DNA of 64,000 nucleotides from contig JALLLT010000046.1 of NCBI GenBank assembly GCA_025266875.1, forward strand, positions 265,283-329,282. The letters are read 5' to 3'. The stretch is from Fennellomyces sp. T-0311 (lineage: Eukaryota; Mucoromycota; Mucoromycetes; Mucorales; Lichtheimiaceae). Both the position numbers and the translations under genes were made by a program. Shown here one piece after another: positions 1-64,000 of this stretch. Within the stretch, counting starts at the first letter, position 1, and every line of letters starts with the position of its first letter. The notes below the pieces were generated by a model. The model was given only the letters and a program-made list of their open reading frames with translations. It had not been told where the DNA came from and did not search any database.

Positions 1-1
1 A

Positions 2-1006
2 CCACTTGGCGACAAAATGAGTTACTTCCCGTTATCGCCATCGCTTGCTCGAGTCTTGGTCAGCTCTGCCGAAGAACACAATTGCAGCCACGAAGTTTTG
101 ACAATTGCAAGCATTCTTGCTGGCGAGAATGACTTGTTCCGGGCACCCTCAGCACGTAGCCGTGGTGGCGAACAAGCTGTGATTGAGGCAGAAGAATGCA
201 AGCTACGGTTTGCTCACCATGCAGGAGACCATATGACGTATTTGAACGTGTGGCATGAATGGAAGCGACACGACAAGAGCCGATCATGGTGCAGAGAGAA
301 TTGGATCAATAGCAAGGTTTTGGAGACGGCAGCTAATGTTCGTCGACAGCTTGAGGACGTGATGGACAAGGTGCATTTGCGAGTGACACGGGCGCCACGA
401 TTCAAGCCAGAGAAAAGCAAAAAGCGGCGAACGATGGGCGAGGACGAGAATGGACGACATATCGACCCAGTCCCGATCTTAAAGTCTTTTCTTTCCGGAT
501 ATTTCACTAACATTGCAAACAAAGGCGCCAATCGAAGTGTGTTTTCGCACTATTCCCCGGATCAACATTTGACGGAAGGCATGACAGCTGAAGTCGGAGA
601 CTTTGCTGGCTCACCCACATCATTGGTCGCGTTACATCTCCATCCGCTATGCGCATTTTCGGATATGCTGGACCGAAACCGAATCCGTTATTCAGAACTC
701 GACTGGGTCATGTATATGCATGTAACATATACCAATAAGGCTGTCATGAAAGGTGTAAGCAAGATTCTATGGGAGTGGATCAAGTCTGGTGAAGGCCGCG
801 AGCGGATACGAAAGTTACCAACGACGCGGTTGAATGGTGAGGATGCTCCCAACGTGTTGGAAATGGATCACGATGCCGAAGTCGAAAAGGCCAAGCAGGA
901 GGATCAGAAGATACTTGAACAGATCGCCGAAGATAAGCGGAAGCGGCGTGTAGCTGAAATAGAAGAAATCAGACAACGGGCGTTGGCGCGGAGACGGGTG
1001 CAATGA
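2..1006 (+). CDS. DEAH-box RNA helicase, C-terminal part (truncated at left edge)
   Basis: This is the 3' part of a DEAH-box ATP-dependent RNA helicase; the motor domains lie outside the window. The frame is open from base 2, reading PLGDK before the first Met at 17, which matches the conserved 'LG..M..FPL.P' start of the HA2 (winged-helix/ratchet) region, so the Met is internal. The sequence then follows the family: 'CSHEVLTIASILA', a 'GDHMTYLNV' block, 'WCRENWINSK', then the OB-fold region with 'LHLHPLCAF' and 'WVMYMHV'. The tail from about residue 285 is acidic then basic and probably coiled. The WCRENWINSK block resembles DHX33/Dhr2-type (nucleolar, ribosome biogenesis) helicases more than spliceosomal Prp enzymes, but the subfamily is an inference. 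It ends convergently about 70 bp from ATG13. Confidence 0.85.
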   Translation, partial: PLGDKMSYFPLSPSLARVLVSSAEEHNCSHEVLTIASILAGENDLFRAPSARSRGGEQAVIEAEECKLRFAHHAGDHMTYLNVWHEWKRHDKSRSWCRENWINSKVLETAANVRRQLEDVMDKVHLRVTRAPRFKPEKSKKRRTMGEDENGRHIDPVPILKSFLSGYFTNIANKGANRSVFSHYSPDQHLTEGMTAEVGDFAGSPTSLVALHLHPLCAFSDMLDRNRIRYSELDWVMYMHVTYTNKAVMKGVSKILWEWIKSGEGRERIRKLPTTRLNGEDAPNVLEMDHDAEVEKAKQEDQKILEQIAEDKRKRRVAEIEEIRQRALARRRVQ

Positions 1007-1048
1007 TGGATGTATAATATATAGATCAAAACTTATACAGGCGTTATT

Positions 1049-1078
1049 CACACACACACACACACACTCTCTCTCTCT
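1049..1078. repeat. (CA)n(CT)n microsatellite
   Basis: Nine CA units pass directly into about six CT units. It fills the short space between the convergent helicase and ATG13 stop codons and overlaps the ATG13 stop by two bases. Confidence 0.95.
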
Positions 1079-3745
1079 ATTTGTGCTCATAAAGACCAAG
1101 TTCGCTCATTTTAAATACTAGAGAATCATCATCCTCGTCCTGCGCTGTAGGCGAGGTTGGCTCCTCATCCTCCTTATCATTTCCACTACTGCTGCTTGTC
1201 GATTCAGTGTCCACTGTTAGTCGGGTGCTCTCTCGTCGTGAAGTATATTGAGGCATCCGTTTCGGCTGCGGCTGTGACTCAATAATGGATACAGGTTCCA
1301 ATTGAGGGCGGAATGGATCCTTGAATTGCGATGGCAACGGATGCGTTTCGTTTGATTGACTACGTTGAGAAGAGTACATGAATGATGGATATAGGTCACG
1401 GTGCTCACTACTGGCATCGCTGTTACTGTCAGGGGTATGCTGCTCATATCGTTGTAAAGGTATTTTAACGGGTGATGTTCGTATGTCTGTTGTAGATGGT
1501 TGCTCGGTATGTAACGGTGAGGGTGCTCGTGGTTGATACAGTCGACTCATAGGGGATCCTTTGAGCACTGACGAGGATAGTAAACTGCTGCTGTTACTCG
1601 CAATGATATCTTCCTTTGAAGCACGAACACTTTGCTCTTTAGTCACACTCATTTGCTGCTGCTGTTGTTGTTGCTCAGGATGCGATAGAATGGTACTTGA
1701 TATTAGTGATTGTGACAGTGAATCGTGCATCCCTCGCATATTCTGAAAACGGGCCAATGCTTTCTGCATCGCTCATAAAGTTAGCACACACTGTATCCTT
1801 CCTTTTGCACTGCCTCATCCTACCTTGGATCTATACACCGTTGATGCTTCTAATGAAGGCGCATAAAGATCCTCTTCAATTTCGTCGCTTAATATCCGGC
1901 TCTGGAAACCAGGGGACCGTCGCAAGTTGAGCGATCGCACAAAATCTTCGAGCTCTTCGTCCTACCGTATACCTTAAATGACCATATTTGAACGGCTTTC
2001 CCTTTTCTAATTACCTGCTCGGAAGCAATTGATAACCTTCTTGTCGCTGAATAAGACCTTCGGCTTCTTATACTACCTGTAGGAGATGTTGGTCTATTGT
2101 TTGTTGTATGCTGTCCTGTGGGCGCGCTGTGATAATGGAGATCCTGGTGCCTATCAAAGCTTGACGAGAAACGACGGGTGGTATTCTTTCTCTGATTATC
2201 ATCGCCCTTTATAGAGTGCAATGCTGAGCAAAGAAAGTAATTAGCAACGAGTAATTGTCCAGTTAGTTGTCATCCGTACAGAAAGTGGAGGAGTGCTGCG
2301 AGGAAGAAGATAAAGTGGGGGATTTGAAGGGCGATACGTGCAGCTTGGATGGTGGCTCAGCAGATCGAGTGAACAAGTTCTCATCATCAGTCATGGAAAG
2401 TGGACGAAGAGATAAGGCGGGAGGACGAGTGCCCCTGGATGTCGTAGATAAGGGACGTCGGGAGCCATGCCGCTGCTCGGTTGTCGTTGTTGTCTTGGTG
2501 ATACGAGCCGATTCGGATCTACGTGGTACAGGTGGCCATTTCGTTATTGTCTTGTGAGCCACCTTGGTACTTTCACCATTATCGTCATCACTGGAGCCGA
2601 GGGTGTACTTTGCAATTGTTGGCTCAAAATAATGGTGGCCCAAATCCATCAATTGCGTGCTCGGGTCCAGCTCGGCCAACGAGTCGTGGATGACGAAATC
2701 ACAGTTTGCTCGATATTGCACTTGGAGGCCCAGCGTTCTAAATTAGGAATGTTCTAGTGTTTGGTTGTTTTTAAGACGAAAAAGGATAATCTTTCGCTTA
2801 CCCTAATGGCGTGACGATGTTATCAAGGCTTTGAGTAACAACGCTGGAATCCGGCCCTTCATCTAAATTGTCTAAGTATCCAAGTGGCTTTATCTTTTGT
2901 CGCTGGCCGTTACCTAGTGCAAGCTCGTCGGGCATGGGAGCAACAGAGGACGTCAGCCTGTACCCAATGGAACCGTCGTCGCCTGCTGAGCCGGTGTTGA
3001 TGCGCTGATTCGTCCTGTACGCAGGCAACAAGCGGGCAAAGGCGTACAAAGTCCTAAAAAAGAGTATGGAGCGCTTGTATACGTTGCCAAGGTCAAGGGC
3101 CTGCGTGGGAAGAGGGTGACTACGGGTAACCCAACAAACTGATAAGAACAGAGCGCCTTGCGTGCCACATGGAAAGGGCTTACTTTAACGTCAAGATCCA
3201 GTTCTCCAAGATAATGCGATTCCTTTTGACTGGTTCATGCAAATCGACAATGCAAGGCTGATCCAGTCTCCGACCGCCTTGCAGTTCCAGCTGTTTGTCA
3301 GGTGGAATGTTCGAGACATCCAAGTACACCTCGATGATCAGTGGCGGCGGCTGGGTAATGGGAGAGACGAGTGCCCTGGTAATCCAGTATTTCAGCTCGG
3401 ACCGCAGGGAGTCTGGATGTTCGCGAGTGTTCATGTTGAACTGCCACGCCGTCAATTTATAATTAAGGATTTAGTTCCTGTTGCCAGCGTGCATTGTCTA
3501 TCATATACCCATCGATTCGTGCGCTTTTTCTCGTCCACGTCCTGCTGGGGCTGACGCGATTGTATGATGGTCTGTGCAGCTTTGATATAGAAATTCTATG
3601 TTTGATTGTTTGGCACTCTTTTCCTTCATGGTGTGACAAGACATTGCTTGTATACCTTAACAATGCTTTCGGCTTTGGAATCGCTCGAGTTGGGTGTAAA
3701 TGATAATCGAGAGGGCGAGGGCGAGGGCGATTGCGAATGAATCAT
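1077..3745 (-). CDS. ATG13: Autophagy initiation protein Atg13
   Basis: Atg13 is the regulatory, HORMA-domain subunit of the Atg1 kinase complex that starts autophagosome formation and is controlled by TORC1 phosphorylation. Eight exons give 747 aa with all phases closing: 3745-3656, 3595-3509, 3440-3184, 3119-2802, 2737-2280, 2223-2015, 1961-1824, 1763-1077. The N-terminal HORMA domain (about residues 18-270) shows family blocks: 'IVKNFYIKAAQTII', 'RW-F', 'PPLIIEVYLD', 'IILENWIL', 'RTLYAFARLLPAYR', 'PLGTLGLQVQYRANCDF' and 'HHYFEPTIAKY'. The rest is long, Ser/Pro-rich and probably disordered, with a polyGln run near 1660 and a conserved-looking acidic end 'DDDSLVFKMSELGL'. The start at 3745 follows a short Ser-Pro repeat and is the only in-frame Met upstream of the HORMA fold that I found. 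Confidence 0.93.
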
Positions 3746-4226
3746 TCTTGGAGGAAGCGAATGTGCAATGGCGATTAATCAACGAAGGCAATTGTCGATC
3801 GAGCGATTGCAACTCGGAGGGTAAGGTCGTATGGTAACGTCAAGGGTAAGGTAAAAACGGGTTGGTGCTGCGAGTGATAAAGTGATCTGTACTTAAGGCA
3901 GCAGAAAGAAAGAGAAAAAGAGGGAGAGAGAGAGAGAAAGCTGCGCCAACGGACATGGCAACACGCACACTATAAATTACAATCGGTTCAGGCACCCATG
4001 ATATTCGCGCATGGGACCGGCACTACATTTTCAAGAGGTCGGCTGATCCACCCTTATCGATAGTTAAAATGATTCATGTTCTATATGAATTCAACTCGGT
4101 TTTGGAATTTTGGAATTGGGGAAATAATACAGTTTAGATGCTTTGGAGGAGACACGCAAAAGGGGGAGATGGGATATGAAAAACGCAAGTTGATGAGGGT
4201 AAATTAGTTCTTTTTTCTTACATAAT
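3746..4226. other. Intergenic, no gene seen
   Basis: Lies between the ATG13 start and the 3' end of the chitin deacetylase gene, both on the minus strand, so it should hold the ATG13 promoter. It contains a purine-rich AG tract near 3905-3940 and no convincing ORF. Confidence 0.6.
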
Positions 4227-5609
4227 TTAGAGGTGCATGCTGATCAAAGACGCAGCAATCGTGCCAGCCGCAACCAGAAGCGTCGCGGGCATGATCGACG
4301 ACGCAGCCCCTTCACCGTTGCTCTGGCTACCAGTACCCGCAGTCTCCTTGTACACATCCTCAGCAGACATGTTGGCGCACGACGCAACAGTGGTCAGCTG
4401 GAATCCATCCTTAAGAATAGGCACCACGTTGATCGCAACCGCAACGGTCTCATTAACACGGTCGTGCTGCAGCGAAATACCACCCGTAGCGGTGTTCACC
4501 CTTATAAAGAAATTTTGTGTCATAAAAAATGCTGATAATAATAATAATAATAAAAAGAACACCTACCAGTTTCTGACTTCTTGTTCGATGGATTGGGCAG
4601 TGACAGTGGGCTTGCTTCCGATTTCCCAGTCAAAGGTATCGTGGTCCCAGATGGCAACTAACCGAACGAGCGGTTAAAACACATATTTTAAAAAGGAGAC
4701 GATAATATATCACTTACTCTTGAAGCCGAGTTGTTGAGTAATGTTGCGAATACGGTCATCCATATCACCCTGTGGCTATATTGATTGTCAGTATATGATT
4801 CCTTTTTTTCCTCTAGTTATTCATTCTTACCGGTCGAACAAGGACAGGCGAAACACCAATGATTTCCTTGATCGCCTGCTCAGTCCACTTGAGTTCAGCG
4901 ATCACTTGTTCGTTAGTTTGCGTAGTCAATTGCGTGTGCGACCTGAAGTATTCGGGATAATAAGTCGATCTGGGACGGTTGATTTAAAAAAGTATATAGA
5001 CATACCATGTATGGATAGCAATTTCGTGGCCGTCCTCATGCATTCTCTTTACCATCTCGGGGTATTGAATGACCTACAATAATAAAAGTATTAGAATATT
5101 TCATCGTCAGATTTTTTGTTGTTATGGTAACCATACATTGCCGCCGATCAAGAAAAATGTAGCCTTCAAATTGTTGGTTTTCAAAAAATCGTAAAGAGGA
5201 GGACTGGCGACAGTAGGACCATCGTCGAAACTCTGTCATATAAATTGATGAGCACGGGACCATGACAGATAGGTTACTCGAAGAAAGATCTTACCAAGCC
5301 CCAGTGACCCTGTTGACACGTATAAATGTCAGAAGGACGTTTACATTGAGTCGAAGTCCAGTGGCAGTAAGGGTCATTGCCAGGAACCGAGGGAATAGCG
5401 ATAGGTGCGTTAGGAATTGTCGAATTATCTATTTCAGCGACCCATTCGGCTTTTGGCGAAGGTACGGTGAGAGGCAATGGATACGCTTCTTTCCATTGAA
5501 AGTTGCTCGTAGGTGTTTGAAGACTCGATGGACCGCCAGTTGTAGGGGTCTGTGCGTACGCTTGCTCAAGCGCAAGTAAAGCGATCAAAAAGGCGGTTTT
5601 ACGAAACAT
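4227..5609 (-). CDS. Chitin deacetylase (NodB / carbohydrate esterase 4), secreted, likely GPI-anchored
   Basis: Removes N-acetyl groups from chitin to give chitosan, a main wall polymer of Mucorales, at the cell surface. Seven exons (5609-5295, 5232-5137, 5073-5006, 4942-4831, 4775-4718, 4657-4567, 4500-4227) give 337 aa with exact phase. An N-terminal signal peptide (about residues 1-20, hydrophobic, ending AYAQ) precedes a Pro/Thr linker. All five NodB motifs are visible: SFDDGPT (catalytic and metal Asp), HTWSH (metal His pair), RPPQGD, the D-x-D-TFDW block and ISLQHD. The extreme C-terminus is a Ser-rich linker plus a hydrophobic segment ending SMHL, fitting a GPI-attachment signal. At 337 aa it is shorter than the classical Mucor rouxii enzyme; the extra N-terminal region of that protein is absent. 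Start chosen at the Met directly before the signal peptide; a TATA-like element lies about 80 bp upstream. Confidence 0.93.
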
Positions 5610-5690
5610 AAAGAAGGACAAGGGGATGTAAAAGAAAAGAAGGCAAAAAAAAGAAGGGAGAACCGGTGGGAAGTTCAAAGAACACAAGTG

Positions 5691-5700
5691 TCCTTTATAA
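5691..5700 (-). promoter_or_regulatory. TATA-like element of the chitin deacetylase gene
   Basis: On the minus strand this reads TTATAAAGGA, 82 bases upstream of the deacetylase ATG at 5609. Position and orientation fit a core promoter; no other support. Confidence 0.5.
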
Positions 5701-6441
5701 GTTGGATATCGTCCCCTTTTCGCAATAGCCCATCAAAAAATAGTAACGAGCGCACTAATAAGTGAAACCATGGAAATGACAGAAGCCAGGGAAAACGTTT
5801 CTTAGCCAACCAATATTGTCGCGCTTCCCGATCCAGCCCCTTTTCGCTTTCATTACCAAAAATAAACTCTGAGCATGTCTGTCCCCGGTAACGGATCTTC
5901 AATGGGCGTGGCTGGACCCAATGGATCCAAGTTGTACAAAATTTGGTTTTGACCGGGCGCGGAGGGTTGTCCTATTTGCATGCATATATGCCCAGAAATA
6001 GATACAAAAAAAAACTATCACCTGTGATGTATTTAGACGCGGAGATCTCCTTCTCCTCTTTTGTCTTAAGGTTTCTACAGAAAATAAAAAAGCTTTCTAT
6101 TATTTTTGTTGTCGTCTATTTTTTATGCCCATGTGCTTTTTTTACCCCGCCAACAAAAAAAAGACCCTTTAGCGCGGTGCCACAAACAGGCTAGGTGCTT
6201 AGCATCTGCCCGACAAGGCATCCCGTCGATCCGTTAAGGGCTTGTACAGTTGTTCCTGTCCCCCAAACGCCGAGCCTGGTTGCAACTCAGATCGAAACTA
6301 TACCCTTCTTAACAAATAAACGACGCACAGAATCATGTGTGTTACAAATCCTCTGACGTTTAACATGACATTAAAGGGAATTAAATGTATATGTACAAGG
6401 TTTCGTTTTTAATGAGCATATGATACAAGTGGAAGGTGAGG
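5701..6441. other. Intergenic, no gene seen
   Basis: Between the deacetylase promoter and the 3' end of NPR2. Short ORFs here are low-complexity (Lys/Phe runs) and have no recognisable motif. Confidence 0.6.
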
Positions 6442-8259
6442 TCACCTGTAAATAAACTTCACAGACCAGTGATTGCGGTTTGTATACAGCGCCAAGTCGT
6501 CGTCTTCCAAACGCGACTTTTGTGCCGGCAGAGAGTGTTGGTGGACGTCAAGATGCTCATAAGCCGTGGTATTTCCATAAACACTTTCAAGACGCTTATT
6601 CTCAGCTTGTTTCAATACGGCATGTTCAAAACTGCTGCTGCTACCGGTACTCGGTGTCTGCAGTTGCTCGTCCAATTCTTGAGGGGAACAGCCAAGCGCG
6701 GTGCAGATCTCGTCATAGTGGTGCAGACCATCCAGATAGGGAATAATGTCGGGGTGGATGGGCGATCCTGTGTTGTCGTTGATTATTTTGCCATGCATAC
6801 TTTTGGGTGGAAGTCCGAGAGGCGCGTCGCTCGCATCAACATTGGTTAAGATCGGATATTTGTGTACCCGGTAAATCAGTCCTTTAATAACACCAAATGA
6901 AATGAAACGACTATTAATGAAGGTTAGTACGACTCCAACCCCGAATATTACATTTCCTTGTTTTGTCCTAATTCACTTTACCGCACGTCGATCGGAAGCG
7001 TGGCTACTTGGTGTTCTTCGATCCAGTCTCTTACGGATGATCCATACTGTAGGCCGCAGTACAATGCAAATACACGTGCAAGCGGAGGAGGTGCTGCATC
7101 TAAATGTTTAGAATTAGTGTTAATGCACTATTATCCTTCTTGGATTTCCACACGCTACCAGGAACCGTGATGTATTCAAGGCATTCTTGTGCCAAGCCAG
7201 ATTTTCCGGATTCAAGCATGCGAGTGATCTCTGGTCGGACAGCGTATACATTCGAGAACTGAAAAACATCGGTCATGATAATACATCCATAGTAGCTAAA
7301 CAAAAATTAGTGTCTAATTTGCTGGATGGAACATTCACATGTGTTACTTACAGCAAATGCTGCATCGTCTGTCGCGCCCAATCTGGTTTTACATTGGCCA
7401 ACGCGGCAATCGCCTTTACATGGTTAATCCCATCAATATGTGGTACCATCTGTTGTTCCTCGTGCATTAGACATTTTGCAGAATTTTTCCTGTCCAAACT
7501 TAAACAGCTCACCTTTTGTACCGTTAGATCCCAATTAACCGTCATCATGTGCTTCAAATCCACTGTGCATACTGGCACTTGGTAGTCGTGCACAGGAGGG
7601 GGGTTTTTATAAGTAGGGAAAAGCTTCAGGTTGATGGTATTGGAAGCGTCTAGTGAATAAGCTAGACTGACCCATGAGCCGTCTCCCTGTTATATAAGAC
7701 TTACTTATAGGAATCTGACATTCACAATACGTATTGAGATCCTCAAATAGTTGCTCAATGACATTTTGTACTGTACGGCTTTCTGAACTCGCATCGTGGG
7801 ACAAGAAATCGCATTCCACCTGGATCCATGATAAGAACTTTATCATCGCACACTTCCTTTTTCCTTGTATACCTCCAAGACTTCCAAAACACGCGCTAGT
7901 TTGCGAACGACAGCTTCGTAACTACTTGTTTCAGCAGAGCGCTCAAACACGAAGCACAGGTTGAAACGGAATTCGTTTCGAATGGACTGATACTTTTCGT
8001 GATTGTTAATGGCAACAGGACAGCCCATGATCTTGTACTTGTCTGTACTAATGGTGACGAGTCGTTTATATAGTTGTGGTTTTGGAATAATGTATTCACG
8101 GATTGCTTCAAAGTCGATCAATGGTCTCGGGACATTGGTGCCAGGCTTTTGTGATGCAACGCTTCCTTCGGGAACTTGATGCTTCACAATGCTTCCCTTG
8201 ACAACATCAAACACAGCATAAAAGATGCAATGAATGCGAGGGAAACCAGGAAAATCCAT
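6442..8259 (-). CDS. NPR2: Nitrogen permease regulator 2 (GATOR1/SEACIT subunit)
   Basis: Npr2/NPRL2 is part of the SEACIT (GATOR1) complex at the vacuole, which inhibits TORC1 when amino acids or nitrogen are short. Seven exons give 486 aa with exact phase: 8259-7873, 7819-7705, 7649-7513, 7449-7352, 7295-7159, 7099-6982, 6910-6442. Family blocks appear in order: 'CIFYAVFD' with 'KHQVPEGS', 'YIIPKPQLYKRL', 'GCPVAINN', 'FRFNLCFVF', 'INLKLFPTYKNPPPVHDYQV', 'NWDLTVQK', 'PHIDGINHVKAIA', 'DVFQFSNVYAV', 'ISFGVIKGLIYRVHKYP' and the late 'GLHHYDEICTALGCSPQELDEQL'. The last ~40 residues are less conserved. The start Met lies 10 residues before the first conserved block, as in relatives. Confidence 0.94.
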
Positions 8260-9545
8260 CTCGGATTCAAAGTGGTTGAAAACTCACGAAGTCGTTTATT
8301 GAATCCCAGTTAATCCATTTATCGAGAGATTGAGGGTCATGTTATATAAGGCGCTATAGATGTACTTTTCGTTGCAATATGGTATTGGTGAAGGTGCAGT
8401 TGCAATGTAATCTTCTACATCAAATGGTCCGATCTTTATCCAGATATATCACTTTGAGCTTAGTTGAAAAGTATTATTTTATTATCGAAGACTTGCCACT
8501 TTGAGCTTACATTGTGTAGCTGGCATGATAAATCGCATATGAATCTGGATAAACATAAGTGTGGAGAAAGATACAATATGGAGTGAATATTAGCGATGAG
8601 TGAAGCACTACTGGATGACCAATGAGGCATTCAATAACTAGAAAATGCTGTAAGGACAGTACACGATGTGCTATAGTTAACAGTATAAATAAGACACTAG
8701 ATTAGCATATGAAAGCATTGTCTTAACAGAGATTTATTTTGCGATTTCAGCGACTCTCTATTGTTGCCAATTGAACCTTCTATATCACGCGCACAACTTG
8801 TTGAAAGTCAGATATCAGCTTCATAGATCCTTCCGATGGTCCCTCGATTATGCATGACTCATAGTTGCCACGGGAACCAACTGTTATGTACAGACACTAA
8901 GATAGTGAAACCTTAAAAACAAGTTTTTGACGACATTTGAACTTGTCAAAACCTGAATTTTATTTATGTAGCAACAATTTCGGAGTATAGCAACTGCAAG
9001 CTACCTGTGGAAATGTAACCTAAAGAGCATTATCACTAGCCTTTCACATCGAGGATACATTCCATAAATCAAAGTACGTACCACAATCATAGTAACAGAA
9101 AACCTACGTATATGAGAAGATAACAAATCCCTGCTTTGAGACGTGAAAACCAACAACCGAATCATAGCTACTACTGCTATGATTTATTGTGTATTGAAAA
9201 GTTAGAGTGTGTGGGATTTATTAAACGGATACAGCGCTACTGTAAGGGGGTTTCGCTGATCGGGACTATGTTTTTTCCGTGGATTCAGAAGTTCACCTGT
9301 AATAATAAGTGCGGTAATATGGACCATTATCGATATACTTCCTGATTCGTCAACAAACCAGAGCCTCATACACTACAGCTCAAAAGTTTCTAATCCAATA
9401 CACCTAGTTTCCAATACTTACAAAGCTGAATAGCTCGCTCCCTTGGTGCACCAAATCTCCACCGCAAGTTGCCCATTTTCTGCACGAGCGCTGTCCAAAC
9501 GCTGTTTGGTGCAAATTATGTGCCTCATGAGGAACATACTCTGAA
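8260..9545. other. AT-rich intergenic stretch, no gene seen
   Basis: Start of a low-density region. ORFs are short, unrelated to known families as far as I can tell, and full of stops in all frames. Confidence 0.55.
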
Positions 9546-9575
9546 TTGGTTTTCGAATCGTCGAGGACGTTGATA

Positions 9576-10300
9576 TTAAATCTTCAAGTTGTGGAAATTG
9601 CTGATTATACTAATGCTAGTATGATAACTGTAGTGATAGTGATGTCTATACATTTCAGATTGGCATACAAAAGGCATAAAGATAAGCATGGAATGCTGCG
9701 TAACTTTCAGGTTGTCAACCCACTCAGTAATCTGATAGCCTGCCAGTTTCACCATGCCTGATACAGAAACCAATTTTTTGTGGCTCACGTGCGAGTTAGC
9801 GAGCTTACGACTGCATACATATCTCCAGTTTTTTCTCTTTGATATAAAGATATCTGACAAGCTCGAATTGAGTACAATACTTGAGCGTAGCATAGTACAT
9901 GGTACCTTCTTTACCATAGGCAATGACATCAACTAGGGCGAGACTTTGAAGGTTGGAAAGGTGTACGAATATGTCTGTACAGAAAACACGATCGTAGTCT
10001 TCTTTCATATCGAGATGGAGGGCAGTAAGGTTGATAAATTGCTCAAATTCCCGTATCTGCCACCCTTACTCATCTTCGTTTTCACCAATACTCCATCAAA
10101 TTCAAATATCGCCATCCTGAGGAACGTTGTCGTTTGATTCGAATTTCACAAGGCGAGAGTTATCGATTTTATGGGAAAGGAATTTAAGGTTTTTGAATCG
10201 GTCAAGGATAAAGCTAATGATCTCGTTAAAGCTTTGCGATGATACGTTTGTCAGCAACGAGAGTTAAGTAAGGCTTGTAGAAGCAAATTCTGCGAAACTT
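9576..10300 (-). pseudogene. Decayed LRR (F-box/LRR family) copy
   Basis: The minus strand carries leucine-rich-repeat-like segments in broken frames. From about 10060 downward it reads 'LTALHLDMKEDYDRVFCTD' followed by 'HLSNLQSLALVD', the LxxLxLxx spacing of LRRs. Upstream near 10130-10260 another piece ('FNEIISFILDRFKNLKFLSH') is separated by in-frame stops around 10100. Downstream a third frame continues toward 9576. No complete ORF can be assembled and no F-box is visible, so I call it a remnant of the same family as the neighbour at 10499-11958. Confidence 0.5.
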
Positions 10301-10498
10301 GCGAGCTATTGCTGTACAAATACCGAATGCGTTTAAAAATTTGCTAGTATTTATACGAAATTCATTTGGTTATAATTCATTCTCTCATGGCTTAAATCGG
10401 CGCACTTATTTTCATAAACATTGTTTACAATTTATATTGGTTTACATGACTAGTTTCACATCAAATAAAGCAGAGACAAGCAAATAGTTTATGACGCT
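10301..10498. other. Short spacer between LRR-family copies
   Basis: AT-rich spacer between two minus-strand LRR-like units; nothing recognised. Confidence 0.4.
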
Positions 10499-11958
10499 TT
10501 AACGAGTACAGCTAAAGCTTACGTCTGCTAATCTAGGGCAGGTCTTTTGTAACGCATCAACAGAACTTTGGTTTGCTTTTTTGATACCATCCAGATGAAA
10601 GGCATGTAACTGTGGCATCTGTCTCAACATATATAACCATTTGTTATTATCATCGATAATTTCGTATTCCTTGTTTGATCGGTGATCTTTCCAAAGTTTC
10701 ATACTGACTGTGAAGCGCTCGAGTCGACCAAAATAGTACCTAGCCATAAAGTCCAAGATGCTACTATCACTGGGAGCAAGGTCTATTTGTGTCATTGTGC
10801 TGCTGCAAAGGGACAAAATGGCTTTGGTGTGTGATTTTGTCAGGACATCTCCGACTTTGCCAATAATTCGAAACTCTCGACTCAATGTTGCAGTCTTTTG
10901 GATAAAGACATTTACTATCGCTAGCGGCTCTGAATCCGTTGTATCACTGCTTAGGATTCGTACCGGTGGATCGTGGCTAGAAATGACTAAACCGGCTATT
11001 GGACTGCGGTAATGATAGCTGACAGAATCTAATACCGGGCAATGCCCGATCAGCGTTTTGTATAGGTCATTTATCCTACCGTAGCCAAACCACCCAGTTA
11101 GCATAAATTTTCGAAGTCTGGGCAAATGGGAAAACGCGTCTAAGTCAAACCAACCAATTACGAGGTCTGTGTCAATATGTAGCGAAGTAATATTTGATTG
11201 AGAAAATGTCATGGGTAACGTTGCTTTGATATTCCAATCAGTCATACGCTGCAGGTGTAAGGAAATGGATCTGTTATGACACAAAAAGTAGTCCAGCTTA
11301 AACAGATTTAGATAAGTGTCGTAGTCGGTGCGAAGGTGGAGAGATCGTAGGGCTGAGAAGTTATTAAGAATATAGTTTAGGACAAATGGGAGTCTATCCC
11401 TATCTACGTTTGTTGACAAGAACATCTCGGTGAGACTGGAAGAAGCAACCTCCACAAACATGGGCAGCCATTCTTGCAACGAGTCCCAGTGTGTTGAAAA
11501 GTTGGCTACATATAAAAGAGCCCTATCATTATTTTGCTGCTTATAATGTACAAAGTGTGGGAAATCAACAAACCCTTTTGGATAAAGTTCCAATTCGCTG
11601 ATTGAAGTAGGTCCATGAGCAATTTTAACTCTAATGTGGTATCGTTAAGAGACCCTTTAGCCATGATTACCGATGATCCTTGAATCGGTTTGGTAAAGTT
11701 AATCTCAGAGATATCATTGATTCTCAAGAGCTCGATAAATGGTTGCTCTAATACTTCCCGTACAAATTGAAAACGCTTGTATTCATCCAAGAGAACGACT
11801 AGTAATTCTTGATAGGATTTTACCCCATATACTACCAATCTATGATTGACTAGTAAATCTTGTATACAGCTCCAAAAGTCATGGTATGTCAGCTTTCGGT
11901 GTTGAACCAAGGTTGATAGTATGTTTCTTGATGATGTAAGACTTTCTTGGGGGTCCAT
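10499..11958 (-). CDS. LRR-type protein, F-box/LRR-like family, interrupted by a frameshift
   Basis: Two long minus-strand frames overlap: an N-terminal one starting MDPQESL at 11958 and a C-terminal one running to the stop at 10499. The N-terminal frame reads well to about 'GSLNDTT' near 11645; from there the other frame continues sensibly as 'RVKIAHGPTSISELELYPKG'. A single one-base shift near 11640 would join them into about 480 aa; no GT-AG intron fits. The C-terminal part has irregular leucine-rich repeats ('LRSLHLRTDY', 'ITSLHIDTDL', 'LPRLRKFMLTGW', 'CPVLDSVSYHY', 'CPRLADVSF'), as in fungal substrate-recruiting F-box/LRR proteins, but I see no canonical F-box. Either a recent pseudogene or an assembly indel. 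Confidence 0.55.
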
Positions 11959-12760
11959 TGGAAGTAGGTATCAGGCGCAAAAGTGTGAGAATAGCCTTGG
12001 GTAATTGTGTGAATACATTTTATAATTTTCTAGGGAACAAAGAGAACATATTGAAAGATTTGAAAATTTTCTCGTTTAGTTAGCAACATGAGGACAATGA
12101 AGAAAACCAGCATATATATGTGAACTTTTCCATATTAATCTATACCGTGTCCTTCATTTTTATAAATCAAACGATTCACTTGCTTATAACAATGACATCG
12201 TTATGAAATGTTAGTTATATGCTGTAGTCATTTAACGCCCCTTTCGACGGTACCCTTTAATAACTCTGTATATTCCCAGGATAATGACCATTTAAATCAC
12301 ATGGATCGATCCTAAAGAATACAATAAAGAGTTTCTGAGTATAAGTGCCGTTGAATAATGTCCAACATTAAGCACAACGCCTGACTATTAGTAGTGCTAA
12401 GGACAATGGTTCCTATCAGGTAGTGCTGCTATGACACTTACATTGCATTAATATAGTCCCTCGCAATCGAATTTCCGCCGTTGACATTGGAGGGTACGTA
12501 CCAGCAAAAACTAAACTTGGATTATGCTTATTATTCCAAGTAGCCAAGACCGTGTAAAATAGTATTCAGAAGTTATTTGGTTTGCTTGTATTAACACCTC
12601 GAAATAAAAGCTAATATAGTACTAGAAAGCAATGTATTGAACATTGTAATAAGGGAAGCTATGACAGATTATTATGCATAAAATTCGAATAGTATCACGA
12701 AGGACCTTACATAGTGACTTGTGTCACTAAGATCTCAACCTTAGAAACACCAACTGTTCT
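11959..12760. other. AT-rich intergenic stretch, no gene seen
   Basis: Divergent spacer between the minus-strand LRR gene and the plus-strand F-box remnant. No ORF or motif recognised. Confidence 0.5.
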
Positions 12761-12779
12761 TTGTTGTGCTGTGTTTCTA

Positions 12780-14560
12780 CTTTCCCTCGGACTATGTCGA
12801 AAAAAATCACGCAAGCATATGGAAGGGTTATCTCAGAATTTTCCAAATATCGAGCTGAAACAGTACAGCGGTACAGAAACCACCGTGTTGTCAAAAACAG
12901 AGTAAACCTAGGGAAGATCCAATGTTCTGCTCAGAAGCAGATACTTAAGCGATTGACATTTGCCGAAGGATATCTAGTCTCTGGAGACATTTATCGATGG
13001 CCAAGGAAAACCACGGAAGGCTCCGGACATCTATAATCAAGTATTGTACTCGGTACCAATTGCTGGTCGCTGCCCGCTGAAAGAGGAAATGGTTGCAGTT
13101 GCCGCCACACTTGCTGAGCGCCAATATGACTTTCGTAACCTGTGCCATTTGACAAATCGTGCTTAATATTCGAATATCTCGAACCAAGGGCTTTTAGAGG
13201 TTACGTACGTGTTTGTAAAGGACGGATTACATTTGTATTCTCACTATCTATCTTTTGGAAAAGTATATCAGTATGTGTATTCAGACCAGAAGATCTGCGT
13301 TTCGATTTATTATGCCCAGATCAAGAGTTGCGTCTACATGATACCTCGGTCGAAGTTATAATGAATGACCTACTTTTTATATTATCATACATTTATAATA
13401 AATCTGTTGGAGCCAAGAGTAAGTTCCCATTAAGTACAACAAAGATACAGACATATGCACTACTAGCAGTTGTATTATTTTAGATTTCATAGAATACTAT
13501 TTCCCGAGAAAGATACAAACCAACTGGCGCTCACATTTCGATCAATAGGCATACCGGTATCACGAGTGACGTTTATACTTCTCGACTAGGCCCAAGGCTG
13601 TTTCATTGATATTGCGTTCATTTTCCAGACTACAGCACATGTCATTTTCAAGCTGCGTTGCCTCGAAGCTATCGTATGTTTCTCCCACCGGTAGGTTACT
13701 CATTCCTGACATACTTAAAACTGGGCATTCAATGTGAAGCCAGTAAGTCTTGGGAAAATAGAGCATATCACAATCCAATGATCGGAATTATTCCCGGATG
13801 TACGAATCTAGAGCACTTACTACTACCTACCGGATGTGCAGATCATCAAAGTGAATGTATTATGAAGGCGCCCAAGTCTTGTCCTCGATTGAAAGCCATG
13901 AGCATAAACCATCAAGTGCGTATTCCTGAAGATATACCCGAAGACATCCTCGACGTTATCACTAGTACCATTGGCCGACCATCAGGGATGCGCAGACATG
14001 TACTTTGCACGATCTATATCCAGCTTAGAAATTCCGAGATGTATACAATTTACCGCAAAAGTCGAGCATCTGGAGAACTGTTGTACTTATATTACGAAGG
14101 TACGATGACTGCTTGTGAAACATCCCGAGTCTATGAGAGCAATGGTGGTTACCCAAATGCGACAGTTCGACTTGACGACTCATATAATTATTACAAAATA
14201 TGTCGGAGTAGTATTTATATGCAACAAGCATTGCGATCCTTTTTCTTCCAATGCCTGTTGCTAGAAAGAATAATACTGAAAAGCGCGTATTTCGAAACTA
14301 TCGCTTCGGGCTGTCCTTTGATTCCTCACTGAAAGTTTTTGGTATCAAGAAGCACTTTACGGCGTTTATAATGTATCGGTTTACTACAGGTTGAGGGTAG
14401 AAACCCATTTACCTCGGGATCGATATTGAAAGGGGCTATGCACTTGGACTGGTCCAGAGGCTTACCAATTCGAAATCACTGGATATCGTTAAGAACCTCA
14501 GTGGACAACGAATTAAACCAATGTCTCAACCCCATAATCAAAGAGATTATCAAATTCTAC
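12780..14560 (+). pseudogene. Decayed TPR / F-box / LRR protein gene (Pof3-like layout)
   Basis: Pieces of one protein appear in order on the plus strand but in shifting frames. At 12920-13010 is a TPR-like block ('AEGYLVSGDIYR'). Then, after a frame change, 'PRKAPDIYNQVLYSVPIAGR' and 'PLKEEMVAVAATLAERQYDF' run to an in-frame stop at about 13165. The F-box follows in another frame at 13170-13260 ('IFEYLEPRAFRGYVRVCKG', then 'LSIFWKS'), then 'LCPDQELRLHD'. From 13658 to 14332 an LRR-like tail contains 'IPGCTNLEHLLLP' and 'CPRLKAMSINH'. TPR plus F-box plus LRR is the layout of Pof3-type ubiquitin-ligase receptors. At least three frameshifts or stops make a working product unlikely. The exact ends are uncertain. 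Confidence 0.65.
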
Positions 14561-17500
14561 ATGAGCGCGGCAGATCCCTGATTATAGACAAACCTTATTC
14601 TGTATAGACAACACTCTCTCGAACTGTGCTTATAAAGTAGTTATTTATGTACTAAAGATATCATTTTTGTTTCATCGTTAATCTATGTAATAATGGGTTC
14701 GGAGTCCTGTTGTCTGGTTTCTACAGCAAACAATGCCTTAAACTAGAAATGGTCAATCTTCTATATCTCCCAAAAAAAGTGTAATTATAGGCGAAAACGT
14801 ATTCACATATAATGCTCTAATACGTGTATTTATTGCAAGTAACTTATATATTTAAAGCACAAAAAAGCTTGATTACAAAAACAAACGACTTTTTCGGAAT
14901 TACGTCTTCGTTGGACTCTAAAGCTAAAATATATAGCACTGATGTCATTGACATCTATTAAAAAAAGAAGCTTTTTGACAAACCCTTAGAGAAGTTTGAC
15001 AGTAATGTACTACGCAGGACCAGGATCGGGCAGTTACTCATATTAAGCCTGTTCCCGCACCCCGCCGGACCTAATAATAGCAGTCGCCGATATAAATACC
15101 GGCCACTGTGCATGTAACATGTGAAATTACGTAAAAGTGAGAAAAAGCGAATCTCGAAGCCGCGGCTGTGGCACTCCATGCTGTGGCACCCATTATGATG
15201 GTCATTCTGCCACTAGCTATGAACAAAGTGTATTGATGTACAGGGTAGTGCCTAAATATTATCAATATGCTTATTATAGAAAAAATAAAGCCATGCACTC
15301 CGCCAGCTCGCCAAGCACGTACGTAACGCCTTGGCATATGGCTTTTTCTCGCGGAAGGTTCGGACAAAGGTTATTGCCTTGTGTAATTGATGCCCGATAA
15401 TTTTATGCATGAAGATCCAAAGTATGGGTAAGGGAGATCATTAAGCACTATAACTCATTTGTAAAAATAGTGATTTAAGTTCACAAACAAAAACAGTATA
15501 ACCGAACATACATATGTAAAAGCAAGTAATATATGAGTTACATATACACTAAGATAAAGAGCCTTTTTGTGATGTAGACAAGCATGAGGTATTGCATTAA
15601 GCCCCATTACGTAGATGAGGTACCGGTTGCTAAAACAGGAACATGTTTCTATTCTCCCTTTATTTGAAAAACTTAAATTATTAGCCACGTTGTGCGATGG
15701 TCAGGGATGTGAGATTTTCTTTATAGTTCACGGACCGAACTGTCAGGGGCTATATGCAGCAAGACGGTAGGACCCCTGAAGATTTTCTTCGCGTGCCCAT
15801 CTTCTTGTATATACTCTGCATTTTGATCATGTTCTCGAATTTCGGTATCCAATATATGACTCACATATAGATTATGCATTTCTATATACAAAACATGATA
15901 TTTTTGTTTATGATGCAGCTTAATCAATTGTTTTTTTGAATGCGAGATCGATCGTGAGAAAATATCAAAAGCATTTCCCGATCAATCTATTGTTAATACA
16001 AAGTTGCAGGTCGTGCATCGGAACTGGATCTTTTTGAGAAACAAAAACATAATAACAATAGGAGAAATATTATCGACTGCAAGTTGTTGATCGGAAACTT
16101 GTGAAAAGTAATAGGTATAGGAAATTTTCCATTCGAATCGTCGTTAGGAGACTTATTTGTCCATGTGTCTTCTTTAACGGGCGTTAATATTTGTAATCAT
16201 CAATTTTTTGTCAAAACACCCATATAGAAATCATCAGTTGACATTTCTGCAGTAAAAGTGATTATTTTCGGTGCAGACGACTGGATTTAGAATGAAGCTC
16301 AAGTTATACTTAGTGATTATCCGGAACATAAACATACACAGGTACGGCGACTGTTCCGATTAATTTCAAGGGTAATAGCATGACGATTATCGTCCCAACA
16401 GAAGATACAAAAGCCAGTGTATGTGTATGTGTGTGTGTGTGTGTGTGGTACTGAAGTTACTGAAATTGCTTTTTTTTTACACGTAAGCGAACCACTTAGT
16501 CGGTTGCAAATAATAATGTCCGCCACATGAAACCGCAGCCATCACTGTACAAAGAACGATCGGTATAACGTCGTGGCAGGTAACACGGCAACCGAAAAAA
16601 ATGACGGTTAGATCGATGATAGAAAAAGGGAAACCTGGGGTTACTTTTCACGTTAATTCGTGAAATGGACCAATATAATTGTTATCAGTTCCATCACAAC
16701 TGAAAGTGTCAAAGAAGAACACTGCGTTCGTCATCATTCGTAATCTTGGCAGTCCCAGACCTGTCCCGTGGTTTAAACCAAATGCCCGTGATCAATGCAT
16801 TCGTTGGCATAGAAGGTTAATGCATGTGTTTAATTTTACGCATCTTCAAGCATATGCAGCACATATCGTCATGCCGAGAAAGAATGGCAAAACAAGTGAC
16901 TCTCTATCTCACGCTCCGCCTCTCCGCAATAAGTGAGAGTGGAGCCTTCCAGCAACAAATGAATATGGGGTCAAATGGTTACACGGCTTCGTTCAATTAA
17001 GGAAGAGGTTGGATATAATAATATTTCCGATTTCGCGCGCGAAAACAGATTCCAAGGACAGTTGCATTGCCTTGCATTCAAAAAGCCTAATAGGCGGAGT
17101 CGGCACGGTTTCTTTCTGTTGTGAGTGGAGGGAAAGAACTGGTACAACTTGGAGTGATACAAGTTTATCGCTTTTAAGTGGTTATATGAGAGTTTAAAGA
17201 CTGAAAAATCGTACGATAAATGTCGATCCCTACGATGATTTACAAATTGGATGTAACGCTTACACAGCAGGGCAAATGGCATTTATGGCCTTTGTGCAAA
17301 CACTACACGTCAATATTTCCCCGGTCAACAGCTAAATTTAGGAAAAAGTGATCGGAACTGTGGTACAGTTTGCCTTTTCGAAGCAAGAATCATCGTCAAG
17401 CTGCATTGCATATTCCAAGACATCAGAAGGATTAAAAAGAACGGTGACACGACATGGTCAAAGCCATATACGAGTAACCCGGCAATGTTTGTTGTTCGTG

Positions 17501-17735
17501 ACAGTGTCCGTGTTACAGGATATGCACAGTTTAGCAATGACATAGAAAAAAGTGGCTTTATTTATATGTATACTCGTAATTACAAAATGAATGATAGCAG
17601 CAGAGGAAGAAATACACACAAGTTGGGGGGGGGGGCTATAGCACAAGTTAAGAAGGGGAAGAGTGTGCGGTATAAATGGAGTGATTATGTACTATGGGGA
17701 TATCGTTGGATATAAAGGAGGCGATGGTACGTTAT
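14561..17735. other. Gene-poor AT-rich stretch
   Basis: No convincing gene on either strand. Contains a short TG microsatellite near 16425-16447 and a run of ten G at about 17626-17635. Short ORFs (up to ~100 aa) show no motif, no splice-supported extension and biased composition. Confidence 0.5.
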
Positions 17736-18032
17736 TTAGTGCGAGGTTGTACTGGATGTTGGCGACGGAAGGTACTTTTGACGTGGAACGAATGCATTTT
17801 GAGACGGAACGTAGACCCAGCAACGTGTACAGTAGTCGTCGGTATTCAGTGCCAAGATTCGACTGCAAGTGGAACACTTCTTATGACAGTTGGAGCAGAA
17901 CCAGTCTGCACCCAAGGCCTTGTTGCATGACCCGCATACGATGGAGGGCTCGTTGTCCGTGGCGACGTAGTCGGGATCGTCGAGATGTTCAAATGGCGAA
18001 GGCGATGAAGGAGGAGACGGAAAGTAATTCAT
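17736..18032 (-). CDS. Small Cys-rich, probably zinc-binding protein, unknown function
   Basis: A 98-aa ORF from the Met of 'MNYFPSPPSSPSP'. After a Pro/Ser-rich, acidic N-terminus it holds four Cys pairs: CGSC, then CSNC, then CSTC, and finally CTRC, with 'DWFC' and 'DDYC' before two of them. This fits two treble-clef or zinc-ribbon knuckles. An upstream in-frame Met (18086) would add a His/Thr-repeat leader encoded by an ACAC-type repeat, which looks like 5' UTR. A TATA-like element about 60 bp upstream of the chosen start supports a real gene. I do not recognise a named family; it could bind RNA, DNA or protein. Confidence 0.6.
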   Translation of the reverse strand: MNYFPSPPSSPSPFEHLDDPDYVATDNEPSIVCGSCNKALGADWFCSNCHKKCSTCSRILALNTDDYCTRCWVYVPSQNAFVPRQKYLPSPTSSTTSH

Positions 18033-18089
18033 TGGAAAAGAAAGACTTGTGTGTGTGTGTGTTGGAGGGAAACGTGGCAACAGCAATTG

Positions 18090-18104
18090 TATTTATATAT
18101 ACTT
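18090..18104 (-). promoter_or_regulatory. TATA-like element of the Cys-rich ORF
   Basis: Minus-strand reading TATATAAATA roughly 60-70 bases upstream of the ATG at 18032. Confidence 0.45.
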
Positions 18105-18539
18105 TTTTTCATGCACGGACAATGGCCGGTCGGTGGTTTTTTTTTTGTTGTTGCGCAAGGTGAGAGGAGAAAAAGTGAGCGGGCGAACGGATCGGCCGGC
18201 TGCCTCTATGCTGCTTTCTAGCTCTCTTCCCATGCAGCCAATGTCACACCGCTTTGTTGGGCGACAGAAAAAGAATTCCACGTGGAGACCCTTTCATATC
18301 CACGGCAACCCCTTCTGAGAGGTCGATCAACAGGAAATAGGGGAGTTGCAACACCCCCAACCTGAATTGCGCGCTGCAAAGTCGCCGAACTCCCTATTTA
18401 ATCATTGATATATATTTCTAAAAAGCAGGTTACAACTTGATGTCATGCGCTCACTCTATGCATGCACCCTCATGCACTTACCTAAAACCGCTTCGAAACC
18501 ACACCCACACAACTCTTTTTTTTTTACAATGATGCGCTT
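18105..18539. other. Intergenic, no gene seen
   Basis: Between the Cys-rich ORF promoter and the 3' end of RPAP1. Nothing recognised. Confidence 0.5.
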
Positions 18540-21500
18540 TTACTGTTTATTATTCAACAGATTGCGAATGTCTCGCTTCAAATTTTCCGGTGCATCATCT
18601 GCATGCTTCAAGAGCTCATCTACTGCAAACTGTCGCATCGCTCCTACCACCTTGTCTTCCGCCACCGCAGACATGTACGCCCTCAGCAGTGCGCTGTTGT
18701 GATTGGTTGATCCGCCAATGCACAATTCATTCGACTTGACCTTGATCGTTGGCAGAACATCGCGGTAATCGCTCCACAGCAAGTACTTGTAGTCGATGCT
18801 GCCAGGTTGGGTCACCACGTAGGCTAACAGACGTGCAAATCCGGCATGTCCGAAGGAAACTGAGGCATATTGCGCAACAAATGCCTGATAAAACTGATAA
18901 AACGGCTGTCGGATATGTGCCGATGATCTCCGCCATGCAGCTTCGAGAGAGCCCGCATCCGTCGGTCGTTGACACAATAGGTCAAGCCAGGAATTCATCT
19001 GACGAGTCACTCGATCATTCCAGAACACTTCTCCGTCCTTGTCATTGACCATAAAGACCTTCATCAGCGAGACAACTGCGATGTCATGCTCCACATTGCT
19101 TTCCAGCAAGATGGCTGCGGCTTCCAGTGTGGCTGCGATCACTTGTGCTGAGCTATGCGTACAGCTTTGTGCGAGGCGAGATTTGTCCATGTGGTACACT
19201 TCATCGATTGGTGAAAACACCCATGCAGTGACACTTGGAGAAGCATCTTGTTGCTCGGGATACACCAATGTTTGAAGCCGAGGTCCATTGTGGTCTAATA
19301 ATAGGGGAGATGCTTGCGATTCCCTTAAATAAAACGTAGTCAAAGCCGAGGCCACTTTGCTGTCCAACCGCTCTAGTACACATAACTGCACCAGTTTTTG
19401 CGCTAATTGCGTCTCCAATGTACCCACATGCGCGCTGCCCACGGTCGTTTCAAGCTCAGCTGCAGCGTACCCATGGCCCCAGAGCCTGATCCGGACAGAC
19501 CTGCTCTCCACATGGGAAGTCCACGTCCACATTGCTAATCTGCCAAGAAAGTCGCGGTTGTGGATGGGCTTGACAAGTGCCACCGCAGCCTCTAGTCGAG
19601 CATTGGCATCTGATTCAAACGTTTTCGCCGTCGCAAATGCACCCAGCAGTTGCACATACCGCAAGACGCTGTTGCTACATGATCTCACTGCCGCCGTCGA
19701 TCGTTCCATAGTAACTTTCCAGATATCCGCCGTTGTGATAGTATCATCCACCGATGGGAAGCGGTCAATGTAGCTTGCCAATGTTGCAAAGTATCCGAGA
19801 GCAGCATCCAAAACCATGGACGGTTCGCGGGTACGTAGGATGGCCAAAATGACTGGAATGAATGCAGTGGGTTGATGCCAATCAATGGCATGTGGCGGTG
19901 TTGTCTTGTGAGGATCTGCGGCGGCATGTAGTGATATCTCAAGTAAGCTGATTGTGGTTGCAGCGCGGGCATCGTCTAATTCGTTCATGGACAATCCGGC
20001 TCGCAGCCACGACATCATAGGTTCATGCAGATCTTGAAGCGCGGGCATCACCAGACCGTAGCATATAAGCACCCTAAGAAGTTTGATGGTTTCCACTTGC
20101 AATGCATACGCGCGCTTTTGCAGACTTGCGCATGCTGCTGCAGGTGATGTAGCAAGGTATCGTAAAAGACATGTTGCTTTAGCATTAATTTGTTCGGCCA
20201 CACGTCGACTGCCTTGTGCCAGCACCGTCAATAGTCGCACCGCAGCAAGGCTTGGATATGCATCGTCATTATCGTCCTCGGTCATTGGCCAATCGCACCT
20301 TAATATGCCCCAGTCAAGAATTTGATCTAGTAGATCGTGGTCCGTGATGGATTCACAAACTTCTGCACCTGATCGAGCGAACCGAATAAGAATGCGTACC
20401 AACTGACCAATCGATTTCGAATCCAATTCGCTGTTTTCGGATGTGAGATATCGGATACGTGGCAAAATATCCATACGCAGCAGTCCTTGGGTCAGATCAC
20501 GTTGCGCCAATTGTGCATCATCTTCTGGTTCTTCTTCTTCCTCAGTACCACGCAACTTATCCACCGTTGCAGCAAACTTTTCACCCAATCCTTTGGCATG
20601 TTCCTTGATTTTGATTTGAGGACGAGCAACGTAGCCGAAATACTCATTGAATTGCTCGACATCCAAGCTTGCATCTTGATCCAATTCATCGCCTTTTTCG
20701 AGAACAAGCGCTGCCATGGCTTGTACAGCGCTCACCAAGACCACCAAATGTCGATCATCCATTGCAGAACGTAGATAGATTGTGCATGCTAAATCAGGTC
20801 GCAGAAACAATGCCAGCACCTTATCCCAGAATTCGTCGCCTCGATTGACTTTGGCGTTTCGCAAAATGCGGGTCAATGTATTCAAAACCATGGTTCGTTG
20901 AGGCGCCATTTGGCTGCGAACAAGATGGAACAATTCGGCCAGCGTGTATCCCGCCTTGTCTGGTTCGTCGCCATGGTGATGAAGTCCTTGATGTACCGGT
21001 AAATCCGTGTTGGGATCCACCGGGTTGCCTTGGAAATCGAAACGGGTATGACGAAACATTTTATCGCTTTCAGTCATTTCTTCCTGTTCAGGTTGTTCTT
21101 GGGCTTTGATGTCGAATCGACTATCCATCCAGGCCAATTTTTCATATTCGGTCGGGACATCGGCGAAATATCTTTCCTTCATCACCATCAGATCCTCTTC
21201 TCCTTCATCCTCCAGGACGTGCTTTTGTCGTTTATTCATCAACATGGCGATCGAATCCTCGCTGAGGCTTTCCATGATTTCTTTCCGTGCAGCTTCAATT
21301 TCTTCTTCTGTCATGTTGGCAATGCGATCGATATTATCTTGTTCATAATCAGTGGTTGATTTCTTTGGTGCTGGTGATGCTGGCTGTGTTGGGTTATTCT
21401 TGGCGTCCATGCGCATTTTGAATAGACTGCGACGCGCTGGCTTGGGAAATCCTTGGACATGCTGTTTGGATCGCTCGGTGCCTGGCCTTACCGAGGGTGC

Positions 21501-21917
21501 TTCCACCTTGTCAACTTTATTTTCAGTCACGTCGCCAAGTACATTGCCTAGCAACGATGTCAGATCGAGCATTTTCTTTGACACGGGTACATGATCGCTT
21601 GAATCGGGAACAGTTTCAGGCCTGTTGACAGGTTTCAAAGCTGGCCTGTCGACCGTTTCTAACGCTGGCATGTCAACTGTTTCCAAAGCTGGCATATCCA
21701 CGGTTTCCAGCGCGGGCATGGACGCCAAAGCATCGTCTTGTTTGGCAGCTTGTCGTCGCTGCGCAAAGAGACTTTTCTTTTTGGTGGTAGTGGGAGGTGG
21801 ACCTCGAACTACCGATGCAGAAGGCTGTGTCTTCTTTTCAAAGAATTCGCGCTGAAGTTGTTCCAAATCTTCATCATCGTCTTCAGCGTTAAACTTTGGT
21901 CGGATCGATCGTTGCAT
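18540..21917 (-). CDS. RPAP1: RNA polymerase II-associated protein 1 (RPAP1/Rba50)
   Basis: RPAP1 helps assemble RNA polymerase II and bring it into the nucleus (yeast counterpart Rba50). The 1125-aa frame is intronless, unusual in this window. Residues 1-200 are charged and carry four near-identical tandem 8-residue units ending 'PALETVD'. The RPAP1 N-terminal motif follows at about 195-230 ('IDRIANMTEEEIEAARKEIM' then 'LSEDSIAML'). The RPAP1 C-terminal domain starts with 'RFDFQGNPV' and 'LPVHQGLHHHGDEPDKAGYT' at about 295-330. The remainder is alpha-helical and repeat-like, as in metazoan and plant RPAP1. The start is the first Met, next to the basic 'RSIRPKF' usual at this N-terminus. Divergent from MBF1, whose start lies about 165 bp away, so they may share a promoter region. 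Confidence 0.93.
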   Translation of the reverse strand: MQRSIRPKFNAEDDDEDLEQLQREFFEKKTQPSASVVRGPPPTTTKKKSLFAQRRQAAKQDDALASMPALETVDMPALETVDMPALETVDRPALKPVNRPETVPDSSDHVPVSKKMLDLTSLLGNVLGDVTENKVDKVEAPSVRPGTERSKQHVQGFPKPARRSLFKMRMDAKNNPTQPASPAPKKSTTDYEQDNIDRIANMTEEEIEAARKEIMESLSEDSIAMLMNKRQKHVLEDEGEEDLMVMKERYFADVPTEYEKLAWMDSRFDIKAQEQPEQEEMTESDKMFRHTRFDFQGNPVDPNTDLPVHQGLHHHGDEPDKAGYTLAELFHLVRSQMAPQRTMVLNTLTRILRNAKVNRGDEFWDKVLALFLRPDLACTIYLRSAMDDRHLVVLVSAVQAMAALVLEKGDELDQDASLDVEQFNEYFGYVARPQIKIKEHAKGLGEKFAATVDKLRGTEEEEEPEDDAQLAQRDLTQGLLRMDILPRIRYLTSENSELDSKSIGQLVRILIRFARSGAEVCESITDHDLLDQILDWGILRCDWPMTEDDNDDAYPSLAAVRLLTVLAQGSRRVAEQINAKATCLLRYLATSPAAACASLQKRAYALQVETIKLLRVLICYGLVMPALQDLHEPMMSWLRAGLSMNELDDARAATTISLLEISLHAAADPHKTTPPHAIDWHQPTAFIPVILAILRTREPSMVLDAALGYFATLASYIDRFPSVDDTITTADIWKVTMERSTAAVRSCSNSVLRYVQLLGAFATAKTFESDANARLEAAVALVKPIHNRDFLGRLAMWTWTSHVESRSVRIRLWGHGYAAAELETTVGSAHVGTLETQLAQKLVQLCVLERLDSKVASALTTFYLRESQASPLLLDHNGPRLQTLVYPEQQDASPSVTAWVFSPIDEVYHMDKSRLAQSCTHSSAQVIAATLEAAAILLESNVEHDIAVVSLMKVFMVNDKDGEVFWNDRVTRQMNSWLDLLCQRPTDAGSLEAAWRRSSAHIRQPFYQFYQAFVAQYASVSFGHAGFARLLAYVVTQPGSIDYKYLLWSDYRDVLPTIKVKSNELCIGGSTNHNSALLRAYMSAVAEDKVVGAMRQFAVDELLKHADDAPENLKRDIRNLLNNKQ

Positions 21918-22081
21918 AAGTTTTTTTTAGATACACAAGAACGGGTTGTGCGCAGTATTTCACCTCATTCGCAGCAGAAATCGCGTGACTTGCTGTGTCT
22001 GCCCTTAAATAGTCTTCCATCGGCTTTCTATAGCCTTCCTTTGATCGCCGTATTTTTTTCTTTATACACATCTGTTAAACC

Positions 22082-22765
22082 ATGTCTGGTGAGTAGATAA
22101 AGCCAAATCCAATGCGCCGGCAGCATGCTCATATTAAATCTCGGAAAAATAGACTGGGATTCCGTTACCGTTATCCGTAAGCGCAATGCTGATCGCACCA
22201 AGGTCACACGTAGCGAAAGCGATGTGAATGCTGCTAGAAGAGTAAGTTTGGCGGATTGTGGATCGGGAATGAAGGATGACGTATTTACAACACTCTTTGA
22301 TTAGGCCGGTGCAGCCATTAGCACTGAAAAGAAGAGTAAGTTTGTAAACGGCTGAGCTCTGCAACAGGGAGACTGATACACAATCTCATCTATCTTAGCC
22401 ATGACTAACGCTGGTCATGCCAACCGAGACCATCAGCGTATCGCCAAGCTCGATCGTGACAATGATGTGGCTCCCCCGGCCAAGGTCGATGTTTCCGTCG
22501 GCCGTGCAATTCAAAAGGCTCGTATGGAGAAGTCCATCACGCAGAAGGATCTGGCTCAAAAGATCAACGAAAAGCCCCAAGTCGTACGTATATTCAAGTG
22601 ACCACCGAGGCATAGGCTTACACACTATTCATTTAGGTCAACGAGTATGAGTCTGGCAAGGCTATTCCTAACCAGCAAGTGTTGGGCAAGCTTGAGCGTG
22701 CTTTGGGTGTCAAGCTGAGAGGCAAGAACATTGGTGAGCCCCTCACTTTTGGCAAGAAGAAGTAG
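22082..22765 (+). CDS. MBF1: Multiprotein-bridging factor 1
   Basis: Mbf1 is a conserved coactivator linking activators to TBP; it also guards against frameshifting at stalled ribosomes. Five exons (22082-22088, 22153-22241, 22305-22335, 22399-22583, 22637-22765) give 146 aa with exact phase. The first exon is only 7 nt (Met-Ser plus one base), and splicing yields '[13 protein letters not shown]', the standard N-terminus. The helix-turn-helix (Cro/C1-type) domain lies at about 75-130: '[20 protein letters not shown]', then '[19 protein letters not shown]'. The end 'FGKKK' is typical. Length matches the family. Confidence 0.96.
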
Positions 22766-23087
22766 AGAGATAGAGAGAGTGCAGTCAAGGAAGCTCCCCC
22801 TTCCAAACCAGTTATATACATATACAAGAAAGTGAGCGAGGATCCAATGGGTTTGTGACAAGGGCCAACACTGGGAGAGGGACTGTTTTCCCCCCTATAA
22901 ACATAAAAAGACGATACCGATAGACATCCAGCTTGGTAGATGCAAGCCCAATGGTCATTTCTCCTCTCTAACAAACAATGTACATTTTTTTCTATATTTT
23001 CGATCTGCTGCGACGTGTTGTTATGGTAACCGCAGCAATGGTTTGACACTTGTTACTCATGGTTACACCAGCGAACGGAGTTTTTTT
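22766..23087. other. Intergenic between MBF1 and the LRR gene
   Basis: MBF1 3' region followed by the presumed promoter of the next plus-strand gene. Nothing else recognised. Confidence 0.5.
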
Positions 23088-24274
23088 ATGACCAGACGAG
23101 CAGTGTGCATGGCTCCCTTTTCCTTTTCTCATTGCTCTCAACGAGCCCTCCAAAACGAGAAAACCAGAAATATGATTACAGAAAGCAATGCCGTCCTGGG
23201 ACTTGTCACCCCCGGAAACTCTCAAGAAATCAGAGACTCTGATGACGAACCAATCTTGAATGACCATTCACTTGACCAGCACTACATACATAATGTCGTC
23301 TGGATCGATACAGACACCTCCGAAGACGAAGACTATCTCCCACAAGACCAGCACATAATTATGCCCTCGCCACCACGGTTAGACAGGAAACGGAGTCGGT
23401 CCAACAGCCCTGTCGAGGAAGAGTCGCCGGGGCAAAAGGTTCGACGAGCGATCGACGTTGCCGTGGATACCGGCGTCGATTATGTTGACTTGAGGTATGT
23501 TGCAACGAATGAGTTGGTTTTTTTTGATTATTGCTTACTCATCAATAAATTAGTGGGTTGGGACTCACCGAACTGCCTCCAGAGTTCATGGATGTTCGAT
23601 ACATCACTGTGATAAAGCAAGATAGCGTCAAAAATACCGCTCTCAAGCTGTATCTCCCCGGCAACTTACTTACCGACTTTCCTTCTCCATTATTTGCACT
23701 CAAAAACCTGTCTGTTCTCAGTCTACGTAAGAGCAAGCAATGGGGTGTTGAATAAAAGGTTGACTAAAAAATATGCAACAGGCAGCAACCAGCTCAAAGT
23801 TCTCCCACCGGAAATTGGACTTTTGCAAAACCTTGTGGAAGTATCGGTGGGCAATAATTTACTGGTATGCACGGATATAAAGCATGTCAGTATATCACTG
23901 ATCAGGTCCTTTTTTCTTAATAGGAGTATTTACCCAGCGAATTGATTGAACTACCTCGACTTACCATCCTCTGCTTATCACCCAACCCGTTCATGGCCAA
24001 GGAGGCGCAACCCCGCCGACTGTCTTTAACCGCAGTACCCAGCCTAGTCGAAATGATGAGCCGTGAATTTTTAAAGACAAACTCGGCCGTACCCGCTCAT
24101 CTCCCCGACGAGCTGCGGGAAAGGCTGGCCAATGTATCAGCCATGAACGTTTGCCACGCTTGTCGGACAAAGTTTTGCAAAGCTGCGGTGGAGCAGGTCA
24201 CTTGGCAACAAGTGTTCGGAAGGATCGATATTCCCATCGCATATCGCTTTTGTTCGGTGTATTGCAGTCGCTAA
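23088..24274 (+). CDS. Leucine-rich-repeat protein with Cys-rich C-terminus
   Basis: Four exons (23088-23494, 23554-23726, 23782-23864, 23924-24274) give 337 aa with exact phase. The N-terminal third is acidic with a basic patch ('RLDRKRSRS'), possibly a nuclear signal. LRRs follow: 'LTELPPEF', 'KLYLPGNLLTDFPSPLFAL', 'NQLKVLPPEIGLLQNLVEV' and 'LPSELIELPRLTILCLSPNP'. The C-terminus holds CHAC, then TKFC, and after 'IPIAYRFC' a final SVYC, a likely zinc-binding module seen in a fungal LRR family of unknown role. The frame offers three possible starts; 23088 is the first ATG and 23172 ('MITESN') is an equally plausible one that removes a hydrophobic Ser/Phe-rich leader. Confidence 0.82.
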
Positions 24275-24494
24275 GTGCCTCGCAGCCCCCATTTTTGATA
24301 CCCCTTCAACTCCTCACTCTTCCTGTGTATATTGTCGTTGTTTCTTTTTTTTTTCGTTGCTTTCAAGTAAATCTGTACACACTCGCACTCACATATTAAG
24401 CGTTTCTGCATTTTATTAAATATAAAAAAACAAGTACAGCAGTATTGTGCTTGTAAAAAGGGATATACAACCATTACGTAATTAGTAAACTTTT
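24275..24494. other. Convergent 3' spacer
   Basis: Separates the stop codons of the plus-strand LRR gene and the minus-strand phosphatase; AT- and T-rich, consistent with two 3' UTRs. Confidence 0.5.
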
Positions 24495-26375
24495 TCATGA
24501 ACTCAATCCAGAGAATTGGAACAGCATGGGCACGGGACACAATGCAAGAAAGCCAATACCTGCGATAATTGTGAGTGAATAGCGTTCTCGACTGCCATGA
24601 AACAATCTAACGGACCTGCATAGACAATCAGCTTGGTTACAATGTCAACATCGTAACGCAACGGGGCATCTTCTGCGACAAGCAAGGTCGTTGGGTCATA
24701 CACTGGAGATTCTACGGTGGCACTTTCCTTTTCATCCCTTCCTCCACGATGCTGCAGCTGTTGCTCGTACACGGTCTTTTCATGCAGGTCAATCGATGAT
24801 TGGATACCCACGTGCTCCGCCTCGGCCACAGTTCCGGCCAGGTGACGCAGATCCAGCACAGAGGGAATGGGATGGATGCTTTCTCTGTTCAAACTCTTGT
24901 ATGTCCTGGTTTTTCCGATGAATACCTTCCCTCTCCTTTGCCAATGTCTCTCGTTTACCTGGCGCCAATTTCAAACTTGCGGTGCGGAAGGTTGAATGCT
25001 CGATAAATAGGAGGCAGGATGAAGTAGCATGCCTTTTTGCACACAATGCGCCAAATAAATAACGTGGCAACGCCCAATACCAGTTTGCTCAACACCACAA
25101 ACGCAGCCACCGGCAAGGTAGATTGCGTCAGCGCGAGAGTCTGCTGTCCCATGGTGCAGTACTCGGAGTGGTTACACAGCCAGCCCCCTGGGAACAGACC
25201 AATCAATACACCCATGAAGCACACACTATCCTCGAAACATGGGCATCGCTCGATGGGATCAGGGCTATCGGGTGCATCGTAAGTAACAAGTGCATATCAT
25301 GAGCTACGCAGAACTTACTGAAGGCCGACCAACGATAGACAGAGAAGAATGGCGACAACAACTATAGAGAAAGTCGCCTTAAATAAGCTGATCTCATCCT
25401 TTTTTGGCTTTGTATGGATAGTTTACCAGGTACGATGGAATCGGTCGTGAACATGCTGTTGAACTCGTCACGGAAGGTCCACTGGAACCAATACAGCACG
25501 TACGCCAGAACACCGCCGCCCACAATGTCTACCGATAGGTCCCAATAAGCAATTAGCGCTCGTCCCAGACAGTCGTCGGATACTTACCCGTGACACTGTG
25601 CATGCCACAGTACACTCTGCCAAAAACGATGCTGGTAGCATAAAGAAACGCGCCAATGATGCAGACTACGCGCAGGGGCGACTCGGGGTTGTACGACTCA
25701 CATGCAAGCGAGATCATGAACAAGGCGGCCGAGATAGAATTAGTGGAGTGGGTGGATGGGAACCCATATTCGAGCGAAGTGGAGCTTGACATGCTGAGTC
25801 GATGGACGGGCGGAGATAGCGGGCGTGGAAGGCACATGAAATCCTATTTCTTCATGTTAAATCAACCTCACAACCTTTGATCCAACCCCCTTTTTCACAC
25901 CTTGATGAAGCCTGAAGTGAACACTCCAACTGCGGCCATGCATGCTATACTGAGAAGAATCGCGTGTGAATTTTTTTGGATGTTCTATGCATGCTTCCAT
26001 ATTCTTCTGCATACCTCTTAGCCATGTTGCTGGCATCAAACCAGACCAAGATGGGCAAAAAGATCATGAAGAAAGTGTGTGTACCGAGATTCGCTGTCCA
26101 TAAAAAGTAGCTGTCGAGAACCGGTGTTCGTATCGTATTCTACCGTTTTGTTCGTAATGGAGATGAGCAAACCTAAAATCTTTTTTTTTACTTGTTTCAA
26201 AAAAACAAACCTGGAGCTTGGCAATGTAAGGAGTTTCGGCTCGAACAAGTGGAATCAACCAACGGCGGATCTTGGATCGCCAGGGATGTAAGGCTTTATC
26301 ATATAATCGCTCATCATGAGTTCCGGCATCAACGTCGCTGGCCACGGGTTTGAATACCACTCGGCGTAAACCCAT
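24495..26375 (-). CDS. Long-chain base / sphingosine-1-phosphate phosphatase (PAP2 family)
   Basis: Removes phosphate from phosphorylated sphingoid bases in the ER membrane (Lcb3/SGPP type). Nine exons (26375-26211, 26139-26015, 25949-25901, 25843-25588, 25528-25427, 25361-25319, 25264-24959, 24893-24616, 24559-24495) give 462 aa with exact phase. The three PAP2 signature parts are present: KDFMCLPRP (K-x6-RP), YGFPSTHS (PSGH-like, with Thr), and 'SIVFGRVYCGMHSVTD' (S-R-x5-H-x3-D). Several hydrophobic segments surround them, e.g. 'IVGGGVLAYVLYW' and 'VVVAILLCLSLVGL'. The last exon is small and encodes 'GIGFLALCPVPMLF', a final membrane segment; without the 56-nt last intron the frame would end in unrelated sequence. 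Close to yeast LCB3/YSR3, but the paralogue cannot be decided here. Confidence 0.92.
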
Positions 26376-29300
26376 ATTTTTGCAATAAAAAAAAAAGAAA
26401 GCACCGGATCTCGTGAGGCAGATCTAATTTCGATTTACACTTAGAAAGTGACACGTGATTCCACCCCAATTGCATTGTCATGGCTCTCGGATGCCCAGGC
26501 AGCTTGGGCTCAACGCTTGCTTCTCGTCCGTGATCACCGGTCCCTTCCGCTTTGCAGAAAAAAAGTGTGTGCTCCTGGCGTCAAGCAACGGACGACCCAT
26601 GGGCTTTCGCACATTGACAGCCTGCCATTATGCGAACAACATATCATGCGACCTCCACGAGCTTCAATGTTAAAGTGATGATCATATTACCAGCCTGCCT
26701 GGACGTGCTGATTTGGTCAAGTTTCTTTCGTTTCTTCGGTGATACAGAAGGTGTCACATGTGTCACTCTCCGGAAATAGGATATATGCAATTACCATGAC
26801 AGCTTGGTCCTACTTTTATCTTTCAAAGTATCAAAGTATGAACAAATAGTAACGCTCAATGCCAGTACATATATATTGTTTGCAAGGCGCATCCGACATA
26901 CGGCGACCATCAGCACACTATGCCCGATAGCCGATCTTTGTAAGTGTGTTATGCGTTAGGAATTGAAGAATAAACTCGACGGTTTAAGTTGTTAAAATAG
27001 TTCGTGTACGTCGACCTTTCATCGGATCGATTAAATAGTAGACAAATAGCCCAGTTGAGCATGTTTTTCGTAAATACAAGTGTTCTTCAGTCATCATCAA
27101 GCCACTCCACCAGCGGACATTCAAAGTGGATATATCTTCAAGAATGATGAGCGTTATCTCGCTGGCGAGAGTTGTATGCATTCCGTTTTGTGTTGAATCC
27201 TTTTTTAGTAACTTGTAAACGGAAAACGAATAAGCGGGTGACCATGTCGTCTGTCACCCGTCTGATTTCCCAGGAAAAACTCGGGTTGAACCCCGCGTAA
27301 TGTCTTTGCGAGCGAAAAAGACCTCCGGTAACGGGTGCTCAAACGTGGATTGCACAAACTACAACGAGATGTGCATTCTTGGTTAGAAAAATACGTATAC
27401 CATGTTCCAGAACTGGTTCTCATTCTGTTGTCTTTATCGCCTTGACTATTTGAATAGTCTGCTTTCTCTCTGCCTCTTGTTCCTGTGTGTCACCCAGTTC
27501 GCCGTATTTGCTTTTGCCTTTTGTCGCATCTTCATTAAAGTTTTTGGGAGGGGTGTTTGCATTAAATTGTTGTGTAACTGCCATGTTGCTACCAGTCAAT
27601 CAGAGTAAACCTACTCCTCATACCACACTCCCGCACAGATACCAAATACACCCAAGCAATGCTAAATATTTGCAAGAATCGCATGAGTTGCAGGGGAAAA
27701 CCCTTATCAGACATGTACGAAGACATTATTAGCTGTATTAAAAGACATATTTACCATTGTCTAGGATAGTAATAAATACTCACTCCGATCACCGTATGCT
27801 TCTCTCCAGTTCATTCTTACTCAACGTTATAGAGACTTGCACGTTTAAATTGCAAAGCATCGGTTATATGATTTGTTATTTTTGTTACTGGCCTGTATGG
27901 GAAAACGTATATGCGGTTTTAAGTCCAGCGTCGGGACACATTACTTGCTGCATCATTGGTACGGTGAGAAGTGGTCACCACGCTTTGTCTACGCATTCCG
28001 GTCTGTCTTTTTGCGTGACATATTCTGACTATTAGACTTCGCAAGCTGACCGCGAATTTGGATGGCACATAATACAACATTCTGATAATTGCTTATTGTG
28101 TTACACTGGTGTTCAATATACTTGGTCACCGTCTTCTTGCCTATGATTGTGCGTACTTTTATCAACTAGGCCAATATCTATTGATATAAAACGTTTCCCT
28201 CCTGTGCATTGGTAATAATTATGGTCCCGTTAGCGAGTTTGATTACTGAACCTACATGTCTGTGGTCTAACTGGTGCACTCGTCTCAATTTGTTTATATA
28301 TACTTCATCTATTTGTCGCTGATTTCTGTCAGTATGTGGTGTTATCAGATCGTAGCAGAGTGGCTTCTGCTCTTGTCTGTCATAGTAAAGATGGTAATTC
28401 TTTGGGCCCTTATTGTCATTAGTGGTTGCTTATAACTGTTTGGGCATGGGTAATACTAAAAGTTCTTGATATCCTTTTTTATTACTTGAATTACCACTGT
28501 CCACTACTGTCAATAATGTGTCCTCAACTCATGGCGCATCGAATCTTCGCCATTGTTTTTTTGTATTCATTGCGTACACATTGGGATACACTCGCAGCAA
28601 ATATAATGCCTATTATTTGGACGTATTACATTTTGGGGTGTAGCGTACAAAGCTCGCACCCAAGCGTTTGAACAGATATTTGTGAAAGGTATGTATTATA
28701 ATCGATAATAAGAGATATAGGAGCATTGCTTACCCACATTGCCGCTGCTACGAAGTCAATATCTGTTGTGTAGTCAATAGGAAAAGAATTGGCTCTAGAT
28801 TAGTGTTATTTACTTTGAATATGTCTCGCATAGATAGGTCGGATCTTGTATTTAAGCAGGACAACATCATTGTACAATGAAGAAGCCACGTATATATATG
28901 CATTTGAGCTATTAAGCTTGCATTTGTCGGTTATTTCTTCTGGTTGCAGGTGATGTGTACCTGTCTCCCAAGATCATACGGATAAGCGGGATCACCCAGT
29001 GGTCCATCGTAAAATCATCAGTATTGGTATGTGTAAGTCCGTAAGTGATGATTGTGGAAGACATGCGGTGGATGGAGGATTGCACCTCAAGTGTATTGTG
29101 ACGGTGCTCAAAGCCGTTGCATGGAATTTGTAATCTAGCTGGCGCAAAGTTACAAACCATAAAACTATGAGGATTACTTCCCGTAGCTTTTTATGTATAA
29201 TTTTGCAAAGCTATTCGGATGATAATCGTTTAAAGTGGCCTTGTTTCCCGCCAAATCGGACTGGAACTCGACATATGACATGTGTAGCTTTACTTATCAT

Positions 29301-32300
29301 TGATGGCTCAGGCTCCCACATAGGTTCCTTGAATGATAATAATTGAATGCTAGTGGCTTTTCTATTGTTTTTCAATGCATATTGTAACTGTGAGCTCCGA
29401 TACGTCTATTATAATGTCGATGTTCTCACTATACGCACATAGATTTCATGTACGTACAATCCGTGCCTAAGAGTTTTTAGTAGTAACTTGAGGTCCCATT
29501 CTTTCCTAAAACAGCATAATTCTTTGAAGTAGACTTCGAATGCAACCAATTTATATCAAAGCAAGAAAATGACTTGCTGATGAGGTCATGATTCGTCTTG
29601 AACATTGGATTATAGTCAACCTTTTTAGGGTAACTATGCTTATCGATCAACTAAATACCAACGCATGCGAGTCATCGATATAAGGGGTTATGTAACGGTA
29701 TTGTTTCTGAACCTTCACTTTATGCAGTTTCTCGCGTTATATTGTGAATTACATGAAGTCTCTCCTTATAAATATCTGATCTTTACAAAGAGTGTTTAGT
29801 GAGAGCCTACCAGTTCTAAGCCCTCCTTTTCGGATCGTCACGATGCGCGCTATCGCTGACCCTCGAAGGTCACTCGCAAGCGTGCTTTTTCTTTGTTTTC
29901 ATCGAAAAGGACGTGTTCTATCTGGGTATTGAGTACCGGCCAACTTTAAAGATATAATACATGACAGGGATGTATCCTCGCTATATACATTCCTTGCGCA
30001 AAAAGAAATACTTTTTTGTTTTACATATATATAGGTATCCATCTATTCATACTTACTATTACACTGAAAGGATATTAGCTTGAGCTTTTATTACCCATAC
30101 AGTGTAGGAGGATGGCGTCAAGATGGTCATGTGTGCAATTCGGCTATCGTATATAAGACCGATTTTGGACATCAATTCACGCAGACATTGCCGGGGGGGG
30201 GGATATGATCTTTGCAGCGTACTGGTGTCACGTATAATCTCCAAGTTTATACCGATTCTTCTTTTTATGTTTCAAGAAAATATTGAATTTTTTCAGGTAA
30301 GTTTCCTTTTATTCTTTTCGGATAATTGGATATTCATATTAGTAAGGAATGGCGCTTATTACTAATTCGTAGTATGAACAAGGCTCAAATCGAATACAAG
30401 GTTAGCGTAAGAATGGTATAATGTTGACAATGAAAAGGATATGTGGTAGAGTAACGATTGGAATAAGAGTTTTCATGGGGCGGAAACATAATACTAATGG
30501 CGGTTTTTGTGTGGATGGATGAATGAACTAGTAGTAAATGAGACATATCAATCTGGTCACGGGAAAAAGGAATGGAATGAATGAATAAGACTATTATGTT
30601 GTCATAGCCAGTCGTAAACACCAACACAGCTGTGTCACTGACAATATATGTAAATCTTATAGTTGCTCTATCGTCGTGAGGGCTTGCGTGGGCGGCTCTC
30701 AGAGCCTTTAAGCACAGAAGGCAGAAAGAAAAGCTTTTAATATTTGCCACAACGTATACAAGTAAATAGATTTAGTTTCCGTATGTTGCTACCGGTACAA
30801 TGTCAAAACATACCACATATACCATTCCCAAAAGTTTTTTCATCCATGTGACAAGGAGTGATGTTATTCAGTGGCATCCGAGGACAAAATTTTTCGAAGC
30901 ATATACACTATGTAGTCGTTTGACAGTTGTATCAGGGAACGAATATGAGCATGACAATAATAATTTCACCTCTTGCTCTAGTTGAGACCACGGAACCCAT
31001 CTGGAAATCTGTACTAGTACGCCCAGAGGTTGCGCAATACTTGAAATATACGAAACGCATGGTTATTCGTCCCTGCTAAAGAGATCGCACTTCCGTAAAA
31101 TTTGCATGAGCGTAGAACGCTCTTGGGCATATTCATGGTTCGTTGAAGCATCATGATGAATATGTGCCTTGAACCAGTGGATGGTATAGTAAAAGTGTTT
31201 TGACTACTATGTGCAACTTTTTTCGAAAAATTAATACTATCTTTTCAATCGTTCTTGGTAATGGCCGATTGCCGAGATGAAGCAGCCTTTAGCTCAATTT
31301 CAATTGCTAAATACGTCTCGCGAGAGGTTGAAATTCCTTCTTGAAATAGCGCATGTAGCAATGAATGATTGCTTCGCTATGTATAGCGCCCAAGAAAAAG
31401 TTGAAACCGTCAAAATACATCGTTGTTTCACATTTACGCTTACAGTCGCACGGTGGCTTTAAACTTCAAAAATAACGGCTCCGGTGTAGGGTTAACCGAT
31501 AGAGTTCTGAAGATTCTTTGTGGTCACCAGTGCTTGAAACTTGGCGTTTTTTCTTTGCCATTATGCTCGCTTTCTTCGGGCATCCTTCTGATGCAAAACG
31601 GCTGTTTAGGCCTCAAAAATGCAGTTACTGTGGCCATTCTAATATGGGTACTTTTTCATGGCTTTCACTTCCATTGAGAAAAAAAGCCGAACCTTTTGCT
31701 AGCTATTGGTCGCTAATTAGCATCATTAAATAGCTGTCAATAATTGCACTTGTACACAAGCATCCTTGTGGCAACCGTTTGACCTCATAGAATGAAGAGC
31801 ACTCGCTCCGCTTCTTTGATCATAATCAAACAATGAGCAATTTATCAAATTGGTCTGAATACCTACGTAACTGTCAGTATATATGGAGCATACTTTTGGA
31901 ACATCCAATACTTGGCAAGAAATATCTTCAATAGTCTATCTGATGCTTCTTATGAGGTGACTTTAGGTTAAATGGTGGCTAGACGTATCCTATTCGTGAA
32001 TTCCATCGCTCTCAGAAGCTTTTGGTTTCTGTTGGTATCAGTTTCCCGTTGAATGATATCTTATACAACTATCAGGGACAAGCCGTGCTCCAAATTCAGT
32101 ACTGGTATAAGGTGTGATTTGCCTTTGAAGCTCTGTTCGATGGGCGGCTTAAGATCTTTTTACCTCATGAACTGTATAAGTCTCATATGACTTCTTAATC
32201 GCCATTAGTACATGGAAAAAAGCAATTCTTAACTTACGAACAACGTGGAGAACCGGTGTAGAGGATTTATAAAACCATTCTTTTCGTTCTGGCACATTAA

Positions 32301-33740
32301 GTCAATGAAGAAATTTAAATATTCCCCACTCTAAGAGCATATGCAGTACCGGTATAAATTTTTTTAGATCACTTATCATTTAACCGTAATCAGGCCTCCT
32401 CTTTTCCTACTGGGTATCATTATCTCCCATTATAAAAGTGGTCATGTTACAGTTCTTTATATGCTCATGGTCAATCGCATATGATCCTGTTGTCATCTGT
32501 AATCGTAATACAGAGAAAGACAGTAGCACCATGGTTTGCGATATGTTCATTTTGCCGCGGCAATATCCTAGTGAAGCAAGAAATATTACACAGGGCTGAA
32601 GATATTTTGTGAAAAGAGAGAGTGTTACATTTGCACACCTCGTCAATATTTATTGTTTGACAAAGTTATTTTGATAACCTCAGCCTAAAGAGCGTCGTCA
32701 AAAGTCAAAAGAAGGTGACTGGTTGCCAACAACTGAACGGGATGTCACCTTATCATCTCCTACACTTGATGCCCAAAACCAATAAACAGTTTCAGTATAC
32801 TTCAGCACGACATTTTCAATATCGCAAACTTTGTTTTCTTTCGACAAATGAAGTCTATCACTGGTGCGTACTTTTAAATGCGTTTTGGATCTCAATAACA
32901 TAAAGTTTAAAGTGGATGACATGCATACATTACCATTGACCAATATCATTTGACAATCAAAGCAGGCTGAGGTGAGAGCCTATCGATTTCATATTTAGAA
33001 TAGAATCATTATAGATAAGGTCAATGGGAATGTTTTACACTTTTTCCCTTGATCACAGGTAAATATAGCACCCAGTTTCATCGGTTCCTGTACCACCTCC
33101 ACCAAAATTATATCGGTTCGCGGCTCAGCTTTGTCCTTTTCTTGAGCTACTTTTTCTTCCTCTGACAGCCGTCTTAAGTAGATGCGTGGGTAAAATAAAT
33201 CCCCGTTTATGAATTTCACGTTGAGCTATTTCGGCGGGAAATGCCATATTCGTTCCTGTAGAAAAAAGTTTCTTGGTCTGTTTTTAAGCTTTTTGTTTTG
33301 TACTCAAGCCCCTTTTCATTTTCTGTTGTTCGAAATGAAATTCATTTTTATGCTTGGTAGGACAGGGATAAGGATCAGCCCTTAATATCATATACTATTA
33401 ATATATTACTTTAGCCTTTGGACTTTTTTATATTTTTTTTTTAAAAACGCTGCTACTGAGTTTTGTTATAAAGGCATGCATACCCTTTCACTCCGATAAT
33501 TCGATAACTGGGATAGAATGTTCGTAAGCATGCTCTGTGCAACAAAAATATGTTCATGTCAATGTCACACATGGTGCATCTGGACCCCAGCATTGGCAGA
33601 GATGCTTGGTTTGAAAAAAGATTGCGAAACCCAGTTAGGACTGTATTTGCCGATCCTTTGCGTATCACAGAAAAAGAGGGATAGCGGAAAAACCGGGCTA
33701 AGAATTGTTTCTTGACTGCTACTGCGACGCAATTGCAGTA
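26376..33740. other. 7.4-kb gene desert
   Basis: No gene can be supported. The sequence is AT-rich with scattered short ORFs. A few minus-strand stretches read more protein-like than background: 26984-27181 ('ITLIILEDISTLNVRWWSGL'), 28912-29160 and 32995-33219 ('YLRRLSEEEKVAQEKDKAEP'). They lack starts, splice-supported extensions or family motifs, so I list them only as possible remnants. A run of G lies at about 30191-30199. No tandem or long inverted repeat was noticed by eye. Confidence 0.5.
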
Positions 33741-33746
33741 TATAAA
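33741..33746 (+). promoter_or_regulatory. TATA box of the pathogen-related-like gene
   Basis: TATAAA 75 bases upstream of the ATG at 33816, followed by a pyrimidine-rich leader (CTCTTCTTCTTTG). Confidence 0.6.
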
Positions 33747-33815
33747 CAAGCCAAGAACTCGGTCATCGTGAACTGCATTGTTTCTCTTCTTCTTTGAACT
33801 CCCTACTCTTTAGCA

Positions 33816-34715
33816 ATGGCTGGCCTTCCCGACTTTATGACTGATCCCAACGCCGTCCTCAATGATACGGACCATGAATGGCGTTACAACCGTGTGCCTG
33901 ACTACAAGAAAGTCAATCAGGCATACGATGAAGGTAAAGGTTGAGCGATTATGTTTCTTAAGTAAGATACTCATTGTTTCGTTTTCAATGATCAATAGAA
34001 AAGACCGTTACTCACGAAGAGGGTTCTCTCGGATGGCTCGTTTCTAACCTTGTCAAGGTAATCCAGAATATTTTCTGAAAAAAAAAGAAGGTTTCTAAAT
34101 GCTCTTTCTATAGAACTGGGAGAAGGAAATGTCATACAAGCTTCGTGCCGATCAAATCCGTACCATTGATCGCTCCAAGTATCGATTCAATGTGAACGGT
34201 GGAAAGTGGCATACTGTTGATGAGATGCTTCAGGTTAGTTGGGGTAGGGGTAGACGGAGTAAATGAGAAGACGTTTGATATTTACAAATGTATTACAGAT
34301 TGGCACGTACAATGCCCTGATTGGTGATACAGAATTGTACAAAGCAAGTGAGAGCGACTTTAGCGACTCGCACAAGCTGTTCAAGCGCGCGCTCCGCACA
34401 TTCTCATGGGAGGTTCTTGAGGTGTACAGCGGACCTCCTACCGTTGCCTTCAAATGGCGCCATTGGGGTACCATGACAGGCAACTTGTCGGTTAACTTGG
34501 GCAATGGCCAGAAATTGGAAGCCGAGGCCACCAATGAAGTCGTTGCTACTTTTGGCGTTACTGTTGCAAAGGTCAATGAGAAGTTTGAAATCGAAGAACT
34601 GGAAACCTTCTATGACCCTTCGGATTTGATGCGTCAGTTGTCCAAGAACAAGAAGACTCCTAGTGGAGAACAGACTGTGTCCGGAGGCAAATGTCCTTTT
34701 GCTCCTTCGCAGTAA
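33816..34715 (+). CDS. Pathogen-related protein-like (SnoaL/NTF2-like fold)
   Basis: Four exons (33816-33933, 33999-34057, 34114-34233, 34299-34715) give 237 aa with exact phase. Conserved blocks include 'LPDFMTDPNAVLNDT', 'WRYNRVPDYKKVNQAYDEE', 'LVKNWEKEMSYK', 'GPPTVAFKWRHWG' and 'FGVTVAKVNEKFEIEELETF', matching the plant/fungal 'pathogen-related protein' family, whose core is an NTF2-like/SnoaL-like alpha+beta barrel. The molecular function is not established. No signal peptide, so probably cytosolic. A clear TATA box and a tidy intron set suggest an expressed gene. Confidence 0.85.
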
Positions 34716-34845
34716 ACTAGATGGGCAGGCACCTGATAATCTATAAATACCCTAGCGAAGAAGGCTTTGTTTTTTCTTTTAAATTAGTTGATGAAAAAAT
34801 CAAAACTAGTATAACTGTATTCGATAAAACTATTATAAATTACTA

Positions 34846-37001
34846 CTATTTCAATGATTGCAAGTATCGATCCTTTTCTCGCTGTGCTGGCGTTTTATCA
34901 GTACTGCTTTGTCCGCTCATCCATGGAATGCCGCCACGCTGTTGTTTCCGACCACCCCGCACTGTGGTGGCAGGCGGTCCAGCAGGTTTTGGCGCGGGTT
35001 TTGGTTTGAGCGTGATTGATTGGCGTTGATTGATTGGGTTACTTCGGCTAAATGATCCCTGCTGTGCCTTGGGCTGTTGCTTTGGTTTTTGTTGCTCCTT
35101 ATTATCCTGGTATTCACCTTCGGGAATCATAGTGCGTACTGTCGATGACGAGAATGATGCAGTTGGCATTGGCCCTTCTTCATCCATGAACCCAGCTGGC
35201 ATGGCAGGACGCTGTTGGAAATTGTGCTGGCCCCGAATGGATAACATATGGTGATGGCGACTAGCGACACTACTATTGGCGCTGCTACTGTTGCTATGGT
35301 CGGAACTCCATGTCTCTTGTAGTGTGCGGCGGACCGAATTCACATTGCTCGTGTTGCTGCTGATGCTGCTATTGCCCACGATCATCATCCTTTCCGCCGC
35401 CGACAGTCGCGATAAGCTTCCCAAGCTTGCTCGAGGTGAACCATTCATACCAGAAAATAAACTACTGGCAGGTCTCACCGCAGACGATTGTCGTGATAAT
35501 GGGTTCTGTGTGGCATCACATGTCAAAATAAAAAATTCTAGCTTTCCCAAAAAAGAAAGAAAAAACTTACGTGCACAGACGGCGGAGGTGACACCTTGGG
35601 TGTGTTGCGTTCTTCAATTGGCGGTTCCTCTTGTTGCATAATGGAAGGAGTCGTCAAGGAATTGTTGCTTTGACTACTTTTAAGCGATGATTCCTTTTGC
35701 CACCAACTGATGATATCCTGAACACTGGGGCTACTGCGAGAGAAATCCGAATTGGATGATGAAGGTGACAATTTTCCTTCTGCATTGCGTTGTAAATCAG
35801 CTAAAAATGATCGGCGTTTTGATCGAGTTGAGGCGAATTGAATAATCTTGTGAGCTTCAGTTTCGGCAGACGAAGTTGGCTTCTGTTCAGGTTCCGGGGA
35901 TGGTTGCTTTCTGATGATAGGCTCCCTATCAACATGTTCCATAGCAAATGATTCCCTAGCAATTGACGGTTCCCTAGAAATCGAATCTCGTGTAACCGAT
36001 TGGCTGTGCACCATTGCAACCGGCTCCATTGCCTCCGAGAAAATTGGTTCCGGGGACAGGGTCGTTGCCATAGCAACCGGTGCCACATCAACTACCTCAG
36101 GCTTGTCTACGACAGGCTCAACAATCACTGGTTTTCTTGTTATTCTTATCGGTTCAGGATCAAAAGGACGGGAGTCAGGTTCAAAAGATTTTCGCGGGTA
36201 AAAGTTATCCACTGCGACTTTTTCGGCAGCAAATGGCGGTAAAGCAGGCGGGGGCGGGGGCGTAAGTGGAGTCAACGGGGTATCGGGTGTTTTGGGCGAG
36301 ACTGGCGGAATCCTTGATTCCATTGATGATCGACGACTAGGAGGACGATCAAACAGATCCCGCAAAGGTGTAGTTGAGGATGATGATTGCTTTGACGACC
36401 GCTGCCGTCTCAAAGATTGACGCAATGTGCTTTTAAGCGTTGCTGCCTTTTGCTGCAAAGAGAATCGTTGCTTTTGTGTATGATGGGCATCGATAGAGAC
36501 AATCCCATCCCCGTTCATATACTTTTTGTAGAGCTCCGTGGCTTCGTCTGAACTCAGCTCTAGTTTGTCGGAAAACAATGAGGTCGAGGCCGGAGGAAGT
36601 GGGAGGGTGATTTTGAAATCTTCGTATTTCGTTGGCATAGTTGGAGGAGGTGCTTCTGATTCTTCTGAACAGCATCGTTCGATCTCAATCGATTGATGAT
36701 GGTTTGTCTTTTTTTCTTCACTGCTTGTATATGTTATGGATGGCTTGGTTGTCGCTGCCGGTAGCACGGGTTTGTCTCGTCGTAGATATCGGGTCACAAA
36801 GTAGACGACAGCGATAACCGCGACGATAGGTAAAATAATGATAATGGCGAAAACATAAGCAGGTGTACCATCATCTATTTTTTTAATGTGATATCAATTT
36901 AGTGATAAAGAGTGCTTTTTCAAAAATTATTTTTATCTACCTGCAAGGACGCATGGAACCAGCAGCGCAAGCAGTAAAGACAGCAATACACCGGTAATCA
37001 T
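34846..37001 (-). CDS. Signal-peptide, single-TM protein with long disordered cytoplasmic tail
   Basis: Three exons (37001-36941, 36874-35571, 35505-34846) give 674 aa with exact phase. The first exon encodes a clean signal peptide ('MITGVLLSLLLALLVPCVLA'). After about 8 residues a TM helix follows ('VFAIIIILPIVAVIAVVYFV'), then an Arg/Lys stop-transfer ('RYLRRDK'), so almost the whole protein would face the cytoplasm. The tail is Ser/Pro/Thr-rich with 'TPLTPLTPPPPPALPP', repeated 'REPSIARE'-like acidic units at about 250-310, and a basic end. SP and TP sites suggest phospho-regulation, and Pro runs suggest SH3 binding. I recognise no named family; a sensor or polarity scaffold is possible but unproven. 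Confidence 0.75.
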
Positions 37002-37669
37002 TGCTCAATCCAAGTGTTAAGGAAGAAAAAAAGAAAGAGAGAGAAAAAAAGAATGACGATGGATAATAATAAACCATGTTGAACCCTTTTTCCACGGGGA
37101 TGATTGATACGCACCGTGAAGAGAAAGAAAAGTGAGGTAGATGCACTGCTAAAGAAGGGAGGTCAAGGGGATATCACGCCGAGTAATGTCAAAATAATAT
37201 TACAGACAACGTGAATCTGCTAAAAAACGAGAACAAGTTAGTAATAGCTGACAGGGGTTATGAGTATATGTCCGAACGAAGAAAGGAGCATTGCGTTATG
37301 TGAGGGAGAGAGCTAAAAAAATCTTGAAGCTCCTTTTCTTTTATTAAACAAAAGTATTTTGCTTTTATTTTTTTCGTCTCTCTTGGATCCCCTTCATAAC
37401 GACAGATTACACAACACCTTCCTCCTATTTTTTGGAAAGCTTATGAGTCGAAAAGTGATGGTTACCACAAGTTGCTAAGTATGGTTTTATCTATCGACAG
37501 CGGTCCGATTAGCTGCCAACAAGGGATTCCGACAAGTGTGAACAATATAGTCGGAAATGCTATTAAGCGGACATTTAGTTCGTGAGTTACCGAATTCTCA
37601 ATCGTTTCTTACGCGTTCCCGTCTGCAAGATCCTTTTGAAACAGAAGAAAAATGAAAAAAGTTTATTTT
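37002..37669. other. Intergenic, no gene seen
   Basis: Should contain the promoter of the TM-protein gene. No ORF recognised. Confidence 0.5.
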
Positions 37670-38032
37670 TTAAGAAGGCTGTATGCGAGTCTTTCTCTTA
37701 TTAAACCAATGCCTCTTCTTATCGTGCTTGGGTGATAATTTGAGCGCCGATAGCTGATTTGACAAGGCTTCTTGCTCGCTTCTTGATTTGTGTGAGCGGA
37801 TCATCTGTTTCAAGTGTGGCCACAGACTCCGCGGCCGTTGCGTAGCAACGTGTTGGTCCCGTTGCCTAGCATGATTAGCAATGGCAGGAATGTTCGGTTG
37901 ATCAGGCAACGCTTCATTAGGAACAACAGTAATGGGAAACGAGGCCAAAGGGATACACGGCGACGCGTCTAATGGAGTTGCCAAGCTCACAGTGTCGTCT
38001 GTTTCATACGAGACAAACGAGAATCGATTCAT
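37670..38032 (-). CDS. Small basic hypothetical protein
   Basis: A 120-aa single-exon ORF starting 'MNRFSFVSYETDD'. The N-terminus is acidic, the middle Pro-rich, and the C-terminal half basic ('LKQMIRSHKSRSEQEAL', 'KHDKKRHWFNKRKTR'), probably nucleic-acid or membrane binding. An upstream in-frame Met (38161) is reached only through a Phe/Leu-rich stretch that looks like leader, so I chose the inner start. No family recognised; it could be spurious. Confidence 0.45.
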   Translation of the reverse strand: MNRFSFVSYETDDTVSLATPLDASPCIPLASFPITVVPNEALPDQPNIPAIANHARQRDQHVATQRPRSLWPHLKQMIRSHKSRSEQEALSNQLSALKLSPKHDKKRHWFNKRKTRIQPS

Positions 38033-38248
38033 TTTTATAGAAAAAGAAAAAAGAGAGAGAGGGAAAGTATCGATATTGAGACTAGAACTATCAGGAACAA
38101 TGCAAGAGAAAAAAAAGTTCCGAAGTTTTGTGCGTATTGCTTCTTGCGTTTCTTTTGTCACAGGTCCAGTTTACGACACAACTTTCAAGTTATGGCCTTG
38201 GCCGTTTTCGCCCTAGTTGTCAGGCGCTGGTCTCCGAGCGGGTTCGTT

Positions 38249-39081
38249 ATGGCCGATTATGAAGCTTATCGTCACTTGGCCGACTATGTAAATGGCTAAT
38301 GTTGATCCGATCCATGGTCCTTGGGACATTCGTGCGTCCATCAACTCATACAGAGATTCTTATATTAGCTACCGAAGGAGCTCTTTGAGCAACGTACTGC
38401 GGTCCTCCATGCTCTTGCCAAAGAAAAGTATCCAGATATCTACCCGGATACGTACATGTTCATGGCTGCCGTAAGCTTGGTGATCGTTACGGCTGCTTTC
38501 TCAATCGTTGCCCGAGGACTCGATATATCCATGTGGTACCCACTGCTCATTCTGATTGCTCCGGCGCTGCTTGCATTTGGAACAACGCGACGTCGCAGTA
38601 TGCATTATCGAAGATTCCTCGAGGTAAATATAGAAGCGCTAGTTTGTTTGTATGGTATTGAAAAACAATCCAGTTCCAGGATACACTCCAAACTACTTTA
38701 AAGGATATGACTGCCCACGATCTTACTCGACACTTGAAATGGGATTATCGGCGCCTGCGTCACGGCGACACGGCAGAGATACTGCATCTTCAAAGGCCGC
38801 TGTCTAGTTGGACTATAAGCCTGGTGGTGGAGATTATTCAGATTGATCCAGAAATTCACCTGAACAGGGAGGTGGGCGAGGCGTTACCGAGCTACGGTGA
38901 TGCTACACAAGACATTGTACTTGATATAGGCCCCGCAGCACATGACACTGTGCTGCAATTGCGAGAAATGGATTTAACGGACTGCCGGCCGCCTCCGGAT
39001 TATCACGAAGCTCCTCCAGCGTATAACCCTTCTGAAAGTGACCCGTCTGCGAGAAATAGTCGACTGACTTCTGTACCATAA
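38249..39081 (+). CDS. Two-TM membrane protein with PPxY motifs
   Basis: Three exons (38249-38287, 38378-38623, 38680-39081) give 228 aa with exact phase. Two adjacent hydrophobic helices lie at about residues 34-52 ('MFMAAVSLVIVTAAFSIVA') and 58-75 ('WYPLLILIAPALLAFG'), followed by 'TTRRRS', which suggests a hairpin with both ends in the cytoplasm. The tail contains 'PPPDY' and 'APPAYNP', two PPxY motifs that recruit WW-domain HECT ligases of the Rsp5/Nedd4 type, as in Rsp5 adaptors. I do not recognise the family. The first exon is only 13 codons; the intron 1 acceptor was chosen because it is in phase. Confidence 0.65.
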
Positions 39082-39281
39082 GCGAAATCGCTCTCTTTCT
39101 ATTGTATATCATTAATAAGTGTACCGAATAGCCCCTATATGTAATATGTAAGTCTTGTATCGCTATCATTCGCCTTTTCAATGCCTTAATGTTTGGACAA
39201 TGTGGCTTGGCTTTAACCCGTCAAGAAATGGACAAGGCCAGGTTCTCCGCTAGGGCAACTTGTACATAATATATAAAGAAA

Positions 39282-39719
39282 ATGCTCTCGATTGTACGTC
39301 GCCAATGCCCAGCATTCGCCCGGCGAGTACGCCATGCGAGCACAGGACGCCCTGGTGAAAACAATGCAGCCAGCGGCGATTCTCGCGTCGAACTCATTCG
39401 CCGAGTCCTTTTCGAATCACCAGCACGCGAACCCACCATAAAACTTGAAGGCGAGGCTTTAGAGCAGCATGAAACGATCGAGCGCGCATGGAAGTTGCAC
39501 AAGATGCGTCAGCGGGAACAAAAGCATCAAGCACTGGAGCGTCAGTTCCGATCGATGCATGCGGCCATGTCCGAGTTAGAAAAGACCAGCGACAGACTGT
39601 ACAAGGGCGCTATTGTCAAAAGCCGGCATATCACTTATCCAAAGCAGGCCAAGATTCCCACTGAAACTCCATCACCCCAGGGCTGGGACTATAGCTACAA
39701 GGCTCCCGTACAGGAATAA
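39282..39719 (+). CDS. MRPL28: Mitochondrial large ribosomal subunit protein mL40
   Basis: A single exon of 145 aa. The N-terminus is a mitochondrial targeting sequence (Arg-rich, no acids: 'MLSIVRRQCPAFARRVRHAS'). The body is helical and charged ('IERAWKLHKMRQREQKHQAL', then 'ERQFRSMHAAMSELE'), and ends with the family-like 'ITYPKQAKIPTETPSP-GWDY'. This pattern fits mL40 (yeast Mrpl28, human MRPL40), a structural protein of the mitoribosome. Its stop is about 14 bp from the convergent stop of the next gene. Confidence 0.75.
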   Translation: MLSIVRRQCPAFARRVRHASTGRPGENNAASGDSRVELIRRVLFESPAREPTIKLEGEALEQHETIERAWKLHKMRQREQKHQALERQFRSMHAAMSELEKTSDRLYKGAIVKSRHITYPKQAKIPTETPSPQGWDYSYKAPVQE

Positions 39720-39732
39720 ACATGTTACTTTA

Positions 39733-40510
39733 TTATTTGGTTTTGGATACTCTGTGCCATTTGTGTTTGGTGGCCTCATAGTCGGCCATGTCGCTTTGAT
39801 GCGACTCATGGAAGCATGGATTGCAGTACTTTTCCTCGCACCCAACGCACTCAATCGTGCCGTCGTCGTTGCACATGCAGCACCAGTCATCCATCTCGTC
39901 GTGGAATTCGTCTGCTTGGATTGGTTTGGGAGGAGGGCCTGGTAGGTTGGAATTGGATGATGGGCTGGAAGTGGGTGACGGCGATGACCATTTGAGATGG
40001 GTTTTCTTCAGGGCATCAAAGCGCTCTTCAAGATCCTTATCACGTTGCTTGTCCAACGAGGCGTATTTGCGCTCAACCGAAACTTGATCTTTGACTTGTT
40101 GCAATAGCTCGTTGCTCTCGTCGTCCAAACCAGGATCATCTCCGAGAAACGCCTTTTGTACGGCCTGGAAACGCTCGTCTTGAACACGGTTGTCGTCGTC
40201 GTCGTTGTCGTCACTTAGATCACTCAGCAAACCGCTTTCCTGCAAAAGCTTATCGACCTGGAAATACATGTTACTAAGATATTTGGTTACCCAGCAACAA
40301 GTGACACTACCTCGTCCATGTCCGCATCGTCTGGAATGGCGTACTTGTTTGGCTGTGACGAAAAAATCTTGTCAAATCGCTGCTTCAGTTCTTGATCGCT
40401 GAAAGAGTGAGTTCATTGCCTAATGGCATCAATATTAGAGCTTACGTCTCTTTCACTTGTTTCTCGTCCTTGAGTTGGGCGACACGTTTAGCCAGGTCGT
40501 CATCGTCCAT
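39733..40510 (-). CDS. ANCHR/ZFYVE19-like protein with B-box zinc finger
   Basis: Three exons (40510-40446, 40398-40311, 40257-39733; introns 52 and 53 nt or shorter) give 225 aa with exact phase. The start 'MDDDDLAKRVAQLKDEK' and two 'RFDxI/L' helices ('QELKQRFDKIF', 'LEERFDALKKTHLKW') resemble the MIT-interacting helices of ANCHR. The C-terminus is a B-box-type zinc finger: 'CCMCNDDGTIECVGC', then 'KYCNPCFHESH'. In animals ANCHR binds VPS4 and delays abscission in the NoCut checkpoint; that role in this fungus is inference. A Ser/Pro linker and an acidic stretch ('DLSDDNDDDDN') separate the parts. Confidence 0.78.
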
Positions 40511-40624
40511 GGTAAATGCATAAGCGGAGGGAGTAGAGCGTACTCCACGCTCAAATTTTAAATTTTGACCGAGTCCCAGCAACGACCGCAAGGTTTAACT
40601 CTTTTCCCTTCCACAAAACAAAAC

Positions 40625-41050
40625 ATGGACGCTGACAAGAAAGTCGACAAGAAGGAGCCTGGTGCCAGCGAGCACATTAACATCAAAGTTGTTGGAGGCG
40701 TAAGTAAATTAAGCTTGAATCTCTCGATTAGCTTTGAATTAATCCTTGAGTCCATTTTTTTCGCTGGTTCTCCTTTAGGACAACAATGAAGTATTTTTTA
40801 AAATCAAGCAGACTACCCCATTGCGAAAACTGATGGACGCCTACTGCGAACGTCAAGGCAAGTCCCTTGACAGCGTACGGTTCCTGTATGATGGTCACCG
40901 TGTCCTTGCAACCGATACGCCGCAACGTGTAAGTTACGCACAATATCGCAGCAAGTTAGGTCGAAAATTCATGCCCTAGTGTTTATGTAGCTGGATATGG
41001 ACGACGGCGACACTATTGATGTCATGGTTGAGCAGATCGGCGGTTGCTAG
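40625..41050 (+). CDS. SMT3: Small ubiquitin-like modifier (SUMO)
   Basis: Three exons (40625-40699, 40779-40928, 40991-41050) give 94 aa with exact phase. The ubiquitin fold is clear: 'HINIKVVGG', '[20 protein letters not shown]', '[11 protein letters not shown]', '[16 protein letters not shown]' and 'EQIGGC'. The precursor ends in GG plus a single Cys, so a SUMO protease needs to remove only one residue to expose the diglycine. Starts divergently about 115 bp from the ANCHR-like gene. Confidence 0.97.
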
Positions 41051-42888
41051 TGGTTTTTCTTTCTACATTTATTCATGAATACATATATGGTGATCTTCTC
41101 CCTACACAAGCCGGGGCTTTGTTTTCTTTGCAATGTTGGAGTTCGGTACACAAGCGGCGAGGGGGAGTCGTCAGTAGGAACAAAGCAGGCCTATTCCTTC
41201 TCCAGCTGAGCCTGAGCCGCGCGTCTGGAAGTGTCCCGGTTACGCAAATCACGGTCGAGTCACGTAAGACATGCGCAGTAGCTGAAGGGCCGTGGATGGG
41301 ATGCGGGATCACTGGAAGGTTGCTGCGTATGAGCCACCTAAAGCATATGTAATTCGTGTCGATCCATGTAATAGTATATAATCATCCCCACTCTACCGGC
41401 GGATTAATTGCGTGATCCGGACCAAGATAAAGAAAGCGAAGCGCGGTCACATCGTTGACTGGTCCGCCGACAATTGCAGTACAAGCCTGTTTTGGATAAT
41501 CAGCCGTATATAATTAGTACAGTTACTTGTAGTATGAAAGCACGGTGGTTTCGGCTGCTGATAAATGGTTTGGACCACATGCGTCTCTAAATCGATGTAC
41601 CCATCTGTGGTTTCCACACCCAGGGACGCGATCATCACTTGCAGCTATATGAATAATCGCTATTCAATTTCGACTGTGGATTGCAGAAACGCGGTTGCGT
41701 TTAGTGATGATAGTTGGAAACAAACACAAATGCCCGTAATTCTTACTCTATACATCTAATCGAGCCATTGAATGAGGTAGACTTCTCAGTTACGTAATAG
41801 ATAAACTTATACATACATACTGCAACCAGAACGCAAGTGATGATGGTACATATGTCCGCCAAGGTACCATCTTTTAGTATTTTCTGTCAACTGCACTTTT
41901 TAAATACATGGGCAAGGTTAGTGGTCATTGTGGATAGGATGCCTATATTAAGCTCAATTGGATCCACTTTCTGGTGAATATAAGAAAGAGTTAGATCACG
42001 GTAATACGTGGCACACTATTTGGATGGCACCTACAAGGCTAATTTACTCAATCCTTCATTGATCACGCTAGAAAAATATACCCATAAACTAATTGAGCCT
42101 GAAGTAAGATCGGATATGAGCCATACGAAGTAGTACAATCATCCTTATTGATGATATATATGTACGTATCCTTTAAGGGAGCAGATATACAGCGGGTATG
42201 GTGTCGATGAATTTAATAATGTCTTCCACCTGGATACGTATCTAAACTTGGTTAATTTACACTACGTACGTATGTAGTCTATTGCTACGTTGGATAATAT
42301 GTTAATTGTCATGGAGTACGTATCCACAGCCACCAGCTTCACGTCTTCCGAATCAACCTCCTTTGAGTTAACCAGCACGTACGCACATAAAATATCGACA
42401 ATGACAGCTCATTCTGGAAAATAAAGTAAAAGTCAAATCAAACGAGTCCAAAGTACTCGCCAAGATATCGGTTTGCTCGAAAATATTTTGGCAGCTTCGA
42501 GCCAGAATCAGCAATGTGCATTGATACGATTGCCAGCAGTTTGGACATCGGCTACTTAACCTTCTTTGTATGTGGCCAATGGACTACTATTTATGTAATC
42601 TATCTTGCGAACCGCTGGAGATTGTACATGGAAGTTATCATAGCCAAACATCGACGCAGGAAATTTTTCTTGCTCAACTATTGCACTCGTGCGTAGTACT
42701 TGGTACGAGTTCATAAAAGGACGACGCTCATCATAGAGCGTTCAATTGCTAACAATTAAAAAAAATGTGGAAGAAGGTGAAGTACAGACTCTGATGGCCA
42801 AATTTACAACCGATGGCCAAATTATAGCTTCTAACACTTTTTTTGTATTGGGATGGTACGAATAATAACGGAAAGGGAGGGATTAAAC
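41051..42888. other. Gene-poor stretch between SUMO and eIF3a
   Basis: SUMO 3' region, then AT-rich DNA with only short, motif-free ORFs. Nothing supported. Confidence 0.55.
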
Positions 42889-45800
42889 TTATTTGCCAGT
42901 ACGACGCCAGCCATCCTCGTCAGGAGCGGAAGCACCACCAGCTTGACGGTGGCGAGGGCGCCATGGTTGCGTAGCAGGCTGTTCATCACGCGACTCACGG
43001 GCAGGGGGACCACGTCGTTGAGTTGACCATGCACCATCACCACGGCTACCCATACGGTCACCATCGCGACCAAAACTACGGTCATTATCGCGACCAAAAT
43101 TGCGTTCACCTCTACGGCCAAAGTCGCCACCACTACCGGCACCGCCACGACGATCACGCATACCGCCGAATGATGAAGTACCAACAGGTCGGCCAGTGCG
43201 CCAGTTGTCCTCAGCAGGTGCAGCATTCGCAGCAGCAGCAGGAGTAGCACCAGCCTGTTGTCTACGCAAAGCGGGGGGTACGTAGGCACTGCCAGTAGCA
43301 CGGGCAGGAGGTGCTGCAGCAGAAGCTCGCTTGGCCATCTTTTCTTCAATTTCGCGTTCGCGTTGTTGCTGCTTGCGCAGTTGTTCTTCTTGTTTTCTAT
43401 ATCAAAGGATTAATTATCACTTTCAATTTTGTTGTTCGCTTAAAGAAACGTACTTGTTGTATTCTTCGCGCTCTGCCTTCTCTCTGGCAAGTCGAGCAGC
43501 CTTTTCAGCAGCTTCACGCTCTTCGGCTTCTCTGCGTTGTCGCTCTTCCTCTTCGGCGCGCTTACGCTCAGCTTCTTCGGCTTCACGCTTCCGGATGAGC
43601 TCTTCACGCTTAGCACGCCATGCGGCAATGCGCTCTTGCTTCTCCTGTTCAATGGCCTCATCAACAGCACGGCGCTGAGCTTCCAAGATATTTTCTAACT
43701 TGGTCTCTTGCTTCTTCTTGTATGTGGTAAAGTCATCCATCATACGCGATAGACGAGCCTTGATCTTCATGTTCTCTTCATGCTGTGTCTTGGATGACTG
43801 GAGTTCGGCCTTGCGAGCAGCTTCATAGAAGCTCTTGTCAGCCTTTTGTTGACGTTCGTAATCCTTCTCCAGGAGAGGAATCTCTTCCTTTCGGTATGCA
43901 CGTTCGGTGTGATCCAAGCGCTTGCCGATCTGCTTGAGACGGTCGCTCAGTTCGCGCTGTTCGGTCTGGAGACGTGTGACCTTCAAGTCCAACAACGTCT
44001 TGACATCAGAGTTTTCAATCTCTTCAGGCTTGAGTTGCAAACCAGTCTTGGCTGTGATTTCTTCGGCGATACGCTTGGCTTGATCGCGTTGAATTTCTTC
44101 CTGAACACGCTTCTTGCGTTCCTCCTCACGACGACGCTGCTCTTCTTCCAGACGCTTCTTCTCAGCCTCGGCCTTCTTGGCGGCAGCAGCGGCCTTTTCT
44201 TGAGCCGCAAGCTTCTCCTTGCGAGACAATTCAGTCTCAATGATTTCCTTGCGACGTTCAATCAAGGTCTTGCGCTCGAGGGTAGCCTTGTGCTCCTTCT
44301 CGATACCCTTGATGGCACGTTGAAGAGCCTCCTTCTTGGATTCTGCGGCGTTAGCCTTGACAGCAGGATCGATCATCTGAACAACAGCATGGAGACTGTT
44401 ACCAAGACGAGACAGCTGAGTGCGCATGAGGTCAGCTGGCGATGACTGAAGTTGGATACCCTCTGTGACGGTGTCTTTGGGAGGGGCAAACAGGTCAGTC
44501 TCGAACATCAAGCTCTGGGAAGAGTGATCGATACGGATGTTGAGTTCACCACGCTTGCAGCCGTTCATGATGAACTTTTCAATGGTGGCAGCGTCGTAGT
44601 TGTATGGTGCGGGGAAAGAGGCAAGCTTAAGAACAAAGTCCAGCTTGACGGTGGTGTAGACCTGGGACAGCTGCTGCAACAAACGGGTGAGGATGACTTG
44701 ATGGAGCGGGCGGACATATTTGGCCATATCAGCGTCTTCGGAAAGCTTGGTCATGATGGGGTTGATCTTTTTGCAGATGGAGAGAGGGTGGAACTGCACT
44801 TCAAGAATGTTGTACAGGTCACGGATCTCAGGTCGGACACGCGACAAGATGTTCTTGTTGAGAGCTTCCTTCAATAAACCAGTGCGAGTGGGGTGTTGGT
44901 ACAGGCCCATCAGCATCGACAAACGGTTGAGTTTCTGGATGCGGTGCTCATCAGCTTCGACGTAGCCGGGGCGGGTCTTGGTCGTGGTGATGATAGGGAT
45001 GGCGAGTGCAGAGAGCAAGACAATTGAAGCCATGCGCGACTGTTCCTCATCGGTCAAGTTCTTGTTGATGATACGTTCGATAGTGGAGTAGCTGTTCCAA
45101 GCGGCGGAATGGAAAAGATAATCCTCGCTGACCATAAAGATCTTGGTGAGTTTTTCATAATAGTTAGCCATCATGACAGGCTTAGGAGGACGCTTGGAGG
45201 TTGTCAGCAGAGTGTGAATATCCTCAACCGACTTGAAGGCTTCCTGCCACAATTCGAGTTCGGCAGCGGCGTTGAGCTGGGTGAAGCGGGCATCAAGGTA
45301 TTGTTGCAGCGTTTCGGGATCGTTCAAGTTGATCGAATGAGGCTGGTGCGAGTACTTTGACATGTTTTGGAAGTGATTGCGCAAAATCTCGCACAAGCGA
45401 CGGAACTCGGTCTTACGTGCGTAAGTCAAGCAGAACGAGAATGCCTTGTTGGTAACCGAATGATACAACGTTTCGAGACGAGCATTGTTGCGAAGCATAT
45501 CGAGAACCGTACGATACGCCTCCCACAAAAACTTGAGCCAGGGCGTGACGACCGCGCGATCAGTACGGTCTTTGGTCTGTTCGCCGCTGACGGTGCTGAG
45601 CATGATAGATTCAGGTGTTTCCGAGGCTTCGAGATCATCAATATATTCGACGGCAATCTGATCTGCCTTGGCGCGTGCTTCAGCAACCTTTTGTTCCGAG
45701 AGCTCGAGAAGTTTGTTGATAATAGTCTAGAGCATTTTTTTGTTGAGTTAATTGTTCTTTCTTTCTTGAACGTCATTACGTGCTAACCTCGATGCTGTGG

Positions 45801-46109
45801 ACACTCGTGTTCTGGGCAATGTTACGGTACTGATGGAGGCCTTCCTTGACCATCTTGCCCTTGCGCAGAATAACGCAAAGCTCAATGAACTTGAGCATAA
45901 TGGGCTCCATCACATTGAGCGCATAGCTGCGAGAACGCTTCGACAGAACAACTTCATGAAGGGTCTGCAATGCGACGGCATCTTGACCGGCGGCGCACAA
46001 CTCTAAATCCGTCCGTTAATCATCCATCCGTTCATCCATCCATCGATCCAGCCATACCTTCAGCTCGCTTAAGAGCGTTGTCTGGCTTGACAGCGTAGAA
46101 TGGAGCCAT
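42889..46109 (-). CDS. TIF32: Translation initiation factor eIF3 subunit a
   Basis: eIF3a is the large scaffold of eIF3, which bridges the 40S ribosome, mRNA and other initiation factors. Four exons (46109-46058, 46002-45788, 45726-43454, 43396-42889) give 1015 aa with exact phase. The N-terminus 'APFYAVKPDNALKRAE' and 'TLHEVVLSKRSRSY' are typical. Helical repeats plus a PCI domain occupy about residues 1-500. From about 540 a long charged coiled coil rich in Glu/Arg/Lys follows. The C-terminus after 'KMAKRASA' has repeated Gly-Arg-Asp units ('FGRRGERNFGRDNDRSFGRD'), as in other eIF3a tails. The long antisense ORF inside this gene is a shadow of the coiled coil. Confidence 0.96.
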
Positions 46110-46578
46110 TGTCGGCTTGGTTAGAGGGTACGATGGTGGAGGCACCAGAGGGGGCGACTTGGGGACCACCGTCAAACTCCGCAGTCGCCTTTGATCATCG
46201 TTCATGCATGTTTCGCCACTATGATGCAGCAGCAACTTCTGGTTCAGTACTTTGCTCCATGGCAGTGGTATCCATGACAATCAATAGATATTTCATCAAT
46301 ACTCTACAGTAATCTCTGTAACTTCTTATGCGATGCGCAATCTAACTTTTTGTGTTACGTATCTTGTTTAAATATCGATCCCATAAGCATCAGTTGCAGG
46401 CATTAATTTACAATTTTCGTATTTTACGACAATGGGATTCATATTAAAGTGTTATACCAATACCCATCGAAAAATCAGACGTTCTATACTACTTTAAATC
46501 CACCGTCACGGGGGAGGCAAAAAGCACCTAGCGCTGGTGTTCCTTCAATCGCTCCATGGAGGCAGCGAGTTGGAAGGT
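46110..46578. other. Spacer between eIF3a promoter and Fanzor stop codon
   Basis: Only 469 bp separate the eIF3a start from the stop of the upstream, same-strand Fanzor gene, so it must hold the eIF3a promoter and any Fanzor 3' end and guide-RNA region. A near-palindrome around AGCGCT with CACC/GGTG arms lies at 46525-46539. Confidence 0.5.
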
Positions 46579-49500
46579 TTAGTCGTGGGAGCGGGAGAAG
46601 GGTGGGATGGGTAAATTATTGTGAGATACAGCTTTCGAAAGGCCACTGACAGCGATGTTGAATGCTGCTGCTGCATCACGGTTGAAAGTATTCGCATGGT
46701 GGAGAGGACAGTCCGGATTCGTGCACCTGATGGCACCGTTAGCTGCCTTGAGCTTTCCATCTACTCGGTACTTCTGCAGTTTTGTCGGTGCATGGCATTC
46801 AGGGCATGTCTTAGATGAGCGATATTCGTTGGTGACGATGACGGTATCTTGCTTGCATGACTCGAGAGCCTGTCTCAGTTTTGCGTTCGCGCCTCTAGCA
46901 TGCTTCTTGATGCGACTGTTGACTGCACGATATGCGCCATAGAAAGCCAGTGTTGCTATCGATTGCTGAACGCGCCAAGATGTTGCAAGCTTTCGATGCA
47001 GGATAAAGTGACGGATGTCCCTCGTCCTTGACTCTTTATTCCTCCTGTTGCCGTCGTCCTTTTCCTTGTCGCGTTCGCGTCGATTTGTATGCTTTGCTTC
47101 GAATGTCGCAGCCTTTTTTATTGACGATGTATATTTTTTCGCTTTGAATGGACGTGTTGTCTGTTGCGGCGGTTGCTGCTCAGGTGGTGGTGGTGTGGTG
47201 TACCTTCGCACAACGCTCATCACGGCGTCAACGGTGGTGGTAACCGCGGTTGCCACGACAACTATCCCTGGATCGATTCCAATGACACCCAGCGGTTTCT
47301 GGCTGTTGAAGCTGTCAATGATCGTCTTTTGGATACGTTTCTATAAACACAGTGATAAGCATACATATAACGCGCCTTTGATCCAAGCGCTCTACCTGTT
47401 CTATTGTTTCTTGAGGACGAACTGTTTGGTTCGATTTTAACGCTTGCATTCGAAACAGCTCGGCACGCAAATCCGCCAGCTTCCTTTGCTTCAATGAGAT
47501 GTCTTTTTCAAATTCCTGGACAGTTCTTCGCACCGCCCATAGCTTCGCGTAAACACCACGATCCCAATACTTCTTCCCCATGTTCTTTTTCCCGTCCCGG
47601 AATGTACGACCTAGGTCTGCACGCTCGATCTCCTACTTATTGCACCTCTTGCGTACCGATGTGAGCTCGGCCTGTAGCTCCTTGACCTGTTTTTCCTTCT
47701 CCTCCAGAAGCTGTTGGTTGAGATTTTGGTCGATGTTAGCCCTTTTCGACCCAGATTCCGCTGCTGAAGGGTGCGGCCTTTTCTGCCCGGCTGCCTTGAT
47801 CGCCTTCTTCTTTTTTCGCTTTCGAGCCTTCCTGGTCTTTCCTTTGCCAGCCATTCCCTTACCAGCCTTGTTCTTTGCTGTGCAGGACGTCACCACAGCC
47901 CTACCCTTCCCTTTGCGAACAGGAAGCACTTCCTCCGCACTGGAATCAGAGGAGCTAGATTCTTCATTTTGATCGGCAGACAGGACCCTGCTTGCTTCTT
48001 TCTTTGCTTGGCTGGTATCGTTCGGGTCAGCGGTCTTGCGGCCACGACCAAGCACCCGGACCTGATACTTGTTAACATAGGCCAAACGGTGCTTGAAGAC
48101 AAGGTTCTTGGTTTTGAGAGCTTGTGTTATCTTCGGTAAGCGGAAAAAGGCACCGAAAACATCATCGCGCCTCTCTGGCAGGCCCGCCTCTCGTTTGCTG
48201 GTGACTTTCCCCTTGGCGCTGGTAGATGGGATCGTGTAAGTACCGGAGAATAATGTGTAAAGCACATCTGCTCCAATATGGATGGAGTGGTCTTTGTAGT
48301 CGACGTCTGGGACGATCGCCCAGATATTCTGTTGTGGGATCACCAATTTAACGACAGCGTTTGTGATATAAGCCAGAGGGACGCATTTATGCACTGACAG
48401 AACATCCGCTTCGTCGTCATCGTCGTCTTCCACGCTATCGTCTTGATCTGGTTCTGGGTGGTAGTATGGTCGAACTGCGTTGGCGATTTCGGCAGCAGCC
48501 TGGCACTGCTTATCTGTTAGGTCGCTCCCCTTGTAGGCTGCATCGCGAATTGCTCTGGCAGACACCTGCTTGGAGGTGGTGGACAGGACTCGTTTGATAA
48601 TGGCTACCAGTGCTCGAACTTGACAGGTGGTAACTTCTTTTTCTTGGGCATCTACGGCAGACTCTTCCACTTCTTCCTCGTCGGCGTCGTTGGTCTTCGT
48701 ACTAATCGGATTGTCCTTGTCAAGCTTCTTGGGAAGAGTGCGATCCTGTTTGTGCTTTTCTTCTTTCTCGACCTCCTCTTTGCTACTAAGAGCTTTTGAT
48801 GAACGGGACAGCTTGTCAAGCTTTTAGAATAACTCTGTTAGTGCGAAAAGTAAGCACACAAAAATTCTGTCGATTTACCTTCACGGCCCAGTTGTTTAGC
48901 TTTTCGAATAACATTTCGATCACAGTATCATCTCTTCCGCGAATAATCGAATTCTCAAGCTCTTTCCGGTGGTAATCTGCCTTACTCTTAGCATGTACTA
49001 TGCTAATACGCCGATCCACGGGATTGCCGGTTTCTGTCTCCTCCTTTTTTCTCTTCTCAGCTGCAATCCGTGCGAGATAACGACGGACGCGATCTGGAGC
49101 GAGCCTCAGCCAAATGAGAGCAGTTATTAGGACTCGGAGATCTCTGTCGTGGCGCTTCCGCGACCAGAGGTTGTGTGCAGCTGTCTTGAACTCCCGTAGA
49201 GCATTGTTCATGGCACCGTTGAAGGCAAAGTCATCCTGCTTGGTGACAACACCAGTATCCACGATCGCCTTGCGCGATTCATGAAAAACAAATGATTCCA
49301 TCTTTTCGTTCACGCTTGAACCGACGCACCCTAAGCATAAAACATAACACGTTAATTGATGGAAACAGAAAGTGTACACTGCGATGACGTACCTGACAGT
49401 ATGTTCGAGAAATGTTCAAACTGATACACGCGGGCATCTTCCAACTTGTCCAGATTTGGCGGTATCGGTGACACATGGACAGCCGTTTTCGCCTCTGGTC

Positions 49501-50530
49501 CGAAATCAAAACCAGGTACCAGAGCTTGGATATCGAAAATTGTGTCGTCGACAACAGTACCGCACAGTCGGGCCATTCTTCCGCTGGCGATCATATCAGT
49601 CAAAGCGGATACCCCGTTCGAAAGCTGTGCCATACACCGACCGACGCGCAATTTCTCGTTCTCCAATCGGTTCAAGAACCCGTCGTAGGCGATTTCCTCT
49701 CGTAAAATAGACCGCAATGAAAACGTCATAGTTTCTGTAAAAGTTGCTGTTTCGCGCATTGAAGTGTCTTTGTTCTTGACCACTTGGCTATCTTCGCCGT
49801 CGGTTTCTTGGTCATCACTGTTATTGGCTTCTTGATCGCTGTTCTGATCACCCATGACTTCGTCCCAGGTACATGAGTCCAAGAAACCCTGTACTTCCTC
49901 ATGCAGCCGATACCCTTCACTTTTGAAGTATTGAAATCGGTCGTAATCTTTATAACTTTTTATCCGGTCAGCGAACCAGATAGGAGCCACGTCCATGGGA
50001 TGCCGTTTTAGTATGGATGCTTGGATCTCGTCATAGATGCGAGGAACGTTTTTTCTTTTGTCGTGCTTGTTGTGCAGCTTTTCTAGCATCTTGACAGCTT
50101 TTTGCTTGCTTTCCGCTCCTTTAAATGCCTCTTCAATCTCTTGACGATGGAACCGCCTGACCCCGGCCTCAAACTCGCTGATGATCTGGTCTCGGGTAAT
50201 ACCTGTCCGAGGCATTGTCACCTCTTCGTTGTCCACGTTATCCTCGCCATGGCCTGTAATCGTGGCTACAGTAGACGATGGTGGCGCGGTTCGCAAGAAA
50301 ATGGCATGATCAGAGTCACCGGAAAGCAACCGTGTCAATGACGTGGATTGGAGAATATCCATGCCGCTTCTTTTAAGGGCCTTGGTTGTTTTGCGCAGGT
50401 TCTCGGCACCGGGAACAAAGTTATGCAGGTCGCTGAAGGCGTTCTCGAGCCGGTTGGCTGAGATGGGTGGTGCTTCGATCTGTACCTCTTCCGAATGACC
50501 AAAGATCTTCTGTACAAGCGTAGGATTCAT
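46579..50530 (-). CDS. Fanzor (eukaryotic TnpB-like RNA-guided nuclease) with long N-terminal region; in-frame TAG or tiny intron
   Basis: Exons 50530-49393, 49330-48879, 48820-47687, 47632-47396 and 47340-46579 give 1240 aa with every phase closing. The last exon holds the Fanzor signature: RuvC-I Asp in 'VIGIDPGIVVVATAV', then about 150 residues on 'NEYRSSKTCPEC', then 'RCTNPDC' (four-Cys zinc ribbon) and 'FNRDAAAAFNIA' (RuvC-III Asp). This fits the published D-x(125-275)-[TS][TS]xx-C4-RD pattern for Fanzor. The N-terminal ~850 residues include acidic stretches, 'FKHRLAYVNKYQVRVLGRGR' and a Lys/Arg-rich NLS-like run ('KARKRKKKKAIK'). Between exons 3 and 4 the frame is continuous but holds one TAG (47633-47635). 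A 54-nt intron (47686-47633, CAG|GTCAAG...AAGTAG|) would remove it; otherwise translation stops at 925 aa before the nuclease. Family knowledge: Fanzors use a guide RNA from near their 3' end and ride on transposons. Confidence 0.8.
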
Positions 50531-51250
50531 AGTTGGAAAGAATGTGGTACAGCATGAAACGCGAAACGCGAAAAAAGAGAGTCGATGGAAGCACGCAATT
50601 GGGCGTGTATTTTATTTGGTACTTCCTTATTAAGTTAGGCTAACGTTGACATCCAAGCATTGTTACTTTCATTTGTAGTATCTATCATAATGGTCAACCC
50701 TATTGGCCATCGCTATTGTTTCAGTATGCGAAAGAGGCACACGCTTCATGTATGGTATGCACGGATCAACTGTTTCTGCACACGAAATGCTATCGGCAAC
50801 CAATGATATGCATAGACGGCGCAACCCAACAGCTTCCGTTTAAGTAGAATATCTCGCAGTAAAAAGCGTGACAGACGCCCAGCCAGCCGTATCGATCAAT
50901 CCCTAAAGGCTGTTTCAAACGCCGTTAGAACGCCTAAAAAGGGACTGAAAAAGTTTGTCATACCTCGCTCAAATCAGAAGTTGGCCTGCACACTTCAAAG
51001 CCTTATCTCTACGACATGCTGATTTTTTTCTAGTCATAACTTGGCCCCAAGGAATGCTTGATTTATAGAATTAAAAACTCAATAACTCTCGTGGCTTGGA
51101 GTACAACATCTAGCAGCTTAAAGAGCTCTTGGTCAATTTTTATTTGAAGTCGTTTAAAGGTAACAAAATATAAAAAATACAGGCGTTCAGCTAACTAAAC
51201 TCTTTTTTCTCCAGCTTCAAGCTGGTTGGGACAGCGAACGACAATACGAG
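50531..51250. other. Spacer between the two Fanzor copies
   Basis: Upstream of the intact Fanzor frame and downstream of the broken copy. A perfect 7-bp stem inverted repeat (CCAGCTT-C-AAGCTGG) lies at about 51212-51226, some 25 bp beyond the broken copy's stop. No ORF recognised. Confidence 0.5.
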
Positions 51251-51778
51251 CTACACCGAAGGGATTTCCATGTTGGGATTGATTTGATATGGGTCTTGTG
51301 GATTTCTGCTTAACACGGGCAGCAGTGTGTTGTCCTTCGAAATAGCGATGGACAGCCCTCTAAATGCGATGTTAAAGGCCGCAGCGTCATCTCTTCCATA
51401 GGTATTGTTTCGATGGCAAAGGCAACGGACGTTCGTACATCTCAGTGCGCCATTTACTGTCTTCAGTTCGCCTTCTCGACACTACTTATGCAGCTTCGCA
51501 TCCTTGAAGTATTCGGGTAACTCTGCGGTCAAGATGATGCTGCCATCATCTGAAAACTCCAAGCTACTGATTGCCCCTTTGTAATATTTAACGTGCTCGT
51601 CTTCTTCCTTTTTCAGCTCATCGAAAGCAGCAACTGCATCGCTCTGTTGCAGCTCGATCGAATCATCTTGTTCGTTCAGATGCATGGGGGAACGGGATCC
51701 GTCGTTCATGTTGATATCCATCAGATATCGCTGAATGGTCACAAGGATCTGATGATTTCTAATCAGATGGCGCTTCAA
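51251..51778 (-). pseudogene. Second, broken Fanzor copy (C-terminal zinc-ribbon / RuvC-III end)
   Basis: Downstream of an ORF ending 'DAKLHK' at a TAG (about 51482), the same frame continues 'CREGELKTVNGALRCTNVRC', then 'GRDDAAAFNIAFRGLSIAIS', ending at a TAG at 51251. This lines up residue by residue with the intact copy ('VDGKLKAANGAIRCTNPDC', 'NRDAAAAFNIAVSGLSKAVS'). The first CxxC pair of the zinc ribbon is lost ('ELPEYFKDAKLHK' in its place), and the copy is clearly diverged, not a recent duplicate. No RuvC-I motif is found nearby. Dead as a nuclease. Confidence 0.75.
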
Positions 51779-51840
51779 AATGCAAATAGCATATCATTAT
51801 ATCTAAACTACGAGTCAGCTGCTCATCTTCAGCGATAATG

Positions 51841-52235
51841 TCAGTAGGATTCAACGGAAATACGACTCTACACGCTTCAAAGTGAAAGTATGTGCCTTCG
51901 ACTTTTCTGGTGTCTTGTACTTACAACATGTTGCCATGCCACAGGGCAGTGAGCGGTGTAAATTCCTCGATTAGTGTGGGGTACACAAGCTTTTTGCATA
52001 GCGCGTTTAATGACATGACACGCAAACGCCGATTCTTCTCCAATGTCTCCTGCACAACATTCTTGGATGCCTGTGGCGGCTTATCCTGGCCCATGAAAAT
52101 ATCATGCTTGCTTGTGCCCACACACCGGAGGGGAAAGTCAAGTTGGAGTTGTTTTGGCGTATTGGGGGACACCAGCAAAAAGATCTCTATATTCTTTGAC
52201 TGTCGTCGAGCTAGATTCCGATCTTTTCTCAGCAA
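51841..52235 (-). pseudogene. Unassigned decayed ORF
   Basis: Minus-strand frame with protein-like blocks 'RRQSKNIEIFLLVS', 'FPLRCVGTSKHDIFMGQDKP' and 'ALCKKLVYPTLIEEFTPLTAL', with a further frame near 51841-51900 ('FHFEACRVVFPLNPTD'). Lies between the broken Fanzor and a transposase fragment in the same orientation, so it probably belongs to the same mobile-element debris. No family recognised. Confidence 0.35.
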
Positions 52236-52495
52236 GCTAGGATCAGTAACTGGAAAAACAAAAAGGAAACGAATACTTCTTGATGTCGTATTCTTTCAGG
52301 AAGAGAAACATATTATCGGACATAGCCGCATAGAAGTGCAGCCGCTATCAGTCCTCATTGTTGTCGTTTGTCAGCTTACCCCTAGTCCACATTAAAGTGC
52401 TTCTCCGTCCAGTTAATATACTGTTAGGCTTGGAAATCGTTTTACTTACGCGTGGTGAACCGCCGTCCTAATATACTCCAAACCGGTGGGTATAT

Positions 52496-52900
52496 TTGTT
52501 TTTTGGAAAAAAAACTGCTTTTAGTGCGCCTAGTTCTTCCAGATCTCGGCAGTTTCATATCCTCCCCAGCCACATGGCCTCGTTTTTCATAATCGCGTAT
52601 TGGAGCTTTAACGCCTTCAAGGTTTTGTTTGCGATTTTTGCTTTTCGTTCCGATATTTTCAGCGTTTCTAAGTCCACTTCGTTTGGCTTGCCGTTGTTTA
52701 GAAACGTGAGCAACTATTCACGATGGGACATTGACAAAAGCTCTCGCGCCTAGTTGATAAACACCGCAAGATCGTTGTCATTGCTATCCGTTGGAGATTC
52801 AGGACTATCAAGTACACTTGTTCCTTGCGGAATATCGTCGCCATCAGTGCCATCAATGTCGTCAAGGTTGCTGCGGATAGGGGCCCTGGCACCATCGAGA
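52496..52900 (-). pseudogene. Unassigned remnant sharing a motif with 54227-54620
   Basis: Minus strand reads 'KTLKALKLQYAIMKNEAMWLGR' across a stop into 'NCRDLEELGALKAVFF', and higher up 'SNLDDIDGTDGDDIPQGTSV'. The first motif recurs near 54500 ('RDLQKLVALKQVFL') and the second near 55290 ('GNLDDTGILIPN'), so copies of one element seem to be scattered here. Confidence 0.4.
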
Positions 52901-53214
52901 CGCCTTGTCTATACATGACCGTTACTCTCACGAGATGGACCTTCTGTACAGACAGCCGCGGTGGTTGATGACGGGGAGCTAGGCTGTCTGCCGTTACTGT
53001 CACCCGACTGCTTTGACTTTTTTTTTTGCGTTGTCTAATTCCCATATAAACACATCAATTGCTTTCATTTCACCGAATATACTCGTTTCAGAGACACTTG
53101 CCTTTTGGCCTTATCCCGAAGCGCCCAGTCCAAACAACAGGATCATTACCTTGAAACGTAAATGGCTTGAGTATGGGAGCCGCGCGGTGTTGATGCCGCT
53201 GCTGACTGGTACGT

Positions 53215-53799
53215 CTAACCAAAGATGTCGATAGTTCGAAACTTTTCAACTGTTCGCTTCACAAAACGGCGCATGAGAAGACCCTGGTTCTTGTCGAAAA
53301 TCTCGTTCGTATGGTAGCTGCCTTGGAAGAACTGAAGTAGCAGCTGGTAGTGACCTCCATTCAAACGTACTTCAACGCCCTCAGCCATGGAAGCAAAGGT
53401 AGCTGGCGGCATTGGTTCCGATCCGGTGACGTTGATTCCAAGACTTGGATTGACAGGAAAGTCGAGGAATCTCTCGTAATCAAAGGTGCTTGCATGCTGA
53501 CGCTCGGGTTGACGGAAGGATTGACCAGCGATCCGTAGCAATATCCTGAATTCTTCGATGTGATTCTGAAAGCGGTCAGTCCAGCTTTGCACAAGGTCCA
53601 TGACCCGAGTTTTCTCAATGAACCGCTTCATGAAGGTCACCACAGAACAATCCTTCTGATTAGTCGCAGCATCCTTCAAGTAGCCGGTGTATCTCTCGAA
53701 TTTAAAGACCCAGGAACTGTAGACGGACCCGCGTCTTGCAAGTGGTCGCATAAGCGGAGATGGAGGTGCATAGTTTGGCGTCACTGATAAAATCATCAT
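53215..53799 (-). pseudogene. Transposase fragment, DUF4218-like (CACTA/Tnp2-type)
   Basis: The 194-aa frame contains 'VYSSWVFKFERYTGYLKD', then 'FMKRFIEKTRVMDLVQSW', matching the F-G-P-V-Y..W.F.FER.NG.LK core of the DUF4218 domain found at the C-terminus of Tnp2-type CACTA-like transposases in plants and fungi. The catalytic region is missing: upstream sequence is out of frame, and no start or splice set rebuilds a full enzyme. Its tail ('RFLDFPVNPSLGINVTG', 'GGHYQLLLQFFQGSYH') is also family-like. Interpreted as a dead fragment. Confidence 0.65.
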
Positions 53800-54226
53800 T
53801 GTGCTTATCAGTCGTACCGTTCTCTATTAGATAAACGTCTTTATACTCTCTTCATCCTACTGTCCAAGTATACATTCTCAGGATCATTACCACGACTTTC
53901 AAAATGATTCACGGTAGTTTGTTGATCCATATTACCGTAGTTATGAAAGGTTTGCTTCACTGTAACGTTCTGACGACCTCGAGTTTTGGAATCGACCTTC
54001 TCAATAGTCGTGTTACCAGCCATCATTTCTTGATCGTTCTTGAACTGATGCTATAAAGCATTAATTACTAAGCAATGTTATTTGGAAAATGGAATCAGTG
54101 AGATCCTCGTACTGAGATAGATTTCCACTTTGAGATCCGGGCCCTAGCCTTGATGCTGCATGCTCCAGTGTCATTTGTCAAAAGTAACAGATCTCTTTTA
54201 ATTTCGCGCAATCGCTCATCCCTGCT
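53800..54226. other. Remnant DNA, no gene seen
   Basis: A short minus-strand frame at 53841-54026 ('NVTVKQTFHNYGNMDQQTTV') is protein-like but unassigned. Confidence 0.35.
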
Positions 54227-54620
54227 TCAATTTGGGAAGCAAGCGAGATATGATGTATAAGCATCGGCAGGGGACCAGTCAGTGGCTGTTTTGCGAAAGT
54301 AATTCATGTGAGGGTCTGTGCGATCAAGAAACGAAAACGCGGAAACAACATGTGCGACCGTCGCGCAAGTTGCATCATATATAATACGAGGCGCTGGAAA
54401 GGGAGAACGAAGGTGTTGACATGAAGCGTAGCGAAGGGGCCCAACCCCAGATGTGCGTAATGGACTAAGGCTCGTCATGTGTAATGCTAAAAAAACCTGT
54501 TTTAGTGCAACCAGCTTTTGTAAATCTCGATAGCTCCTGTTCTGCCTAGCCACTTGGCCTCCCATTTTATGATCGTGGCATCCAAACGTGAGTGTGCTTA
54601 GAACTTTGCTTGTGAATCTT
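54227..54620 (-). repeat. Dispersed copy of the 52.5-kb motif
   Basis: Minus strand around 54480-54590 encodes 'KWEAKWLGR' and 'RDLQKLVALKQVFLAL' in different frames, parallel to 'KNEAMWLGR' and 'RDLEELGALKAVFF' near 52510-52580. Same order and strand, diverged: two decayed copies of the same sequence. Confidence 0.45.
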
Positions 54621-55172
54621 CCCGTTCCAATGACGTAAGATATCTCTTTCAGCTTGTTGTTGTTTAAATGGAAGTGTCACGTTGTGTTGTATATTTCGTC
54701 CGGCCTCAGCAACTCTGTGACAAGACCTTTCTAACAGGTTCCTTTTTTTTTTATCCGATTGATATATGCTAAATATTACTATTTCATTCAGCTGTTCATG
54801 CTAATCATAATTAGCATGGTGTTTCCCTCTTGTGTCTCTGCTCCATGAAAGCCTTCTCATAGACCATTCTCTAGCCCAATTTCCCTTTTATTTACCATTA
54901 TATCATATCTGCGTCGAGCCTTCTATCTGATCCGAGCCGTGTCTCCATTCATTAGTTGATTATTACCAGTATAAATAGTCGGTCCTCAAAAGACAATAAA
55001 GAAGCTCCTTTTTCGAACTTTCAAGTACATTTTTTACATCCTATCTGTCAGAAACCATATCAAAAGGCAACAGATAAGCCAAAAGAAGTCAATATCTACT
55101 TGAACATTACATGTGACAGGAGTAACAGTTCGCGTGTCCCACCGATCGAAACCCTTATGCCAAATGATAAAT
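54621..55172. other. AT-rich stretch, no gene seen
   Basis: Nothing supported. Confidence 0.4.
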
Positions 55173-55940
55173 TCAACGAGACCGATGTCGCTGCCATTCG
55201 ATGGAGGTTTGGAAGGATTGTTTAGCCTGGCAGCCCACTTGTTCCTTGCGAAATATCATCGTTCTTTCATTGCGCTCTAGCCTGTTCGGGATAAGGATAC
55301 CGGTATCATCGAGATTGCCTGCTTCTGCATTATTTATGATACCTGGGTTATTCGTTGTCGGCGAACAGGAAGAGCTGTAGCACCCATCAGTACTGTCACT
55401 TAACCCTTTGGACGCGGATGCGAGGGTTGCAGGTAAGAGTGAAGGAAAAAAAAGTAAAAAAGGAAAGAGGCTGTGGAACCGGTTAAGCAGTTCGCGATTT
55501 GGCGAATGTAGGTGGTGAATGCACCTCAGGATAGTACGTGCTAGGACCATGGGACCAGGAACCATTCCGTTCTTGCTTCCAAATGGGTACATGGTCTGGA
55601 GTAAATAGTCTGTTAGTTTTTTAAGCCGTGGCCGTATGGATTGCTGGAATTCATTGTTTGTTAAATGTACAAGTGCTACATCAATGCGGTGAAGGGAAAG
55701 TAAATACTGGAAAGCAAAAGGCACAGTCCCATCTATAGTACAATAAGCGACTGGATATTATGTAAAGAGGCATTGCTCAAATGGAATAATATTGACGATG
55801 TGTTGATCCAAACACTCGGACAATAGCAGGATGAATTTATGAGCTGTAGGTGACAGTCGACGGCCCAATGTGATGCTGAAATAAAACGCATCTTCTAACA
55901 ATACGGATGACCATGGTACATAGCCAGAGTGTAACTCCAA
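55173..55940 (-). pseudogene. Unassigned decayed ORF pair
   Basis: Two minus-strand frames: 55940-55758 ('GYVPWSSVLLEDAFYFSITL', 'HKFILLLSECLDQHIV') and 55724-55173 ('LLSLHRIDVALVHLTNNEF', 'RPRLKKLTDYLLQTMYPFGS'). They read as one helical protein broken by a stop. The downstream part repeats the 'NLDDTGI' motif seen at 52.8 kb. No family recognised. Confidence 0.35.
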
Positions 55941-57156
55941 GCGGTCGGTTAAATTAGTTGGAACAAAGGTCCAGCATAAGTAACTCCAAGACTATATCAG
56001 AGTCATATGACTCCATGTTCGATTGCAAACCGAATTTATCAGTGGCATTGAGAAAGTTCTTGTTCAGGGATAGATCCTTCAGCTGTGGGTGCGACATACA
56101 TTGAAAACCAATAAGGCTGCTGTGTCGATTGTACCGAAAAATGTCGTGGGGTAATAACGGATGATGAACGTAGAAAATGAGGGTGAAGTGGGAATACCTA
56201 ATGTAACAGCAATGTAGTATGCGGAACGTACGTAGCTAGGCTTTTCTGTATGTCATTCGCCGATGCAAAATATACTAGGTTGTTATGAAGCTCATCTAGC
56301 CTCTACGACCGCAACTGTGCAAAAATATGTTTATTCAACTTGACTTCTACGCTTATAGAGAGGTAACAAGGTTTACTTTTAACTTAGTAATGTAGCATAG
56401 AAGCACTGCCTTCTTTACATTATCCAGGCTGGATTACGAACTTTGAATACAATCCAATATTGAATGCTTCTTCAGTCCATCATAAACTCAGCTTGTTGCA
56501 TTTCACATTCCAATTTTTTCTGCCTTGGACAACAGCCACTCGGATCCCGTAAAAATCGCTCCCCGTAGCCCTTTGCTTGTATATGCTGGCTTCCATTTTC
56601 TCCATCGGGAATAATCGTGTCACTGTACCGGAAGCATCATCGCCAGCAGAGCATCCGGTGGAAGATTGTATGCACAAACAAAGCAAATTTGGAAAGAAGT
56701 GGAACGTTTCCGTTACAATTAGTATGAGTTAAAGAGGGAGGGTGGTTCCCCAAGGCACTAGCCTCTGGTTTTCGATTTTTTCAAATCTTCCCGATTTCGT
56801 ACTCGTCTCGCTGATAGTCTTGCCGTATTTTGACCGTTCCAAATAATACATCTTTCACTTACATATAGATGCTGCCTCGATAAAGCCTTTCGGCATATGT
56901 TACCTTTAGTTGCTTCAAAATTGAACTTCTCACCCGGTTCAATGCCAAAGGTATCAATGACAAGCCATTTTTTTCCTGGCACGTTAGCAACTTTATATAG
57001 CATTTTATTTATACTTATTCACAATCCGGTTATTCGATCTAAGCATTGGTTTGTGTGTAAACACTCACTCGACTTCGCCATTTGGAAGCCTAGGCCGTTT
57101 GCAAAACTGGTGTTGGTGATCAAAAGACAAACTCAAAGGACGCTGTTGTCAAATAA
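55941..57156. other. Gene-poor stretch
   Basis: A minus-strand frame at 56758-57003 contains 'KVANVPGKKWLVIDTFGIEP', protein-like but unassigned. Nothing else supported. Confidence 0.35.
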
Positions 57157-57540
57157 CATCCAGAAGAGTCGAGATTAAGCAAAGCTACCAAACCTACGGT
57201 AACCGAGAATGACAGTGTTGTCGGCCATCCAGTACAGATACAAGACACCATAATCATATCCGTCGCTGGAATGGTAGAAGCCACAAATGCCGAGATTAGC
57301 AGCTTTCGGATAAGTCAGTCTATTTTAAATAATGTGGCAACGCTGAATACAGCTGCTTCACCGGAGGATGTGTACATTCGAGCCTTTAAGGACATGTTTC
57401 GCCTGATCGTATAGTCAAGCTCCCGATGCGTCGCGGTCTCATGGTACAGTTTTGTCGTCAGCTCTGTAAAACCATATTTGCGATTGACGAAGGTGACAAG
57501 GCCGCAGTAAGATTGCTTAAATGGTATAAAGGGTAACCCT
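57157..57540 (+). pseudogene. Unassigned coding remnant with one frameshift
   Basis: An 86-codon open stretch (57157-57417) with coding-like composition: 'TVTENDSVVGHPVQIQD', 'NAEISSFRISQSILNNVATL', 'ASPEDVYIRAFKDMF'. After a frame change near 57405 it continues 'IVKLPMRRGLMVQFCRQLCK' and 'AIDEGDKAAVRLLKWYKG' to a stop near 57537. It has no start codon of its own, so it is either an internal exon set or a remnant. Family unknown. Confidence 0.4.
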
Positions 57541-59055
57541 TGTTCAAATGCAGACTTTGTAAAGGGTAATGAGGAGCAACATCGCTATTGTTGTATCTTC
57601 ACTTGTATGGAATAATATCTGCATCCGTACACGGAAGAAGAAGAGCCATGACTTCTGCATATCCGAGCAACAAATAAGAATGGTATTAGCGAAACAGAAG
57701 CGTATCGATTACCATATTTACTGACAGAAACAGGAGCTCTCAACATCGGAGAAATGTTAATAAGTAAAAGTAAGGAAGTTGCTTCATGATTACGGCAAGT
57801 TGACAAACAATTAATAAGTTTTTGGAGTTACAATTGCTAGTGTCGAGCTTAGGCAGCCTCTTTATCAGCTATTCTAACTTTCGAGTTCAATTTTATAGAT
57901 GAATAGGGTACATCAATGCAGATGGTGATACCACTGGACGCATGTAATAAGTTATGTCGAATAACATACTAATGAAGGCAATAAAGGCAAATACGTAGCA
58001 AGGAAAGACTAGATCATACAGTACAGTATAATATTATTTATTGATAATTTACTACAGAAGAGCCTTGAAACGATAGTGCTTTTTGTTCGTAATATAAACT
58101 TATGTATCATTAGCGAGAACCAATTCATAGTATAAGCAAAACAGACTGTAAAACTCTTATTAACGTATTATCATCAGTAGTAGATCAGCAGCGTTAAAAG
58201 AATGAAATTATTATCGTTGCTACTGAAACGTAACTGTATTTTTGCTAACTTCCGTTGTTTGTTTGTTTTACTATTCGTATCACCTGCCTCTCCCTTTGCA
58301 TATTCCTTTGTTACTTATATTTCTGCTTCCCTCGTTTTATGTTTTCTTTGCCTCTTCTACTTTCGTTTTGTTTTTACGTATTGCTCGTTGCGTGCGTACT
58401 TATTGGTATATTCCGTTCGTTTATCTTTTTCAACCATATCGAACATAACTAACTTTGTTCGCACTTGAATGACTTAGTTTTATTACTTGATTTCCCAGCT
58501 TTTCTCTCTTTGAGACCTTTTGTCTTAACCGCCATCTTCATTGTATTTGGTTAGTATTTTTACTTTCGCCATGTAACTCATAAATATTCATATTGTCCGC
58601 TAGGCGGTTTCTTTTGGGAATAAAGAAAAGTTACGTTACACTACCATAGCCCTTACCTTTATAAAATACTCAAATAAGTATTTATCCTTTGCTACTATGC
58701 ATTAAAGTCGTTAGAACTATAAAGTCAATATACTTCTAAACTGGATACACACATCAAAGCATAGCAACTGTGCTGTTACGCTGTCACACTCACTTGCTAT
58801 GTTCAGCAGCAGTATTCAAAGGTACTGTCATACATTTCGCTCATTCGCTCATATGTACCAATCACTTTCTTTGCCAACTGCGGAGTGCCCCCCAGACATG
58901 TCATACCCAGACAATTTTAACCCTTGACCTTTTCAAAAAAACAACTTCCTCAAGGACCAACAAATTTGCAGGCATGTGAAAAGACACGGACACCAGAATC
59001 CAGCCATAACTCATGAAAAAAAAAACGCGTCGCCTTTTATATTGTGAATGCAGAA
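57541..59055. other. AT-rich intergenic stretch, no gene seen
   Basis: Hydrophobic short ORFs at 58202-58468 come from T-rich DNA in three overlapping frames and are not gene-like. Confidence 0.5.
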
Positions 59056-59737
59056 ATGAACTCGTTGCTTCGTGTTTCGCCCCGTTTAATCGCCAGACCT
59101 GCAATTCAACGTGCAGCGTACACGACCGAGGCCCCAGTAAAGAAGGCTGGTGCGGTCCGTGGCGGGTAAAATGGCAGCCATCGTAAGATCCAAAGACATA
59201 CATTAGTAACCTTTTTTTTTATTAAATCTAGTTTTGTTGGATTCCTTTTGGGCGTCACTGTTGCTGGCAGCGTTGGCTATTACTACCTTTTGGAAGAATA
59301 TAACAATGCATCAGGCTCCTTGTTGAGTTCCGTCGAGGAACTTCAGTCGTCGACCGAAAAGGTACGGTTTTATAGTTGAGAAAGGGAACGGATGATCTGA
59401 TATGTGTGATAGGTCCGCGAATATGCTCGCAAAATTGAAGCAGTTGACAAGGATGTCGCCAAATTGAAGGAATTGGCAGCTACCACTAAGGAGATGAACG
59501 AGCTGAAGGCTGAATTCCGAAAGCTCTATGTATGTCTTCATTTTTTTTTCAGGGACAATATGTTCAATGGGCTTACATCATTCTAGGATACTCTTAACAT
59601 GGAGCATCTTGAGCTGAAAACCCATGTATGGGGACTAGGTATGTGTACCACGGGTTGTATTGAGAGTATTCTTTTTCTGATGAAAGCGAATAGAGCAAGA
59701 TTTGAACAAGGCTGTGCCATCACCAAAGCAGCAATAA
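59056..59737 (+). CDS. Small mitochondrial membrane protein, conserved in fungi, unknown function
   Basis: Five exons (59056-59165, 59232-59361, 59413-59529, 59587-59638, 59694-59737) give 150 aa with exact phase. The N-terminus is a mitochondrial presequence ('MNSLLRVSPRLIARPAIQRA'). A Gly-rich TM helix follows at about 38-53 ('FVGFLLGVTVAGSVGYYYL'), then a coiled coil ('SSVEELQSSTEKVREYARKI', 'KLKELAATTKEMNELKAEF') and a conserved end 'LNMEHLELKTHVWGLEQD'. The layout matches a fungal family of single-TM mitochondrial proteins with no assigned role; the coiled coil probably faces the intermembrane space or matrix (not decidable here). Confidence 0.8.
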
Positions 59738-59951
59738 AACATCCAGATCTGTTAGAGTACACATACACACATCTTTTTTTGTCAAGAAAATATCCTGCTT
59801 TTGAGGCCAAAGCGCGCCCTTTTGACACACTTTTGCGAACGCAAACACGTCTATAACTTTGAGGGAGCCACAGCAACGTCGTTGCAAAGCGACAATAGAA
59901 TTTGTAACAGTGGTGTACCCCGCCACTGCTTGGGTGTCGCGACAACAAAAA

Positions 59952-61390
59952 ATGTTTGTTCGACTTGGACACCATTCCAAACGATGGGTACGCAATTATG
60001 CACAACTCCAACCACGACTTGACTATAAGAAAATTGCCGAGAATCCCAAGGCTGTTCAAGAAAACATGCTCAGACGCAATCATTGTCCAGTCGATGCTCA
60101 ACATGTCAAAGCCTTATACGATCAACGACGCGTCAATTACAATGCCCTTTCCGAACTACGGGCGCAGCGCAACACACTTTCAAAAAAGCCAGAGGCGAGC
60201 CGACACTCATTCAGCAAGCCAAACAACTCAAACAGCAAATCCAGCAGCTTGAAGCATCGCTGCAATCGATCGAGTCTGAACTTTTGACGTCTGCGGTCCA
60301 GATTCCGAACGATACCCATCCGGACGTACCTACGGGACCTGAATCCAACGCACGCGTGATCAAAACCGTGGGCGAACTGCGTCAAGATGGCAAGGATCAT
60401 GTGGAATTACTCAACAAACTCGGATGGATCGATCTCGAACAAGCCGCTATTGTGAGCGGATCAAGTTTTTACTATCTCGAAGGGTACGGCGCGTTCTTGG
60501 AAATGGCATTGGTGCAATATGCCATGGACAAGGCGGCATCGAGAGGGTTTTTGGGTGTGATTACGCCGGATATCGTAAGAACACCCATTGCTTACGGTTG
60601 CGGATTCCAACCGAGGGCAGGCGAGAGTTCGCAGATATACCATGTCCATGCAAATGAAAATGATGAGCTGTGTTTGGCGGGAACGGCTGAGATTCCTTTG
60701 GCAGGAAAGTTTGCAGCCAAGGTGCTGGATGAGTCGGAATTGCCCAAACGACTGGTTGGATTCGGCCGAGCGTATCGTGCTGAAGCTGGCGGTCGAGGAA
60801 CCGAGACAAAGGGACTCTACCGCGTGCACCAGTTCTCCAAAGTGGAACTGTTTGCAGTGTCGACGGCAATGCAAAGTGATGCAGTGTTGGAGGAGTTTAG
60901 ACAGATCCAGGAGGAAATGTTTTCGGAGCTGGGCTTATCGTTTCGGTAAGCTGTTTCAGTACACATTGGATCGCGCGCTAAACGTGTTGCTGTTTAGAGT
61001 GTTGGACATGCCCACGGAAGAATTGGGCGCAAGTGCTTACCGCAAGTACGACATTGAGGCATGGATGCCCGGACGAAAGACATGGGGAGAAGTGAGTGTG
61101 ACATTTTTGTCGCGATATGTATGCAAATGACATGTACTCATCAAGCAAAGATATCATCAACGTCCAATTGCACCGATTATCAGGCACGGCGGCTGTCGAT
61201 CCGGTATCGGCCCACATACCACGCTGGCAAGAACACACTGTTCTGTCACACCATCAACGGCACTGCCATTGCCGTACCAAGAGTCATCATTGCCATCTTG
61301 GAAACGTTCCAAAAGCCGGATGGATCCGTAGAAATCCCAAACGTGCTTCGAAAATGGCTACCGGGTCAACCAAGCGTGATATCACCTTGA
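59952..61390 (+). CDS. DIA4: Mitochondrial seryl-tRNA synthetase, with a one-base frameshift
   Basis: Charges mitochondrial tRNA-Ser. Exons 59952-60945, 60998-61091 and 61151-61390 total 1328 nt, one short of a multiple of three. The frame changes at the A6 run at 60182-60187: upstream reads '...[10 protein letters not shown]', downstream '..[16 protein letters not shown]'. Adding one base gives about 442 aa. N-terminal presequence '[18 protein letters not shown]'; N-terminal coiled-coil arm to about residue 110. Class II motifs: motif 2 '[14 protein letters not shown]' with '[16 protein letters not shown]', and motif 3 '[16 protein letters not shown]'. The serine-binding '[10 protein letters not shown]' is present. 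All conserved parts after the shift are intact, so the break is more likely an assembly error than a null allele. Confidence 0.88.
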
Positions 61391-61464
61391 ACCCGCCAAC
61401 ATGTAGAGCAGCCATTATACATAAAAAAGCAGGATGCAAAAAAAAAGAGAGCGTGTATTTTGAG

Positions 61465-63050
61465 TTACTGGTAAAAATCTTCGTCCTTTACAGCATTGTC
61501 ATCTTCCTTGTATATCTTGATTGTCTTGTCTGCTTCGCCGGTAATCAAACGTAAACCTGTCCGATCGAATGTGCTGGCAAAGATACCAGCTTCAGCATCG
61601 AGCGAGCCCGGTTGTACTGTCGTCTCCATGGACTGGAACTGATATCCTGATCGCCAATCGTGGAAGCCCATTGAGCCGTTGTCACCTAGAGCACGCGCAC
61701 TTTAGCCACTCCTCCAATTACTCCACGGTTATACATACCACCCGAAAAGATGACGCCGTCAGGATTGATAGACAGCGTGTTGATGATGGACTTGCGACCC
61801 TCGTAGTTTTGGATGAATGTACCTTCGGGACACTTCCAGCCCTTGATATTATCGGCGCTTCCACTGGCGAAACCGAATTCCGTTGGATGGATCGCGAGTG
61901 CTCGCACGCTCTTTTTGTGATGTGTCAGGACACCCATGGTCTTTCCTGCGGCCAAATCCCATAATCGGATGGTGCTATCCATTGAGCCGGTGATGACTTG
62001 TGGATCTGCTTCCTGGCATTTGACATCGGAAACTGTGCTGGTGTGGCCCGTCAAGACATGTACGTTCTGCTTTGTCCGCATGTCCCACACTCTTGCGGTT
62101 GCATCGCGACCACTGGTTACCAGGACATCCAGGGTAGGATGCAGACTCAAGGAATAGACGCCGGAAAGATGGCCATGGTATTGCCGAATGACCTTGTTCT
62201 GCTCCAGATCCCAGCACTTGACCATTTTATCCTCACCGCATGAAAACAGATACGGGTGTCGCGGTGAGACAGCCAATCCACGTACTGTGCTGATGTGACC
62301 CGTTAACGACAGCTTGAGCGTGCCTGATGCCAGATCCCAAATCTTGATGGTACGATCGCCTGCGCCCGTCGCAAACCATTTGTTGCCCGGCTCGACAGTG
62401 ACAGCGCGCACCCATCCCAAATGTCCACTGATAACCCGCATAAGTTTCCATGGCGCGTGCCATACTGGACGAATCGTTTTGGCTCGTGCACGACGTACAA
62501 GGGACCCTCCTCCACCAGGCGCGTCGCCGAAGATCTCGGATACTTGGTCTTTGGATCGTAACGCGACAATGCCCTGTTTCGCCTTTTCATCGCTAAAGAA
62601 TCATGGATTTAGTTTTCTTTACACAATGAAAAAGCTCCTCGATTGATTGATTGATTGATTTTTACTCTGTTGATTTCTTTGGAATGGTTTCGATAAGTTG
62701 CTGTACGGCGCTGTCGTCTGGTACTTCTTCAATCGTGGTTTTGGTCTTTTTGGCTTTCTGTGCTTCTTTTTGCTGCTTCACCAAGGCTTCGGGCAGCGTG
62801 CGTACATCGCCGTACTCGTCTTGGATTTTGCTGGTCAATTTGATGCGTTGGCTGTGCAATGTGTGTGTGTTATTGATTTGAATGGGCCGTCCACGGATCA
62901 ATAATACCTGCTCATCTCATCCATGGCAGGCTGGCCATAGGTGTTTGCGAACAACAGACGGGTCCGCTTGGCGGACTCGGCCACGATCGACTGGATGGGC
63001 TGCTCCTTTTCCAGTGGCAAGTCTTCGGCTTGTCTTTTTGCAGCAACCAT
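61465..63050 (-). CDS. PRP46: Pre-mRNA splicing factor Prp46 / PLRG1 (WD40)
   Basis: A core protein of the Prp19 (NTC) complex of the spliceosome. Four exons (63050-62908, 62851-62666, 62592-61739, 61685-61465) give 467 aa with exact phase. N-terminal helix: '[20 protein letters not shown]' then '[18 protein letters not shown]'. The linker is shorter than in human PLRG1. '[18 protein letters not shown]' opens a seven-blade WD40 propeller with clear repeats ('[13 protein letters not shown]', '[12 protein letters not shown]', '[11 protein letters not shown]', '[15 protein letters not shown]', '[13 protein letters not shown]', '[13 protein letters not shown]'). The C-terminus is shorter than in animals. 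Intron 2 contains the GATT tandem repeat. Confidence 0.96.
62642..62660. repeat. (GATT)n tandem repeat
   Basis: About five GATT units inside intron 2 of PRP46, next to its donor site. Confidence 0.85.
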
Positions 63051-63242
63051 GACGAAAAGGCAAAAGCTCTTTTGGCGGAATGTCAATTCACATTTTGAAG
63101 GGTATTTCAAATAAGTTATTAAGGCAGACAACGCACAAAATAGCGGTCAAAAGGTAAGAACTGTACTAGGAATCAAGGGTAAAGAGAAAGAGGCTTCCTA
63201 CTGATACAAACGGAAAAGTATGGGGGAGAATGAGAGAGGTGA

Positions 63243-63713
63243 TTAAAGAATAACGCAGCAAGAGTCCTTGTCGGGGCTGCTTGATTTCTGTTGTCTAACT
63301 TTTCTATCGCGAATCTGGCGCATGAGGATGGTGTACACCTGCTCCACATTCTGGCGCGTCTTGGCCGACGTCTCGATGTAGGGGCAATTCCCACTCGCTG
63401 GCCAACGCCGACGCCTCGCTGTTCTCGACCTTTCGCAGATGCGCCAAGTCGACTTTGTTGCCAACCAGAATAAACGGTACCTAAGGGGAATGGGGAGAGG
63501 AGGGCGGGAGGTGGGGGTAGACCTGTGTTGGTGCGTGGTTCTTCCTTCCTCCTTATATACCGCAACTTACCGTCTCATCGTCCAGCACACGCAGGATTTG
63601 GTCACGAAAATTCCTGGGTAGCGACTATGTTATAACGGGATTCGCCTGATCTTGTAGTAGTTTATCGCGGAATCTGCCAGAAACCATGTACAATTGAGTA
63701 AAATGAACGCAGG

Positions 63714-63757
<44 letters not shown>

Positions 63758-64000
63758 TACTGCTGCATATTCTTCCTGTCCAGCTGTGTCGAGGATATCA
63801 ATCTGGCACTCTTGGTTATCGAGTACAACCTTCTTGCGATATGCTGCGGTTCATCATCATCAGCCATCGAGCAACATTCTACATTAAAACGCAATGCTTA
63901 CAATCGGCTTTGGTCGGATCGTACTCCTCTACGAAATCACCGTACATGTACTGCAAGGTCAATGCGGATTTGCCGACACCACCGGAGCCGACCATGATGA
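63243..64000 (-). CDS. Ral-like small GTPase, partial, with clustered indels
   Basis: Exons 64000-63902 (runs off the edge), 63843-63761, 63673-63571 and 63480-63243. G1 'GSGGVGKSA' and the effector/G2 region '[15 protein letters not shown]' match the Ral signature exactly, unlike Ras or Rap ('PTIEDSY'). G3 is '[13 protein letters not shown]', G4 'LVGNKVDL' and G5 'ETSAK'. The end CVIL is a CAAX box favouring geranylgeranylation. In exon 3 four homopolymers each carry one extra base ('CC' at 63668-63669, 'AAA' and 'AA' in 63640-63665, 'TTTT' at 63607-63610), and about 9-10 codons of the RSGEGF.. strand are missing. Exon 4 has one extra G (63390-63392). Removing all five bases restores phase across every exon junction. 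Ral normally activates exocyst-dependent secretion. Confidence 0.78.
63719..63752. repeat. (CA)n microsatellite
   Basis: About 17 CA units inside intron 2 of the Ral-like gene, on its minus strand (GT)n directly after the donor site. Confidence 0.95.

Follow-up and report, generated by a model that had tools for sequence, protein, structure and literature searches.

The window, a stretch of 64,000 nucleotides, comes from the genome of the soil fungus Fennellomyces sp. T-0311 (Lichtheimiaceae, Mucorales). A mobile element of about 4.5 kb lies on its minus strand and carries a gene of the Fanzor lineage; the stretch singled out in the initial annotation makes up nearly all of this element. The features of the window copy and its immediate surroundings are as follows.

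46470..50935, minus strand: Fanzor-carrying mobile element, window copy (about 4.5 kb), with ends common to copies at unrelated loci
50935 and 46470, minus strand: element termini, 5' AGGCGTTCTA at 50935 and 3' GTCTGATTTTT at 46470
50862..50943, minus strand: 5' terminus and preceding CCCTTTTT, common to a second Fanzor family and to Helitron loci C120 and C172
49393..50530, minus strand: exon 1, start ATG at 50530, lacking a 305-bp segment
50279..50287, minus strand: junction of the 305-bp internal deletion, with a 9-bp overlap, the same in L010, L011 and C100
49331..49392, minus strand: intron of 62 nt, GT-AG
48879..49330, minus strand: exon 2, N-terminal extension
48821..48878, minus strand: intron of 58 nt, GT-AG
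47396..48820, minus strand: exon 3, with acidic stretches, a REC/WED-like block, FKHRLAYVNKYQVRVLG, a Lys/Arg-rich run and a coiled coil
47341..47395, minus strand: intron of 55 nt, GT-AG
46579..47340, minus strand: last exon, encoding RuvC and a C4 zinc ribbon (TNB), with DPG, alternative Glu, C4 and RD
46470..46579, minus strand: conserved 3' terminal stretch, a candidate omega-RNA scaffold
51173..51497, minus strand: piece from the 3' end of a member of the related second Fanzor family, in a neighbouring flank that is suspect

The initial annotation read this locus as five exons closing in phase to give about 1240 residues. The motifs that it described are there: the last exon (46579–47340) encodes GIDPG, SSKTCPEC, CTNPDC and FNRDAAAAFN, and exon 3 has the acidic stretches as well as the Lys/Arg run and FKHRLAYVNKYQVRVLG. 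The gene model itself does not hold for the window copy, which has four exons and a premature in-frame TAG in exon 3 (47633–47635, codon 926), so that the open reading stops at 925 residues and the nuclease is missing. A working 1240-residue gene in the window is ruled out by this stop and by exons that do not close; the window copy is a decayed gene and not a working one. Its final stop (46579–46581) falls 17 codons earlier than in the intact copies, and the 305-bp deletion in exon 1 costs a net 82 codons and one 58-nt intron. The deleted segment is absent from four of 17 aligned copies (the window copy, L010, L011 and C100) and whole or nearly whole in the other 13. We treat the difference as a deletion because a portion of the lost segment is conserved in a Circinella relative and in the second Fanzor family, and as one that has spread because the four copies having it are at different loci. 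A second internal deletion, of 374 columns and with loss of intron 3, is seen in the C100 and C103 copies (L024, L025, L027 and L038), and its junction has a 9-bp overlap, as at the 305-bp deletion.

Searching the genome of the window at the DNA level gave at least 59 matching pieces. The 17 long copies that were aligned include the window copy, to which the other 16 are 93–98% identical; the remaining pieces are shorter or more diverged. Most copies begin and end at identical bases, at unrelated loci. Three copies (L015, L017 and L018) are open across five exons and encode 1357 residues with the full signature; their four introns are 58, 62, 58 and 55 nt long, none a multiple of three. The annotated count of five exons thus fits the intact copies, and the claim that the protein is about twice the Fanzor1 sizes given in the literature stands, with its length corrected from 1240 to 1357 residues. 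The other 14 copies are disrupted, L012 and L014 by one internal stop each and the rest by frame shifts, deletions or other interruptions. Pairwise dN/dS values among the three intact copies are 0.29, 0.31 and 0.35. By region they are 0.41 (residues 1–150), 0.36 (151–345), 0.19 (346–560), 0.68 (561–680), 0.29 (680–870), 0.29 (871–1100) and 0.29 (nuclease part); the extension is therefore constrained much like the nuclease, except for residues 561–680, where there is little constraint. When the broken copies are counted too, dN/dS for the 17 is 0.42 overall and 0.30–0.65 by region. Asp1110, Glu1259, the four cysteines and Asp1309 are conserved in all 17.

The published Fanzor/TnpB motif, D-X(125,275)-[TS][TS]-X-X-C4-X(5,50)-RD as given in PMC3627910, is present in five of the seven sequences searched: L015, L017, L018, Circinella umbellata P0001 and the last exon of the window. 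It is absent from Zychaea mexicana P0002, in which the finger is degraded, and from Zychaea P0003, which ends before RuvC. When the L015 protein was shuffled 20000 times, the motif never appeared. The last exon matches Pfam PF07282, scoring 26.6 bits (over the cut-off) in one search and 25.5 bits, slightly below the cut-off of 26.3, in another. DPG together with an alternative RuvC-II glutamate is described as a feature of the Fanzor/TnpB lineage (PMC10711439). When the PDB was searched with a profile of four relatives, SpuFz1 was the top match (E = 0.0024), over only 61 columns but spanning the alternative glutamate; the other 21 matches had E values from 0.23 to 10 and were mainly coiled coils. 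A search with a single relative gave SpuFz1 as the sole match (E = 0.24). A TDG motif in the WED domain is a Fanzor1 feature according to PMC10711439, and in the six searched sequences that include the WED-like block none was found near it; a stray TDG occurs at 325 in L017. Judged by sequence, then, the giant family is Fanzor1-like and of the DPG/alternative-Glu lineage, a label that we use because of the motif, the residues and the SpuFz1 match, set against the missing TDG and a lysine at the alternative-Glu position in Circinella P0001. The annotation of an oversized gene of the Fanzor lineage is accordingly supported by the motif, the catalytic residues, PF07282 and SpuFz1. The nuclease part alone was a poor query, matching none of 1413 candidates and missing even the known relatives, and a search of a viral collection found no canonical Fanzor.

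Apart from this change from glutamate to lysine at a catalytic position, Circinella P0001 is well kept, and it is possibly an inactive or re-used Fanzor. The missing glutamate, along with the 14 disrupted copies, could be taken to mean that the family as a whole is defunct or has lost its catalytic activity, and that the protein, if it acts, is a DNA-binding remnant. We think this unlikely, given that the three open copies are under constraint and that every aligned copy keeps all of the catalytic residues.

Relatives outside the genome are few. Of 7991 candidates that were scored with the 1357-residue protein as the query, two matched. One was Circinella umbellata P0001, a single gene model of 1415 residues (39% identity over 97% coverage) for which no Pfam domain had been precomputed; the other was Zychaea mexicana P0002 (840 residues). 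An alignment search gave 15 matches, 12 of them partial models from Fennellomyces sp. T-0311 itself; partial models from Zychaea (P0003) and Phascolomyces (P0016) were also obtained. In public databases the giant proteins are listed only as hypothetical protein, and Circinella P0001 is unannotated. Literature searches for Fanzor alone, or with Helitron, Mucor, fungi, Lichtheimia or Circinella, gave no report of the giant family among the matches listed.

The partial models raise the question of whether there is one protein here or two. The Fennellomyces models are short (P0004–P0007 have 419 residues), and four of the six that we examined among the 12 (P0004, P0005, P0009 and P0012) enter intron 2 and then stop; the Zychaea models are only partial and lie on two different contigs. 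These observations would suit N-terminal exons that form a gene of their own, for about 420 residues, with a shorter Fanzor gene after it and the two never fused in one protein. However, the other two models examined (P0008 and P0014) and two from other genera (P0003 and P0016) cross intron 2 at the same junction as the five-exon model, P0004 omits a block that is conserved in Circinella, and the Circinella protein is modelled as one piece of 1415 residues. In addition, the reading frame stays open through five exons in three copies even though every intron length would shift it. Two separate genes therefore seem improbable to us. The N-terminal part very likely belongs to the protein, because it is conserved in the Circinella model and is mostly under purifying selection in the intact copies; this bears out the long unrecognized N-terminal part of the initial annotation.

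In the 1357-residue protein the RuvC-I aspartate is residue 1110, with 1109 residues ahead of it; in SpuFz1 it is residue 383, with 382 residues ahead (PMC11423790). Searches of Pfam, NCBIfam and PHROGs with the residues ahead of RuvC-I gave nothing convincing; one family member matched phrog_1009 (function unknown) with an E value of 0.0021. Structure prediction, also proposed in the annotation, was carried out on P0002 and P0003, one of the two models being built from a single sequence without an alignment. Fanzor1 is characterized by a REC/WED fold and kinked REC2 helices. The models obtained have pLDDT values of 46 and 53, and a fold search with them found nothing at an E value of 0.001 or below; fold searching is uninformative here because the models are too weak. 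The block FKHRLTYVNKYQVRVLG is modelled as a β-hairpin in Zychaea P0003 (residues 666–686; pLDDT of about 39–53), which from its place may be the last WED hairpin. The roughly 240 residues between FKHRLTYVNKYQVRVLG and RuvC-I are Lys-rich and then form a long helix, seen as residues 446–544 of the P0002 model (pLDDT mostly 71–81). The approximately 1100 residues before RuvC-I would most likely make up a larger-than-usual RNA/DNA-binding (REC/WED) lobe, in which a putative Lys-rich, coiled-coil insert lies ahead of RuvC-I. As for the added activity that had been suggested for this part, the family and fold searches identified none.

The ends of the element point to its carrier. A query with the 5' end (last 401 bp) gave 34 matches, comprising 20 to its own family, ten to the second Fanzor family and four others, one of which (C150:787507) stops short of the terminus. 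Two of these four are located 2–3 kb upstream of Helitron_like_N on the same strand, an arrangement with a chance expectation of ∼3 × 10⁻⁵, computed without split rows and some of the weak ones, on 35 of 44 Helitron_like_N rows. The element at C120 has Helitron_like_N, a PIF1 helicase and an endonuclease domain, and its 5' match is 75% over 89 bp only; the Helitron match at C172 is interrupted by stops. The first 33 nt of the C120 element form a hairpin (z = −3.9), as described for the 5' end of Helitron2 (PMC3627910), and the 5' hairpin of the giant Fanzor family itself is weaker (z = −1.5). In a search of the genome the 3' end was seen only in Fanzor copies and not in Helitrons. By eye, the 3' inverted repeat lies 2 nt from the terminal T run, and the hairpin that a Helitron2 would be expected to have after it is missing; the 3' hairpin predicted for the C120 Helitron is weak (z = −0.64).

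The insertions lie after T runs. CTTTTT directly precedes 14 of the 16 recognized 5' ends (23 rows were examined, seven of which have no recognized 5' end, and the window copy and L010 share one flank), and in ten of these the sequence is CCTTTTT. TTTTT continues after 16 of 18 recognized 3' ends. No target duplication beyond the T run was seen by eye in full-length insertions. Among six 5'-truncated copies a duplication is clear in one, L013, with CCCTTTTT-GAGATATAA ahead and GAGATATAA behind, and the 5' T run there is therefore host sequence; none is convincing in L022, L029 or L011, and L030 and L033 have no recognized 3' end. By its ends, the element appears to be a non-autonomous transposon of the Helitron2 type. 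A Crypton, an IS607 element or a DDE transposon with a 5-bp duplication (TTTTT at both ends) was also considered as the carrier and was dropped because the 5' end matched RepHel loci. The sharing of the 5' end with RepHel loci also bears on whether an outside Helitron is needed at all. Since the long protein is the sole recognized gene in the element and its large N-terminal part has no identified family, it could itself be the transposase or recombinase, with the Fanzor domain as only one part; yet no transposase or recombinase family was found in Pfam, and NCBIfam and PHROGs name nothing. Together with the common 5' end, this makes an element moved by its own protein highly improbable in our estimation.

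From 50944 to 64000, where the contig ends, the right flank of the window has almost the same sequence as C114; the left flanks of the two loci have no relation to each other. The Fanzor elements of the window and C114 differ by ∼2% and the flanks beside them by only 0–2 bases per ∼250, and for this reason we rejected 5' read-through capture as the cause; the C114-like flank is likely to be an assembly misjoin at a repeat or a segmental duplication that breaks at the 5' end of the element. On the other side, a long minus-strand frame (43423–45726, 767 residues), which we take to resemble eIF3 subunit A, adjoins the element. The second Fanzor family has at least three long copies (C137, C108 and C123), matching over 5.3–5.9 kb; C137 is built on the same long plan, and its N-terminal part is frame-shifted. 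Among the 40 of 57 candidates that were scored, at least 24 loci of this family fuse the 5' part (to ∼1687) with the last 350 bp at nearly the same junction. These internally deleted loci resemble the 'ghost' elements described for SpuFz1 (PMC10432273).

We consider it probable that the locus holds a decayed, non-autonomous Helitron2-type transposon whose sole recognized gene encodes a giant Fanzor1-like protein (1357 residues when intact), and that it would work as follows. RepHel would mobilize the element in trans. The protein would bind RNA made from the 3' end of the element, with flanking host DNA serving as the guide, and would cut the matching empty site beside a CTTTTT-type TAM; repair of the cut site by copying from the filled copy would then favour retention of the element. 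The TAM is a prediction drawn from the position of the element after CTTTTT. The predicted fold of the candidate 3' RNA is weak and not clearly more stable than those of shuffles (z = −1.8 for 110 nt and −0.13 for 171 nt), and an Rfam search was unproductive. A further-reaching proposal, of which we are rather doubtful, is that a distinct Mucorales clade of giant Fanzors has evolved a recognition lobe of Cas12 scale or an extra domain, possibly docking the nuclease to RepHel, so that a single signal (CTTTTT) would be both insertion site and cleavage motif.

As a probable Helitron2-type passenger with a Fanzor1-like nuclease, the element has known counterparts. Like the Fanzor1 proteins SpuFz1, GtFz1 and PpFz1, the last of which is also from Mucorales (PMC11423790), the giant family has DPG in RuvC-I, an alternative RuvC-II glutamate next to the C4 zinc finger, and RD. 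It is unlike them in its length of 1357–1415 residues, where Fanzor1 sizes are given as mostly 600–700 residues (PMC11423790) and up to about 800 (PMC10711439), in the longer run before the RuvC-I aspartate and in having no WED TDG. The closest parallel in the carrier is with CRe-1, -2 and -3 of Chlamydomonas, described as Fanzor1 in non-autonomous Helitron2 elements (PMC3627910): both have a multi-exon Fanzor1, a 5' end common to a RepHel Helitron, insertion after T runs and a 5'-truncated copy with a target duplication. The CRe elements are from another host, and their 3' end is also common to Helitrons and has a hairpin, whereas the giant Fanzor element has an inverted repeat at its very 3' end and no hairpin after it. 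MCi, ROr and PBl of Mucor, Rhizopus and Phycomyces are likewise multi-copy Fanzor1 elements in Mucoromycota; PMC3627910 describes them as MuDR-like elements that make 9-bp duplications, or leaves them unclassified, with duplications of 6 or 11–12 bp, which sets them apart. The Fanzor1 kind is thus known, and what appears from the sequences to be new is an oversized and conserved Fanzor1-like clade carried by a Helitron-like element.

A form of 1357–1415 residues that is conserved and under selection would widen the Fanzor1 size range given in these sources (about 600–800) and would suggest how eukaryotes enlarge Fanzor nucleases. It also offers a native test of whether the TAM of a Fanzor copies the target of its carrier transposon, here CTTTTT.
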